A DNA stretch of 48,105 bases from a virus: the IMG/VR virus record IMGVR_UViG_3300008459_000079, positions 1 to 48,105 of that record. One strand, written 5' to 3'. The number at the start of each line of letters is the position of its first letter. Position 1 is the stretch's first letter. The position numbers were made by a program, and so were the translations under genes. Below, in pieces: positions 1-48,105 of this stretch. The notes below the pieces were generated by a model, which saw only the letters and a program-made list of their open reading frames with translations, had not been told where the DNA came from and searched no databases.

Positions 1-31
1 CAGGATTTTTTTATACTTATAAATTTATAAA

Positions 32-997
32 ATGATTACACAAGAAAGATTAGAATTCAAACCATTTGAGTATCAATGGGCTTACGAAGCATGGTTTAAA
101 CAACAGAATGCACATTGGTTGCATACTGAAATTAATATGCAAAAAGATGTTAAAGATTGGAGCAATGAATTAACATTAGAAGAAAAAAATGTTATTGGTA
201 ATATCTTAAAAGGATTTACACAAACAGAAACTGTTGTTAATGATTATTGGTCAACCTATGTAACCAAATGGTTTCCTGTACCTGAAGTTAAAATGATGGC
301 AAGTACATTTGGTGCGTTTGAAACAATCCATGCTGTTGCTTATTCATATCTTAATGATACATTAGGTTTAACAGATTTTAAATCATTTATGGAAGATGAG
401 GCTACTATGGCTAAACTAGAAGCATTGATGGAAATTGACCCTAATGATACTAATCTTTCTAATATTGCTAGAAGTCTTGCATTATTCTCTGCTTGTGCAG
501 AAGGTATGCAATTATATTCTTCATTTGCAGTTCTTCTTTCATTTAGAAAAAAGAATATGATGACAGGTATTGGTCAACAAATGATTTTCTCAATTCGTGA
601 TGAATCTTTACATTCTGAATCAGGTTGTAAATTATTTAGAACACTTGTTGAAGAAAATCCTTATATTTGGACTGATGAATTAAAAGATACAATCTATCAA
701 GGTGTAGATTTAGCTTTAATGAATGAGTTCAACTATATTGATAAAATATTTGAACTTGGTGATTTGGAAACAATCACAAAAGCTACCCTTAAAAACTTTA
801 TGTATGATAGGGCAAACAGAAAATTAAAAGAATTGATGTTAACACCTGTCTATACTGTTAATGATGATTTGCTTATGGATATGGAATGGTTTTATATTGC
901 AACATCAGGTGAGCAACAGACTGATTTCTTTGCTAATAGAGAAACTTCATACTCTAAACCAAATGAGGATTGGAACTTTGTAGATGATTTATTTTAA
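32..997 (+). CDS. nrdB: Ribonucleotide reductase class I, small (radical) subunit
   Basis: This 321-residue protein is the R2 subunit, which generates the radical used by NrdA to reduce ribonucleoside diphosphates to deoxyribonucleotides. All di-iron ligands can be placed: E66, E97 and H100 (in ETIH), E157, E191 and H194 (in DESLH). The radical tyrosine is Y104, four residues after H100 as in E. coli NrdB. Length fits the phage NrdB family. The start is preceded by an AT-rich leader with no Shine-Dalgarno sequence. nrdA follows 7 bases downstream, so the two probably share one mRNA that ends at the hairpin near 2749. The order nrdB then nrdA is the reverse of the E. coli operon. Confidence 0.95.
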   Translation: MITQERLEFKPFEYQWAYEAWFKQQNAHWLHTEINMQKDVKDWSNELTLEEKNVIGNILKGFTQTETVVNDYWSTYVTKWFPVPEVKMMASTFGAFETIHAVAYSYLNDTLGLTDFKSFMEDEATMAKLEALMEIDPNDTNLSNIARSLALFSACAEGMQLYSSFAVLLSFRKKNMMTGIGQQMIFSIRDESLHSESGCKLFRTLVEENPYIWTDELKDTIYQGVDLALMNEFNYIDKIFELGDLETITKATLKNFMYDRANRKLKELMLTPVYTVNDDLLMDMEWFYIATSGEQQTDFFANRETSYSKPNEDWNFVDDLF

Positions 998-1004
998 ATA
1001 AAAA

Positions 1005-2741
1005 ATGAAAATAGAAACGCACGACATAGCAAGAAACATGGGATGGAAAGTAGGTACTGACTTTCCTGAATGGGGCAACAATGGTCTTTATTTAACCACA
1101 ATTAAAGGTGGATATCTTCTTGATGGTGAAACACCAAAAGATGGATATGTAAGAGTATCATCAAGAGCAGCAGAGTTGTTAAATAAACCTGAACTACAAG
1201 AAAGATTCTTTGATATTCTTTGGAAAGGATGGTTAATTCCTTCAACACCTGTAATGGCTAATTTAGGTACAGATAATGCATTACCAATTAGTTGTTTTTC
1301 TTCTCATGTCGGTGATTCTATGTATGAAATCTACCGTAAAAATCTTGAAATGGCAATGCTATCAAAATATGGTGGAGGTACTGCTTATGATTTTTCCGCT
1401 ATTAGAGCAATCGGTGCTAAAATCAAAGATGGTAGAGGTGGAAGTTCAGATGGCATTATACCATTCATTAAATCATTTGATTCAACTATTTTAGCATCTA
1501 AGCAAGGAAAGACAAGAAGAGGTGCTGTAGCGATTTATTTGAATGCAGAACATGGTGAATTCAAAGAATTTCTTGAAGTAAGAGAACCAAAAGGTGATGT
1601 GAATCGCCAATCACATAACATTCATCAAGGAGCAATCTTTACGGATGAATTTATGAATAAAGTAGTTGAAAAAAATGGTAAAGAAAGAGAAATTTGGCTT
1701 GAAACTTTGAAGAAAAGAGTAAAGACAGGTGAACCTTATACTATGTTCATTGATAATGCTAATAATACTGTACCTGAATGGTGGAAACAAAATGATTTAA
1801 AAATTAGACATTCAAATCTTTGTTCCGAAATCTTTTTACCTACTGATGAAAATCATACTTTAGTATGTTGCCTTTCTTCTTTAAATCTTGTAAAGTTTGA
1901 TGAATGGAAAGATACTGATACCGTATATCTTTCTATAATGTTTTTAGATGCTGTTATGGAGGACTTTCTTCAAAAGGGTAACTCAGATGAGTATAAAGGA
2001 ATTGAAGATGCTGTGCGCTTCGCTACAAAGTCAAGAGCATTAGGATTAGGTGCTTTAGGATGGCATAGTTTCCTTCAAAGTAAAATGATTCCATTTGTTT
2101 CTATTGAAGCGAATGCTTGGACAAATATTATCTTTAAACGCATTAAAGATGAATCGGAAAGAGCAACAATGGATTTAGCTAAAGAATATGGTGAACCTGA
2201 ATGGTGTCAAGGAACAGGAAGAAGAAACTTAACCCTTCTTGCTATTGCACCTAATAGGTCTTCATCAAAACTTGCAGGTGGATATTCACAAGGTGTAGAA
2301 CCACTTGCAGCAAATCTTTATATGGATGATGATGCAAAAGGATTGCACATTAGAAAAAATCCATTCTTAGAACAATTACTTGAATCAAAAGGTAAAAATT
2401 TACCACAAGTTTGGGATGCAATTTCTGAAGATAGAGGTTCAGTTGTTAATGTTAGATGTATGAGTGCTGAAGAAAAGTCAGTATTCAAAACATTTAAAGA
2501 AATCAATCAACTTGAACTTGTTAGACAAGCAGGAATTAGACAAAAATATATTGACCAAGGACAGTCATTGAATCTTGCATTCTTTAGTGATGCACCTGCT
2601 AAATTTATTAATCAAGTCCATATTGAGGCATGGAAACTTGGATTGAAATCACTTTATTACTTGAGGTCTGAATCGGTATTAAGAGCAGATACAAAACAAC
2701 AAAGAGATTTATATTCAGAATGTTTAATGTGCGAAGGATAA
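1005..2741 (+). CDS. nrdA: Ribonucleotide reductase class I, large (catalytic) subunit
   Basis: This is the catalytic R1 subunit that works with the upstream NrdB. Visible catalytic residues are C97 (PISCF) and C288 (VCCLSSLNL) as the redox pair, N271, C273 and E275 in SNLCSEI (thiyl radical Cys with Asn and Glu partners), Y551-Y552 for radical transfer, and C573 and C576 in the C-terminal tail that re-reduces the site. At 578 residues it is clearly shorter than the roughly 750-760 of E. coli or T4 NrdA. The N-terminus reaches the first redox Cys within 97 residues, so there is no room for an ATP-cone. Loss of dATP feedback inhibition is therefore likely, but inferred. Confidence 0.95.
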   Translation: MKIETHDIARNMGWKVGTDFPEWGNNGLYLTTIKGGYLLDGETPKDGYVRVSSRAAELLNKPELQERFFDILWKGWLIPSTPVMANLGTDNALPISCFSSHVGDSMYEIYRKNLEMAMLSKYGGGTAYDFSAIRAIGAKIKDGRGGSSDGIIPFIKSFDSTILASKQGKTRRGAVAIYLNAEHGEFKEFLEVREPKGDVNRQSHNIHQGAIFTDEFMNKVVEKNGKEREIWLETLKKRVKTGEPYTMFIDNANNTVPEWWKQNDLKIRHSNLCSEIFLPTDENHTLVCCLSSLNLVKFDEWKDTDTVYLSIMFLDAVMEDFLQKGNSDEYKGIEDAVRFATKSRALGLGALGWHSFLQSKMIPFVSIEANAWTNIIFKRIKDESERATMDLAKEYGEPEWCQGTGRRNLTLLAIAPNRSSSKLAGGYSQGVEPLAANLYMDDDAKGLHIRKNPFLEQLLESKGKNLPQVWDAISEDRGSVVNVRCMSAEEKSVFKTFKEINQLELVRQAGIRQKYIDQGQSLNLAFFSDAPAKFINQVHIEAWKLGLKSLYYLRSESVLRADTKQQRDLYSECLMCEG

Positions 2742-3133
2742 TAAAATTAATCCCCATAATTTGGGGATTTTTTATTTTAGATAGTTATGGTCAAAAGATA
2801 GGGAAACCTAGTGTTTCACTTAATAATTATATCAACGTAGAGATACATAACCTAAGAATGGTTGATGTACTTGAAAAGATTCAAATAGAAGACTTAAATA
2901 AAGAAAAAATATATAATATATTGTGTCACGAAAATGACTATTATATGGGTGAGAACGATGAAGGTATTATCTTTGAAAAGAAAACAATACAACTAAAACA
3001 ATTAAAAGAAAAAGGAGGGAAATTCAAGTTTAATGTAAAAGTAATTAGCAGAACAAGCAGAGAACTTTATATTAAACAATTCAATCCCTCCGTAGAAAGA
3101 TTAGAAAAAGTAATTAAAATTAAATTTATTTAA
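2720..3133 (+). CDS. Small exported protein of unknown function
   Basis: This reading frame begins inside the last 22 bases of nrdA in another frame and gives 137 residues. The N-terminus looks like a signal peptide: basic residues (RR, K), then a hydrophobic stretch IPIIWGFFIL, then SYGQ, the kind of cleavage region common in Bacteroidetes. The remainder is hydrophilic and Lys/Ile-rich, with no family I recognise. Oddly, the codons for the hydrophobic stretch are the same bases as the terminator-like hairpin after nrdA. A GTG at 2729 could be the true start and would leave an even more typical signal peptide. Expression may depend on read-through from nrdA. The 3' end overlaps the convergent Hsp20-like gene by 8 bases. 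Confidence 0.6.
   Translation: MFNVRRIIKLIPIIWGFFILDSYGQKIGKPSVSLNNYINVEIHNLRMVDVLEKIQIEDLNKEKIYNILCHENDYYMGENDEGIIFEKKTIQLKQLKEKGGKFKFNVKVISRTSRELYIKQFNPSVERLEKVIKIKFI
2749..2776 (+). terminator. Intrinsic terminator after nrdBA
   Basis: A perfect 7-base-pair hairpin (AATCCCC at 2749-2755, GGGGATT at 2763-2769) has a 7-base loop and runs into a T-rich tract to about 2776. It sits 8 bases after the nrdA stop codon and is the natural end of the nrdBA transcript. It lies within the reading frame of the small exported protein starting at 2720. Confidence 0.8.
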
Positions 3134-3506
3134 TTATAATCCTCATTACTTTTGATTCTTTCTCTTCTTTCAATTTGCATTCAATAGTAAGAATACATTT
3201 CTCAAATTTTACATTAATATTATCAACATCATAATATTTTGATGGTAGATAATATTTTTTAGTATACTGACTATTTAACATACTTGATTTACCTTCAACT
3301 GTCAAATAGTCATTCTCATATGATACAGAAACTTCTTCTTTATCATATCCTGCAAATTGTAATTGTTTTTTAAAGTCTTTATACATATATAGACTTTCGT
3401 TATTGATGAATTTTTTATCATCAAGCCATTTTTCAACTAATGAAAATGAATCACTAGTATTCCACCAATTATCTTTTAAGTGTTTTTCAAAATTATATTT
3501 TATCAT
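3126..3506 (-). CDS. Hsp20/alpha-crystallin-like small heat shock protein
   Basis: The preferred start is the ATG at 3506, giving 126 residues. A longer frame to 3584 would read through the terminator hairpin at 3554-3578 and add an unlikely leader. Residues about 45-126 resemble the alpha-crystallin beta-sandwich: LYMYKDFKKQLQFAGYDKEE, then VSVSYENDYLTVEGK, then KKYYLPSKYYDVDNINVKFE and CILTIECKL. This is the order of an early strand, the LTVEG strand and the LTI strand of Hsp20 proteins. T4-like cyanophages also encode Hsp20 proteins, thought to help virion assembly. It lies downstream of the tail tube gene, separated by a terminator, and overlaps the convergent exported protein by 8 bases. 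Family assignment is by pattern only. Confidence 0.7.
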   Translation of the reverse strand: MIKYNFEKHLKDNWWNTSDSFSLVEKWLDDKKFINNESLYMYKDFKKQLQFAGYDKEEVSVSYENDYLTVEGKSSMLNSQYTKKYYLPSKYYDVDNINVKFEKCILTIECKLKEEKESKVMRIIIK

Positions 3507-3553
3507 AGTATTAATTGTTTTAATTATAAATATACAACTTTTATACCAAAAAA

Positions 3554-3581
3554 AATCCCATCGGATACCAATGGGATTTTT
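3554..3581 (-). terminator. Terminator after the tail tube gene
   Basis: An 8-base-pair stem (AATCCCAT at 3554-3561, ATGGGATT at 3571-3578) is flanked by A-runs on the left and T-runs on the right, so it could act in both directions. On the minus strand it lies just after the tail tube stop codon and is followed by a run of T, so it probably ends the tail tube transcript. Confidence 0.8.
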
Positions 3582-3604
3582 CACATTTTAAGTTATTACT
3601 ATTA

Positions 3605-4105
3605 TTAGTAATTATTTTCTGCGTAATCGTAACTCATTGTTACGGCAATTTTTTGAACATCATCACTAGTATATTCATTTTTACCAAAATCAATATTACT
3701 AATGAATGCACCAAAAAGTGTAAACTGTTGAACACCTACAAGAGTTGGGTCAAGAGCAACAAGTCTAATTTCTTTCTTGTAACCTGAAGCATAACCCATT
3801 CTACCTGTTATATTTTCAGCACACAGTCTATACCATTCCATCAACAATTGAGCTGAAGATGGTCCTTGCAAGTCAATGAATTCCATCTGAAGGTCATCAA
3901 ATGTTACATGACCTGCAACTTTTTGTTCATAGTTTAAGTATTTAATTGGTACTGAGTTAACTTTCATTTTAGGTCTATCAACAGCGTTGACAATCCAAGT
4001 ATAATTACTTAAACCTAATGTATTATCAACGAAGAACAACTCAAATCTATTAGGTCTTAGTGGTTCATAATAATTGGGTACATTTCTAAATCCTGATTGT
4101 GGCAT
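3605..4105 (-). CDS. Tail tube protein (T4 gp19-like)
   Basis: This 166-residue protein forms the inner tube of the contractile tail. The recognisable block is FDDLQMEFIDLQGPSSAQLL, followed by MEWYRLCAENITGRMGYAS and then GYKKEIRLVALDPTLVGVQQ. These match the conserved core of T4 gp19-type tube proteins (length about 160) and the C-terminal strand pattern ending in MSYDYAE. It follows the sheath gene in the same direction, the usual gp18-gp19 order, with 38 bases between. A CTAATTA motif sits 16 bases upstream of its start, and a strong terminator follows, so it may have its own abundant transcript, as expected for a high-copy protein. Confidence 0.92.
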   Translation of the reverse strand: MPQSGFRNVPNYYEPLRPNRFELFFVDNTLGLSNYTWIVNAVDRPKMKVNSVPIKYLNYEQKVAGHVTFDDLQMEFIDLQGPSSAQLLMEWYRLCAENITGRMGYASGYKKEIRLVALDPTLVGVQQFTLFGAFISNIDFGKNEYTSDDVQKIAVTMSYDYAENNY

Positions 4106-4121
4106 ATGTTTATCTTTTATT

Positions 4122-4128
4122 TAATTAG
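4122..4128 (-). promoter_or_regulatory. Candidate late promoter motif (CTAATTA) for tail tube
   Basis: On the minus strand this reads gaCTAATTAAATAAAA and ends 16 bases before the tail tube ATG. It matches the motif found before most structural genes in this window. The promoter role is inferred. Confidence 0.5.
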
Positions 4129-4143
4129 TCTTTTTTTAATTGT

Positions 4144-6909
4144 TTAAGCATTAAAATCAATTGCATTTGTTGATTTATTTACTACAAATGTTAAGCCAAT
4201 AAACTCAACTGCACCTATTGGTAAGAGTTCAATTACAAAGTAGATTTCATTTCTATCCCTACTTTCAGCAGTATTTAAACTATTATCTAATCTAACTCTG
4301 AATGTTTGTAAACCTCTATTATCTTGAATAACTTTAAGTTTAGCATTAGTTTGTGCAATAAAGCTAGTAGCCAATACATCATCATTAGGTTCAAACAAAT
4401 ATGTTCTAGCTTGAGAAGAAATGATTTGTTTTGCATAAAGAAGAAGTCTTCTTACATCAATTCTATCAAGTTTAGAATCGGCAATTTGTAAAGTCTTTTG
4501 ACCATATACGAATACTCCAGGAGTGTTGTTAGAGAATTTAACAATTGGATTTAATCTTGCAAGATATAAAACATCTCTATCAGTTTCTTTAAATGTTTTT
4601 CTTACATCTCTAGCATTTGGAAGACCACCTCTATTCAAACCTGCTGTTGCAAACCAAATAAATGATGTTCTATCAGCAAGAGCCATTGCTCTTAAAATTT
4701 CACCTGTTGGTGGAATGTAAATGTTTGTATTTGAATCAGGGTCTTTTCTTCTAATGTATGGTACATAAGTAGCAGCATAAGAAGAATCAATTCCTGTTGA
4801 CTCTAAACTATTAGCATAATCACCTGCTACAACTGTTGGTGTAAAATTAATATTTGCATCGGGAGCATCAATAATATAAAGAGCATCTTGACGAATTTCT
4901 TCAATAATTTGAATGGTATCTTCAACAAGACTTAAATTATCTTGCCAATTTATACCAGGAGTTGAAAATAAATTAATTGCTGTTCTTTCGGTATCCTCAT
5001 AAATTTGATATGCTTCAAGATATGCATTATAATCTGATTCATCAAACTCATAAGCACCACCAGGAGCAAAATCAACACCTATTGACCTACCAACTGTACT
5101 AGTTGCTTCATAATAAATATCCCAACCATCAAAACCACCGTAAGGAACTACAACGAATTTTCTTCTAGTAATATCATTATAATATGTACCTGTTCCAACA
5201 CTAGCAGAATTTGTTATTGAACCTGCACCTACCTCAAATTCACCAATCACTAAACCTTCAGAAACATAATTTCCTGTTGCATCTTGGTCTAAATGGAAAC
5301 CTTTTGATTTAACTGCTGCTTCTCCACCAAATGTGATTGCACCACCATAATATTTAAATAAATCATCATTAATTGATAATCCTTTTGTTGCTGGTGTATC
5401 AAACGCTTTTTCAGAAATACCTAAGTATGTTTTTAGTGGTTTATCTGTTCCAGAATAACTAGTTTTATAAACCATTAATGGTGTTACTGCTGTATAAGCA
5501 TTAGCCATTGTACTATTATCAAATAATGGTAACTCATAACCTTCAAATCCACAAGGAATTGAACTACTAGGTGCTGTTACATTAACATTTACATAAATAT
5601 ACATTGATTTAGCATCCTCTAAGAATGTATCTGTATTATCACTATAAACACCACCAATTCTTCTCATAACAAAGTTATTACTATTTGGATTCATATTACA
5701 TCTTCCAAATCTTTCAAGAGTTGAAGGGTTAGAATCGGTATCATTATAATCTCTTACAACAACATCAAATTCTTTAGTTGTTGGATTAATATTTTCAATT
5801 GCAATTTTTACTTCTTTATTTGCTGAATCACCATCCGAATAAGAGATAACTTTAAATAATCTAGATATTTTATTACCATTTATTTCAGAAACAATCCAAG
5901 GTGTTTCAGGATTTGTATATGTATTGTCATATGTATCAAAACCACTATTTTGATTAATATGAATAATATCTTTAACATGGTAAATTAAATTATCTCCATC
6001 TAATTTTCTAATCAAATCAGGATATGCAGCCTCACAATATAGTGATGCTTTAGTATCAGTAACTTTTCTACCCATTGCTTTAGTAATAAAGCTTGAGGAA
6101 GTCACATCTAAGTTAAAGTTTAATACTTCTAAACCACCAACATCAGTACCTGCACTTAAAGTAAAATTACCCAAAGGGTTACCAATTGTATTTGAAAAAT
6201 CTCCTGTTATACCTGTAATTCTAAAATCACCACCACCTGTAGTAAGTGAACCACCATTTTGTCCTGGTCTACTTCTCAATAAAGCAACAACCATGTTTTC
6301 ATATTTAGGGTCAGTATCTGCTGTATATGTAAATGCAGTATATAATGTAAATCCTGTGGTTGCTGAAGCAGTATAAACAGTTACATCTAAATAAAGTAAT
6401 GTTCCTAAAAACATATTACCTGTTTTTGTAAGTGTAAAAGCTGTTGAATTATCAAAAGGACCTGTAGCATCAACAGCAATACTAATACCTGATAATGTAA
6501 ATGTGCTACTACTAAAAAATGTAGAAGCAGTTTCAATATATGTACTAGAAAGTCCACTTGATATAGGACCACTACCAACAGTAATTGCCCAAGCAGGACC
6601 TGCATCATAACCTGATTTTCCAAGGATTCTAGTATAATAAAGTTGATTACCTTCTTCTAAAAATGCATTTGCATATGTTGGTCCTAAATATTTAAGTTTT
6701 GAACTTCCTGGATATTTTTCAGTAGAAGTACCACCAAAATATTTTCTAAATGCAGATTTATCTGTAATTAAAATTGGTGAAAAGGCAGGACCTTTTAATG
6801 CCTCACCAGCCATACCAACTGAGGTGATGCCTAATGATGGGGTTGAAGCGAAACTTCTGTCAACTTCTTGGAATTTAACGCTAGGTGATTTAAAATTAAA
6901 ATTTGCCAT
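4144..6909 (-). CDS. Tail sheath protein (T4 gp18-like)
   Basis: This 921-residue protein forms the contractile sheath. The N-terminus (MANFNFKSPSVKFQEVDRSF) carries the SPGV-like start typical of sheath proteins, followed by GITSVGMAGEALKGPAFSP and YANAFLEEGNQLYYTRIL. The C-terminal domain has the conserved RRLLLYAKQIISSQARTYLF and a final segment ending VEFIGLTFVVNK. Near the middle of the C-terminal half, PPTGEILRAMALAD leads into a stretch ending GLNRGGLPNARDVRK, another sheath hallmark. It is much longer than T4 gp18 (659 residues). The extra length appears to be beta-rich, Ser/Thr-rich insertions between about residues 110 and 620, probably outward-facing domains. The tail tube gene is directly downstream. 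Confidence 0.93.
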   Translation of the reverse strand: MANFNFKSPSVKFQEVDRSFASTPSLGITSVGMAGEALKGPAFSPILITDKSAFRKYFGGTSTEKYPGSSKLKYLGPTYANAFLEEGNQLYYTRILGKSGYDAGPAWAITVGSGPISSGLSSTYIETASTFFSSSTFTLSGISIAVDATGPFDNSTAFTLTKTGNMFLGTLLYLDVTVYTASATTGFTLYTAFTYTADTDPKYENMVVALLRSRPGQNGGSLTTGGGDFRITGITGDFSNTIGNPLGNFTLSAGTDVGGLEVLNFNLDVTSSSFITKAMGRKVTDTKASLYCEAAYPDLIRKLDGDNLIYHVKDIIHINQNSGFDTYDNTYTNPETPWIVSEINGNKISRLFKVISYSDGDSANKEVKIAIENINPTTKEFDVVVRDYNDTDSNPSTLERFGRCNMNPNSNNFVMRRIGGVYSDNTDTFLEDAKSMYIYVNVNVTAPSSSIPCGFEGYELPLFDNSTMANAYTAVTPLMVYKTSYSGTDKPLKTYLGISEKAFDTPATKGLSINDDLFKYYGGAITFGGEAAVKSKGFHLDQDATGNYVSEGLVIGEFEVGAGSITNSASVGTGTYYNDITRRKFVVVPYGGFDGWDIYYEATSTVGRSIGVDFAPGGAYEFDESDYNAYLEAYQIYEDTERTAINLFSTPGINWQDNLSLVEDTIQIIEEIRQDALYIIDAPDANINFTPTVVAGDYANSLESTGIDSSYAATYVPYIRRKDPDSNTNIYIPPTGEILRAMALADRTSFIWFATAGLNRGGLPNARDVRKTFKETDRDVLYLARLNPIVKFSNNTPGVFVYGQKTLQIADSKLDRIDVRRLLLYAKQIISSQARTYLFEPNDDVLATSFIAQTNAKLKVIQDNRGLQTFRVRLDNSLNTAESRDRNEIYFVIELLPIGAVEFIGLTFVVNKSTNAIDFNA

Positions 6910-6926
6910 TTTATAATAGTTTATTA

Positions 6927-6933
6927 TAAATAG
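6927..6933 (-). promoter_or_regulatory. Candidate late promoter motif (CTATTTA) for sheath
   Basis: The minus strand reads ACTATTTATAATAAA (6934 down to 6920), the fullest form of the motif, with CTATTTA ending 17 bases before the sheath ATG. Confidence 0.55.
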
Positions 6934-6949
6934 TTTTTAATTTCAAACT

Positions 6950-7903
6950 TTAGTTAATTTTAATGTTTTTAGCTAATAAATTTTGAATATCTCTTAATTG
7001 TGCTTCAAGTGCAACTACACTTTCTACTTTAACAGGTGTAGCACCTGGATGTTGATGAATATGGTTAAGAAATGCATTTGTTAATATTTGAAGATACTTA
7101 ACGGTTAATTCACCATATAACATTGATTGAGAATTTTCTCTTAAATCTTTAATATCTTCATTTGTTAATATTTTTTTGAATCTATATCTACCTTTATGAG
7201 ATATTAAAAATATTTCATTACTTGCTGTTAACCCATAAGATGTATTTTCATCAATCAATTCTAAAATAGAATATGATGGATTTAAAAAATTTTGTTGTGT
7301 GGGTATATTTTTTTTATGTTTACCTGCTCTTATAATTACTTTATCTTTGGATTGAATAATATCTGTATTATTTCTACCAACAATAGTTACATTATCTAAA
7401 TCACTTTCAGGTTTTGTTGCAAGTGATGAATCTACAGGAAATATATCTTTTTCACTTTCTTTTTTTGGTTGAGATTTTTTTTGTAATGGGTCATATGTTA
7501 AATTTTTTGTTATTGGAACATCAAAATCAACTGTTGAACCACCTGGTATATCATGATTATCATTTTTTACATATTCATAATTTGAAATTATTGGACCAAT
7601 CCAAAACCTATTTGCATAAAAACTATTTGCATATTTTTTATCACTATCAGCCAATACAACCAATACCGCTTCACCAACTTTTGGCATAATATGTACTATT
7701 CTTGACATTAAAGGATAGGCAAATGGAATATCAGGGTCATCCGTACTTGGACTATCAATACCATCTATAAAAACTTTAATTCTACCAACATTTAAAGTGT
7801 CATCAACATTAATGACTTTAGCCATATAAATATTTTTATTAAACCCAATAGGCACATTAGTGCCTCTTGATTCACTTTGATGGTCTTTTAAAAAATTTAT
7901 CAT
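6950..7903 (-). CDS. Baseplate hub/spike protein with gp5-type OB domain
   Basis: The protein is 317 residues. Residues about 25-115 resemble the N-terminal OB-fold of T4 gp5/VgrG-type hub proteins: YMAKVINVDDTLNVGRIKVF, then YPLMSRIVHIMPKVGEAVLV, then NRFWIGPIIS. The C-terminal part contains FLNHIHQHPGATP, a His-rich motif often seen at the end of phage hub or spike proteins. I see no lysozyme domain between them, unlike T4 gp5, and no long beta-helix repeats. The start overlaps the stop of the upstream 1301-residue gene by 4 bases, implying translational coupling. It probably sits at the tip or hub of the baseplate. The family is fairly sure, the exact role less so. Confidence 0.75.
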   Translation of the reverse strand: MINFLKDHQSESRGTNVPIGFNKNIYMAKVINVDDTLNVGRIKVFIDGIDSPSTDDPDIPFAYPLMSRIVHIMPKVGEAVLVVLADSDKKYANSFYANRFWIGPIISNYEYVKNDNHDIPGGSTVDFDVPITKNLTYDPLQKKSQPKKESEKDIFPVDSSLATKPESDLDNVTIVGRNNTDIIQSKDKVIIRAGKHKKNIPTQQNFLNPSYSILELIDENTSYGLTASNEIFLISHKGRYRFKKILTNEDIKDLRENSQSMLYGELTVKYLQILTNAFLNHIHQHPGATPVKVESVVALEAQLRDIQNLLAKNIKIN

Positions 7904-10900
7904 ACAGGTAATCTAACTTTAATTGTATCACTATAGGTTGTTGATGTAAACCCTATATTATTTATTGTTGTAAAATATTTTTCAGATTTTATTCTGTAAA
8001 AATAAGTTCCTCCAGGTGTTAATGGTGTAAGTGACCATGTTAAATCTTGACTAAAATCATAAGTATTATATAAATAACTAGTATTAATTGAATATAAACT
8101 ATTGCCTGTCAATCCTGTATTTGGTAAATCATAAAATTGATGCGTAAAATTACCTGTTACATTTGATGGTATTAATGAATTAATTCTCCAAAACATTGCA
8201 TATGACGAACCACCTGTTAGATTTATAACATCAGTACCTAGACTAGGTGTAAAATAAACAACTGAAATTACATCACCATCTAAAAGAACAACATCACTAT
8301 CTAAAACTATATTTTGAGAATTAAAAACTGAAATTGTATAATCAGGGCCATTTGTCAACATAACACCATTTATATATACAACAACATCAGAATTATTTAT
8401 TGCTCTACCATAATTTAAATTAACCGTGTAATTCAAACCATTAGATGTAATATTTGGTGAACCACTATATTGAAAATTTTCTTTTATTAATTTTTGATTA
8501 TTTGCTGTATTTTTATAATATGCAACTGTAAGTACGTCACCATAGTCTGATGTCAATGGTTCACTTAATACAAAACTTCTTACTCGTATTGAAGGTATAT
8601 TTATTGAAGTATCAGCACTATACTCAAGTCCTTCTAATAAAGTTACACCATTAGCTGCAACAACAATATCACCAACAGGTTCATTTATTAAATTAAATTT
8701 AGTAAATCCTGTATCATTAACAGGAATTGTTTCAACTACTAAACCATCAGTTTCAATAGAAACAGGGAATGTAAATAAAGGTTTTTCCGCATCACAAGTG
8801 GAAACAAAATAATAATCACTTAATGTATTATAATTTCTGAATAATGGTGTATATTCTGTATTTGATAAAAGTGTTGAAACGCTTGAACCTGTAGATAAAC
8901 TAAATTTAGTAGGGTCAAAAAATCTTTCAGTTTGTGGATTATTATAAAGAATAGAGTAATCATTATAAACAAAATTTTCATACATTGTATATGGTGTTTT
9001 TGCAGTAAATATTAACCCTTCTTGAGGGCAAACATCATATTTAAAGTATGGTTTTATTATATATTCAGTATCACATGTTAATAAAGAATCTGATATTAGT
9101 GTTGTTATTTCTGTTGTTGACGTAAACGAAGAAGATAAAGCACTAAATGTATATACAGGTGTGTCAGAAAAACCATCAAAACTTGGTGTATAATCATAAT
9201 TATGTAAATTAAAATAAAATACTGTTGATGATGCTGATAAAGTTTCTGTTCCTGATGTAAAATTAAAAGAGACAGTATGACCTGTTCCTATTTCTTTATT
9301 ATATAAGGAATTATTTGTTAAACTTGATAATTCTATTTTGGTTGCACCTGTTATATTAAATGAAGGGTTTTCATTATCACATACAAGACCATCCCAAGTA
9401 GGTTCAATATTTTTAGCCCTATAAACATATGCAAATGGGTCGGTATCAATATTACCTGAATTACTACTTTTAACTTCTGTAGTAATTGTTGCAACACTTA
9501 AACTATCTTCATATGTATCAAATAATTCTGTTTGAATTATAATAACATTTTGTTGTTTTAGTTGTTCACTATCTTTAACACTACCTTCAAACTCAGAACC
9601 ATCATCAATACCTTGTTTATAAACATATTTTTGAGGTGTGAATTCAGTATTTCTAATTTTAATTAAACCATCGTAAATTGTAGTTGCAGGTATAAACTGT
9701 TCCACAAAAACAGTAAATATAGCATCAATATTACTTACAAAATCATATAATGGTCTATATGTTTTTTTATTAGTTGATAGTGGACTTTCTAAATAATCAT
9801 AATAGAGTTTTGTTAACGATGGATAATATGAACCAATTGCAGAATCACTAACTTTTCTATTTTGTGCATTAATAAATGAAGAATAAACTCTATCTATATA
9901 TTCAGCAAATGTTAGACCTGATACTAAAAAATTATTTGATTCTCTTTGAGGGTATGGTATTGTACTTCCTGTATCAATTACAGGATAATTAAATTGAACA
10001 TTAAATTGATATACATCATATTCAATTGCTCTAGCTATATCAATACCAATATCAATTTCTTTTGTATTTATAATTAATCTAGAATCATTAGACTTATATC
10101 TCGTATTTCTATTAACAGATGAATATGTTGTTGCTGTTTCAACATAAACCCAAGATTTTTTATTATCAATAGTTTTAGTAACAGCAAAACCTTCTTTTCT
10201 AAAAATATCAATATATTTTTGACCAAAATCTTCATTTCCATCAACTTGGAAAAACTCTAAATCATATGGAGATGGTGCAGCAGGATATCCATTTTCATCA
10301 TATGGTGGTCTAGCAATTAATCCTGTTGAATTATCGGATTCCGTAATTGAAAATGTTTTACCAATAGGTGCATCAACAACATAAACATGTTCAGTAAGGT
10401 CAACTAAAGATTCAGGTGCGCCAATAAAAGCAAATATAGTTTCAATAGCGGTTCTTGTTCCTTTTGATTTTAAGAAAAATGCTGTGTTATTAACAATTCT
10501 TCTCCATAACTCAATATCAATTTCAGCAAGTGATGCTGATACATCTGTATCATTGGTTTTATCTGTTTTAAAAATACTTTTTACTAAATCTTTATCATTA
10601 ATAATATTTTGTGCTTTCCAAGATAATGTTCTTGCTAAATTCTTAATTAATGTATCAGGTATATTATTAATCTTATCATATGATACTGTATTAATGTGCA
10701 TTAAGGAATCAAAAAACATTTTGATTTCATCAATTTTATTACCATAAATTTTTAATATGGATTCCGTTTTAAAAGAATCAGTACCATCAAAATCAATTAA
10801 AGAATTTGGTGTAAATTTTCTAATGATAAGATTTGATTTATAATCATCATATAAATTAGCAATTTCAAATACTTTATCTAAAAAAGTAATATATCTTATT

Positions 10901-11805
10901 GATATAGTATCTAAATTATAACCATCAAAAGCTAATGGAAAATTTAATGTATAATCAATAAATTCTAATTCATCATCCTCATTAACTTGAGGAATTTTAA
11001 ATTGAAATGTATATTTAGGTGTCGTATCTCTATTTAAAAAATATCTCTCAAGTTCATTTAGACTACCATAAAATTTATTAAACTCAATATCATTTGGTGT
11101 AATTAAAAATCTGTCACTAATATTTTGCGGTGTAGAATTACCAGAAAATGGATTACCATCTATTATTAAATATAAATAAGATGAGTTTGTATTACTTATA
11201 CCTGTAAATCCTTCTATTCCATATATTATACCATTATATGTTAAAACGTAATCATTAAATCTTACAGGAATATTATATAAATCCCTTGATTCCAATAATT
11301 TATTTGCGGATAAGTTTAAAAAGAACGGATTCTCAATAACATTTATTGGAATTCTAAAAGATGAAATATTTGTACTATCATCATATGTATAATCCAATAC
11401 ATTGTAATATGTTACACCACTTACAAAATCATTTATATGTAAACCACCAGGAAATTTATTAATAATATTATTAATAGTTATTCTAAATTTTTCCTTTAGT
11501 GAACCATAAACAGCATGTGCGGATAAATTAGTTTTATCAATATTTAATTTTAATTTATCAGCAATTTTAATGTAACTGTTAAGTTCATTAATATTGTAAA
11601 TTTTTAAATCGCTAAGTGTGACATTTCTTCTCGTTATTAATAATTTCTTATCTCTTTTTATTGTGTTAGAGATAGAAAAACTTGTTGACAAATCAATTCC
11701 ACCATTAAAAATGGTAGTTGAATAACTATCATTAAATGTTGAAAATGATGGTAATGAATATTTGTTTACAGGCTCATTCCCAATATATTTTATCTTTTTT
11801 GCCAC
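7900..11805 (-). CDS. Large baseplate/tail fibre protein
   Basis: The frame opens with GTG at 11805 (GTG GCA AAA AAG) and gives 1301 residues. No in-frame ATG lies close to it, and a CTATTTA motif ends 16 bases upstream, which supports this start. Around residues 400-480 the block ELWRRIVNNTAFFLKSKGTR, followed by TAIETIFAFIGAPESLVDL, resembles the tail protein I / baseplate wedge family. The second half is beta-rich and Thr/Ser-rich. Near the C-terminus two similar modules (DIVVAANGVTLLEGLEYSAD and DVVVYINGVMLTNGPDYTIS) look like the repeated NGV-x-L-x-x-G-x-x-Y units of tail fibres. A wedge domain fused to a surface-exposed fibre or adhesin is the best reading. It is coupled to the hub gene downstream. 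Confidence 0.65.
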   Translation of the reverse strand: MAKKIKYIGNEPVNKYSLPSFSTFNDSYSTTIFNGGIDLSTSFSISNTIKRDKKLLITRRNVTLSDLKIYNINELNSYIKIADKLKLNIDKTNLSAHAVYGSLKEKFRITINNIINKFPGGLHINDFVSGVTYYNVLDYTYDDSTNISSFRIPINVIENPFFLNLSANKLLESRDLYNIPVRFNDYVLTYNGIIYGIEGFTGISNTNSSYLYLIIDGNPFSGNSTPQNISDRFLITPNDIEFNKFYGSLNELERYFLNRDTTPKYTFQFKIPQVNEDDELEFIDYTLNFPLAFDGYNLDTISIRYITFLDKVFEIANLYDDYKSNLIIRKFTPNSLIDFDGTDSFKTESILKIYGNKIDEIKMFFDSLMHINTVSYDKINNIPDTLIKNLARTLSWKAQNIINDKDLVKSIFKTDKTNDTDVSASLAEIDIELWRRIVNNTAFFLKSKGTRTAIETIFAFIGAPESLVDLTEHVYVVDAPIGKTFSITESDNSTGLIARPPYDENGYPAAPSPYDLEFFQVDGNEDFGQKYIDIFRKEGFAVTKTIDNKKSWVYVETATTYSSVNRNTRYKSNDSRLIINTKEIDIGIDIARAIEYDVYQFNVQFNYPVIDTGSTIPYPQRESNNFLVSGLTFAEYIDRVYSSFINAQNRKVSDSAIGSYYPSLTKLYYDYLESPLSTNKKTYRPLYDFVSNIDAIFTVFVEQFIPATTIYDGLIKIRNTEFTPQKYVYKQGIDDGSEFEGSVKDSEQLKQQNVIIIQTELFDTYEDSLSVATITTEVKSSNSGNIDTDPFAYVYRAKNIEPTWDGLVCDNENPSFNITGATKIELSSLTNNSLYNKEIGTGHTVSFNFTSGTETLSASSTVFYFNLHNYDYTPSFDGFSDTPVYTFSALSSSFTSTTEITTLISDSLLTCDTEYIIKPYFKYDVCPQEGLIFTAKTPYTMYENFVYNDYSILYNNPQTERFFDPTKFSLSTGSSVSTLLSNTEYTPLFRNYNTLSDYYFVSTCDAEKPLFTFPVSIETDGLVVETIPVNDTGFTKFNLINEPVGDIVVAANGVTLLEGLEYSADTSINIPSIRVRSFVLSEPLTSDYGDVLTVAYYKNTANNQKLIKENFQYSGSPNITSNGLNYTVNLNYGRAINNSDVVVYINGVMLTNGPDYTISVFNSQNIVLDSDVVLLDGDVISVVYFTPSLGTDVINLTGGSSYAMFWRINSLIPSNVTGNFTHQFYDLPNTGLTGNSLYSINTSYLYNTYDFSQDLTWSLTPLTPGGTYFYRIKSEKYFTTINNIGFTSTTYSDTIKVRLPV

Positions 11806-11821
11806 TTAAATGTATTTTATA

Positions 11822-11828
11822 TAAATAG
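11822..11828 (-). promoter_or_regulatory. Candidate late promoter motif (CTATTTA), leftward of a divergent pair
   Basis: The minus strand reads AACTATTTATATAAAATA, ending 16 bases before the GTG start at 11805. With the rightward copy at 11836 it forms a perfect 10-base inverted repeat (ATAAATAGTT-ATG-AACTATTTAT, 11821-11843). Confidence 0.55.
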
Positions 11829-11835
11829 TTATGAA

Positions 11836-11842
11836 CTATTTA
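11836..11842 (+). promoter_or_regulatory. Candidate late promoter motif (CTATTTA), rightward of a divergent pair
   Basis: The plus strand reads AACTATTTATTAAAAAC, 12 bases before the ATG at 11855. Because the motif lies downstream of the alternative ATG at 11831, it favours 11855 as the real start. Confidence 0.55.
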
Positions 11843-11854
11843 TTAAAAACTATC

Positions 11855-14014
11855 ATGAGAAATTTAAATTTCTTAAATTCAAATAACAGTAACCACAAAT
11901 CTTTAAGAGTAAGAACAAATATGGGTGACACTTTTCTTAGTGTTAATCTTGACCAAACTTATGAATCTTTAGATATTTTATCTTTAAAAATATATCAAAA
12001 AGATGTTTATAGATTATTTGATGCTGATTATTCTGTTATTGTTGGTAGAGTTACAGGACAAGATGTTGGTATACCAAATGCTAGAATATCAGTTTTTATT
12101 GAGACAGATGAAGATACTATTATTGGACCGACAAATATTGATGATATTAAAAAAATAGAAGCAGCAGCAATCTATCCTTACAAGACAGTTTTTGATAAAG
12201 ATGGTAATGGTAAAATTTATAATCTATTACCCAAATATTCAAGAAACAGAGGTTTTAATGGTTATCCTGCAAATGAAAATGGTATTGGCGCAACACCAAA
12301 AACACCTGTTGGAACACTTCCTGAAAAAGAAGAAATTTTATCAAATGAAACGCTTGCATATGTTTATGAAAAATATTATAAGTTTTCAACATTTACAAAT
12401 GAAAGTGGTGATTATATATTAGTTGTTCCTTCTAATAGGACATATACTGTTAATATGTCTTGTGATATTACAGATATTGGTAAATTTTCAACAACTGCTG
12501 CTTTGTTAAAAGCTGAAGGAGGATTACCAGATTTTTATTTCATGGATGATAATGGTGTTCCAAGTATTAATCCTGAAATACCTTTAGAAAGATTACCAAA
12601 TATTGATATACAAAATCAAACCATTTATACTAAACCATTATGGTCACAAAATCCCGATAACAATAATGTTGGTATTAATAGATTAGATTTTAAACTTCAA
12701 AAAAAGATACAACCATTTACTACTGTAATTGGTAATTTTTTTACACAAGCTAAAAATCGTTGGTGGACAAGACCTACCCTTTCAAATACTAATGAAGGTC
12801 AAACAAGAAATGGAGGTGATGATATTAAAATAAATACACATGCCAAAGGGTCATTAAGTATTAGAATTTTCACACTCAAAAATACTGTATTAGAATCACA
12901 TGCAAGTGCTGGGTCTTATGGACCTTATGATGTTAATCAAGATATTGAATTATTACAACAAAGCAAATATCAATTTTTTCAAAATAATGGAAACGCATTA
13001 ATTACAATTACTTGTAATAGAAATAAAGTTGTGACAAATGAATTTGGTGAAATAGTTTCTGTGGCAGATGATAATGAAACAGGTGCATTTACTTCTTTTA
13101 GAGGTTATTTTTTTGTTAATAATAACGAACCTATTGATAATCCACCTGGTGGTGAACAAGCAAATAAAATAGTTCTTAGGATACCACATCTCAGATATTA
13201 TGGCGCATATGATGTATCTAATAGTTATAAACATTTAATATTTTCACATTATAAATTTGATTACGGTGAAATATATAGTTGGGCGCAAAAAAATACAGTA
13301 AAAGCAGTAACACGACCACCAGAAGATGAATATGATGGTGAGCAAACAAATATATTATATTTTGGTGAAAATGGTTTTGGAAATATATCTAGAAGTTCTT
13401 ATTTAAATAAATATCCAAATGCTAACTATAGTAATAGTTATGGGCAAGGTCAATCATATTTAAATTTTTATAACCATTTAAAAGAAGGAACTTCAGCCGA
13501 TGCATCAACAGGTAATGGCAATAATAACGCAAGATTAATTTTTGCAATTAAAAATCAATGGATGAATTTTTCTATATATTTTATAAATTTTGAATATAGA
13601 CAGGATGCATCACTTATTTATCCAATTCGTGTAGATTCAGATATTGTTCCTGAAACTGATGCTGATGTAAATTTTTTAGACCACAATACTATGCCATTAG
13701 GTGGGGGTCAATATGATAGTAGATTTTTAGCAAATGGAGTGACAATAAATACAACTTTTTTTAAAGTTGATAAAGAAGACTTATTTAAATTTGCAGATTA
13801 TAGAATTAATAATGTAACTCAGCTTGGATTTAGAATACCCAAATCTCAACTAAAAGGTAGTTACCCTAGATATAATAATAGTAATTATGGTCTTAGTGGT
13901 ACACAAACACCATCTTGGTTAAATCAAGATAATGGTGATGATGTAAGTGAAAGATATTTTTTAATAGGACAAATGAATAACAATTGCATTCAGTATTTAT
14001 TCAGTTATTTATAA
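11855..14014 (+). CDS. Virion structural protein, probably tail/fibre, with a possible Ig-like segment
   Basis: Start 11855 (MRNLNFLN, 719 residues) is preferred over the in-frame ATG at 11831 because the promoter-like motif lies between them. I do not recognise a characterised family. Around residues 60-85, YSVIVGRVTGQDVGIPNARI and the following strand look like a carboxypeptidase-regulatory or Ig-like beta-sandwich (x-G-x-V-x-G-x-x-x-G-I-x-x-A). A similar strand ESGDYILVVPSNRTYTV appears near residues 190-205, after an insertion rich in Asn, Pro and Gly. The rest is Tyr/Asn-rich and beta-rich with no transmembrane segment. Its position next to the baseplate block and its composition fit a virion surface protein. 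It ends in a TAATG overlap with the next gene. Confidence 0.6.
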   Translation: MRNLNFLNSNNSNHKSLRVRTNMGDTFLSVNLDQTYESLDILSLKIYQKDVYRLFDADYSVIVGRVTGQDVGIPNARISVFIETDEDTIIGPTNIDDIKKIEAAAIYPYKTVFDKDGNGKIYNLLPKYSRNRGFNGYPANENGIGATPKTPVGTLPEKEEILSNETLAYVYEKYYKFSTFTNESGDYILVVPSNRTYTVNMSCDITDIGKFSTTAALLKAEGGLPDFYFMDDNGVPSINPEIPLERLPNIDIQNQTIYTKPLWSQNPDNNNVGINRLDFKLQKKIQPFTTVIGNFFTQAKNRWWTRPTLSNTNEGQTRNGGDDIKINTHAKGSLSIRIFTLKNTVLESHASAGSYGPYDVNQDIELLQQSKYQFFQNNGNALITITCNRNKVVTNEFGEIVSVADDNETGAFTSFRGYFFVNNNEPIDNPPGGEQANKIVLRIPHLRYYGAYDVSNSYKHLIFSHYKFDYGEIYSWAQKNTVKAVTRPPEDEYDGEQTNILYFGENGFGNISRSSYLNKYPNANYSNSYGQGQSYLNFYNHLKEGTSADASTGNGNNNARLIFAIKNQWMNFSIYFINFEYRQDASLIYPIRVDSDIVPETDADVNFLDHNTMPLGGGQYDSRFLANGVTINTTFFKVDKEDLFKFADYRINNVTQLGFRIPKSQLKGSYPRYNNSNYGLSGTQTPSWLNQDNGDDVSERYFLIGQMNNNCIQYLFSYL

Positions 14015-15528
14015 TGGAAAATATAAAACCAAATAAACGACACTTACTTGCAACTGATGCTAATTTAAATATAAATTTAGCATTAAAGAACACACATAAA
14101 GAAATAGATGAATTCAATAATAGTAAAGTTGTATCTTTATCTGAATTATCCGTAGAAGAAAGGAATAATTCTTCAAATTTTAGAATATATGGTAACATAA
14201 ATTATTTATCTTTTTTAAGAAATAAAAAAATTGGATATACTATATCAAATCAACTTGGTAGTGTATATTATCCAAATGATATATTAGGTGGGATTGAAAA
14301 TTTATTTACAGAAAGTTTTTCAAATATTAGTTTTAATTTAGAAGAATTTTTTGATATCAGAATTTTTAGACTAAAAGAAGTACAAGATATTACAGGAGAT
14401 ACATATATAGAAAAATTAGAAGTTGTATCAAACCCATCAGATTATGTTTTAACATATTTTTCATATTCAAAAAATATTTATAATGAAAGAAATTATCATT
14501 TTAAAATTAACACTTTAGAATTAGACCCATACAAATTAATATCACTTTCATCCCAAACAGGTAATGATGTGGTATATGATAATAAAGTTTATTTAGGTTT
14601 TATACCTAAAGTTGATTTAAATATGGGAACATATGAAAAATTATTTTATAATAGTGAGTATATTAATGAAATAGATTTAAATAGTGAATTTAATTATTCA
14701 GCAGTTTCATTTACAGATGCACAAATTGATTTAATTAATCAAGGAAGTTATTTTTTTACAAGGGATGATATTAAAAAATATTTATTACCAAAATTAAATA
14801 ATTTATTTAGAATTTATAATTTACAAGTTAATGATTATAATATAAATTTAAATTTAAGATTTATTAAAAACTATCTTAATATCGGAAATGGTGATTATAA
14901 TAAAAAGGGAGCAAATGTTCATATAAAGTCATTTAATTCATCAACAAGAGATTTAACAAATATACAAGGAAATCTAATAAAATTTGATAGAGAAAATTAT
15001 ACATTTAATGAAATACTAAAAAAAGAATATACAATACAAATTACAATATTTGATTATCCACCAACAAATAATCAAAGTAGTTTTGATGCATATTTAAATG
15101 AAAATTATAGTGCATATTCATACAGTACTGATGGTGGTTCATATATAAGAGTTGGGTTTTGGTTTATATTTAAACCATTCCATGAAATTGAATTAAAGAA
15201 ATTTAGTCAATTTTTAAATGAGGTTGATGTTACAAACACAAATACAATAATTGGGGAAAATGCTATTATTAATAATGGAAAATATGTATGGAGAGACATA
15301 TTAACATATGGTGACCCTGATAATTATGATAGACCGTTTATAAACAATAATCACTATGTTTTTGAAGATATTTTATTTTATCTTAAACCTGATTTATCAG
15401 ATAAAAATACAACAGTTTTAGTTAATGAATTCTTATCTAATACTAGAGATAGAGGATTTCTTTTTGATAAAGATAGTTTGAAACCAAGACAAATAAAAAG
15501 AGAAGGATGTACAATTACAATATTTTAA
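14014..15528 (+). CDS. Unknown protein, probably virion structural
   Basis: The start is the ATG at 14014 (MENIKPNKRHLL, 504 residues), which shares its A with the previous stop codon (TAATG). A longer frame from 13984 is unlikely because it overlaps the upstream gene by 31 bases. The sequence is very rich in Asn, Tyr, Phe and Ile, with many short beta-like segments and no signal peptide, transmembrane helix or catalytic motif. I do not recognise a family. Its place in a tightly coupled chain (11855-16929) between an adhesin-like gene and neck-like genes suggests a tail or fibre component, which is inference from context only. Confidence 0.55.
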   Translation: MENIKPNKRHLLATDANLNINLALKNTHKEIDEFNNSKVVSLSELSVEERNNSSNFRIYGNINYLSFLRNKKIGYTISNQLGSVYYPNDILGGIENLFTESFSNISFNLEEFFDIRIFRLKEVQDITGDTYIEKLEVVSNPSDYVLTYFSYSKNIYNERNYHFKINTLELDPYKLISLSSQTGNDVVYDNKVYLGFIPKVDLNMGTYEKLFYNSEYINEIDLNSEFNYSAVSFTDAQIDLINQGSYFFTRDDIKKYLLPKLNNLFRIYNLQVNDYNINLNLRFIKNYLNIGNGDYNKKGANVHIKSFNSSTRDLTNIQGNLIKFDRENYTFNEILKKEYTIQITIFDYPPTNNQSSFDAYLNENYSAYSYSTDGGSYIRVGFWFIFKPFHEIELKKFSQFLNEVDVTNTNTIIGENAIINNGKYVWRDILTYGDPDNYDRPFINNNHYVFEDILFYLKPDLSDKNTTVLVNEFLSNTRDRGFLFDKDSLKPRQIKREGCTITIF

Positions 15529-16265
15529 GTCAAAATACAAGTGGAAATGGTTATAGTGTCAATATTGATATTAATCAATCTTTTAATTTATTACCTAAAA
15601 GTGAATCAATTAAAAAATATATTGATTCTGAAACAAAAAAAGCATTTGCTCAAACATTAATAGATGATAAAGATGAAGAATATGTAACCTTTATACCAAG
15701 AGATAATTTTAATTTAGTACCATATTTTAATAATGTGGCAGATTATGGTGCTGCTGGGATAACAAATTTTGCATTTACTAAAGAATCATATTATATTTTT
15801 GATTTATATGATAATTATTCGGAAGGAAATCAAAAATTACTATCTAGAAATTATGTAAAATTATTTAGAGTTTTTTCGGCATTTACTGCTACAACTATAA
15901 GTTTTAAAAATTCTAAATTATCAAAAGAGTTTAGTAATATTTATATACCATCAGATATTATTGTAAATACAAATAAAACAACATTCTTTTTAAAAATTTC
16001 TTTTTTTAACTCTGCGAATGGTAAATTAAGATTTTTTGAATGTAGTCCAGGTAGTATAGACAGTTCAAAAAATTATTTCAAAATTTTTATTGATAAAGTC
16101 AATAAATTATATTATATTTATAATGGTTTTCCTTCATACGACATATATGAAGTTATACAAGAAAAACTAGAAAAATCACAAGTAAATCAAGATGCAATAG
16201 GTAGGGTTGCACCACCTGAAATAAAAACTAAAAAAACAATTACATCAAGAGGCAAATTTATATGA
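15507..16265 (+). CDS. Unknown protein, probably virion structural
   Basis: A 252-residue protein whose ATG overlaps the end of the previous gene by 22 bases in another frame. The start is preceded by AGAAGG, one of the few purine-rich leaders here, although it lies within coding sequence. Composition resembles the upstream protein (Asn, Tyr, Phe, Lys-rich, beta-type), with a basic C-terminal tail (TKKTITSRGKFI). No known domain is visible. The 3' end overlaps the next gene by ATGA, so translation is probably coupled. A fibre or baseplate accessory role is a guess from context. Confidence 0.5.
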   Translation: MYNYNILSQNTSGNGYSVNIDINQSFNLLPKSESIKKYIDSETKKAFAQTLIDDKDEEYVTFIPRDNFNLVPYFNNVADYGAAGITNFAFTKESYYIFDLYDNYSEGNQKLLSRNYVKLFRVFSAFTATTISFKNSKLSKEFSNIYIPSDIIVNTNKTTFFLKISFFNSANGKLRFFECSPGSIDSSKNYFKIFIDKVNKLYYIYNGFPSYDIYEVIQEKLEKSQVNQDAIGRVAPPEIKTKKTITSRGKFI

Positions 16266-16465
16266 TAGAATTATTAATAAAATTTTTTGGTACATTTATA
16301 CCGAAATTTATGTTTTGTGGGTCAGTATTTTATTTTATCTACATTATGTATATTTTTTTTAGATGCATGAGAAGACAAGAAAAATTATCTGAATCTTTAA
16401 CACAAAGAGAAAAACAATATTTTTATTTAGCAATAACTTATATATTTACATTTATTATTATATGA
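16262..16465 (+). CDS. Small membrane protein, two predicted transmembrane helices
   Basis: This 67-residue protein has two hydrophobic stretches: FGTFIPKFMFCGSVFYFIYI running on to about residue 32, and FYLAITYIFTFIII at the C-terminus. A basic and polar linker (RCMRRQEKLSESLTQREKQ) separates them. It starts and ends in ATGA overlaps with its neighbours, which strongly supports translation. A membrane protein within a structural gene chain could act in lysis (holin-like) or host takeover. Two helices with a charged loop would fit a small holin, but there is no direct evidence for it. Confidence 0.55.
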   Translation: MIELLIKFFGTFIPKFMFCGSVFYFIYIMYIFFRCMRRQEKLSESLTQREKQYFYLAITYIFTFIII

Positions 16466-16929
16466 AATTTAAAAAAATAATTGAAGAACTTAAAAACTAT
16501 ATCGTTCAAATTAACTTTGACGATTTTGTTGATGTTTATATGTCATTTCCATCTGATTGGGATATGACCCCATTCTTTGAAGAGAATGAAGTTTACATAT
16601 TAGAAAATCCTAAAAAAACTTTTGAGGATAATGGAAGACAATACAATATCTATCAGTTTCTTTTAAAATCTGTTGATTATACAGATGAGTTATTTAATAT
16701 TCTAGTTCAAATAAAAAATACTTTTCTAGAAAGAGAAAAAATGATTTTTGAATTAAATCAAAAACTTGAACAAGAAAAGAAAGAACTTGAAGAAAGTATT
16801 AATAAAAAAATTAATTCAATTCGTACTACTCCATCACCTAAAAAACCTAAGAATGAAATTGTGGAAAAGATTGAAGAAGTGAATGAATTAAAGAATATAG
16901 ATGATATTATGACTACTTATAGTAAATAA
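16462..16929 (+). CDS. Unknown coiled-coil protein
   Basis: The protein has 155 residues and starts within an ATGA overlap. Residues about 80-115 (NTFLEREKMIFELNQKLEQE and the following KKELEESINKK) form a clear coiled coil. A Pro/Lys-rich linker (TPSPKKPKNE) and a short acidic tail follow. The N-terminal 75 residues are globular, with a YDxx-poor acidic and aromatic composition, and show no recognised domain. It precedes the neck-like gene by 6 bases, so it may be a chaperone, assembly factor or minor structural protein. Confidence 0.5.
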   Translation: MKFKKIIEELKNYIVQINFDDFVDVYMSFPSDWDMTPFFEENEVYILENPKKTFEDNGRQYNIYQFLLKSVDYTDELFNILVQIKNTFLEREKMIFELNQKLEQEKKELEESINKKINSIRTTPSPKKPKNEIVEKIEEVNELKNIDDIMTTYSK

Positions 16930-16935
16930 GTCATA

Positions 16936-18060
16936 ATGATTTTTAAAGATTCACAAGAGCAATTAAAACTTTATAAACAAATTAGAGTATCAATAGGTGA
17001 ACCTGTTCGTGATTATAATGATTGGGTTACTGATGATGTTATTGATACCTATGTTGAAATGGCTTTAGAAGATTATATCTCTTATTTGGATAATTGGTTA
17101 ATTGAACAACAATGGTCAACCTTAGAAGGTCTTAGTATTAGTTCAGCTAACTTTGTTGAAGCATTTACAACTAAAACACTTGATTTTGAAAAATCCTTTG
17201 CTGTTGCTTATGGCAAACAAACAGGTATTTCTACATTAGGAGAATGGGAACTAAAAAGTGATTATGTAGTCATCTCTGCTGATACACAAGTTTATACAAT
17301 ACCATCAGGAAGAGAAATAAATGAAATTCTTTGGTATACACCTCCACAAATTGCAACTAATATTCTTGACCCTATTGGTATGGGTGGTGGTTGGTTTGGC
17401 GCACCAACAGGTTGGTATTATGGTAATGTACCTGCACAATCAATGTTACCATCATTTTCATTGATTCTATCTACTATGGATAGATTACAAAAGAAAAAGA
17501 TTATACAAAGTGAATTAACATATAGAATAGCACCAGGACCAAATAAAACAAAGAAACTTTTCTTATATCCAATACCAGGGAGTAGGGAAGAAATTGTTGG
17601 TAAATTTGGTAAATCATATGAAGGTTCTAAAGTATGGTATTTTTATTATGATACATTTGATAATGAACAAAGAGATAAATGTTTAGAAGAAAATGAAGAT
17701 ATTGTAAAACTTCCTTCTGATGTTCCAATTAGAATGAAAAAATGGGAAAACTTAAATGCACCTTCTAAAAACAAAGTAAGAAGATTAGCGGTAGCATATG
17801 TTAAAAAATTCCTTGCAACTATTTGGGCAAAAACATCAGGTAAAATTAAATTACCTCAAAGAGATGAAGTTCTTGAAATAGATTATAAATATTTTGCTGA
17901 AGATTATGATAAAGAAAAAGAAGCTATATTTAAAGAATTACAAGAACAATTAGCAGATTTTACATATCAAAAGATTATGGAAAAGAAAGCATCAATTGGT
18001 GAAAATCTAAATAAAGTTTTATCATATGCTCCTGCACAAACTCAAATAATTTGGAAATAA
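16936..18060 (+). CDS. Neck protein (T4 gp13-like, putative)
   Basis: The protein has 374 residues. Features resembling gp13-type neck or head-completion proteins of T4-like phages are an N-terminal helical segment with VTDDVIDTYVEMALEDYISY, the strand REINEILWYTPP near residues 135-146, and a C-terminal helical domain (RRLAVAYVKKFLATIWAKTS, then a GKIKLPQRDEV segment). Gly/Trp-rich GMGGGWFGAPTGWYYGN is a loop near the middle. The next gene, starting immediately after the stop codon, resembles gp14, so the pair would match the T4 13-14 arrangement. It would sit at the portal-tail junction. Assignment is by motif and gene order, and a general adaptor protein remains possible. Confidence 0.6.
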   Translation: MIFKDSQEQLKLYKQIRVSIGEPVRDYNDWVTDDVIDTYVEMALEDYISYLDNWLIEQQWSTLEGLSISSANFVEAFTTKTLDFEKSFAVAYGKQTGISTLGEWELKSDYVVISADTQVYTIPSGREINEILWYTPPQIATNILDPIGMGGGWFGAPTGWYYGNVPAQSMLPSFSLILSTMDRLQKKKIIQSELTYRIAPGPNKTKKLFLYPIPGSREEIVGKFGKSYEGSKVWYFYYDTFDNEQRDKCLEENEDIVKLPSDVPIRMKKWENLNAPSKNKVRRLAVAYVKKFLATIWAKTSGKIKLPQRDEVLEIDYKYFAEDYDKEKEAIFKELQEQLADFTYQKIMEKKASIGENLNKVLSYAPAQTQIIWK

Positions 18061-18555
18061 ATGGCAAAAACACCGTATTATAATCAAAAAGATTACTTAA
18101 TTGACCTTAGAATGTCAAAAGACTATATTGATGAAGATATGGGTTTATTTATATATTTATTCTCAATAAATATTACAGCATCTAAAAAAGATATCTATGG
18201 TGAAAGCTTACCAACAGAAAAAGAATTTGCTGACCCTGTTAAATTAAGTGCATTCGTTTCATTAAGTAAATCAGAAACATCTAAGTTAGGAAATAATATG
18301 CTTATTAATGAAACAATGGAATCAGTTAAATTTGGTATATTTTTAGATGAATTGGAAAAAACACAAGCAGACCCTAAAAAGGGGGATTTTCTTTTGTATG
18401 ATGATAATCAAACAAAAAGATTTTATGAAATAAATACAATAACTAATATACTCAGCAATAATCAAATGTATAATTATAATCCATTTTTTAAAGAGATTAG
18501 TGCAAGTTATGTTAGAGATTACAGATTACCTCAAAACCTTAAAAATTATGTATAG
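18061..18555 (+). CDS. Neck protein (T4 gp14-like, putative)
   Basis: A 164-residue protein whose ATG directly follows the previous stop codon. The segment DIYGESLPTEKEFADPVKLS, then the block with KGDFLLYDDNQTKRFYEIN, resembles neck proteins of the gp14 type, in which a YGxxLPxK motif precedes a strand with GD and then YEI. It is shorter than T4 gp14 (256 residues). It overlaps the 21-residue microprotein by 8 bases. Gene order after the gp13-like gene supports the call, but sequence alone leaves it uncertain. Confidence 0.5.
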   Translation: MAKTPYYNQKDYLIDLRMSKDYIDEDMGLFIYLFSINITASKKDIYGESLPTEKEFADPVKLSAFVSLSKSETSKLGNNMLINETMESVKFGIFLDELEKTQADPKKGDFLLYDDNQTKRFYEINTITNILSNNQMYNYNPFFKEISASYVRDYRLPQNLKNYV

Positions 18556-18613
18556 ATGTGGATGTCAAGGTACTAAAAAACCATCAGTAACCGTTAGAAG
18601 ACCTAGAAGATAA
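18548..18613 (+). CDS. 21-residue Cys-x-Cys microprotein
   Basis: This short frame encodes MYRCGCQGTKKPSVTVRRPR plus a final Arg. It begins with ATG 8 bases inside the end of the preceding gene and ends in a TAATG that shares its last A with the ATG of the next gene at 18613. That double overlap, in an intergenic stretch that would otherwise be 57 bases of unexplained sequence, argues strongly for translation. The product has a CGC pair near the N-terminus and a Lys/Arg-rich tail with two Pro. Metal binding, nucleic acid binding or a structural clip are all possible. It would be missed by usual length cut-offs. Confidence 0.65.
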   Translation: MYRCGCQGTKKPSVTVRRPRR

Positions 18614-18906
18614 TGTACGAATTATTTTTATCAATAGCAATTGGCTTTTGTTCAGCTCAATTGACTAGAGTATTAGATTTTTCTTTTAATGAAGGAAATA
18701 TATTAGATTGGTATTATATACTTTTATTAAAGTATGTTGAACCTATATCAAAAAAAGTAGCAAAACCTCTTGGTACTTGCATTAAATGCTTTTCCGTATG
18801 GGTTTGTTTTTTTATCTTTGGAGTATTTTGTTTATTTACAACACTCCCTTGGTTCTTTATATTTCTATCTCAAGGCATTAGTGCTTTTATAATCTATAGA
18901 GAGTAA
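18613..18906 (+). CDS. Small integral membrane protein
   Basis: The protein has 97 residues. Hydrophobic segments are visible at the N-terminus (LFLSIAIGFCSAQL), around residues 62-82 (WVCFFIFGVFCLFTTLPWFF) and at the C-terminus (IFLSQGISAFIIY). A central GTCIKCFSVWV resembles the CPxC-x-G/S-x-W motif of small phage and bacterial membrane proteins of the DUF1360 type, but this is a loose likeness. It starts in TAATG coupling with the microprotein and overlaps the convergent metallopeptidase gene by 13 bases. A holin-like or host-envelope role is conceivable and unproven. Confidence 0.6.
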   Translation: MYELFLSIAIGFCSAQLTRVLDFSFNEGNILDWYYILLLKYVEPISKKVAKPLGTCIKCFSVWVCFFIFGVFCLFTTLPWFFIFLSQGISAFIIYRE

Positions 18907-19292
18907 ATATCTCTAGCCTCATATTTCTTTACATACATCTTAACCAATCTACCTGCAATAGCATTGGCTGTATCTTCTATTACACCACCTATATCAGGTA
19001 TATTACCTGTAATTTTTCCTTGTAAATCTTGTTTCTGATGAACAAGTTCATGCGCCAATGTTCTAAGTACATCAGCAATTTGTCTTCCTTCAGCAATTGT
19101 ATAAACACATTTATCCGATGGATTATAACCTCCTGTTGTTATATCTAATTTATTTTTTCTTGTCAGTAAAAATACTCTTATATCATTAGTAATATCTAAT
19201 TCATCCCTACAAAATTTTAAAAACATTGTTAAATGTTTAAACTTAGCAGGATTTAAATTGTCTATTTTTTTTGAAAAAGAAACTTTAATCAT
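18894..19292 (-). CDS. Zincin-type metallopeptidase-like protein
   Basis: The protein has 132 residues. The sequence LRTLAHELVHQKQ places an HExxH zinc-binding motif at H81-E82-H85. A plausible third ligand, E106, lies 21 residues after H85 in GGVIEDTANAIAGRL, the spacing and helix context of gluzincin-like peptidases. No signal peptide is visible, so it would act in the cytoplasm or inside the particle. It lies just after the capsid gene terminator, with its own full-length ACTATTTATAATAAA motif touching the ATG. It may act in late gene expression or virion maturation, or on a host target. It overlaps the convergent membrane protein gene by 13 bases. Confidence 0.7.
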   Translation of the reverse strand: MIKVSFSKKIDNLNPAKFKHLTMFLKFCRDELDITNDIRVFLLTRKNKLDITTGGYNPSDKCVYTIAEGRQIADVLRTLAHELVHQKQDLQGKITGNIPDIGGVIEDTANAIAGRLVKMYVKKYEARDIYSL

Positions 19293-19299
19293 TTTATTA

Positions 19300-19306
19300 T
19301 AAATAG
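19300..19306 (-). promoter_or_regulatory. Candidate late promoter motif (CTATTTA) for metallopeptidase
   Basis: The minus strand reads ACTATTTATAATAAA directly followed by the ATG at 19292. CTATTTA ends only 7 bases upstream, the shortest spacing seen. A transcript from here would be nearly leaderless. Confidence 0.5.
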
Positions 19307-19315
19307 TAAATAAAA

Positions 19316-19339
19316 AAGGGGTAGAAAAATCTACCCCTT
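19316..19339 (-). terminator. Strong terminator after the capsid gene
   Basis: A perfect 10-base-pair stem (AAGGGGTAGA at 19316-19325, TCTACCCCTT at 19330-19339) has an AAAA loop. On the minus strand it is followed by TTTTTTATTT and lies 21 bases after the capsid stop codon. Confidence 0.88.
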
Positions 19340-19360
19340 AATTTTTTATTCTAATCTATA

Positions 19361-21118
19361 TTAGATAGTGTCTAACATAAATTCAGCAGGTGAAGCAGAT
19401 GGAAGACCATTTACTAACACTTTACCATAGAACCTGTTGTTAACGACTTTCTTCGCATAACGAGTCATGATACCCATTACAGGTTTGAAGTCAGCAGGGT
19501 TAATGGTTTTTGGCATAAGCATCAACGGAACGTATGGAGCGTAGATGTAACCTGCGTGGAAGATTGAATCTCCTTTGTGTCCAATAAGAACAACACCAGC
19601 AGGAGCATAAGCATCAACATATACTGTGTATCTGTTAGCAACTGAACCAACTTTCTCAATACCTAAAGAGAACTTAGTTTCTTCAGCAGAAGCATCAGAA
19701 GCATGGAAGTACTCAAGGTCATTAAGAACAGCAGCAACTTCAGGAGAACATACAACCCAGTTTGCACCACCACGAAGAGTGAATTTCATGATACGAGCAG
19801 AGATTTGATTAATCTTGGTAATCAACTCTTGGTTGTAATCCTTACGAGTGATTGCAATGTTGTTAGCAGCACTTTGGAATCTTCTATCATAGGCTGAGTA
19901 ATCCCAATATTCAACATGTGAAGCAGACTTACGAAGGTCACGAAGGATTTCACGGTCAATTTCACCTGATACAACTTCAGAAAGAAGTGCAGTTAATTCA
20001 GCCTCAACATCAATTGAGTGGAATGCGTTAACATCTTGCTGAAGTTCAGGAGTGAAGGTAGCACCTAACATTCTCTTTTCAACAGAAACGTCAATAAAGT
20101 CAAATGTGAAAGTTACTTGTGGAATTTCAGCATCTTCTTCTAAAGAAGAGTATTCTTTCCATGAAGCAGTAAGGTTAGCAGCAGTAAATGAAACAGTAGA
20201 CTTTAAACCTGTACCATTTGCAGCATAAGGATTATTTCCATATACAGTACCACCACTTAAAGGTGAATTAAGAATTAAGTCAACAAGAATGTAATCAGTT
20301 CCTTTAGCAACGATTTCTTTTGCATAAGCTTGCATTGGAAGTCTAAAAGGAATTGGGTCACCAGCTGCAATGATAGTAGAACCATCAGCCTGAGAAGTAA
20401 GTGCAGAAGATGCAGTAACTTTTAAGCTCATTAAAAATGATTCAGTATCAATGATTTGACCTGAAGGACCAGTTAATTTACCTTCGTTAGTAGTGCTAAA
20501 TCCTGAGATTCTAATTAAACATCTCTGAGAACCACTTGCACTACCAGGAACACCTGAAATAATTGCAGCAGCAGCAATAGACCTGTTGGTAATTCTACCT
20601 TTAGTTCTATCAAAAAGACCACCAACATCTTCAAAATCACTTCCTTGATTGTAGAAAGAATCATACAATGAAGTTTGCTGATATTGAGTACCAGCAACTT
20701 TTACACCGTTAACATAGTTAGCAGCAGCATTGCTATACACACCATCAAATGCTGTGTGAGCAGTAGTACCAACTCTTGTAGAAATTTTAGGGTTAATGAA
20801 ATACAAACGACCAATCGGCATGTTCATAGCCTGAACTGATACGATTTCGTTTGCAAGTAATTTTTGGAAAACACGTCTGATGATTGGAAACGCAACTGTT
20901 TCAAATGAACCTGAAGATGTAGCATCAGTTGATTCATTGATTAAGTAAGACGCTTGGTTCTCATACAATTGAGCAATGTTTTCTGCCATGTGACCTTCAA
21001 GGCCATCAAGCAAGCCGAACTGATTCCACTTTTCGGTAATCAATTCACGCTGTTCTCTAAGTTGTCTGTATTCTTGACCAACTTTTCCAGAGTTAAGGAT
21101 TTCGGTAATTCCGTACAT
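19361..21118 (-). CDS. Major capsid protein (T4 gp23-like)
   Basis: This 585-residue protein is the HK97-fold shell subunit. Clear gp23-family blocks are SFETVAFPIIRRVFQKLLAN, EIVSVQAMNMPIGRLYFINP, and near the C-terminus the stretch PLMLMPKTINPADFKPVMGI followed by MTRYAKKVVNNRFYGKV. The N-terminal 62 residues look like a cleavable delta-domain, because LINES at residues 59-63 fits the (L/I)-x-E cut site of the gp21 protease encoded in the same block. The gene has a richer codon mix (more GC) than its neighbours, as often seen for highly expressed capsid genes. A CTATTTA motif lies 27 bases upstream and a strong terminator follows. Confidence 0.96.
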   Translation of the reverse strand: MYGITEILNSGKVGQEYRQLREQRELITEKWNQFGLLDGLEGHMAENIAQLYENQASYLINESTDATSSGSFETVAFPIIRRVFQKLLANEIVSVQAMNMPIGRLYFINPKISTRVGTTAHTAFDGVYSNAAANYVNGVKVAGTQYQQTSLYDSFYNQGSDFEDVGGLFDRTKGRITNRSIAAAAIISGVPGSASGSQRCLIRISGFSTTNEGKLTGPSGQIIDTESFLMSLKVTASSALTSQADGSTIIAAGDPIPFRLPMQAYAKEIVAKGTDYILVDLILNSPLSGGTVYGNNPYAANGTGLKSTVSFTAANLTASWKEYSSLEEDAEIPQVTFTFDFIDVSVEKRMLGATFTPELQQDVNAFHSIDVEAELTALLSEVVSGEIDREILRDLRKSASHVEYWDYSAYDRRFQSAANNIAITRKDYNQELITKINQISARIMKFTLRGGANWVVCSPEVAAVLNDLEYFHASDASAEETKFSLGIEKVGSVANRYTVYVDAYAPAGVVLIGHKGDSIFHAGYIYAPYVPLMLMPKTINPADFKPVMGIMTRYAKKVVNNRFYGKVLVNGLPSASPAEFMLDTI

Positions 21119-21145
21119 AATTTTTTAATGTTTTTTAATTTAATT

Positions 21146-21152
21146 TAAATAG
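21146..21152 (-). promoter_or_regulatory. Candidate late promoter motif (CTATTTA) for capsid gene
   Basis: The minus strand reads TACTATTTAAATTAAA, with CTATTTA ending 27 bases before the capsid ATG, the longest leader among the set. Confidence 0.5.
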
Positions 21153-21170
21153 TAAGATTTTTTCTGTTTT

Positions 21171-23183
21171 TTATTTTTTCTTACCAAAATTATAGTTAAG
21201 TAATTGTTTAAACCTATTAGATTCATCACTTTCATTGATTAAATCCTTTTCTTTGACAAGTGCATTGTCAGTTCTATGAATTTTACCAACTTTATTTTGT
21301 ACTGATTCATTCAACATTGAACCATCTTTAACTGTTTGCCCTTTTGCAAACTCATTTGTTAGTGAAATATAGGTCTCTTTAATTTGTTCTTTTGTTTGTG
21401 CATTTGTAAAGCGATGAATAATTTGTAATTTTTCATTCTCTCTAAGAGGATGTTCAAGTAAAAACTTGTTTACAAATCCTGCTTTCAATGCACTAATTGT
21501 TACATCATAGACTTTATTCTCTAATGATTTAACTTTATTTGTAAAACCTTCATTTAAGGCTTTATTTTCTGCTTTAAGTTTTTTAACTTGCTCTTGTAAA
21601 GATTCAAATTCTTCATTTTCCATATCTTCTTCTGAAACAAGAGTAGGTTTTGAGCGTCTGTCAGGTCTTCCTTGAGCAGATTCATCAGCACCCATGTTTC
21701 TTGCTGATTTTTGGGTGCGACTATTAATAGCACTACTTTCTTCTAATTCATCTTCTTCTTTCATTGAATGTAACATTTCTTCAATTTCAGCTTCAGTTAA
21801 ATTAGAATAATCTTCTTCCATTGGATAATCTTCTCTAGGGTCAACATCAATTTTCATTCCATCTTTATTTTTATTCATAAAAGTCATTGATTCACCATCA
21901 CCTTCTTCTTGAAGCATTTCATTCATTTCTTCAAGTTCTTCCATTGTCATTTCTTCAAACATTTCTTCAAGTTCAGATACAGATTTTTTTGGTTGCATTC
22001 TATCCATACCACTTACTTCTTCAACATCGTGCATTGTTTCTTCAGCACCCATTTCAGCAAGCATTTCATTGATTTGCTCATCGGTTAATTCCATTTCATT
22101 CATGTTCCAATTTTCATCATGCATTTCAACTTCATACATAATATCTTCATCTTGTGAGCCAAACATTTCTTCTTCTGAAGATGGATAATTTTTGATTACA
22201 GTATCACGACCCATTTTTTCATAAGAATAACGACTACCATCAGGAGCATTTCTTACAGAAGGTTTTTCAGAATCCATAGAAGGATTACCTCCACGTCTAT
22301 ATGAAATTTCATGACTCATTGGAGTTTCTTCATATTCTTCATCATATAAATCTTCATCCATCATTGAATGAAAACCTTCTTCATATGTATCATCTTCTTC
22401 CATATATTCATTTTCTTTAATGATGAAAGAATCATTATCACCCATATTATAATATGCTTCAACTAATTTATTAAAGCTTACATCTCTTAAATCTTTTAAA
22501 ACTTGTTTTTTTGTATTTCTCATTTTAGTATTATTTCTTTTAAAATTTTCATTTATTTTTTGAAAGCTTTCTTCTTCTTCCCCTTCTTCCTCATCACTTG
22601 GTTCAGCTAAGACTTTATCATCAACATTGACATCAGAAAATTCATCATCATTTGATTCTTCATCACCAAATTCAATATCTTCTTCATCATCTGAATCATC
22701 CATTTCTTCTTCATCAGAATCCATTTCTTCATCATCTGAATCATCCATTTCTTCTTCATCATCTGAATCTGCTTGAACTAATTTAAAACCATGTTCTTCT
22801 GCTGCTTTTCTTAAATCATCTAAAGACATTTCTTCTTCAGAATCTTCCATATTTTCTTCATCATCTGATTCTTCATCAGAGTCAACACCTTCTAAATCAT
22901 TAAGTTCACTTAAAATTTCATTAAGTGAAACTGATTCCTCAATAGATTCTTCCTTTTTTTCTTCTCCCTCTTTTTCTTTGGATTCTTCTTCTTTTTCTTT
23001 AGACTCTTCTACTTCTTCAACATCTTCACCTGCAATTATCTTTTCAAATAATGCAGCAGATTTTTTTTCAAGTAAATCAGCACTTTCATTAATCAGTTGT
23101 TCTTTGGCAAGTTCCAAAGATTCATTCTTGATATTTTCTAGTTCTTGCAAACTATCTTGTAATAAAGACTTTTTATTATTCAT
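21171..23183 (-). CDS. Prohead core scaffold protein (T4 gp22-like), highly acidic
   Basis: The protein has 670 residues. It is dominated by Asp/Glu/Ser blocks from about residue 50 to 520, including repeats of the DDSDDEE type near 22680-22770, and flanked by helical ends. The C-terminal 140 residues form a coiled-coil-like domain. Position between the prohead protease and the capsid gene is that of T4 gene 22, and acidic composition fits an internal scaffold degraded during maturation. It is far longer than T4 gp22 (269 residues). Several (L/I)NE-S sites occur: residue 33 (LINES) and two near the C-terminus (MLNES, LINES). A CTAATTA motif lies 20 bases upstream. Confidence 0.8.
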   Translation of the reverse strand: MNNKKSLLQDSLQELENIKNESLELAKEQLINESADLLEKKSAALFEKIIAGEDVEEVEESKEKEEESKEKEGEEKKEESIEESVSLNEILSELNDLEGVDSDEESDDEENMEDSEEEMSLDDLRKAAEEHGFKLVQADSDDEEEMDDSDDEEMDSDEEEMDDSDDEEDIEFGDEESNDDEFSDVNVDDKVLAEPSDEEEGEEEESFQKINENFKRNNTKMRNTKKQVLKDLRDVSFNKLVEAYYNMGDNDSFIIKENEYMEEDDTYEEGFHSMMDEDLYDEEYEETPMSHEISYRRGGNPSMDSEKPSVRNAPDGSRYSYEKMGRDTVIKNYPSSEEEMFGSQDEDIMYEVEMHDENWNMNEMELTDEQINEMLAEMGAEETMHDVEEVSGMDRMQPKKSVSELEEMFEEMTMEELEEMNEMLQEEGDGESMTFMNKNKDGMKIDVDPREDYPMEEDYSNLTEAEIEEMLHSMKEEDELEESSAINSRTQKSARNMGADESAQGRPDRRSKPTLVSEEDMENEEFESLQEQVKKLKAENKALNEGFTNKVKSLENKVYDVTISALKAGFVNKFLLEHPLRENEKLQIIHRFTNAQTKEQIKETYISLTNEFAKGQTVKDGSMLNESVQNKVGKIHRTDNALVKEKDLINESDESNRFKQLLNYNFGKKK

Positions 23184-23203
23184 TTTATTTTATTATCTAT
23201 ATT

Positions 23204-23210
23204 TAATTAG
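23204..23210 (-). promoter_or_regulatory. Candidate late promoter motif (CTAATTA) for scaffold
   Basis: The minus strand reads TACTAATTAAATATAG, ending 20 bases before the scaffold ATG at 23183. Confidence 0.45.
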
Positions 23211-23218
23211 TAAAAAAA

Positions 23219-23920
23219 TTAATTCCCAATTATTTTTCTTATAGAATCATCATATTTTTTTACATTATTGTTTTGTATTACTACTGATTCTTGCAATGAT
23301 TGGTCTTTTGTTTCCAAAAATAGATAAGCGTTAGGTGTAGATGGTGTAGCAACTAAGTCAAAACAAATAAGTTCAAAATCATCTTGAACAATATTTTTTC
23401 CACCTACTTTTTTAACACTACCTAATCCTCTTGAAGAGATACCAAGTTTAAGATTTCTTTGTAAGTATAATGCAATTTTATCGCCAATACACCAACCATG
23501 ACCATCTCTCATGAATGAATCGCTAACGATAATATCAAGAGTTCCATATACTGCGTTACCTGACCACCATGTTTTGGCAATTCTGTGTGAAATGTTTTGT
23601 AAAGAAATTGTAACTGATTCAGGATGGTCTGCTTCATTAAGTGCTGCATAATCATTAATAAGTTTTTGATATTCGTCTATTTGCTTTGCTAATATTTCTC
23701 TTGGATAAACTCTTCCGTTACGATTTAAAACATCAGCTTCCTGAAGTTTACAATCAATATAGAAATGACCATCAAAATCATTTCTTCTAAATTTTGAATT
23801 TAAATCTTCAAATATTTTTTTATTATTTGTGGTTAAATCATTTGAAATAAGACCTGCATCAGTTTCTACTAATAAACCATATCCTTCTTGTCCTTCTTTT
23901 AGTAGTTGTACTTCTTTCAT
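23219..23920 (-). CDS. Prohead core protein protease (T4 gp21-like)
   Basis: This 233-residue serine protease degrades the scaffold and trims capsid proteins during head maturation. Family landmarks are LNRNGRVYPREIL (residues 65-77), the catalytic His in NEADHPES (H99), the catalytic Ser in LGISSRGLGSV (S162 or S163), and the strand FELICFDLVATPSTPNAYL (182-200). Two candidate self-cleavage sites fit the (L/I)-x-E rule: LNE at 94-96, although it sits against the active site, and LQES in the C-terminal tail. It starts one base from the end of the preceding core gene and lies upstream of scaffold and capsid, the T4 21-22-23 order. Confidence 0.93.
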   Translation of the reverse strand: MKEVQLLKEGQEGYGLLVETDAGLISNDLTTNNKKIFEDLNSKFRRNDFDGHFYIDCKLQEADVLNRNGRVYPREILAKQIDEYQKLINDYAALNEADHPESVTISLQNISHRIAKTWWSGNAVYGTLDIIVSDSFMRDGHGWCIGDKIALYLQRNLKLGISSRGLGSVKKVGGKNIVQDDFELICFDLVATPSTPNAYLFLETKDQSLQESVVIQNNNVKKYDDSIRKIIGN

Positions 23921-24684
23921 TATTTGTTTGAGTTTAGATTTTTAATCTCAAAAAGTTTGGACAAATTATCAATTGCACTTTCAGATTCATATTCTAGTGT
24001 ATCAATAAAATCAAATGTTTCTGTTAATACTTCTGAACTGATATTATCTTTTTCATTCAAAAGAAAATTCTTTGTTGATTTCTTATAACTTTCAAATACA
24101 GTTTTTTTCTTTTTTTCATCACCTTTAATAAAGGTTGAGATAACTTCCACTTCATCAGGCTGAAGATTTGAAAATCTTTCTTCTAATTTCTTTTTAGCTA
24201 GATGAAAAATATGACTAACTTTAAACCCTTTATCAGTTTTTTCTAATTTTGCATCTTCTTTTTTAGTTAATGATTCAATTAAGAAATTTACTGATTCGTG
24301 TAATTTATTAACATTAGTTATTTTTTTATAAACGCTTTCATTAATAACATTTTCAATGTTCTGATTAAGTGTAATTTTATCTTCAGATAATTCTATTTCT
24401 TTTAAATCAAACTTTTGAAGTTTTTTATTTTCTTTTAGTAATTCGGTTTTGTCAATTTTTGATAAAGCTGAGATATTAGCCTCAATGAATCTTAATGATT
24501 CATTATATTCAAGATTATGTTTTTTTAGATTCTCATAAATCGTATATTCTAACATTAGAATTGGAGATGATTTAATTGTTTTTAAAAACTCTTCATATAG
24601 TTTTTTATACTTGCTAGTATTTTCAATTAAATCTTGAGAATATGCTTTATTTAATTTTGACTTGACATTACCAAAATTTACCAT
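23920..24684 (-). CDS. Prohead core-associated protein, unknown family
   Basis: The protein has 254 residues, is Lys/Glu-rich and almost entirely helical, with no catalytic motif. It sits between portal and protease, where T4 carries the small core genes 67 and 68. It contains a probable protease site VINES (residues 113-117) plus other xxE sites such as LLNE, which fits a prohead core component processed by the neighbouring protease. The stop codon abuts the protease start by one shared base. A CTATTTA motif ends 18 bases upstream. Similarity to gp67 or gp68 cannot be claimed from sequence, so the role rests on context. Confidence 0.6.
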   Translation of the reverse strand: MVNFGNVKSKLNKAYSQDLIENTSKYKKLYEEFLKTIKSSPILMLEYTIYENLKKHNLEYNESLRFIEANISALSKIDKTELLKENKKLQKFDLKEIELSEDKITLNQNIENVINESVYKKITNVNKLHESVNFLIESLTKKEDAKLEKTDKGFKVSHIFHLAKKKLEERFSNLQPDEVEVISTFIKGDEKKKKTVFESYKKSTKNFLLNEKDNISSEVLTETFDFIDTLEYESESAIDNLSKLFEIKNLNSNK

Positions 24685-24702
24685 TTTTTTTAGTGTTTAA
24701 TA

Positions 24703-24709
24703 TAAATAG
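24703..24709 (-). promoter_or_regulatory. Candidate late promoter motif (CTATTTA) for core protein and protease
   Basis: The minus strand reads TACTATTTATATTAAAC, ending 18 bases before the ATG at 24684. It would serve the core protein and the coupled protease. Confidence 0.55.
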
Positions 24710-24718
24710 TATAAATTA

Positions 24719-26533
24719 TTATTCTTTTATTAATCTATCTAATTCCGCAGTCTTTTTAAATATTTCTTCACTTAAAAAACCAGCACCACCTGTAGCACCA
24801 CCACCACCTGCTTCAGCACCACCCATTGGAGGTGTACCACCGCCCATATCAGCACCGCCACCCATAGGAGGTGCGCCACCTCCCATATCAGCACCACCTA
24901 ATCCACCACCAAGACTATTATCTAATTGTTGTTGTTCTGTATTAGCTTGTTGCCCTTGTGCATCGGCAACACTAAATCCTGCATTTTTATACTTAATCAT
25001 TTTATCCATTAATCCTGATGATTTAAGTAACATACCAGAACTCTTAACTTCTTCACCAATCTTAGATTCAAGCATTTGTTCTTGAAGGTCATTAATAATA
25101 TCTTCTTCAGACATATGGAAAAATTTCTTTTTACCCATAAGTTCTGACATTGGTTTTAATCCTGTATTTTGATTTGGTGTTGTAGCAGCTTGATATACTT
25201 CTAATTTTGTTTTCCAAATTTCAAGTTGTAATAAGTCAGATGCTGTTGATGGGTTATTAAGAGATAATTTAAAATCATCAATATATGATTCATAATCACC
25301 ACCAAGCAATCCCAAATGTATAATAGCAATCTTATTAAGTTCACCAAGTAATGCTTGTTGAATACGATTTACTTTTCTTGCAAAACGAATATCAAGCATT
25401 GATAAATTTTTACCTCCACCTTCACCTGTTGAATCAGATGAAAAACCAAGCAATGTTTTATGAATACCTAAACCTGTAAATAAATTATCACGAAGATAAT
25501 TAATATCAGATATTGCCTCAAGATTAGATGCACCTGGAAGTGTATCAACAAAATTACCCGATGTATTACCTCTGTCAGCAATGAAGATATCTTCATCCAT
25601 TGAAGCAATATTATATTTAAAGTTAATATCACCTGTCTTAGGGTCAACTAATTTCTTTTTCTTTACATTGTTAGCGAATGCTTCAAGAATTTGTGGAACA
25701 TCTTCAGGTGGAACATTACCAACAGGAACTTTATAAATTCTTCTTTCTGCTGCTCTTGTGATACGATACACCATCATAGCATCTTCCATCATAAAAAGTT
25801 GCTTATATGTTCTTCTTACTTTTTCATATACACTACAACCATATGGAAGTCTATCACCTGTACCCAATAATCTAAAGTGTGCAACTTGATAATCTAAATA
25901 TTCTTCTTCACCACCAGAATTTGGGTCTTTGTATTTAAAGAATGCTCTAAATCTATTTTTAGCATCATACTTTTCATTTCTTTCAACAAATTGTGATGCA
26001 AGTTGTCTAAAATCCACAATACCATTTTCTTTTGATAATTCTAAAAAAATAAAATTATCCCCATATTGGCACATATTTCTACACCAATAAAATATATTTG
26101 TATTGATATCCATAACTTTATAAAAGAATCTTTCAAGTTCTTTTTTAACTTTATCAGATGAACAATAAATATTTAAAATTTGTCCTGTATCACTTTTAGT
26201 TGTTGTTGCTTCTTCAGATAATAAATCTAATGCTGCACCTAAAATTGGATACCCATCCATTGATAAATAATCATAGTAGAGCATCATTCTACTAGATTCA
26301 TACATCAATTTACGTTGGTCGTTACCCTTATCAATTTTGGTGCTTTGAGTTCTATAAAACTTTATCGCACCATCTTCCACAGCTTTTTTTGTAGCTTCTT
26401 CTTGAGAAGCAGCAGTAATAAATTCTTTTTGAACAGGTGCTTCATATCTACCTTGTGTGCTATCCAAAGCATCAGTTGCTCTTCTAAAGAAAGTATTAAT
26501 GTTTGAAAATAAGCCTTTATTATCTTCTGCCAT
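24719..26533 (-). CDS. Portal protein (T4 gp20-like)
   Basis: This 604-residue protein forms the dodecameric vertex ring through which DNA is packaged. Typical gp20 blocks are RKLMYESSRMMLYYDYLSMD followed by GYPILGAALDLLSEEA, then YWCRNMCQYGDNFIFLEL, then QLFMMEDAMMVYRITRAAER with RRIYKVPVGNVPP, and DINYLRDNLFTGLGIHKTLL. The C-terminal 80 residues are unusual: a Gly/Pro/Ala/Met-rich run with GGGADMGGG and APPMGGG repeats (DNA about 24780-24920), ending in a short helix with an LSE site. This tail is probably disordered and perhaps trimmed. Terminase lies just upstream in the same direction. Confidence 0.94.
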   Translation of the reverse strand: MAEDNKGLFSNINTFFRRATDALDSTQGRYEAPVQKEFITAASQEEATKKAVEDGAIKFYRTQSTKIDKGNDQRKLMYESSRMMLYYDYLSMDGYPILGAALDLLSEEATTTKSDTGQILNIYCSSDKVKKELERFFYKVMDINTNIFYWCRNMCQYGDNFIFLELSKENGIVDFRQLASQFVERNEKYDAKNRFRAFFKYKDPNSGGEEEYLDYQVAHFRLLGTGDRLPYGCSVYEKVRRTYKQLFMMEDAMMVYRITRAAERRIYKVPVGNVPPEDVPQILEAFANNVKKKKLVDPKTGDINFKYNIASMDEDIFIADRGNTSGNFVDTLPGASNLEAISDINYLRDNLFTGLGIHKTLLGFSSDSTGEGGGKNLSMLDIRFARKVNRIQQALLGELNKIAIIHLGLLGGDYESYIDDFKLSLNNPSTASDLLQLEIWKTKLEVYQAATTPNQNTGLKPMSELMGKKKFFHMSEEDIINDLQEQMLESKIGEEVKSSGMLLKSSGLMDKMIKYKNAGFSVADAQGQQANTEQQQLDNSLGGGLGGADMGGGAPPMGGGADMGGGTPPMGGAEAGGGGATGGAGFLSEEIFKKTAELDRLIKE

Positions 26534-26555
26534 AATTAATAAAATACGTTTTTCT

Positions 26556-26562
26556 TAAATAG
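26556..26562 (-). promoter_or_regulatory. Candidate late promoter motif (CTATTTA) for portal
   Basis: The minus strand reads ATCTATTTAAGAAAAACG, with the motif ending 22 bases before the portal ATG at 26533. Confidence 0.45.
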
Positions 26563-26573
26563 ATATAAATATT

Positions 26574-28352
26574 TTATCTGACAAATATGTAAGGATTATT
26601 ATTAATCTTTGGTGTTTGACGTTCAGGTACATCTATACTATTACCATTTGTATACCAATCCTTTCCTTTAAGCATGTCATTCTTTCTTTCATAGTTTGCA
26701 TCTTGACCATCTTGACTTAACATTTTCTTTTGGAATTCAGTACTTGCATCAGTAAATTCATCACCTTTTCTTACTATTGCTGATTTAGCATAATTCAAAT
26801 AAATATTGAATTCATTCCCAATTGTTTTAGAAAACATATATACAGCAAATAACATACCTGTTGCAATCAACAAGTCATCGTGTGCTGAACGCATGTGGTC
26901 ATATCTATTTGTATTATCATTAAATACAAATGTCTTGATTTCACTAAGTAATCTAATTGAGTGAATTAATGCTTCACCCTCTCTTAATCTTCTTTCAAAT
27001 TCTCTAATAACATAATCACGAATAGCACCACTCTTCATTGTGAAACCTGGCTGTAACTCACCTCTTTGTAAATTCTTTAATTGAATTTTTACATCGTTTT
27101 GTCTTGGTCTATCGTAATGTATTTTTTTATATTTATTATTTACCAAATATCTAATAACTGATATACCCCAACCCCCTGTAACATCTATAATTACATATGC
27201 ATTATTATACTTTTGACCATATTGTAAACATAACTCACCCATTACTTCAAGTGGAACTCTTGATTGATATTCCGCTACTTGAACAAGTAACATGTTTACA
27301 GCATCATTTTTAAATATTTGAATTGTAGAATAGTCACCATCACCACTACCTTTTGCAACGTCACAAGATAAATAATAATCATATCCAAATATTGGGTCTT
27401 CCCATATCCAAAAATTATTATCATATTCAGTTCTAATTGGTTCTTTACAAGTTTTTTCAATTCTCATAATGGTTTCCTCATCAACAAGGTTACCACCTGA
27501 ACCCAAGAATTTATTTTCTAATTCTTGTGCAATTTTTCTTGGGTCATTGTTAAAGGTTTGACACATATCCCTAAACCAAGAAGATGATGGTCTATAACCA
27601 CCAACTCTTAATTGCATATATTTTTCAGGGTCTTTTTCTTCAACAAATTCATCACCTCTAATCCAAATCAAATCTTCATTGTAACGAGGGTCTTCAAACC
27701 AATTGATTTCAACAACTTTAAAGTTATTCTTACCTGTTCTTGCCCCTTCATAACGAGCATAATATGTTGGGTCAAGACCTCTTGGTGTAGAGTTTAATAT
27801 AATCTGACCACCTGCTGACATTGTACCTGATGCAGATGACATAAATTCTTCACCTTCTTCAAGGAACGCTGCTTCATCTATAAATAATATATCAGGTGTA
27901 AATCCCCTTAGACCATCGGCAGATGCTGCGAAAGCCTGTAGTGTTGCGCCATTGTTATAAATCTTAATCTCTTTTGTATCTGAATCAGTTGGTATTCTAC
28001 CAAATATTTCTCTTGGTAGATTATTAATAATGGATGCAATCTGATAGAAGATACTTTCCTTTGCAAGTTTTAATTTGTTAGCTGCAACACCAACTTTAAT
28101 ATCCTTTCTAAAAACAATTGAATGTGCTAAATAAAGACAAGTCACAGTAGTAATGCCACCCTGACGATATTTTGCAACTAAAACTCTGTTACTTTCTTTG
28201 TATGTTTCTAATACTTGACTTTGTTGTGGCAATAATTGAAAAGAAACATACTGTTGTTTTTTCTTATCCCAAACTTTACAATATTTTCTTGCAAAGTACT
28301 CTATATCAATAGCGCACTTGGCATACTCCATCATTAACTCATTTTTAGTCAT
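26574..28352 (-). CDS. terL: Terminase large subunit (T4 gp17-like)
   Basis: The protein has 592 residues. The N-terminal ATPase shows a variant Walker A (KYRQGGITT, residues 61-69), Walker B ending in FIDEAAF (D159, E160) and the coupling motif LNSTP (186-190). The C-terminal nuclease contributes acidic residues in SCDVAKGSGDGDYST (D331), VIIDVTGGWG (D390) and a later HDDLL. It pumps DNA into the prohead through the portal encoded next and cuts concatemers. Length is close to T4 gp17 (610). No small terminase was recognised nearby. A CTAATTA motif lies 12 bases upstream. Confidence 0.95.
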   Translation of the reverse strand: MTKNELMMEYAKCAIDIEYFARKYCKVWDKKKQQYVSFQLLPQQSQVLETYKESNRVLVAKYRQGGITTVTCLYLAHSIVFRKDIKVGVAANKLKLAKESIFYQIASIINNLPREIFGRIPTDSDTKEIKIYNNGATLQAFAASADGLRGFTPDILFIDEAAFLEEGEEFMSSASGTMSAGGQIILNSTPRGLDPTYYARYEGARTGKNNFKVVEINWFEDPRYNEDLIWIRGDEFVEEKDPEKYMQLRVGGYRPSSSWFRDMCQTFNNDPRKIAQELENKFLGSGGNLVDEETIMRIEKTCKEPIRTEYDNNFWIWEDPIFGYDYYLSCDVAKGSGDGDYSTIQIFKNDAVNMLLVQVAEYQSRVPLEVMGELCLQYGQKYNNAYVIIDVTGGWGISVIRYLVNNKYKKIHYDRPRQNDVKIQLKNLQRGELQPGFTMKSGAIRDYVIREFERRLREGEALIHSIRLLSEIKTFVFNDNTNRYDHMRSAHDDLLIATGMLFAVYMFSKTIGNEFNIYLNYAKSAIVRKGDEFTDASTEFQKKMLSQDGQDANYERKNDMLKGKDWYTNGNSIDVPERQTPKINNNPYIFVR

Positions 28353-28364
28353 GGGATTTTATCT

Positions 28365-28371
28365 TAATTAG
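28365..28371 (-). promoter_or_regulatory. Candidate late promoter motif (CTAATTA) for terminase
   Basis: The minus strand reads GACTAATTAAGATAAAA, 12 bases before the terminase ATG. The motif overlaps the stop codon of the upstream 145-residue gene. Confidence 0.5.
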
Positions 28372-28805
28372 TCCTCAAACTTGATATCATTGTTTCTTAA
28401 TACCTCACGAACATCATAATATGAATCGCCATATCTAAAAACAACAAGACTTTTGTTTAATGAAGACATCTTTCTATAATCCTCAACATATTCCCAAGCA
28501 AGAGCAACAACACCAAATACTGCATCAAGCATTCTAAATTCTGAAGAATCCACAATACAATCAAATTCAATTGAATCTGATGTAACTTCCATTACCTTTT
28601 TAATGAATCCCTTTCTTGGTGGATATACACCTAAGTCACATACATCTTCCCATTGAGGACCAATACAATCATCAGGATTATTTGAAAAAATAAATTCTAA
28701 TTTTTGTGAACCATTATGAGTTTCACCGACAGGATTTACATAAACTAATTTTAAATCACTTTCTTGAACCTTAATAGGTTCAATATTAATATATTCTTTT
28801 TCCAT
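28368..28805 (-). CDS. Unknown protein upstream of terminase
   Basis: A 145-residue acidic protein with alternating beta segments and no transmembrane helix. Visible landmarks are FIFSNNPDDCIGPQWEDVCD in the N-terminal half and AVFGVVALAWEYVEDYRKMS in a helical segment, then SLVVFRYGDSYYDVREVL. I do not recognise a family. It lies directly upstream of the terminase on the same strand, where some T4-like phages have the small terminase, but it lacks a visible helix-turn-helix or coiled coil, so I do not call it that. A packaging accessory or head protein is possible. Confidence 0.55.
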   Translation of the reverse strand: MEKEYINIEPIKVQESDLKLVYVNPVGETHNGSQKLEFIFSNNPDDCIGPQWEDVCDLGVYPPRKGFIKKVMEVTSDSIEFDCIVDSSEFRMLDAVFGVVALAWEYVEDYRKMSSLNKSLVVFRYGDSYYDVREVLRNNDIKFED

Positions 28806-28817
28806 AAATAATAATAA

Positions 28818-29228
28818 TTAAGATTTCTTTTCTAAGAATCTAGTAAAGAAATCATCTAATTTCTTAGTGTGTTCATTTAAGTTTTGAAGCGTTGCTTCTA
28901 ATTTAGTAATAGCTTCTGTATTTTTTTGAATCATTAACTGAAACTTATCATTATTTTCTTTTTCAGAATCAAACAATTCATCAATTAAATTAGTCATCTT
29001 AGTATCAGAATTTTCTAATATTGCAATCCTTGTTTTAATTTCACTAATATCTTCGGCTATCTTATCAAAACTTGTTTTTTGATTTTTTTTATCTTCTTCT
29101 AAACTATTAATTTTATTTTGTAATACAGGTATTACAAAAACATAAGTTAAAATAGTACCAACTATTGCTGACAATGCAGCAAAAATTATTTGTGTACTTG
29201 GTACTATTTGTAAAAGAATTAAAAACAT
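28818..29228 (-). CDS. Membrane-anchored coiled-coil protein
   Basis: The protein has 136 residues. The N-terminus is hydrophobic (IIFAALSAIVGTILTYVFVI, residues about 14-33), giving one membrane anchor. The remaining 100 residues are a long charged coiled coil (NKINSLEEDKKNQKTSFDKI onwards, with IAILENSD and LEATLQNLNEH heptads). This is the layout of small phage membrane proteins such as i-spanin-like or DNA-ejection accessory proteins. It begins one base after the 382-residue gene ends. A second protein of the same layout is at 32447, and that one has a better lysis context. Confidence 0.55.
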   Translation of the reverse strand: MFLILLQIVPSTQIIFAALSAIVGTILTYVFVIPVLQNKINSLEEDKKNQKTSFDKIAEDISEIKTRIAILENSDTKMTNLIDELFDSEKENNDKFQLMIQKNTEAITKLEATLQNLNEHTKKLDDFFTRFLEKKS

Positions 29229-29229
29229 A

Positions 29230-30378
29230 TTAAACTAATTTTCTTTTAATATTTTCAATTAAAATAGTTCTCTTTCTTTTTTGAATTTCTTGTTGCAACT
29301 GTTCTTTTAATAATTTTTTAGATTCGGCTTTTAATTGCTTCAAGAAACTTTCATCCAATTTTTCCGTTGATTCTTCTTCAGCAGCAGGTTCTTCAGCAGG
29401 TAATTCTTCAATAGGTGCTTCCTCTTCAGCATCATTAGTACTAATTTCCGAACCTTGCATTTTTTTGTAGAATGATTCAACAACTTTATCACCAACTAAT
29501 TTAAATCCTTCAGGACCAATAGCAGTAATAAGACTATTCATTGCATTTTTAATATCTTTTTCATCAAATTGCTCTTTATCTTGAAGGTCATTAATAGTTT
29601 GACCAAGTTTACCAACAGCTTCTTGGAATTCTTTTTTAGGGTCAGCCTCTTCAGCAGGTGCTTCAGGAGTTGCAGTAGTATCAGCAGCAGGTTCTTCAAC
29701 AGCAGTAGCATCACCTTCAGGAGCAGCAGTAGCATCACCTTCAGGAGCAGCAGTAGCATCGGCAGTAGGAGTAGCACCACCTTCAGGAGCAGCAGTAGTT
29801 TCTGCATCAGGTTCATTCATACCACCTAAAATATCATCTGCTATTTTTGTTGTTGATTCAGCACCTGTTTGAGTTGTATTAACAGGAGCAGCAGGTTCAG
29901 CAGCAGCATCAGCGGTTGCATCAGCAGCAGGTTCAGCAGCAGGTGTTTCTTTTTGTTTATCTAAATCACTTAAAAGTTTAGATTCAGGGTCTTCTTTTTC
30001 TGTATCTTCATCTTTTTCAAGAAGTAGTCTTAATTTGTGTGCATTATTTTGCGCTTCACAAATGAAAGACATTTTATTAGTTGCCTTTTCAAAAGAATTA
30101 AATTTCTCAATACCAAAAGTAGTATTCAATCCATCCAAGTGTTTAAAATCAGTAGGATTAGTACTTCCCTTTTTAGAAGTATACTTTAAATAATAAGTTT
30201 TATTTTCATGAATAATACCAAAAGTATTACCATCCAAAGTTTTTTGAATCTTTAATAGAGAAGGTTTTAATTCTACCTTTTTATCAGTATCAATAGCTAA
30301 CCTTTTAAAGTTTTCAGCAATCTGTTCTTTAGTTGCTTTCTCTCTACTAATTCTACTTGCGTCTGCTCTTTTAATCAT
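29230..30378 (-). CDS. Low-complexity Ala/Glu/Pro-rich protein with a folded N-terminal domain
   Basis: The protein has 382 residues. Residues about 35-115 form a compact domain (ending KATNKMSFICEAQN) with strands such as FGIIHENKTYYLKY. Residues about 145-260 are a disordered run of Ala, Glu, Pro, Thr with AAPEGDAT repeats, encoded by a 24-base tandem repeat at 29701-29748 with degenerate flanks. The C-terminal 90 residues are helical and Lys-rich, with LDES and LIEN as possible protease sites. Placed in the packaging block, it may be an internal or decoration protein. The repeat could change copy number between isolates. No known family was recognised. Confidence 0.6.
   Translation of the reverse strand: MIKRADASRISREKATKEQIAENFKRLAIDTDKKVELKPSLLKIQKTLDGNTFGIIHENKTYYLKYTSKKGSTNPTDFKHLDGLNTTFGIEKFNSFEKATNKMSFICEAQNNAHKLRLLLEKDEDTEKEDPESKLLSDLDKQKETPAAEPAADATADAAAEPAAPVNTTQTGAESTTKIADDILGGMNEPDAETTAAPEGGATPTADATAAPEGDATAAPEGDATAVEEPAADTTATPEAPAEEADPKKEFQEAVGKLGQTINDLQDKEQFDEKDIKNAMNSLITAIGPEGFKLVGDKVVESFYKKMQGSEISTNDAEEEAPIEELPAEEPAAEEESTEKLDESFLKQLKAESKKLLKEQLQQEIQKRKRTILIENIKRKLV
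29701..29760. repeat. 24-base in-frame tandem repeat
   Basis: Two perfect 24-base copies (29701-29724 and 29725-29748) and a partial third encode the AAPEGDAT unit on the minus strand, with diverged versions on both sides. The length is a multiple of three, so copy-number changes would keep the frame. Confidence 0.8.
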
Positions 30379-30408
30379 TTTATTATAAATTTTTATTTAT
30401 TTTATTTA

Positions 30409-30933
30409 TTAATACCTTCTTCTTTTTTTACTTTCATTTAAAGTTTCACCTCTAACACCAGTTTCTCTTAAAGCTTCTAATACAGCTTTTGTTAGTGACA
30501 TTCTACCTAATTTAGGGGCTAAATTTCTAGTAAACACACTAGCTTCTAATCCATCACTTAATTTACCTGATTTAATTAAACCCTTTTCAATTACACTAAG
30601 TAAAGAATCTCTATTACCTCCTGCTGCAAGACCTTTATCAATTAAATCAAATAACCAATCCATTAGTTTACTATTACCACTACCTAAACCACCTTGTGTA
30701 TCAACAATTCCTTCTTTTAAACTTTTTATTTTAGAAAGTTTTCCTTTCAACATTTCATTTTCTCTTTGAAGAGACTTCACTTTTTCTTCAAGCATTTTCT
30801 TCTTTGTTTGTTCAAAAATTTGATTAAAATCAACTTCATCTAAATGTTTTTTTGTGTAACCTTCTTTAAAGAGTTCTCTCTTAGCTTGAACGAAATTTTC
30901 AAAAACTAAATTATATAGCTGTTTGTTAGTCAT
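30409..30933 (-). CDS. Unknown head-block protein with coiled coil and a C-terminal protease site
   Basis: The protein has 174 residues. Residues about 40-70 (QTKKKMLEEKVKSLQREN and onward) form a coiled coil, followed by a Gly-rich linker (TQGGLGSGNSK) and a helical domain with FDLIDKGLAAGGNRDSLLSV. It ends in TLNES then KKRRRY, so a cut at the shared (L/I)NE-S motif would release a basic hexapeptide tail. No family is recognised. It lies between the nucleotidyltransferase fusion and the repeat protein, with a CTAATTA motif 15 bases upstream. Confidence 0.55.
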   Translation of the reverse strand: MTNKQLYNLVFENFVQAKRELFKEGYTKKHLDEVDFNQIFEQTKKKMLEEKVKSLQRENEMLKGKLSKIKSLKEGIVDTQGGLGSGNSKLMDWLFDLIDKGLAAGGNRDSLLSVIEKGLIKSGKLSDGLEASVFTRNLAPKLGRMSLTKAVLEALRETGVRGETLNESKKRRRY

Positions 30934-30948
30934 AACAATATTTTATTA

Positions 30949-30955
30949 TAATTAG
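30949..30955 (-). promoter_or_regulatory. Candidate late promoter motif (CTAATTA) for the 174-residue protein
   Basis: The minus strand reads ACTAATTATAATAAA, differing by one base from the fullest form of the motif, and ends 15 bases before the ATG at 30933. It overlaps the stop codon of the upstream gene. Confidence 0.5.
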
Positions 30956-31920
30956 TTAGAATTTATAGAAAATACGTTATTTACTATTTCTTTTTTATTA
31001 TCCTTGATAATATCAAATAGTTTATTATTTCTCAATACTTTAAAAACTAAGTTATTTACTGAAAACTCACCTTCTGTCTGTGTTGCTTCACCACGTTCTT
31101 TCTTAATCTTTTTAAGTACTTTATTATAACTCTCCATCTTCTTTAATGAATCTTCCATCATTGATATCTTATTAAAGATATCTAAATACTTGTTAACTTT
31201 TTGGGTAACTAAATGCCTATCAACTTCAGGTAATTTATACTTTGGTTTCTTAATCCATTTGTTATCAATTATTGAATACATTGCGCTTTTACCCACAGTC
31301 TGTTCATTTATATCTTGAACATATATTTCAACAGGATATGAACCAATCTTTACATCATTTGATACTTCCCATGCTGCTCTCTTTTGTAAAAAATAATTCA
31401 TTACAAAATCAACATCATCTGAAACATCTTTATAATCAATAACAATATGTAAATCAATATCAGATGAATCTGTATAATTATAATTTGCTAAACTACCTGT
31501 AAAGATTATATCTTTTAATTTTACCTTTGAATCTAATTCTAAACTATTAAAATAGTATTTACCAAGATTTAAAAGATTTTTTCTGATATTACTTTTTAAA
31601 TGATTATTCAACCAAAATTGAGGATTTAAACTTTTATGATATTCAATCTCAACATCTGATTTTAATTTAGATGGGATATTTTCTTCTTCTAATTGTTTAT
31701 AAATTGTTTCTTCCAACTTTGCTTTTTTAAGTTTAGTATAGTATTTTGGATTCTCAGATAAATGGTCCATAGCAATTTCTTTTGCTTGTTTTTTATTATC
31801 AGTATGTTCCATTTCAGTTTTAATACCCAACTTTAGTTGTGATGTTAAATCCACAATAGAAACTTTATGTTTTTTAGCAATTTTTGGCAATGTTAATTTG
31901 TCTGCTTTACCTCCTTTCAT
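30952..31920 (-). CDS. DUF5661-nucleotidyltransferase fusion protein
   Basis: The protein has 322 residues. Residues about 25-70 (SQLKLGIKTEMEHTDNKKQA, then KEIAMDHLSENPKYYTKL) match the EHT...A-x-x-IAxDHLxExPxYYxKL pattern I associate with DUF5661. Residues about 138-160 (IFTGSLANYNYTDSSDIDLH) carry the nucleotidyltransferase-fold signature GS-x10-D-x-D (G142, S143, D154, D156). A helical C-terminal domain follows. Such enzymes transfer a nucleotide to RNA, DNA or protein. The substrate is unknown. It is the first gene of the leftward packaging block, divergent from the gene at 31979, with a CTAGTTA variant motif 24 bases upstream. Confidence 0.72.
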   Translation of the reverse strand: MKGGKADKLTLPKIAKKHKVSIVDLTSQLKLGIKTEMEHTDNKKQAKEIAMDHLSENPKYYTKLKKAKLEETIYKQLEEENIPSKLKSDVEIEYHKSLNPQFWLNNHLKSNIRKNLLNLGKYYFNSLELDSKVKLKDIIFTGSLANYNYTDSSDIDLHIVIDYKDVSDDVDFVMNYFLQKRAAWEVSNDVKIGSYPVEIYVQDINEQTVGKSAMYSIIDNKWIKKPKYKLPEVDRHLVTQKVNKYLDIFNKISMMEDSLKKMESYNKVLKKIKKERGEATQTEGEFSVNNLVFKVLRNNKLFDIIKDNKKEIVNNVFSINSN

Positions 31921-31944
31921 TTGAAAAATCGTATTTTATACATA

Positions 31945-31951
31945 TAACTAG
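31945..31951 (-). promoter_or_regulatory. Variant late promoter motif (CTAGTTA), leftward
   Basis: The minus strand reads TCTAGTTATATGTATAAAA, a one-base variant lying 24 bases before the ATG at 31920 and back to back with the rightward motif at 31959. Confidence 0.4.
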
Positions 31952-31958
31952 AAAAAAA

Positions 31959-31965
31959 CTATTTA
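31959..31965 (+). promoter_or_regulatory. Candidate late promoter motif (CTATTTA), rightward
   Basis: The plus strand reads ACTATTTATAATAAA at 31958-31972, with the motif ending 13 bases before the ATG at 31979. Confidence 0.55.
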
Positions 31966-31978
31966 TAATAAAAATAAT

Positions 31979-32446
31979 ATGTTTAGATATAATCAAAAAA
32001 ATGCAAATAGAGAGGTTGATGAACTTAAAAAATTGTTAGCAATAACAAAAGGTATGAGAACACCTACTAAATCAATCTCTTCATCCTTTTTAAGAGAAGC
32101 TGTTGATATGTTAGGTCAACCAACTGACCCTGCTGCTACACAAGGTACTCAAGATGCACCTGCTGTTGATATGACAACACCAGAAGAAATGGCTGATACT
32201 GATGCACAAAGTAAATTTGAAAAAGCAACAAATGATTCAAAAGTAACTGAATTATCCGATAAACTTGTTAAAGCTGAAAAATATGAAGGTAAGTTAAAAT
32301 TTACATATGATATTGAAAAAGATAAACCTACAGTTACAATTCCCGATGAACTTGAATTAGATGATGATGCATTTACAACATTACAAAAGGTTAAAGAATA
32401 TTTTAAAATTTGGAAAGACGAGAGCGAAAAAACACCATCTGCATAA
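31979..32446 (+). CDS. Unknown small acidic protein, possibly a processed head protein
   Basis: A 155-residue protein. Its N-terminal 40 residues are basic and helical (NANREVDELKKLLAITKGMR), then SSSFLREAVDML carries an LRE-A site of the prohead-protease type. An acidic, Ala/Thr/Pro-rich linker follows, and a small C-terminal domain (KLKFTYDIEKDKPTVTIPDE). Removal of an N-terminal segment at LRE would leave a protein of about 110 residues. It lies just 3' of the divergent late promoters and its stop is immediately followed by the membrane protein gene. Function unknown. Confidence 0.55.
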   Translation: MFRYNQKNANREVDELKKLLAITKGMRTPTKSISSSFLREAVDMLGQPTDPAATQGTQDAPAVDMTTPEEMADTDAQSKFEKATNDSKVTELSDKLVKAEKYEGKLKFTYDIEKDKPTVTIPDELELDDDAFTTLQKVKEYFKIWKDESEKTPSA

Positions 32447-32797
32447 ATGAATAATAATATTTTACAAATAGTTTTATTAATTATTGTTACAATAATACTA
32501 TCTGTATTACTTTATTTTGTAAATGATAAAACTGATAAAAATACTGATGATGTTGTAAAGACTTCTCAAGAAGTTGAAAACATTAAAAAAGAAACAAGTG
32601 ATTTTAAAATCAGATATCAAATTTTAAAGAAAGTAAATGATTCAATATTTTTACTTATTGATAAACAAAATATTAAAATAATTACATACAATAAAAGAAT
32701 AGCACAATTAGAAAAAAATGAAGAAGATATTAAAAAGATTGTTGGTAGTATTGATGATAGTACCCTTTATAAGTTACTCTCAGAAGTTCCCTACTAA
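32447..32797 (+). CDS. Inner-membrane coiled-coil protein, possible i-spanin
   Basis: The protein has 116 residues. A single N-terminal transmembrane helix (ILQIVLLIIVTIILSVLLYF, residues 5-24) is followed by about 90 residues of charged coiled coil, the layout of i-spanins that link inner and outer membranes during lysis. It begins directly at the previous stop codon. Its last 80 bases overlap, in another frame, the start of a second exported protein at 32718, as in Rz/Rz1-type nested pairs. No endolysin was recognised nearby, so the lysis assignment rests on architecture. Confidence 0.55.
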   Translation: MNNNILQIVLLIIVTIILSVLLYFVNDKTDKNTDDVVKTSQEVENIKKETSDFKIRYQILKKVNDSIFLLIDKQNIKIITYNKRIAQLEKNEEDIKKIVGSIDDSTLYKLLSEVPY

Positions 32798-33161
32798 AAC
32801 ATTAAAACCTATAACTTTTACAAAAGAAAAGGATAATTATTTATATACTTTTAATACTGACCAAACTAAATTTTTTTATGAAACTAAAATGTTATACGAC
32901 ATTTGTAATAAAAAAACTTTATATAAAGATTCCATAATTAATGCTAAAGATAAAGTAATTGAACAAATAACTACCTTAAATAAAGATAATAAAATAGAAT
33001 TAGATACTTGTAATTCATTAGTGATTAGACAATATAATTTAATAAATAAACAAGATAGTCTAATTACTGCTCAACATGACATTATTGATAAAAAGAATAT
33101 TAAACTATCCTTTCTTGGTGGCACAACTTTAGCAATTATAATAGCTATGTTGCTTCTTTAA
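32718..33161 (+). CDS. Exported coiled-coil protein with C-terminal transmembrane helix, possible spanin partner
   Basis: A 147-residue protein that starts 80 bases inside the upstream gene in another frame. A textbook signal peptide (MKKILKRLLVVLMIVPFISY then SQ) precedes a central charged coiled coil (DSIINAKDKVIEQITTLNKD onwards). The C-terminus is hydrophobic (LSFLGGTTLAIIIAMLLL). There is no lipobox cysteine at the signal cleavage region, so it is not a classical o-spanin lipoprotein. It more resembles a unimolecular arrangement with both ends in membranes. Its stop codon overlaps the convergent 64-residue gene (TTAA). Confidence 0.6.
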   Translation: MKKILKRLLVVLMIVPFISYSQKFPTKTLKPITFTKEKDNYLYTFNTDQTKFFYETKMLYDICNKKTLYKDSIINAKDKVIEQITTLNKDNKIELDTCNSLVIRQYNLINKQDSLITAQHDIIDKKNIKLSFLGGTTLAIIIAMLLL

Positions 33162-33352
33162 ACAGCATCACCCCAAGTACCTTTCCTATTCCAAAGTACT
33201 CTAAATAAATTAGATAAAGTTTTTACTGTAACCTTTTTGATTTCATTTTCAGTAAATTTACCTTTAACGACTTTCTCAATTTCTTTTTCAAGAAATGGTT
33301 TAAGTTCTTTTACAATCTCTCTTTTTAAAGATTCTTCCTCTTTTTTAGTCAT
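33158..33352 (-). CDS. Small helical protein of unknown function
   Basis: A 64-residue protein, strongly charged and helical (EEESLKREIVKELKPFLEKE), with a conserved-looking C-terminal WNRKGTWGDAV. The 3' end shares a TTAA with the convergent gene's stop codon. A CTAATTA motif on the minus strand ends 21 bases before its ATG, back to back with the rightward motif of the 814-residue gene, which supports it as a real gene. No family recognised. Confidence 0.55.
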   Translation of the reverse strand: MTKKEEESLKREIVKELKPFLEKEIEKVVKGKFTENEIKKVTVKTLSNLFRVLWNRKGTWGDAV

Positions 33353-33373
33353 TTAAACTTTATTATTTTAATA

Positions 33374-33380
33374 TAATTAG
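33374..33380 (-). promoter_or_regulatory. Candidate late promoter motif (CTAATTA), leftward of a divergent pair
   Basis: The minus strand reads AACTAATTATATTAAAAT, ending 21 bases before the ATG at 33352. Confidence 0.45.
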
Positions 33381-33390
33381 TTGTTTGTAA

Positions 33391-33397
33391 CTATTTA
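33391..33397 (+). promoter_or_regulatory. Candidate late promoter motif (CTATTTA), rightward of a divergent pair
   Basis: The plus strand reads AACTATTTAATAAAAACC, with the motif ending 13 bases before the ATG at 33411. Confidence 0.55.
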
Positions 33398-33410
33398 ATA
33401 AAAACCTTAT

Positions 33411-35855
33411 ATGGAAAATCAGCAAGTACAACCAACAACTGTTGATACTAGAGTTCAAGGTGGTGCAACAAAGAAAACAAAGAAACGAGAATTTAAAAAT
33501 CGTAAAACTTTTTCTTTGAAGGCAATGGAAGCTTTAGTTGACAAAGTTGGTTTTCTTAAAAATAAATATGAAGCATTAGCTATCAATGCTCAAGAAAAAT
33601 TGGGATATCATTATAATGAAATCTTGAATATCTTACTTTTCCATAAATATGTTAAAGGAAATAAAAAATTATTTAACATGTACAAAAAAGTAAAAGATGC
33701 AATAAATAAAGGTTATGAATTTGAAAAGAAAAAATTAAAAGAAAATACCATGAAAAATAAAAGTAATAAAACTCATTTTGCAATTAATAAAAATACTAAC
33801 AAAATTCTAGAATCTTGGAATTATGAAGGTTATGAACATGATGAGTTAAAAAAATATAAAGATGAATATTTTACAAAAGATGTGAAAAGAAATTATCCAT
33901 TCTTGAATGAAAATGACATTGTAGTTGTTTCAGCTAAAAATTTAGAAAAAAGAGAACTTAATGAAAGTAATAAAAAAGATTGGCAGAAATATAACTATTC
34001 TCATTTTGCTTTATTAAAAGAAACTAACCATATTCTATATGGTTTTGATTATTCTAATGTAGATTCAGAAGAATTAAAAGAAAATAAAAATCATTATTTC
34101 TTAAATGTTATATCTGAAGAATATGGTAATGAAATATCTCCAAAAGATGTTGTAGTTGTTAAATCTAGTAAACTTGATAAATTAGGTATTAAAGATTATT
34201 TAAATGAATCTAATTGGGTTGGATTAATCAATGAAGCATATTGTGGAGACAATAAAGAAGAAATGATTGATGAAGTTAGTAGAGATAGAAATTTGATTAA
34301 CAGTCTTGTAAATGGAGATATTTATGAATATGAAGTTCCAAGTTGGGCTTTAGGTGCTTTAATTAATGGTGATTATAGTGGATTAAGTGATGAAGATGAA
34401 CAAAAAATAAATAACTTTGTTCAAAGCGTTGTATCTGAAGTTGGTAATGCTAATTTCTATGGAGGTGAAGAAGAAGATAGAATAGGTTTTAGTGGATTTA
34501 ATGACATTGATAAATTAGGTAGTGAAGTATATAAAGTTTATGTTAGAAAGTCTAATATTGAAGAATCAACTGCAATGAGTAATGCATTCCCTGTTGGTAA
34601 TCAACCTACAGGTGGATATCCTGTTGCTAATCCAAAAAAGAAAGGTAAGAAAAGAGGATTTGATTTAAAGAGTGGACAGAATATGTTTGACCCACCTAGT
34701 AATGATTTAGGTGGTTTAGATGATTTTTATAGTAGATGGTCAAACCCTGCATTTAAGAGTAATAAAGGACCTGTAAAAGTTGATAAAGCAGGTCGTGTTA
34801 AAGTTAATACTAAAACACATTATTCAGGTACAAATAAAAGTGTAAAAGGTGTAAATGAAAATTATAATTTAGTTGATTTAGATGCTTTAATGAATGATGA
34901 GATTGTAGAATACAAAAAGATATCAGCACCTAGTAATGTATTTAAAAGTCCTAAGATTGAATTAATCAGAGAAAATAATAGAGATAGCATTACTGATTTT
35001 ATTTTAAAACACCAAGGTCGTGAATTACCTGAAGTATATAATAAAAGACAGTTAGATACATTAGCATTAAAAACTTTAAATGAATATTATAATAGATTAG
35101 TTCAAAGACTTGGTTTACTAGCAGAAGAAAAAAGACCTGATGCATTAGTTAGAATTGATGCTCTTAAAAAACAATCTCAAAAAGATACTAATAACTACTA
35201 TAAAAAAGATGCAAGTAACAAAACCACTACTATGCTTGTTCAAAAAGGTGAAGGAGATGGTTTAGAATATGATAAAGATTCAAGAGAAAGAAAAGATATT
35301 CCAATGTATAAGTTTCAATCTGACCATCAAAAACAATATCTTGAAAAAGGTCATAGAGGATTAGAAGATTTTGTTCCCGATAATAATCCAAATGGTGAAG
35401 TTGACCCTGTATGGGAAGCAAGAAAGAAAGCATTAATGAGTACACAAGAAGTTGGTGCAAAAGCATATGATTCAGCTAAGAAAAGAATTCAATACAAAAA
35501 AGATAATAAACTTGGTACAGGTAGAAATAGAGCAGTCCTTAATCAGGAGACCTTACCTAAAGTTGATAAAGCAGATGAATTATTAAAAGAAAATACATTT
35601 ACCGTTATAAATGAAGAAAATATCTTAAATCAGATACAATCTTATTACATTGATGACGAAAATAGAAAAAAACCTGTTATATTTGATTCAAACAATATCG
35701 TTGAAATGCAAAAAATCAATGAAAATAAACTTTCGGGTTGTAAAGAATTAATATATAAAGGTTTAGGTCAAACTTTATCTGAAGACTTTAAAAATAGAGT
35801 TTTAAACAAGAAACTTCTTTACTCACCTGATAGTAAAAAAGTTTTCTTAGTTTAA
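33411..35855 (+). CDS. Large multidomain protein with duplicated module and DUF6926-like domain
   Basis: The protein has 814 residues. The first 110 are basic and helical. Residues about 120-180 and 196-260 are two copies of one module, each running HFA...N.IL..(W/F)(N/D)Y......EL......YF......DVVVV...L. Residues about 305-385 contain VPSWALGALINGDYSGLSDE, matching the domain I know as DUF6926. The remainder is Asn/Lys/Gly-rich, with a long middle linker and a helical C-terminus. (L/I)NE sites occur at 183-185 (LNES), 264-266 (LNES) and 273-275 (INEA), all between or beside modules, so it may be a capsid-internal protein processed by the prohead protease. Late-type motif upstream. Confidence 0.65.
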   Translation: MENQQVQPTTVDTRVQGGATKKTKKREFKNRKTFSLKAMEALVDKVGFLKNKYEALAINAQEKLGYHYNEILNILLFHKYVKGNKKLFNMYKKVKDAINKGYEFEKKKLKENTMKNKSNKTHFAINKNTNKILESWNYEGYEHDELKKYKDEYFTKDVKRNYPFLNENDIVVVSAKNLEKRELNESNKKDWQKYNYSHFALLKETNHILYGFDYSNVDSEELKENKNHYFLNVISEEYGNEISPKDVVVVKSSKLDKLGIKDYLNESNWVGLINEAYCGDNKEEMIDEVSRDRNLINSLVNGDIYEYEVPSWALGALINGDYSGLSDEDEQKINNFVQSVVSEVGNANFYGGEEEDRIGFSGFNDIDKLGSEVYKVYVRKSNIEESTAMSNAFPVGNQPTGGYPVANPKKKGKKRGFDLKSGQNMFDPPSNDLGGLDDFYSRWSNPAFKSNKGPVKVDKAGRVKVNTKTHYSGTNKSVKGVNENYNLVDLDALMNDEIVEYKKISAPSNVFKSPKIELIRENNRDSITDFILKHQGRELPEVYNKRQLDTLALKTLNEYYNRLVQRLGLLAEEKRPDALVRIDALKKQSQKDTNNYYKKDASNKTTTMLVQKGEGDGLEYDKDSRERKDIPMYKFQSDHQKQYLEKGHRGLEDFVPDNNPNGEVDPVWEARKKALMSTQEVGAKAYDSAKKRIQYKKDNKLGTGRNRAVLNQETLPKVDKADELLKENTFTVINEENILNQIQSYYIDDENRKKPVIFDSNNIVEMQKINENKLSGCKELIYKGLGQTLSEDFKNRVLNKKLLYSPDSKKVFLV

Positions 35856-35856
35856 A

Positions 35857-36291
35857 ATGATGGATTTAAAAGATAAGGATAAAATATCAAAAGATAATTA
35901 TTATCATTTATTTAGTGAGAATGTAGATTATCAAAAGGTAGAGGTATGCAAAGAGTTTATGATTGATTATACTAAGTTATTCATAAACTCTTTTTTAGGT
36001 TTTGATGCTTTTGATAATCAAGAACAGATTGATGAATATATTAAATGGTGTTTCAATAAAACATCAGAAGAATATAAAAAGATATATAATTTTGATTTTA
36101 CAAATAGAGAAAAACTATTGTTGTATTTTACAACATACTCAAATGAAATCATAACAAAAGATGTAGACTTAAATATATTTGTAGATAAACTTATTAAAGT
36201 TATCAAAGAAAGATTTTATATTTACAAAAATAAAAATGAAAAAGATTTAAGAGATTTTATAAATTTGTATTTCCTTTTTTTTAAAAAATAA
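35857..36291 (+). CDS. Unknown helical protein
   Basis: The 144-residue frame starts one base after the previous stop codon, at an ATG ATG pair, either of which could be used. The product is almost wholly helical and aromatic-rich (Tyr, Phe), with acidic patches, for example QEQIDEYIKWCFNKTSEEYK. It has no signal peptide, transmembrane segment or catalytic motif, and I recognise no family. It lies between the 814-residue protein and a string of three small genes, probably on the same transcript. Confidence 0.5.
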   Translation: MMDLKDKDKISKDNYYHLFSENVDYQKVEVCKEFMIDYTKLFINSFLGFDAFDNQEQIDEYIKWCFNKTSEEYKKIYNFDFTNREKLLLYFTTYSNEIITKDVDLNIFVDKLIKVIKERFYIYKNKNEKDLRDFINLYFLFFKK

Positions 36292-36296
36292 ATATT

Positions 36297-36572
36297 ATGA
36301 AAGCAAGATATTTTACTTACGCAGAAAAACCAAAACCTGTTTATTACCTAACTGATATCAGGGGAGAAATGTATCCAAATCATTCAATTGAAAATTTTAA
36401 CAAAGAATTAGAAAAATGGTTAGCTAATCCTGATGTTGTTATAGTTGATGATAGAGAAATGACATATTCAAATGGACAAGTTGAAATGTCACAAATTGAA
36501 AAGTATTTAGATAAATTGGAACAACTAAAAAGACAAATTGAAGAAATAGAAAAAAAAGATAACGATGAATAA
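36297..36572 (+). CDS. Unknown small protein
   Basis: The protein has 91 residues. The N-terminal half looks like a small beta domain (KARYFTYAEKPKPVYYLTDI, then VVIVDDREMTYSNGQVEM). The C-terminal 25 residues are a charged coiled coil (KYLDKLEQLKRQIEEIEKKD). It overlaps the next gene by 8 bases, suggesting coupled translation. Function unknown. Confidence 0.5.
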   Translation: MKARYFTYAEKPKPVYYLTDIRGEMYPNHSIENFNKELEKWLANPDVVIVDDREMTYSNGQVEMSQIEKYLDKLEQLKRQIEEIEKKDNDE

Positions 36573-36768
36573 AGAAGAACAAAATGAAATTAATTTCCTT
36601 AAAGAAGAAGAAATAAGGGAAGAGAAATTTTGGAAAGGTTATTCAAATAAATTAAAAGAACAAGTTCTTTCTGAAAATATTTTTCAAGAAGTTGAAAAAT
36701 TTAAATCATTGAAAACCAAAGAGAATAAAAACTTTTTTAAAAAATTCCTCAAAACTTTAGGATTTTAA
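36565..36768 (+). CDS. Unknown small acidic-basic helical protein
   Basis: A 67-residue protein overlapping the previous gene by 8 bases. It begins with a Glu-rich helix (EEQNEINFLKEEEIREEKFW) and ends basic and Phe-rich (NFFKKFLKTLGF), which could be an amphipathic membrane-contacting tail. No family recognised. Confidence 0.45.
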   Translation: MNKEEQNEINFLKEEEIREEKFWKGYSNKLKEQVLSENIFQEVEKFKSLKTKENKNFFKKFLKTLGF

Positions 36769-36798
36769 TCTTATATTTAAGGCATAAATTTTAATGTT

Positions 36799-36960
36799 AT
36801 GCCAGTATCAAAACAAAGAAAAAATCAAAAGAAAAAAAGTACCGCTAGAACAAATAGATTAAAGACTGAGGCCAAAGTAATTACTAAAAAATTCTTAGAG
36901 AATTATAATAAGGTTATGGAAGCTAGAAATAAATCTGTTGAATCTAAAACTGAAGAATAA
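36799..36960 (+). CDS. 53-residue basic microprotein upstream of the GMP-reductase-like gene
   Basis: This frame encodes MPVSKQRKNQKKKSTARTNR followed by 33 further residues ending in SVESKTEE. The first 25 residues are strongly basic, the rest helical and mixed-charge. Its TAA overlaps the ATG of the next gene (TAATG at 36958-36962), indicating coupled translation. The gap after the previous gene is 30 bases of AT-rich sequence including TATATTTA. The basic N-terminus would suit nucleic acid or ribosome binding. It is too short for common gene-finding cut-offs. Function unknown. Confidence 0.6.
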   Translation: MPVSKQRKNQKKKSTARTNRLKTEAKVITKKFLENYNKVMEARNKSVESKTEE

Positions 36961-38048
36961 TGCATTTTATTAACAATTTGGAATCACCTAAGTTTGATTT
37001 CCATGATATTGCTTTAGTTCCATCCATACTATCAAAAATAGAATCAAGGACTGAAGTTAAAATACCATACCCACTTCCGTTGATGGCATCTCCAATGAAC
37101 TCTGTTTTATCAATTAAAAAAGAAAACAGATTTCATGAAGAGTTTTTAAACTACTTGTTAAAAGAAATGATGGTCTGTGTTCCAAGAAATTACGAATACA
37201 GTACATATACTGAATTATTTAAATATAGTAGTTTAAATAAAATGATGTTTAAGTCAATATCATTACAAGAATTTAGATTAATTGAAACACATTTTGATAC
37301 ATTTCAAAATCTTATACTTGATTCTGAGTGTATTCTTGTTGATATTGCTAACGGTCATATGCGTAAACTTTTAGATTTGTCTAAAATCTTTATTAAAAAG
37401 TTTAAAGATAAAAAATTAATGATTGGTAATATTGCTAATCCTCACACATATGATGAATTTTCTAAAATTGGTGTCCATTATTGTCGTATCGGTATTGGTG
37501 GTGGTAGTGTTTGTACAACAAGTGCTAATGCTTCAATTCATTATCCAATGGCATCATTGATTTATGAGTGTGCTAGAATAAAACAAGCAAATGCACATAA
37601 ATCTCTAATTGTAGCTGATGGTGGATTCAAAAACTTTGCTGACATTATTAAAGGTCTTGCTCTTGGTGCTGACTATATTATGCTTGGTGGAATTCTAAAT
37701 AAATGCTTAGATTCCGATTCTCATCCATATCTTTGGAAAAAATTTAAGATTACCAATATGTCTTTAGCCAAATGGCTTTATAAAAATAAATTTTCATTAT
37801 ACAAAAGGCATGTTGGTATGTCCACAAAAGAAGTACAAAAGATTTGGGGTAATTATAAACTCAAAACATCTGAAGGTATTGCCAAATGGAATAAAGTTGA
37901 ATATACCTTTGATGGATGGATTGAAAACTTTAATGATTACTTGAAAAGTACAATGAGTTATTTGAATTGTACAAATTTGGAAGAATTAAAAGAAAGGGCT
38001 ACCTTTGCATTCATTACCGAAAATTCATTTAGGAGATTTCATAAATAA
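36960..38048 (+). CDS. IMP dehydrogenase / GMP reductase family enzyme
   Basis: A 362-residue (beta/alpha)8-barrel enzyme of purine interconversion. Landmarks are VDIANGHMRKLLDL (127-140), MIGNIANPHTY (154-164), the catalytic loop GIGGGSVCTTS with nucleophile C185, and the phosphate-binding VADGGFKNFADIIKGLALGA followed by DYIMLGGIL. Usual family members have GIGPGS, so the Gly for Pro change is a small deviation. With no CBS pair and 362 residues it is closest in size to GMP reductase (347), which converts GMP to IMP. IMPDH activity, the opposite direction, cannot be excluded. It is coupled to the upstream microprotein and is 5 bases before DNA polymerase. Confidence 0.82.
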   Translation: MHFINNLESPKFDFHDIALVPSILSKIESRTEVKIPYPLPLMASPMNSVLSIKKENRFHEEFLNYLLKEMMVCVPRNYEYSTYTELFKYSSLNKMMFKSISLQEFRLIETHFDTFQNLILDSECILVDIANGHMRKLLDLSKIFIKKFKDKKLMIGNIANPHTYDEFSKIGVHYCRIGIGGGSVCTTSANASIHYPMASLIYECARIKQANAHKSLIVADGGFKNFADIIKGLALGADYIMLGGILNKCLDSDSHPYLWKKFKITNMSLAKWLYKNKFSLYKRHVGMSTKEVQKIWGNYKLKTSEGIAKWNKVEYTFDGWIENFNDYLKSTMSYLNCTNLEELKERATFAFITENSFRRFHK

Positions 38049-38053
38049 CAATA

Positions 38054-41000
38054 ATGACAATAAAAGAAAAGATTACCTACAAAACATTTAAAGATGAAGA
38101 GGTAGAAAGGTTTTTAAATGGTAGAAACATAAACCAAAAACATATTGTATGTATTGAAGGTAGTTCTTATTCTAATGTTGTCCAATTAGTTATTGATGAC
38201 CCTGAGAACAATAAAAAGTATATTAAGTCTGAAGAATATAAACCATTCATTTATGTCAAGGACTTAAAAAAACTTGGTATTCCTTTCTATAAAGATAGAA
38301 AAGATGAATATCGGGAGAATATGACAAAATATGGTATAACATTTAAAAAGTTAAAAATTACAGATAACAATGGTGCTGTAGTTGAAAGACTTGAAAATGG
38401 GTATACACATATTGTTTATACGGATTCTATTTATGGAATGAGAGATTTACTTGCTTTCTTTAGGCATGGCGGTCTTGACATATATTGGAAATCAACTGAA
38501 ACATTCACCACAAATTTGTTTACTCCCGATACCAAAGGGGGTAAACCTTTTGTATTTGATTCTAATAATGATAGTATATTATACAATACTGTTTCAGAGA
38601 ATTATGAAATCATTATTAGAAATGTTAATAAAGTTGTTTATAATTCAATTCAAATAAAATATAGTGGCGAATTTACAGAAGAAAAATCTGATGATGAAGA
38701 TAATGATAATCTAGATGATTTAATTAATGAGCAACCTAAAATAACCGTTCAATCAAATACATTAAAGAAATTAGCATTATTTCATAATTATGAAATCTTT
38801 CATGATGAAAGTGAAAATGTATATAGAATTATCTTTAAAGATAAATTAATTGAAGGTGAAAAGATAAATATATTTTATGAAATAGGTAATAGAAATTTAT
38901 TTTATACATTAAAACCTGAAGAACAATATTTAATTCAAAGAGGTGTTCGTATGTTTAATGGTTATAAAACATACGATGAAATACATAAACTTGTATTTGA
39001 TATTGAAACTACAGGTCTCTATCCTAATAAGGATAGAATCTTTGCTATTGGTTGTAAAGATAATCGTAAATTTGTTTCAATTAACTTTGTTAATGAAATG
39101 GATAATGATGAACAAGAAAAACAATTAATAATAAAATTTTTTAATATAATTAAAAAACTAAAACCTGCAATTATTTTTGGTTATAATAGTGAGGACTTTG
39201 ATTTTAACTTCATATTAAGAAGAGCTGAAATATTAGGGTTAGATATATTAACATTAACAACAACTTATACTAATGATAAAACAATTAAAAGAATTGAAAA
39301 CTCATCATTAAAAGTTGGTAATGAATCAAAATACTATACCAAAACATCCATGTTTGGTTATAATGTTTTAGATATAATTCATGCGGTATGGAAAACACAA
39401 GCAATCAACTCAAATATGAAAGAAGCAGGTTTGAAATATGTTTGTAAATTTGCAGGTATTGCCAAACCTAATCGTATGTATGTTAAGAATGGTGCTAAGA
39501 TTTTCCAAATGTGGAAAGAAGATAAATTCTATATCAATAAATCTGAAACTAATGAGTATGAATTAATACCCGATGAACATCAAAATGATGTTATATCATA
39601 TCTTAATACAAAACCTGATTATGATAAAGTAATAACAGGTAGTGAAATTATTGAGCAATATCTTGAAGATGACTTATGGGAAACATTGCAAGTTGATAAA
39701 ATCTATAATGAATCAACATTCATGCTTGCAAAACTTCTTCCTACATCATTAGAAAGAACCGCTACAATTGGTGGTGCAGGTTCATGGAATCTTATTATGA
39801 CCGCTTGGAGTTATGAGAATGAACTTGCTATTCCTGTAACACCTAATAAAAGAGATTTCACAGGTGGTCTATCAAGAACATTCAAAGTTGGTTACTTTGA
39901 AAATATTTATAAGGAAGACTATGCAGGTCTATATCCATCTATTCAACTTGAACATTATGTATTTCCAAAACATGATGTAACCAATATCTTATTTAGATTA
40001 TTAAGTTATTTTAAGTTTACAAGGGATAAATATAAAAAGTGGGCAAAGGATGAAACACTACCTGAATCAGATAGGAAGTTTTATGATGCTCTACAACTTC
40101 CAATTAAAATTCTTAACAACTCAAACTTTGGTGCGTTTGGTTCTGAATATTTTAATTGGGCAGATTTTGATTGTGCTGAACGCATTACTTGTACAGGTAG
40201 ACAATACCTCAGAAGAATGATTCATTATTTTATGAAATTCGGTGCAATCCCAATTACAGAGGATACTGATGGTTGTAACTTCTCTGTACCTGAATATACA
40301 AATGTTGATTTAGATTTTAATACACTAGCAATACCAATTAAAATTGATGATTTAAGATATGAATATGAAGGTATAACATATAAGGGTGTTGATGCAATGG
40401 TTGAAAAGTTTAATAATGAAATCATTGCAGGACAATATATGAAACTTGATAATGATGGTATGTGGATATCTGCTGCTAACTTTTCAAGAAAGAATTATGC
40501 AAACCTTGAATATTCAACACTTGAAGATAAGAATAAGAAAAAGATATTTAATATTCCAAAAGAATATTTAAGTAAAGAAGATGAATACCTTAAAGAATAC
40601 GCAGAGAAGAATTCTTACTTGGCAGAAGATACCAAGAATCTTAAAATTAAAAAGTCCAAGCCAAAGGTCACAGGAAACACAATCAAATCAAAAACCATGT
40701 CGGAATACATTGAGGATTTTGTCAATCAAGGAATTAAACTTATCCTCACCAATAAACCTAAAGAGTTTATAGAATTCTATTATGAGTATTTGACAAAGAT
40801 TTATTGTAAACAAATTCCTATTAAAAAGATAGCATCCAAATCAAGGTTAAAACAAACTGTTGAAGAATATCAAAACAGAGGTACAGATATTAATGGTAAG
40901 GCAAAAGCTAAACAAGCACACATGGAACTTGTCATTGCTAATAATATCAATACAAGTGGTATGGACTTTATTTATTATGTAAATAATGGTACTGCAAAAT

Positions 41001-41695
41001 CTCATGGTGATGTATCTATCAATAAAAAAACAGGAATGTATAATTCATATGTAATTACTGAAAGTGAATTAAAAAACAATCCTGATATGCTTGGTGAATA
41101 TAATGTTGCTCGTTATGTTAATAACTTTAATAAACGTGTAACTGCTTTATTAACTGTATTTCCTGAGAAAATAAGAGATACTTTAATAAAAGAAAAACCA
41201 ATGGATAGAGAGTATTATTCAGACAGCGAAATCCAATTAGCAAATTTTGATAGAGATTCTATTGAAGATTTCTTTTACTTAGAAGAAAAGGAAGTTAAGT
41301 TTTGGAACAGAACAGGACTTAGACCTGATGATATATTCAAAGATTTTAAATGTGATTATGAAATCAAATCAAATGAATATTATCAGAAATACTTTGAAAT
41401 AAAAGAAAAGATTAAAGGTTTAGGTATAACATCTAAACTAAAAATGCAACATCAAAGATATAAGAAAGAAGATATTATTCTTTTACTTAAAAAGGGTTAT
41501 ACTATTGATAATTTAACCATTGATTTAGAATATAGTAAATATCTCTCTACTGAAAATGTTTACTTACCATTAAAAGGTTATAAAGATTTATATGCAATAT
41601 ATAAACAAACCAAATCAAAGAAAATTGTTGAATATAATAGATTCTTTATTGCTAAAATTATTGATAATAAATTAAATGTGCTTAATGAAGTTTAA
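38054..41695 (+). CDS. DNA polymerase, family B (T4 gp43-type)
   Basis: The replicative polymerase, 1213 residues. The 3'-5' exonuclease shows FDIETTG (D316, E318), FGYNSEDFDFNF and YLEDDLWETL. The polymerase shows motif A in EDYAGLYPSIQ (D622), motif B in KILNNSNFGAFGSEYFNWAD, and motif C in EDTDGCNF (D737, D739), where the usual YGDTDS is replaced by EDTDG. The A-B and B-C spacings are about 60 and 54 residues, so the fingers are short, more like cellular family B enzymes than T4. The region after motif C, about 475 residues, is much longer than in T4 gp43 (898 total). The gene ends in TTAA shared with the convergent baseplate-like gene. Confidence 0.93.
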   Translation: MTIKEKITYKTFKDEEVERFLNGRNINQKHIVCIEGSSYSNVVQLVIDDPENNKKYIKSEEYKPFIYVKDLKKLGIPFYKDRKDEYRENMTKYGITFKKLKITDNNGAVVERLENGYTHIVYTDSIYGMRDLLAFFRHGGLDIYWKSTETFTTNLFTPDTKGGKPFVFDSNNDSILYNTVSENYEIIIRNVNKVVYNSIQIKYSGEFTEEKSDDEDNDNLDDLINEQPKITVQSNTLKKLALFHNYEIFHDESENVYRIIFKDKLIEGEKINIFYEIGNRNLFYTLKPEEQYLIQRGVRMFNGYKTYDEIHKLVFDIETTGLYPNKDRIFAIGCKDNRKFVSINFVNEMDNDEQEKQLIIKFFNIIKKLKPAIIFGYNSEDFDFNFILRRAEILGLDILTLTTTYTNDKTIKRIENSSLKVGNESKYYTKTSMFGYNVLDIIHAVWKTQAINSNMKEAGLKYVCKFAGIAKPNRMYVKNGAKIFQMWKEDKFYINKSETNEYELIPDEHQNDVISYLNTKPDYDKVITGSEIIEQYLEDDLWETLQVDKIYNESTFMLAKLLPTSLERTATIGGAGSWNLIMTAWSYENELAIPVTPNKRDFTGGLSRTFKVGYFENIYKEDYAGLYPSIQLEHYVFPKHDVTNILFRLLSYFKFTRDKYKKWAKDETLPESDRKFYDALQLPIKILNNSNFGAFGSEYFNWADFDCAERITCTGRQYLRRMIHYFMKFGAIPITEDTDGCNFSVPEYTNVDLDFNTLAIPIKIDDLRYEYEGITYKGVDAMVEKFNNEIIAGQYMKLDNDGMWISAANFSRKNYANLEYSTLEDKNKKKIFNIPKEYLSKEDEYLKEYAEKNSYLAEDTKNLKIKKSKPKVTGNTIKSKTMSEYIEDFVNQGIKLILTNKPKEFIEFYYEYLTKIYCKQIPIKKIASKSRLKQTVEEYQNRGTDINGKAKAKQAHMELVIANNINTSGMDFIYYVNNGTAKSHGDVSINKKTGMYNSYVITESELKNNPDMLGEYNVARYVNNFNKRVTALLTVFPEKIRDTLIKEKPMDREYYSDSEIQLANFDRDSIEDFFYLEEKEVKFWNRTGLRPDDIFKDFKCDYEIKSNEYYQKYFEIKEKIKGLGITSKLKMQHQRYKKEDIILLLKKGYTIDNLTIDLEYSKYLSTENVYLPLKGYKDLYAIYKQTKSKKIVEYNRFFIAKIIDNKLNVLNEV

Positions 41696-44600
41696 CCACC
41701 AGGAAATTCAGCAAATGGATTATTATTAAAGAAATTTAAATTTTCTTCTATAATTTGTTTTTGTTCTTCTAGTTGTTGTTTCTCTAATTCTTCTTGTGTT
41801 ATAAAATCAAGAGTATTAACATCACCTCTAAATGTAGATGGACCTATATTAGTTGTAGCATTTGTTGTTGCAATACCTGCAAATGTAGGAGGTTGAAATG
41901 CTGGTAATGGTAATTTCGGTGTATTAATAGGTGGTGGTGTTGATTGTGGAGAATCAGCAGGTTTAGTTTTAACATTAGTTTTCTCTTCTCCACTACCCTT
42001 ACCTTTATATTGATAACCTTCTTCTTTTCTAGAAGAAGTAAATCTAACATTCTTATTATATCTACCACTATTAAATGATGTATTAGCAATGAAGCTAGAA
42101 TCACTAGCAGTTTGAATTCTATCAATTGGACCTGCAAGAGATTGACCACCAAGAAGAGTTAAATCCATTGTTACTGTACAGTATAATGGAATAACACCCA
42201 TACCTTCAGGATTTAAATCCCAAGTTGATTCACTTATATCAAAGTTAATTGACCTTGCAATTGCTTTTGTATGTAAGAAATCACCATAGCGTAAAATAAA
42301 CACAGGCATCCTACCAAACACAGTATTTTCAACATTATTGCTATTTCTTAATCTAGAAGGTCTTGTTAATTGATGTAAGAATACATAACGCTTTGTAAAA
42401 TCAAATGGTGTTTGACTATTAAACACAGGGGTAAATGTGTTTAATCTTTCAAATCCCATTGGGAATTTATGTGTTTCTTCTATCTTTTCAAAATTTAAAT
42501 TTAATATTGGGTCATTGTTTTGACCTATTACTTTGCTAAAATCACCTTGTCTTATTTTATCTTGAGCGTCATCATTTAATTGTGGGTCAATTGCGGATTC
42601 AGTATTTGGTGCATTTGCATTTTCACTAAATGTAACTTTAAAGCCTTTCATTTTTGCAAATCTATCGCTTATTTCGTTAGGGTCATTTCTTTTTTCAAAT
42701 GTAGAACCATTAGATAAACTATCACCTTTAGGTTTCAAATTAAAAACTAAAAGAATTTCATTTTGTGCATATATACCTAATTCATATTTTAATTGACCAG
42801 GAATAGGAAGTTCTTTACTATCAGTTGGTACAATATTATCTGGACTTATACTATCTATTGTATATGTTGCAACTGAATTATAAAAAGTTATAAATTCAGT
42901 CATAAATCCATAAGCCCTTGAAAAACTTAAATTTCTATTATAATTTCTTGCTTGAGTTGAACCTCTACTTTTTGAAGCAATTAAATCTGTTGAACTACCT
43001 TCTATATCTATTTCTATTTTTTCTACACTACCTGAAGCAATTAATTCAATTAATTGGTCAGTAGCTGCCGATATAGTACTTAAAAATGATGCATTAAATG
43101 CTAATGTTGTTGATGATAATAATGGATTTGGTATTGTACCGTTAGCATCTTTATTAAGTTCTGTACAACTATCTAAAACACTATAATCAACCGAAACAGT
43201 ATCAGTATCATAATAACCATTCTTAAAAAAATATTGAACAGGTGCATTAATAAATTTAGTTTCTGCTTTCTGTTTTGTTACTTTATCATTTTGTGTCTTA
43301 TCTGTTTCTTGTTTATTATTAATAAATGAATCAACATCAAATAAATAATTTCCACAATTATGTAAATATGCACGGTAATTTTCAAGCGTTGGTTTTAAAT
43401 CCTGCATTTCTTTAACTGTATCAATTAATAAACGAAATGTTAAACTTAAATTTCTTGTAGTATTTTGATATGAGAATATTGGTTCAGGTCTACCAAGAAA
43501 ATTCATATCTGTCCAGTTCACAGTATTATTATCCGATATTTTTACATCATATGGTGGAAACCACATCCATCTTCCTCCATTTGGTCCTTGGTCACCATCA
43601 TCATCATTTGTAACTCTTACAGCTAAATTTTCCATAGTAAAGAAATGTCTGCGTCTATCATCTATTGTATCACCATCATATGGTGCTATTTTAGGTAAAA
43701 CACTTTCCTTTAATACAGAATTCTTTTCATTATTACCATTAAATCTAATTAACTTACTAAAATTATCGTACTGTTGATAAACCGTAAATGTTCTACATTC
43801 ACCATTACCTTTATAATAAACTATATTTGTATCAACATCAGTATATAATTTTTTTGTATTTTGTGCAATAACTTTATTTTCTTCAGCAAGTTTTGAAGTA
43901 AAATAGATTAATCCTCTTTTAACTTTATGGTCATTTAATATTATTTCTTGCACAGCAGGGTCTGAATCATAAATAAAACTACCATCAGAATCAGCATAAT
44001 ATTTTTGTCTTTCAGTAAATTGTCCTGAAGCATCATCTTTATTTTCAAAAATTACAGCCTTTTTTAAACCAATATTTTTTGTTTCATCAACTGGTTTATT
44101 TGATAAAGTACCAAAACCTTGTCTCCCTTCTAAATTTTTTCTTTCTTGAATATAATCTTTTGTTAAACTTCCTGAAGGTTTTTCATATAATGTAAAATAA
44201 GATTGCGTATAATATTCAATATCTTTAAATGTATAAAACTCAGTTAATCCTCTATTACCAGCATTTTCAAGATTTAACCACTCACTATCATATGTATTTT
44301 GAAATACTATTGATAATGAAGTCCTATCAGTTATCCAAGGATTTTGAGAATATGTAGAAAAAGTATTTAAATAACCTGTTCTTCTTATTTTATCTTGAAT
44401 TAATTTTCCTGAATAATAAAAATATATATCTGATGAATATTTATATTCAGATACATTTGAATCAGCAGCAAAATTTAATAAATAATTTTCATTACTTCTA
44501 TATCCAATTGTTCCTTCTAAAGCCCTATCAGAAAATGTTCTATTTGGGTTTTTATTTGCGTCAGTTATATTTGCATCATGTTTTTTAAAACTACCCTCAA

Positions 44601-44913
44601 AATCAACTGAAAAATCATTTGGTTTTGGAATAAACCCATCAAACATATTATATACGGACCTTCTACCAAATTCTTCCAATAATCTAGTAGCACCAATTTG
44701 TAATAATTGACTATTTTTTGCATCAACCAATCTTTCTACAACATTTAATATTGTATTATTTCTATAGTCAAATCCTGTTATCCTATTTAATAAATCAATA
44801 CTCCTAGTAACAATATCACTACTCAAATCATATGGAGAATCAATTTTATATAAATTACCTTTTAATTGGTTATCTCTCTGTCCTTCTCCTGTTATAGTAA
44901 TTGGTGTTGGCAT
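41692..44913 (-). CDS. Large baseplate/tail structural protein
   Basis: The protein has 1073 residues. The block MWFPPYDVKISDNNTVNWTD, then MNFLGRPEPIFSYQNTTRNL and SLTFRLLID (about residues 445-500), matches the NF-x-GR-x-EPV-x-x-Y-x-x-T-x-R pattern I associate with baseplate proteins of contractile tails. Later segments are beta-rich, and the C-terminal 120 residues are Pro/Gln/Thr-rich and end in a coiled coil (TQEELEKQQLEEQKQIIEEN). A CTATTTA motif lies 13 bases upstream. Placement away from the main tail cluster is unusual for T4-like phages. The family is plausible, the exact baseplate position unknown. Confidence 0.6.
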   Translation of the reverse strand: MPTPITITGEGQRDNQLKGNLYKIDSPYDLSSDIVTRSIDLLNRITGFDYRNNTILNVVERLVDAKNSQLLQIGATRLLEEFGRRSVYNMFDGFIPKPNDFSVDFEGSFKKHDANITDANKNPNRTFSDRALEGTIGYRSNENYLLNFAADSNVSEYKYSSDIYFYYSGKLIQDKIRRTGYLNTFSTYSQNPWITDRTSLSIVFQNTYDSEWLNLENAGNRGLTEFYTFKDIEYYTQSYFTLYEKPSGSLTKDYIQERKNLEGRQGFGTLSNKPVDETKNIGLKKAVIFENKDDASGQFTERQKYYADSDGSFIYDSDPAVQEIILNDHKVKRGLIYFTSKLAEENKVIAQNTKKLYTDVDTNIVYYKGNGECRTFTVYQQYDNFSKLIRFNGNNEKNSVLKESVLPKIAPYDGDTIDDRRRHFFTMENLAVRVTNDDDGDQGPNGGRWMWFPPYDVKISDNNTVNWTDMNFLGRPEPIFSYQNTTRNLSLTFRLLIDTVKEMQDLKPTLENYRAYLHNCGNYLFDVDSFINNKQETDKTQNDKVTKQKAETKFINAPVQYFFKNGYYDTDTVSVDYSVLDSCTELNKDANGTIPNPLLSSTTLAFNASFLSTISAATDQLIELIASGSVEKIEIDIEGSSTDLIASKSRGSTQARNYNRNLSFSRAYGFMTEFITFYNSVATYTIDSISPDNIVPTDSKELPIPGQLKYELGIYAQNEILLVFNLKPKGDSLSNGSTFEKRNDPNEISDRFAKMKGFKVTFSENANAPNTESAIDPQLNDDAQDKIRQGDFSKVIGQNNDPILNLNFEKIEETHKFPMGFERLNTFTPVFNSQTPFDFTKRYVFLHQLTRPSRLRNSNNVENTVFGRMPVFILRYGDFLHTKAIARSINFDISESTWDLNPEGMGVIPLYCTVTMDLTLLGGQSLAGPIDRIQTASDSSFIANTSFNSGRYNKNVRFTSSRKEEGYQYKGKGSGEEKTNVKTKPADSPQSTPPPINTPKLPLPAFQPPTFAGIATTNATTNIGPSTFRGDVNTLDFITQEELEKQQLEEQKQIIEENLNFFNNNPFAEFPGG

Positions 44914-44926
44914 TAATCTTTTTTCA

Positions 44927-44933
44927 TAAATAG
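44927..44933 (-). promoter_or_regulatory. Candidate late promoter motif (CTATTTA) for the baseplate-like gene
   Basis: The minus strand reads ACGCTATTTATGAAAAAAG, with the motif ending 13 bases before the ATG at 44913. Confidence 0.5.
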
Positions 44934-44965
44934 CGTATTTTATTTGTTATATCTATAAAAAGATA

Positions 44966-44977
44966 TATATTTATATT
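44966..44977 (+). promoter_or_regulatory. TATATTTA-N4 box before the methyltransferase fusion
   Basis: TATATTTA at 44966-44973 is followed by four bases and the ATG at 44978. It is one base short of the Bacteroidetes -7 box TAnnTTTG and has the same spacing as the boxes before thyX and the MazG-like gene. Confidence 0.4.
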
Positions 44978-45727
44978 ATGGAAAAATTTGAAATATATCC
45001 TGACACTCTTCCATTTAGTGTAAATTTTGAAGATGCATTGAAATCTTGCAAAATATTAGGGGATAGTTGGAGATTACCAACTAAAGATGAATTAAACGAA
45101 ATGTTCAAAAACCATAAAGATAAATTGGGTGATTATGGTGTTTGGTCTTCAACTGAATATAATAATGACTATGCCTGGTCACAAGGATTTACAACAGGTA
45201 ATATTTATATAAACCCTAAAACTAATGTTAATAGAGTTAGACCTGTTAGAACTCTAACCTCAGAACTATACGGTCCTGATAGAGGTAGAGATTGGTGGGC
45301 AAATTTAACACCACCTTTAGCACCTTCTGATAATGATGCTTCAATATTTAAAGATTATCTATTAAATGGTACTACACTCTTACTAGGTTGTACTAAAAAC
45401 TTAATACCTTTAAGCGATGCACAAATGGATATAGACCCTTGGTATGTTGCTGATACTGTAATCACACAAGATTGGACAACTAATACTAAATTCTACGATA
45501 ATATTATTGGTGATGGTGTATTAAACTTAGATAAAGAACTTGCTGAAAAAGTATTGGATATGTGTTATAAACATTGTGATAATTTTGTTGTAAGATGTTT
45601 TAATAGGAAACTACCAAATATGACAGTTGCTTCACATTTTCCAAATAAAAAAGACTTTCTTATTCCTCCAACAATAATTGAACAATTTGATGAATACACA
45701 TTTTATATTTGGAATTTTTATAAATGA
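44978..45727 (+). CDS. DUF1566 (Lcl-type) domain fused to a SAM-methyltransferase-like domain
   Basis: The protein has 249 residues. Residues about 25-92 form a DUF1566/Lcl-like C-type-lectin-type fold: SWRLPTKDELNEMFKNHKD, VWSSTEYNNDYAWSQGFTTG and the closing NRVRPVRTL. A linker with DRGRDWWANLTPP leads to residues about 130-249, which read as a class I SAM-binding Rossmann domain: motif I TTLLLGCTKNLIPLS (132-146), an acidic end MDIDPW (150-155), QDWT (164-167) and YDNIIGDGVLNL (173-184). The substrate is unknown. It overlaps the adenylate-forming gene downstream by ATGA, so the two products probably act together. Confidence 0.7.
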   Translation: MEKFEIYPDTLPFSVNFEDALKSCKILGDSWRLPTKDELNEMFKNHKDKLGDYGVWSSTEYNNDYAWSQGFTTGNIYINPKTNVNRVRPVRTLTSELYGPDRGRDWWANLTPPLAPSDNDASIFKDYLLNGTTLLLGCTKNLIPLSDAQMDIDPWYVADTVITQDWTTNTKFYDNIIGDGVLNLDKELAEKVLDMCYKHCDNFVVRCFNRKLPNMTVASHFPNKKDFLIPPTIIEQFDEYTFYIWNFYK

Positions 45728-46758
45728 GTATAAATGAAAAAATAGCATCCGATGTTCAAAGATTATTAACATACTTTGAGCAATCTCAATGGATTCATAA
45801 TGTTGATTATAGTATCTTAAAAGATTTAAAAATAATCACAAGAGAAGACTTGAGAAATATTAAAATGGAAAAGCAGTTTTATAAATGCAAAACATCAGGT
45901 TCAACAGGAGAACCTGTAAGTCTTGAAAAAACTTATGCTGACCTTGTTTGGTATATGGCAACCAATATTAGAGAATTAAGATGGAGAAAATGGGATGTAT
46001 CAAAGAATATTGCAATTATAAAATTTGATTCAAAACCAATAGTAAAAGATTCTTGGGGTATTCCAAAGTCAATTGAACCAATACAAGGTAAAACATTTAT
46101 AAATCATTATCTATCAATATCAGAATTACAATCCTGGCTTGAAGAAGTTAATCCACATTATATTCAAGCAATACCATCCATTATATCTCAATTAGATTTA
46201 TCAAAAATAACAAACTTAATTGATTATAAAGGAACAGGTGAAGTAGGTGGTTCAATGTATTCTAGTGAAGAATGTGGAACAATAGCAATACAATGTCCTG
46301 ATAATCCATCATTTATGCATGTGATGGAAAATATTATTATAGAAGTTGAAGATGATGGTGCTTTAATTATAACCTGTACAACAAATCCATATATTAAAAG
46401 ATATAAACATGGTGACCATATTGAATTAGGAGAGTGTACTTGTAAAAGACAATTACAAACTATTAAAAAAATTAATGGAAGAGTAAGAAATATGTTTGTT
46501 CTACCAAATGGTGATAAGAAATGGCCTCTAATTGGTGCTAAAGATTTTTATGAATTGTTTAAAATTAAAAGATATAAAGCAATTCAAACAACCATAAATG
46601 ACTTAGAACTTCATATAATTGCTGAACCATTAGGTGAAAAAGAAAATGAATTAATTAATCTTGTTCAAAAATATTTAGTTTCACCAATCAATGTTCAAAT
46701 TAAATATGTTGAGAAATTTACAGATTATAAATTTGAAGAATTTGTTTCATTGGTTTAA
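45724..46758 (+). CDS. Compact adenylate-forming enzyme (PaaK/CapK-like, ANL superfamily)
   Basis: The protein has 344 residues. The ATP-binding A3 loop is TSGSTGEP (57-64). A SEECGTIA segment (181-188) takes the place of the acidic adenine-pocket motif, YKHGDHIELG (227-236) matches A7, and KINGRVRNMFVLPNGD (249-264) matches A8. Such enzymes activate a carboxylate as acyl-AMP and pass it to CoA, an amine or a carrier protein. It is shorter than phenylacetate-CoA ligases (about 430) but has a recognisable small C-terminal lid domain. It starts in an ATGA overlap with the methyltransferase-like gene. No carrier protein is visible nearby. The substrate is unknown. Confidence 0.75.
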   Translation: MSINEKIASDVQRLLTYFEQSQWIHNVDYSILKDLKIITREDLRNIKMEKQFYKCKTSGSTGEPVSLEKTYADLVWYMATNIRELRWRKWDVSKNIAIIKFDSKPIVKDSWGIPKSIEPIQGKTFINHYLSISELQSWLEEVNPHYIQAIPSIISQLDLSKITNLIDYKGTGEVGGSMYSSEECGTIAIQCPDNPSFMHVMENIIIEVEDDGALIITCTTNPYIKRYKHGDHIELGECTCKRQLQTIKKINGRVRNMFVLPNGDKKWPLIGAKDFYELFKIKRYKAIQTTINDLELHIIAEPLGEKENELINLVQKYLVSPINVQIKYVEKFTDYKFEEFVSLV

Positions 46759-46763
46759 AAAAA

Positions 46764-46770
46764 CTATTTA
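46764..46770 (+). promoter_or_regulatory. Candidate late promoter motif (CTATTTA) for the 115-residue gene
   Basis: The plus strand reads ACTATTTATAATAAA at 46763-46777, with CTATTTA ending 15 bases before the ATG at 46786. Confidence 0.55.
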
Positions 46771-46785
46771 TAATAAAATTATATT

Positions 46786-47133
46786 ATGAAAACTAAAAGA
46801 CTTACTTTGGAATCATTTAAATCTCTTGTAAAAAAAATAATTAAAGAAGAAATTGAAAATCAAGATTACTATGAAACATTATCTCAAGCATTAGATGTTG
46901 TTAGAGATAAAGCAGCTAGTATGGGATTTGAAGTTGATGAAGATGATATTTTTAGACATTTTGGTACAGGAGGTATTCGTTATGAAGAAACTAAATCTGC
47001 TAATATTAGATTATTTAAAGATGCTGAACCTATTATGGATAGAAGAGGAAAAGAAATGAATCGCTCACTACATGTTTCAATTTATAGAATGCCATCAGGT
47101 AGATACGAATTAACAATGTATCCAACATTTTAA
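46786..47133 (+). CDS. Unknown small protein, late-type promoter
   Basis: The protein has 115 residues. An N-terminal amphipathic helix (LTLESFKSLVKKIIKEEIEN) precedes an acidic region (MGFEVDEDDIFRHFGTGGIR) and a C-terminal beta segment ending in SIYRMPSGRYELTMYPTF. No family recognised. The upstream motif is the full 15-base late form, so it is probably a virion or late protein despite lying among metabolic genes. A terminator follows. Confidence 0.5.
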   Translation: MKTKRLTLESFKSLVKKIIKEEIENQDYYETLSQALDVVRDKAASMGFEVDEDDIFRHFGTGGIRYEETKSANIRLFKDAEPIMDRRGKEMNRSLHVSIYRMPSGRYELTMYPTF

Positions 47134-47145
47134 GAAAAAAAATTT

Positions 47146-47172
47146 AAAACCCTTGAGAAATCAGGGGTTTTT
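47146..47172 (+). terminator. Terminator before thyX
   Basis: An 11-pair stem (47146-47156 with 47161-47171, one G-T wobble) closes a GAAA tetraloop and is followed by T-rich sequence. It ends the transcript of the 115-residue gene. It also overlaps the likely upstream promoter element of thyX. Confidence 0.8.
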
Positions 47173-47184
47173 CTTTTATATTTG
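47153..47184 (+). promoter_or_regulatory. Bacteroidetes-type promoter for thyX (TTG-N21-TATATTTG)
   Basis: TTG at 47153-47155 and TATATTTG at 47177-47184 are separated by 21 bases, fitting the Bacteroidetes housekeeping consensus TTG-N19-21-TAnnTTTG. The ATG comes only four bases later, so the transcript would be leaderless or nearly so. Confidence 0.5.
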
Positions 47185-47188
47185 TCTT

Positions 47189-47827
47189 ATGAAAGCAGAA
47201 CTCCTATCCCATTTTGGAAGCGATTTGACCATAACTAACACAGCAAGAGTGAGTTATGGAAAACAGGTTGATGAATTCACCGATAAAGATATTAAATTAA
47301 TTAACTATCTTGTTAAACACGGTCATACTTCACCGTTTAGACATTGTAGTTTACAATTTAGAATTAATTGTCCAATCTATGTTGAAAGACAATTATTTAA
47401 ACATCAGGTTGGTTGGGCTGCTAATTCTATCTCAGGTAGATATGTAGACTTCTCAGATACATATACAACTGTAACAGAATGGAGAAAACAATCCACATCT
47501 TCTAAACAAGGTAGTGAAGGTGTTATTGATAATCAAGAAATGGCTTCTATCATTGAAGCAGATATTATTGACCGTTGTAAAGGTGCTTATGAAAAACTTA
47601 TTGAACTTGGTGTATCAAAAGAACAAGCAAGAACAATCTTACCTTTGAATTTGAATACAACATTTATTTGGACAGGTTCTTTCCAAGCATTTATTCACCT
47701 TTGCAATCTTAGATTAAAACCTGATGCCCAACAGGAGACAAGAGAAGTAGTGGCTGAGATGCTTGAATGTGTTAAAAACATTGAAGGTAATCCATTTCAA
47801 CATAGTCTTACCGCATTTGGATTTTAA
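47189..47827 (+). CDS. thyX: Flavin-dependent thymidylate synthase
   Basis: The start at 47189 (MKAELLSHFGSDLTITNTAR) matches the usual ThyX N-terminus. A longer frame from 47153 would run through the terminator. The product, 212 residues, makes dTMP from dUMP using FAD and folate. The family block TSPFRHCSLQFRINCPIYV is present. The signature motif, normally RHR-x7-S, appears as FKHQVGWAANSISGRYVDF, with K and Q replacing the outer arginines and one extra residue before the Ser. This resembles a less common ThyX subgroup. It works with NrdAB and the MazG-like protein in dNTP supply. Confidence 0.9.
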   Translation: MKAELLSHFGSDLTITNTARVSYGKQVDEFTDKDIKLINYLVKHGHTSPFRHCSLQFRINCPIYVERQLFKHQVGWAANSISGRYVDFSDTYTTVTEWRKQSTSSKQGSEGVIDNQEMASIIEADIIDRCKGAYEKLIELGVSKEQARTILPLNLNTTFIWTGSFQAFIHLCNLRLKPDAQQETREVVAEMLECVKNIEGNPFQHSLTAFGF

Positions 47828-47835
47828 AAAAATTA

Positions 47836-47847
47836 TATATTTGAATT
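47836..47847 (+). promoter_or_regulatory. Bacteroidetes-type -7 box (TATATTTG-N4) before the MazG-like gene
   Basis: TATATTTG at 47836-47843 is followed by AATT and the ATG at 47848, the same box and spacing as before thyX, only 20 bases after the thyX stop codon. Confidence 0.45.
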
Positions 47848-48105
47848 ATGAATAAACTAGAAAACAAAATTTCTTCATTAAAAGAATACCAAGAACTTGC
47901 TGCAAGAACTTGCACAGATTTAGGAAGTAAAAAACTAAATAATCTTCACATGAAAATGGGTTTAATTACAGAACTTGCTGAAGCAATTGATGTGTATAAG
48001 AAGAAGATTGCTTATAAAAAAGATATTGACTATGTAAATCTTCAAGAAGAGTTAATCGGAGACACGCTTTTTTATGCAGTTAACTATTGCAGAATCAATA
48101 AGATA
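47848..48105 (+). CDS. MazG-like nucleotide pyrophosphohydrolase (partial, runs off the window)
   Basis: The first 86 residues are present and the gene continues past 48105. GLITELAEAIDVYKKK followed by NLQEELIGDTLFYAVNYCR has the E-x-x-E and E-x-x-D helices of all-alpha NTP pyrophosphatases (MazG/dUTPase superfamily), with acidic Mg ligands E42, E45, E70 or E71 and D74. Such phage proteins hydrolyse NTPs or dNTPs, either house-cleaning or lowering host alarmone signals. It follows thyX in the same direction with its own TATATTTG box. The C-terminus is unknown. Confidence 0.7.
   Translation, partial: MNKLENKISSLKEYQELAARTCTDLGSKKLNNLHMKMGLITELAEAIDVYKKKIAYKKDIDYVNLQEELIGDTLFYAVNYCRINKI

Follow-up and report, generated by a model that had tools for sequence, protein, structure and literature searches.

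A two-gene locus in a probable fragment of a tailed-phage genome

The window, by which we mean the whole stretch of DNA analysed here, is a 48-kb virus record. It encodes NrdA and NrdB (named by reading of the sequence), a family-B DNA polymerase, ThyX and a MazG-like protein, and this gene set makes it look like a fragment of a bigger tailed-phage genome. The DNA polymerase gene is adjoined by a gene for a 362-aa IMPDH/GMP-reductase-like protein (36960-38048; PHROG 'dehydrogenase', E=6e-49). A preliminary description of this DNA had counted the phage among those of Bacteroidetes; the Bacteroidota promoter motif TAnnTTTG is not enriched in the window, lying upstream of just 2 of its 38 genes, and so lends that guess no support.

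The locus under study consists of two genes, gpA and gpB, in which the gpB start codon (ATG at 45724) overlaps the gpA stop codon (TGA at 45725-45727). Their features are as follows.

44978..45727, + strand: gpA, an Lcl_C/DUF1566 domain followed by a compact class I SAM-methyltransferase-like domain, 249 aa (ORF, Pfam, structure)
44978..45253, + strand: Lcl_C domain (DUF1566, C-type-lectin-like clan), residues about 1-92 (PF07603)
45275..45724, + strand: compact methyltransferase domain, residues about 100-249 (AlphaFold2, Foldseek, alignment)
45371..45394, + strand: motif I region TTLLLGCT, at the position of the SAM-binding loop (L136, G137 and T139 invariant in 29 homologues, full-length methyltransferases included)
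45425..45442, + strand: MDIDPW, end of strand 2, including the acidic residue usually in contact with the SAM ribose (D153, in at least 90% of the 29 homologues)
45509..45517, + strand: GDG motif of strand 4 (D179 invariant in the 29 homologues)
45724..45727, + strand: ATGA stop-start overlap linking gpA and gpB (sequence)
45724..46758, + strand: gpB, compact PaaK/CapK-type adenylate-forming enzyme (ANL), 344 aa (ORF, profiles to 4r1l and long ANLs, weak TIGR02304)
45892..45915, + strand: A3 P-loop TSGSTGEP, residues 57-64 (S58-G62 invariant in 28 homologues)
46258..46278, + strand: A5 region YSSEECG (E182 and E183 invariant; aligned with long ANLs, themselves aligned with 4r1l)
46402..46416, + strand: A7, YKHGD (D231 invariant)
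46477..46491, + strand: A8, GRVRN (R253 and N256 invariant)
46726..46743, + strand: A10-like YKFEEF (K336 invariant; matched by hhalign to the lysine of the GK in full-length homologues)

Both reading frames and their overlap are present as the preliminary description had them, and every motif it quoted (LLLGCT, DIDPW, TSGSTGEP, YKHGD and GRVRN) was found. The ANL residues S58-G-S-T-G62, E183, D231, R253 and K336, which cover the ATP/Mg-binding positions and the A10-type lysine, are identical in 28 of 28 non-redundant phage homologues, and on such alignments we regard the quoted motifs as conserved rather than chance occurrences. Neither protein matched an anti-phage defence model in PADLOC, and we dropped membership of a known defence system as a reading.

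gpA carries a compact methyltransferase fold

The C-terminal 150 or so residues of gpA match no Pfam or PHROG family at a confident score. AlphaFold2, supplied with a 29-homologue alignment, modelled residues about 100-249 as a class I SAM-methyltransferase fold with pLDDT mostly 91-98, and a Foldseek search of the PDB with this domain returned mainly class I SAM-methyltransferases at probability 1.0, the nearest folds being 8bij, ChlM (4qdj) and CypM (7wzg). The closest viral models were two uncharacterised proteins of uncultured Caudovirales, A0A6J5KQB2 and A0A6J5T1K0, with TM scores of 0.95 and 0.91 on target. W166 and R206, like L136, G137, T139 and D179, are invariant in the 29 homologues, which span full-length enzymes; D153 is altered in the lineage of two phage loci, L027 and L029.

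Relative to the full-length methyltransferases, the compact domain has lost about 11 residues around the SAM-binding loop that follows strand 2, together with the whole substrate insert of about 75 residues. It keeps LGxT and D153, but the adjoining loop is missing and there is no classical GxGxG; full-length homologues, too, have LGVTPE here. Given the lost loop and substrate region, the compact domain may not methylate.

At the other end of gpA, residues 19-91 match the Pfam family Lcl_C (PF07603) with E=9.6e-11 and 42.4 bits against a gathering score of 34.9, and AlphaFold2 confidence over this part is low. The preliminary description had treated the fusion of Lcl_C to a methyltransferase as the defining object at this locus. 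That view was not supported: the fusion is present in no other fetched homologue, and no relative of the gpA Lcl_C domain was found in the other fetched loci or, at the sensitivity used, in viral_contigs. We therefore dropped Lcl_C as a recurring component of the system, and the fusion, confined to this window, looks secondary to the gene pair. In one other phage locus, L051, a fibre-like gene adjoining the pair and sitting among collagen-like tail-fibre genes has an Lcl_C domain (E=1.4e-7, slightly below the family cut-off). The simplest reading is that gpA captured an Lcl_C domain of this fibre kind; the two domains are not closely similar. A different fusion occurs at L017 (5332-6438), where the compact methyltransferase carries an N-terminal FkbM methyltransferase.

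gpB is a compact PaaK-type adenylate-forming enzyme

gpB has no Pfam or PHROG match of its own at a confident score, and its only NCBIfam match is to the F390 synthetase-related family TIGR02304 (8.5e-4, 18.4 bits against a cut-off of 251.9). It nevertheless contains the full set of features that mark ANL enzymes, namely the A3 [ST]SG[ST]TG, the A5 Glu, the A7 Asp, the A8 Arg and the A10 Lys, and E183 aligns to the position of the Mg-binding Glu of PaaK. The AlphaFold2 model of gpB was poor (pLDDT 59) and was not put into Foldseek, so the fold assignment rests on profiles. A profile of the compact ANLs matches the solved PaaK structure 4r1l at E=7.4e-4 and aligns to the profile of the long ANLs over 315 columns (hhalign probability 100, E=4.7e-44); the full-length phage relatives in turn match 4r1l at 2.4e-24, as well as 2y27, 6siw and AjiA1, and the BagE/FevW synthetases are also among the closest families. 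By these comparisons gpB is a compact PaaK-type ANL. Both fold assignments made in the preliminary description, a class I SAM-methyltransferase in the C-terminal part of gpA and a PaaK-type ANL in gpB, are thus borne out.

C191, H199, C238 and C240 of gpB are invariant in the 28 non-redundant homologues and might form a metal site between the halves of the protein. A genome-wide, pattern-limited scan of 84,980 species genomes found no cellular relative of the compact ANL.

The methyltransferase and the ANL form a conserved unit in phages

We scanned IMG/VR with the methyltransferase domain and with the ANL alignment. The compact ANL was found on 42 IMG/VR contigs, which together with the window gave 28 non-redundant sequences at 95% identity. 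All 28 have the methyltransferase on the same contig, and in 24 it lies directly upstream on the same strand, with gaps between the matches of -19 to +57 nt. At L017 another methyltransferase gene stands between the two, at L027 and L029 the methyltransferase is inverted relative to the ANL, and at L032 it lies about 6.4 kb away. Three loci (L005, L009 and L010) have the methyltransferase without the ANL. L009 and L010 have the same methyltransferase as their relative L003 and a flanking GT2-like gene that is 96% identical, with the ANL cleanly missing between the two; as this flanking gene is kept, the ANL was lost or gained locally.

With L027 and L029 left out, methyltransferase and ANL distances also correlate, with a Mantel r of 0.66, and none of 2000 permutations gave a value as high. 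L027 and L029 retain a close relative of the ANL next to a highly divergent methyltransferase, which was either re-paired or is evolving fast. The pair is a real conserved unit, and it occurs in dozens of large freshwater phages. The preliminary description had proposed that the two genes are coupled, which would be contradicted by homologues that are never adjacent; with adjacency in 24 of 28, the proposal survives, and the same conserved pairing backs its suggestion that the enzymes act together, presumably on one substrate.

Full-length counterparts in further phages and in bacteria

A second group of phages (L066-L070 and L079) carries the pair in full-length form, with the genes again overlapping; here the methyltransferase is about 255 aa long and reads LLLGVTPE, and the ANL has about 430 aa. 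A genome scan with the full-length ANL returned 68 bacterial loci, 15 of which have the same methyltransferase directly adjacent, and at L168 it lies 3.2 kb away. The full-length pair also occurs in Alphaproteobacteria, Betaproteobacteria and Chlamydiota. In Burkholderiales, related ANLs without the methyltransferase, mostly in tandem (L127, L128, L130, L138, L142 and L148), lie just downstream of a gene that on reading is putatively of the ornithine/lysine/arginine decarboxylase type.

In a 119-row ANL tree the methyltransferase-paired ANLs group together (50 of 54 rows paired, SH-aLRT 99), forming essentially one clade. Long phage ANLs group with Aestuariivirgaceae, and four compact ANLs from Chlamydiota make up the sister group of the compact phage clade, with support of 100. 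Given the long branches, this Chlamydiota link is provisional; the methyltransferase tree did not repeat it, and relatives are rare in Chlamydiota, where 3 of the 116 genomes have one, in one case as a weak match.

Four of the long-clade phage contigs have the gene order YhhQ/Vut_1, methyltransferase, ANL (L066 2355-5005, L067 2351-5002, L069 2371-5104 and L070 2252-5011). Directly downstream of this cluster, L066 (5062-8660) and L067 (5059-8660) carry by eye a curli-like set comprising CsgF, CsgG and repeat subunits. In the same two contigs a small protein resembling HhH-GPD base-excision glycosylases (L066 1080-1496, Pfam E=1e-4; L067 1052-1492) adjoins a second methyltransferase in the cluster.

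Surface-type genes recur beside the pair

On reading, the pair has a fibre-like or sugar-transfer gene as a near neighbour, no more than a few genes away, in about three quarters of the 28 phage loci, although the neighbour classes (fibre, adhesin and sugar transfer) were picked post hoc. Examples are a DUF5122 propeller and short tail-fibre-like proteins (L029), an RCC1 propeller (L004), a GT92 glycosyltransferase (L032), collagen-like fibre genes (L051), an FkbM gene (L017), and a TylF-type methyltransferase with a sulfotransferase (L018). No obvious gene of either kind lies near the pair at L002, L041, L015, L057, L062 or L065. One GT2-like family is common to phage loci (L003, L009-L011 and L055) and bacterial ANL loci (L135 and L141). 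GT2 genes as a class were present in 13 of 15 related records, a set that is pair-related throughout and offers no pair-less phages for comparison.

In bacteria, the most specific link is to autotransporters. An autotransporter gene (PF03797) directly adjoins the module in Chlamydiota L164, L165, L168 and L169 and in alphaproteobacterial L117, and those genomes hold totals of just 3, 3, 3 and 7 such genes; at about one gene per kb, the chance that a given module would touch an autotransporter should be well under 1%. Common ancestry is possible for the four Chlamydiota cases, two of which come from a single genome, so that they represent one to three events, with L117 in addition. The other bacterial neighbours encode a secreted collagen-like protein (L111), an adhesin of the RTX/cadherin type (L129), a transporter of the ShlB/FhaC type (L114), outer-membrane barrels (at L105 and at L110) and a sulfotransferase (L122). 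Alphaproteobacterial copies of the pair often have only housekeeping genes around them.

A generic enrichment of exported proteins among the immediate bacterial neighbours failed by a crude signal-peptide test (11 of 37 against 29 of 134, p=0.21, not significant). Because of this, the surface link rests on the specific neighbour classes and, for the autotransporters only, on genome counts, and we present it as a supported hypothesis, not a result.

Proposed function and alternatives

We favour, with a confidence that is about evenly balanced, the reading that the pair is a two-enzyme tailoring module, combining acyl activation with methylation, that acts on a surface protein or glycan. gpB would use ATP and a carboxylic acid to form an acyl-adenylate and would pass on the acyl group, in the simplest case with an amine or hydroxyl of a sugar or side chain as the nucleophile; the gpA methyltransferase domain would methylate either that acceptor or the group it receives. 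Phage fibres, or a glycan of the host or of the phage, would carry the product, and the related bacterial modules would act on autotransporters, on collagen-like, RTX or two-partner adhesins, or on their glycans. Amide- and ester-forming PaaK-like enzymes are known, as in the chemistry of BagE/FevW and AjiA1, and therefore neither CoA nor an acyl carrier protein is needed. The preliminary description had remarked on the lack of an acyl carrier protein: none is encoded in the 48-kb window, as it said, although this proves little for a genome fragment, and two of the 15 related records, of 323 kb and 251 kb, do contain a PP-binding domain above cut-off. In each case this domain is far from the pair, and we set the acyl carrier protein aside as a partner. 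Surface decoration was one of several options in that description and fares best among them; the exported-neighbour test counts against it.

The pair could instead work on soluble molecules, the ANL making an acyl-CoA or an amide or ester of a soluble acid and the methyltransferase methylating it, to yield a metabolite or signal that aids infection and has no surface target. PaaK-type ANLs classically form CoA thioesters, and gpB finds its nearest matches by structure and family in phenylacetate-CoA ligase 4r1l and the BagE/FevW synthetases; the loci without surface-type neighbours and the isolated alphaproteobacterial pairs also fit such a role. We consider it unlikely, since autotransporter, adhesin, fibre and glycosyltransferase neighbours recur and no other metabolic gene was seen to accompany the pair across phages and bacteria. 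A serious rival, if a rather improbable one, concerns the methyltransferase itself, which might be a degenerate, non-methylating Rossmann domain that serves as partner or regulator of an ANL that alone catalyses. The two deletions in the compact domain, the loss of D153 in L027 and L029, and a gene overlap of the kind seen in translational coupling would all be explained by this reading. Against it, the motif I loop, D179, W166 and R206 are invariant even across the full-length homologues and D153 is kept outside L027 and L029, which suggests that ligand binding has been retained.

Two further readings concern other chemistries. The preliminary description had listed DNA bases among the possible acceptors, and one way to realise this is a 7-deazaguanine-type hypermodification of DNA or tRNA in which the pair acylates and methylates imported preQ0 or preQ1. 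YhhQ is a preQ0 transporter that some phages encode (PMC6884629), and the long-clade gene order described above, along with FolE and QueD within 5 kb downstream in L070, would suit this scheme. Vut_1 scored above cut-off in 4 of 26 records, all outside the compact clade, whose 21 searched records gave no such match; QueD occurs in 1 of 26 records, the pair of L068 has no YhhQ, and YhhQ is found at no bacterial pair locus within the fetched flanks. With QueD and YhhQ as the genes searched, we rejected the 7-deazaguanine link for the compact clade, the base-modification proposal has little support, and we judge this reading very improbable for the pair as a whole, although the long-clade phages possibly put the pair to a separate use, in the chemistry of queuosine precursors. 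Least probable of the readings considered is that gpB transfers AMP or GMP to a hydroxyl in the manner of coenzyme F390 synthetase and activates no carboxylate. TIGR02304 is indeed its sole NCBIfam match, yet the score falls far under the cut-off, the A10-type lysine of acid-activating ANLs is invariant among gpB homologues, and the long homologues match PaaK-type ligases better.

Returning to the surface-tailoring module, a wider version of it is that the fibres of large phages and the adhesins of bacteria (autotransporter, collagen-like or RTX) share one undescribed surface modification, in which an ANL-activated carboxylate is combined with methylation, and that it is made by a mobile two-gene cassette which phages have reduced to a minimal form. 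This we offer tentatively, as a possibility somewhat doubtful in its full extent.

Significance and relation to known systems

If the surface-tailoring reading is true, phages and bacteria would have in common an undescribed way of decorating their adhesive surface proteins or glycans, and this would bear on how receptors are bound and hosts recognised. The autotransporters beside the Chlamydiota modules and fibre clusters like that of L051 provide concrete proteins in which to seek the modification. Whatever the substrate, the pair is a compact and widespread enzyme system overlooked by the Pfam and PHROG libraries, and its ANL is a small adenylate-forming enzyme that retains the full set of active-site motifs. 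We found no prior description of a phage PaaK/CapK and methyltransferase pair in the literature searched; both enzyme folds are already known, and it is the coupled, reduced pair and its spread that we did not find in those papers or in the families scanned.

The closest known relatives of the gpA domain, A0A6J5KQB2 and A0A6J5T1K0, are the same compact methyltransferase at 45% and 36% identity, but are 147 aa long and lack Lcl_C. More broadly, the domain shares the Rossmann methyltransferase fold of class I SAM-methyltransferases of the Methyltransf_11/25 type, and its motif I, GDG motif and C-terminal strands align with full-length LGVTPE-type methyltransferases, whereas its core of about 150 aa is without their post-strand-2 loop and substrate insert. 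The Lcl_C part of gpA resembles, by Pfam and NCBIfam match, the Lcl_C/DUF1566 domains of collagen-like adhesins and phage fibres such as Legionella Lcl; in gpA it is joined to an enzyme, and in Lcl-type adhesins to a collagen-like stalk. gpB, finally, has the A3, A5, A7, A8 and A10-like motifs in common with PaaK/CapK-type enzymes (phenylacetate-CoA ligases 4r1l and 2y27, the PaaK-like ligase 6siw, AjiA1, BagE/FevW and TIGR02304), as well as a C/H...CxC cluster. It differs from them in length, with 344 aa against about 430, an N-terminal part and a stretch before A5 having been deleted, and the compact ANL, unlike these enzymes, is without a Pfam match and always has the methyltransferase alongside it in the phage contigs found.
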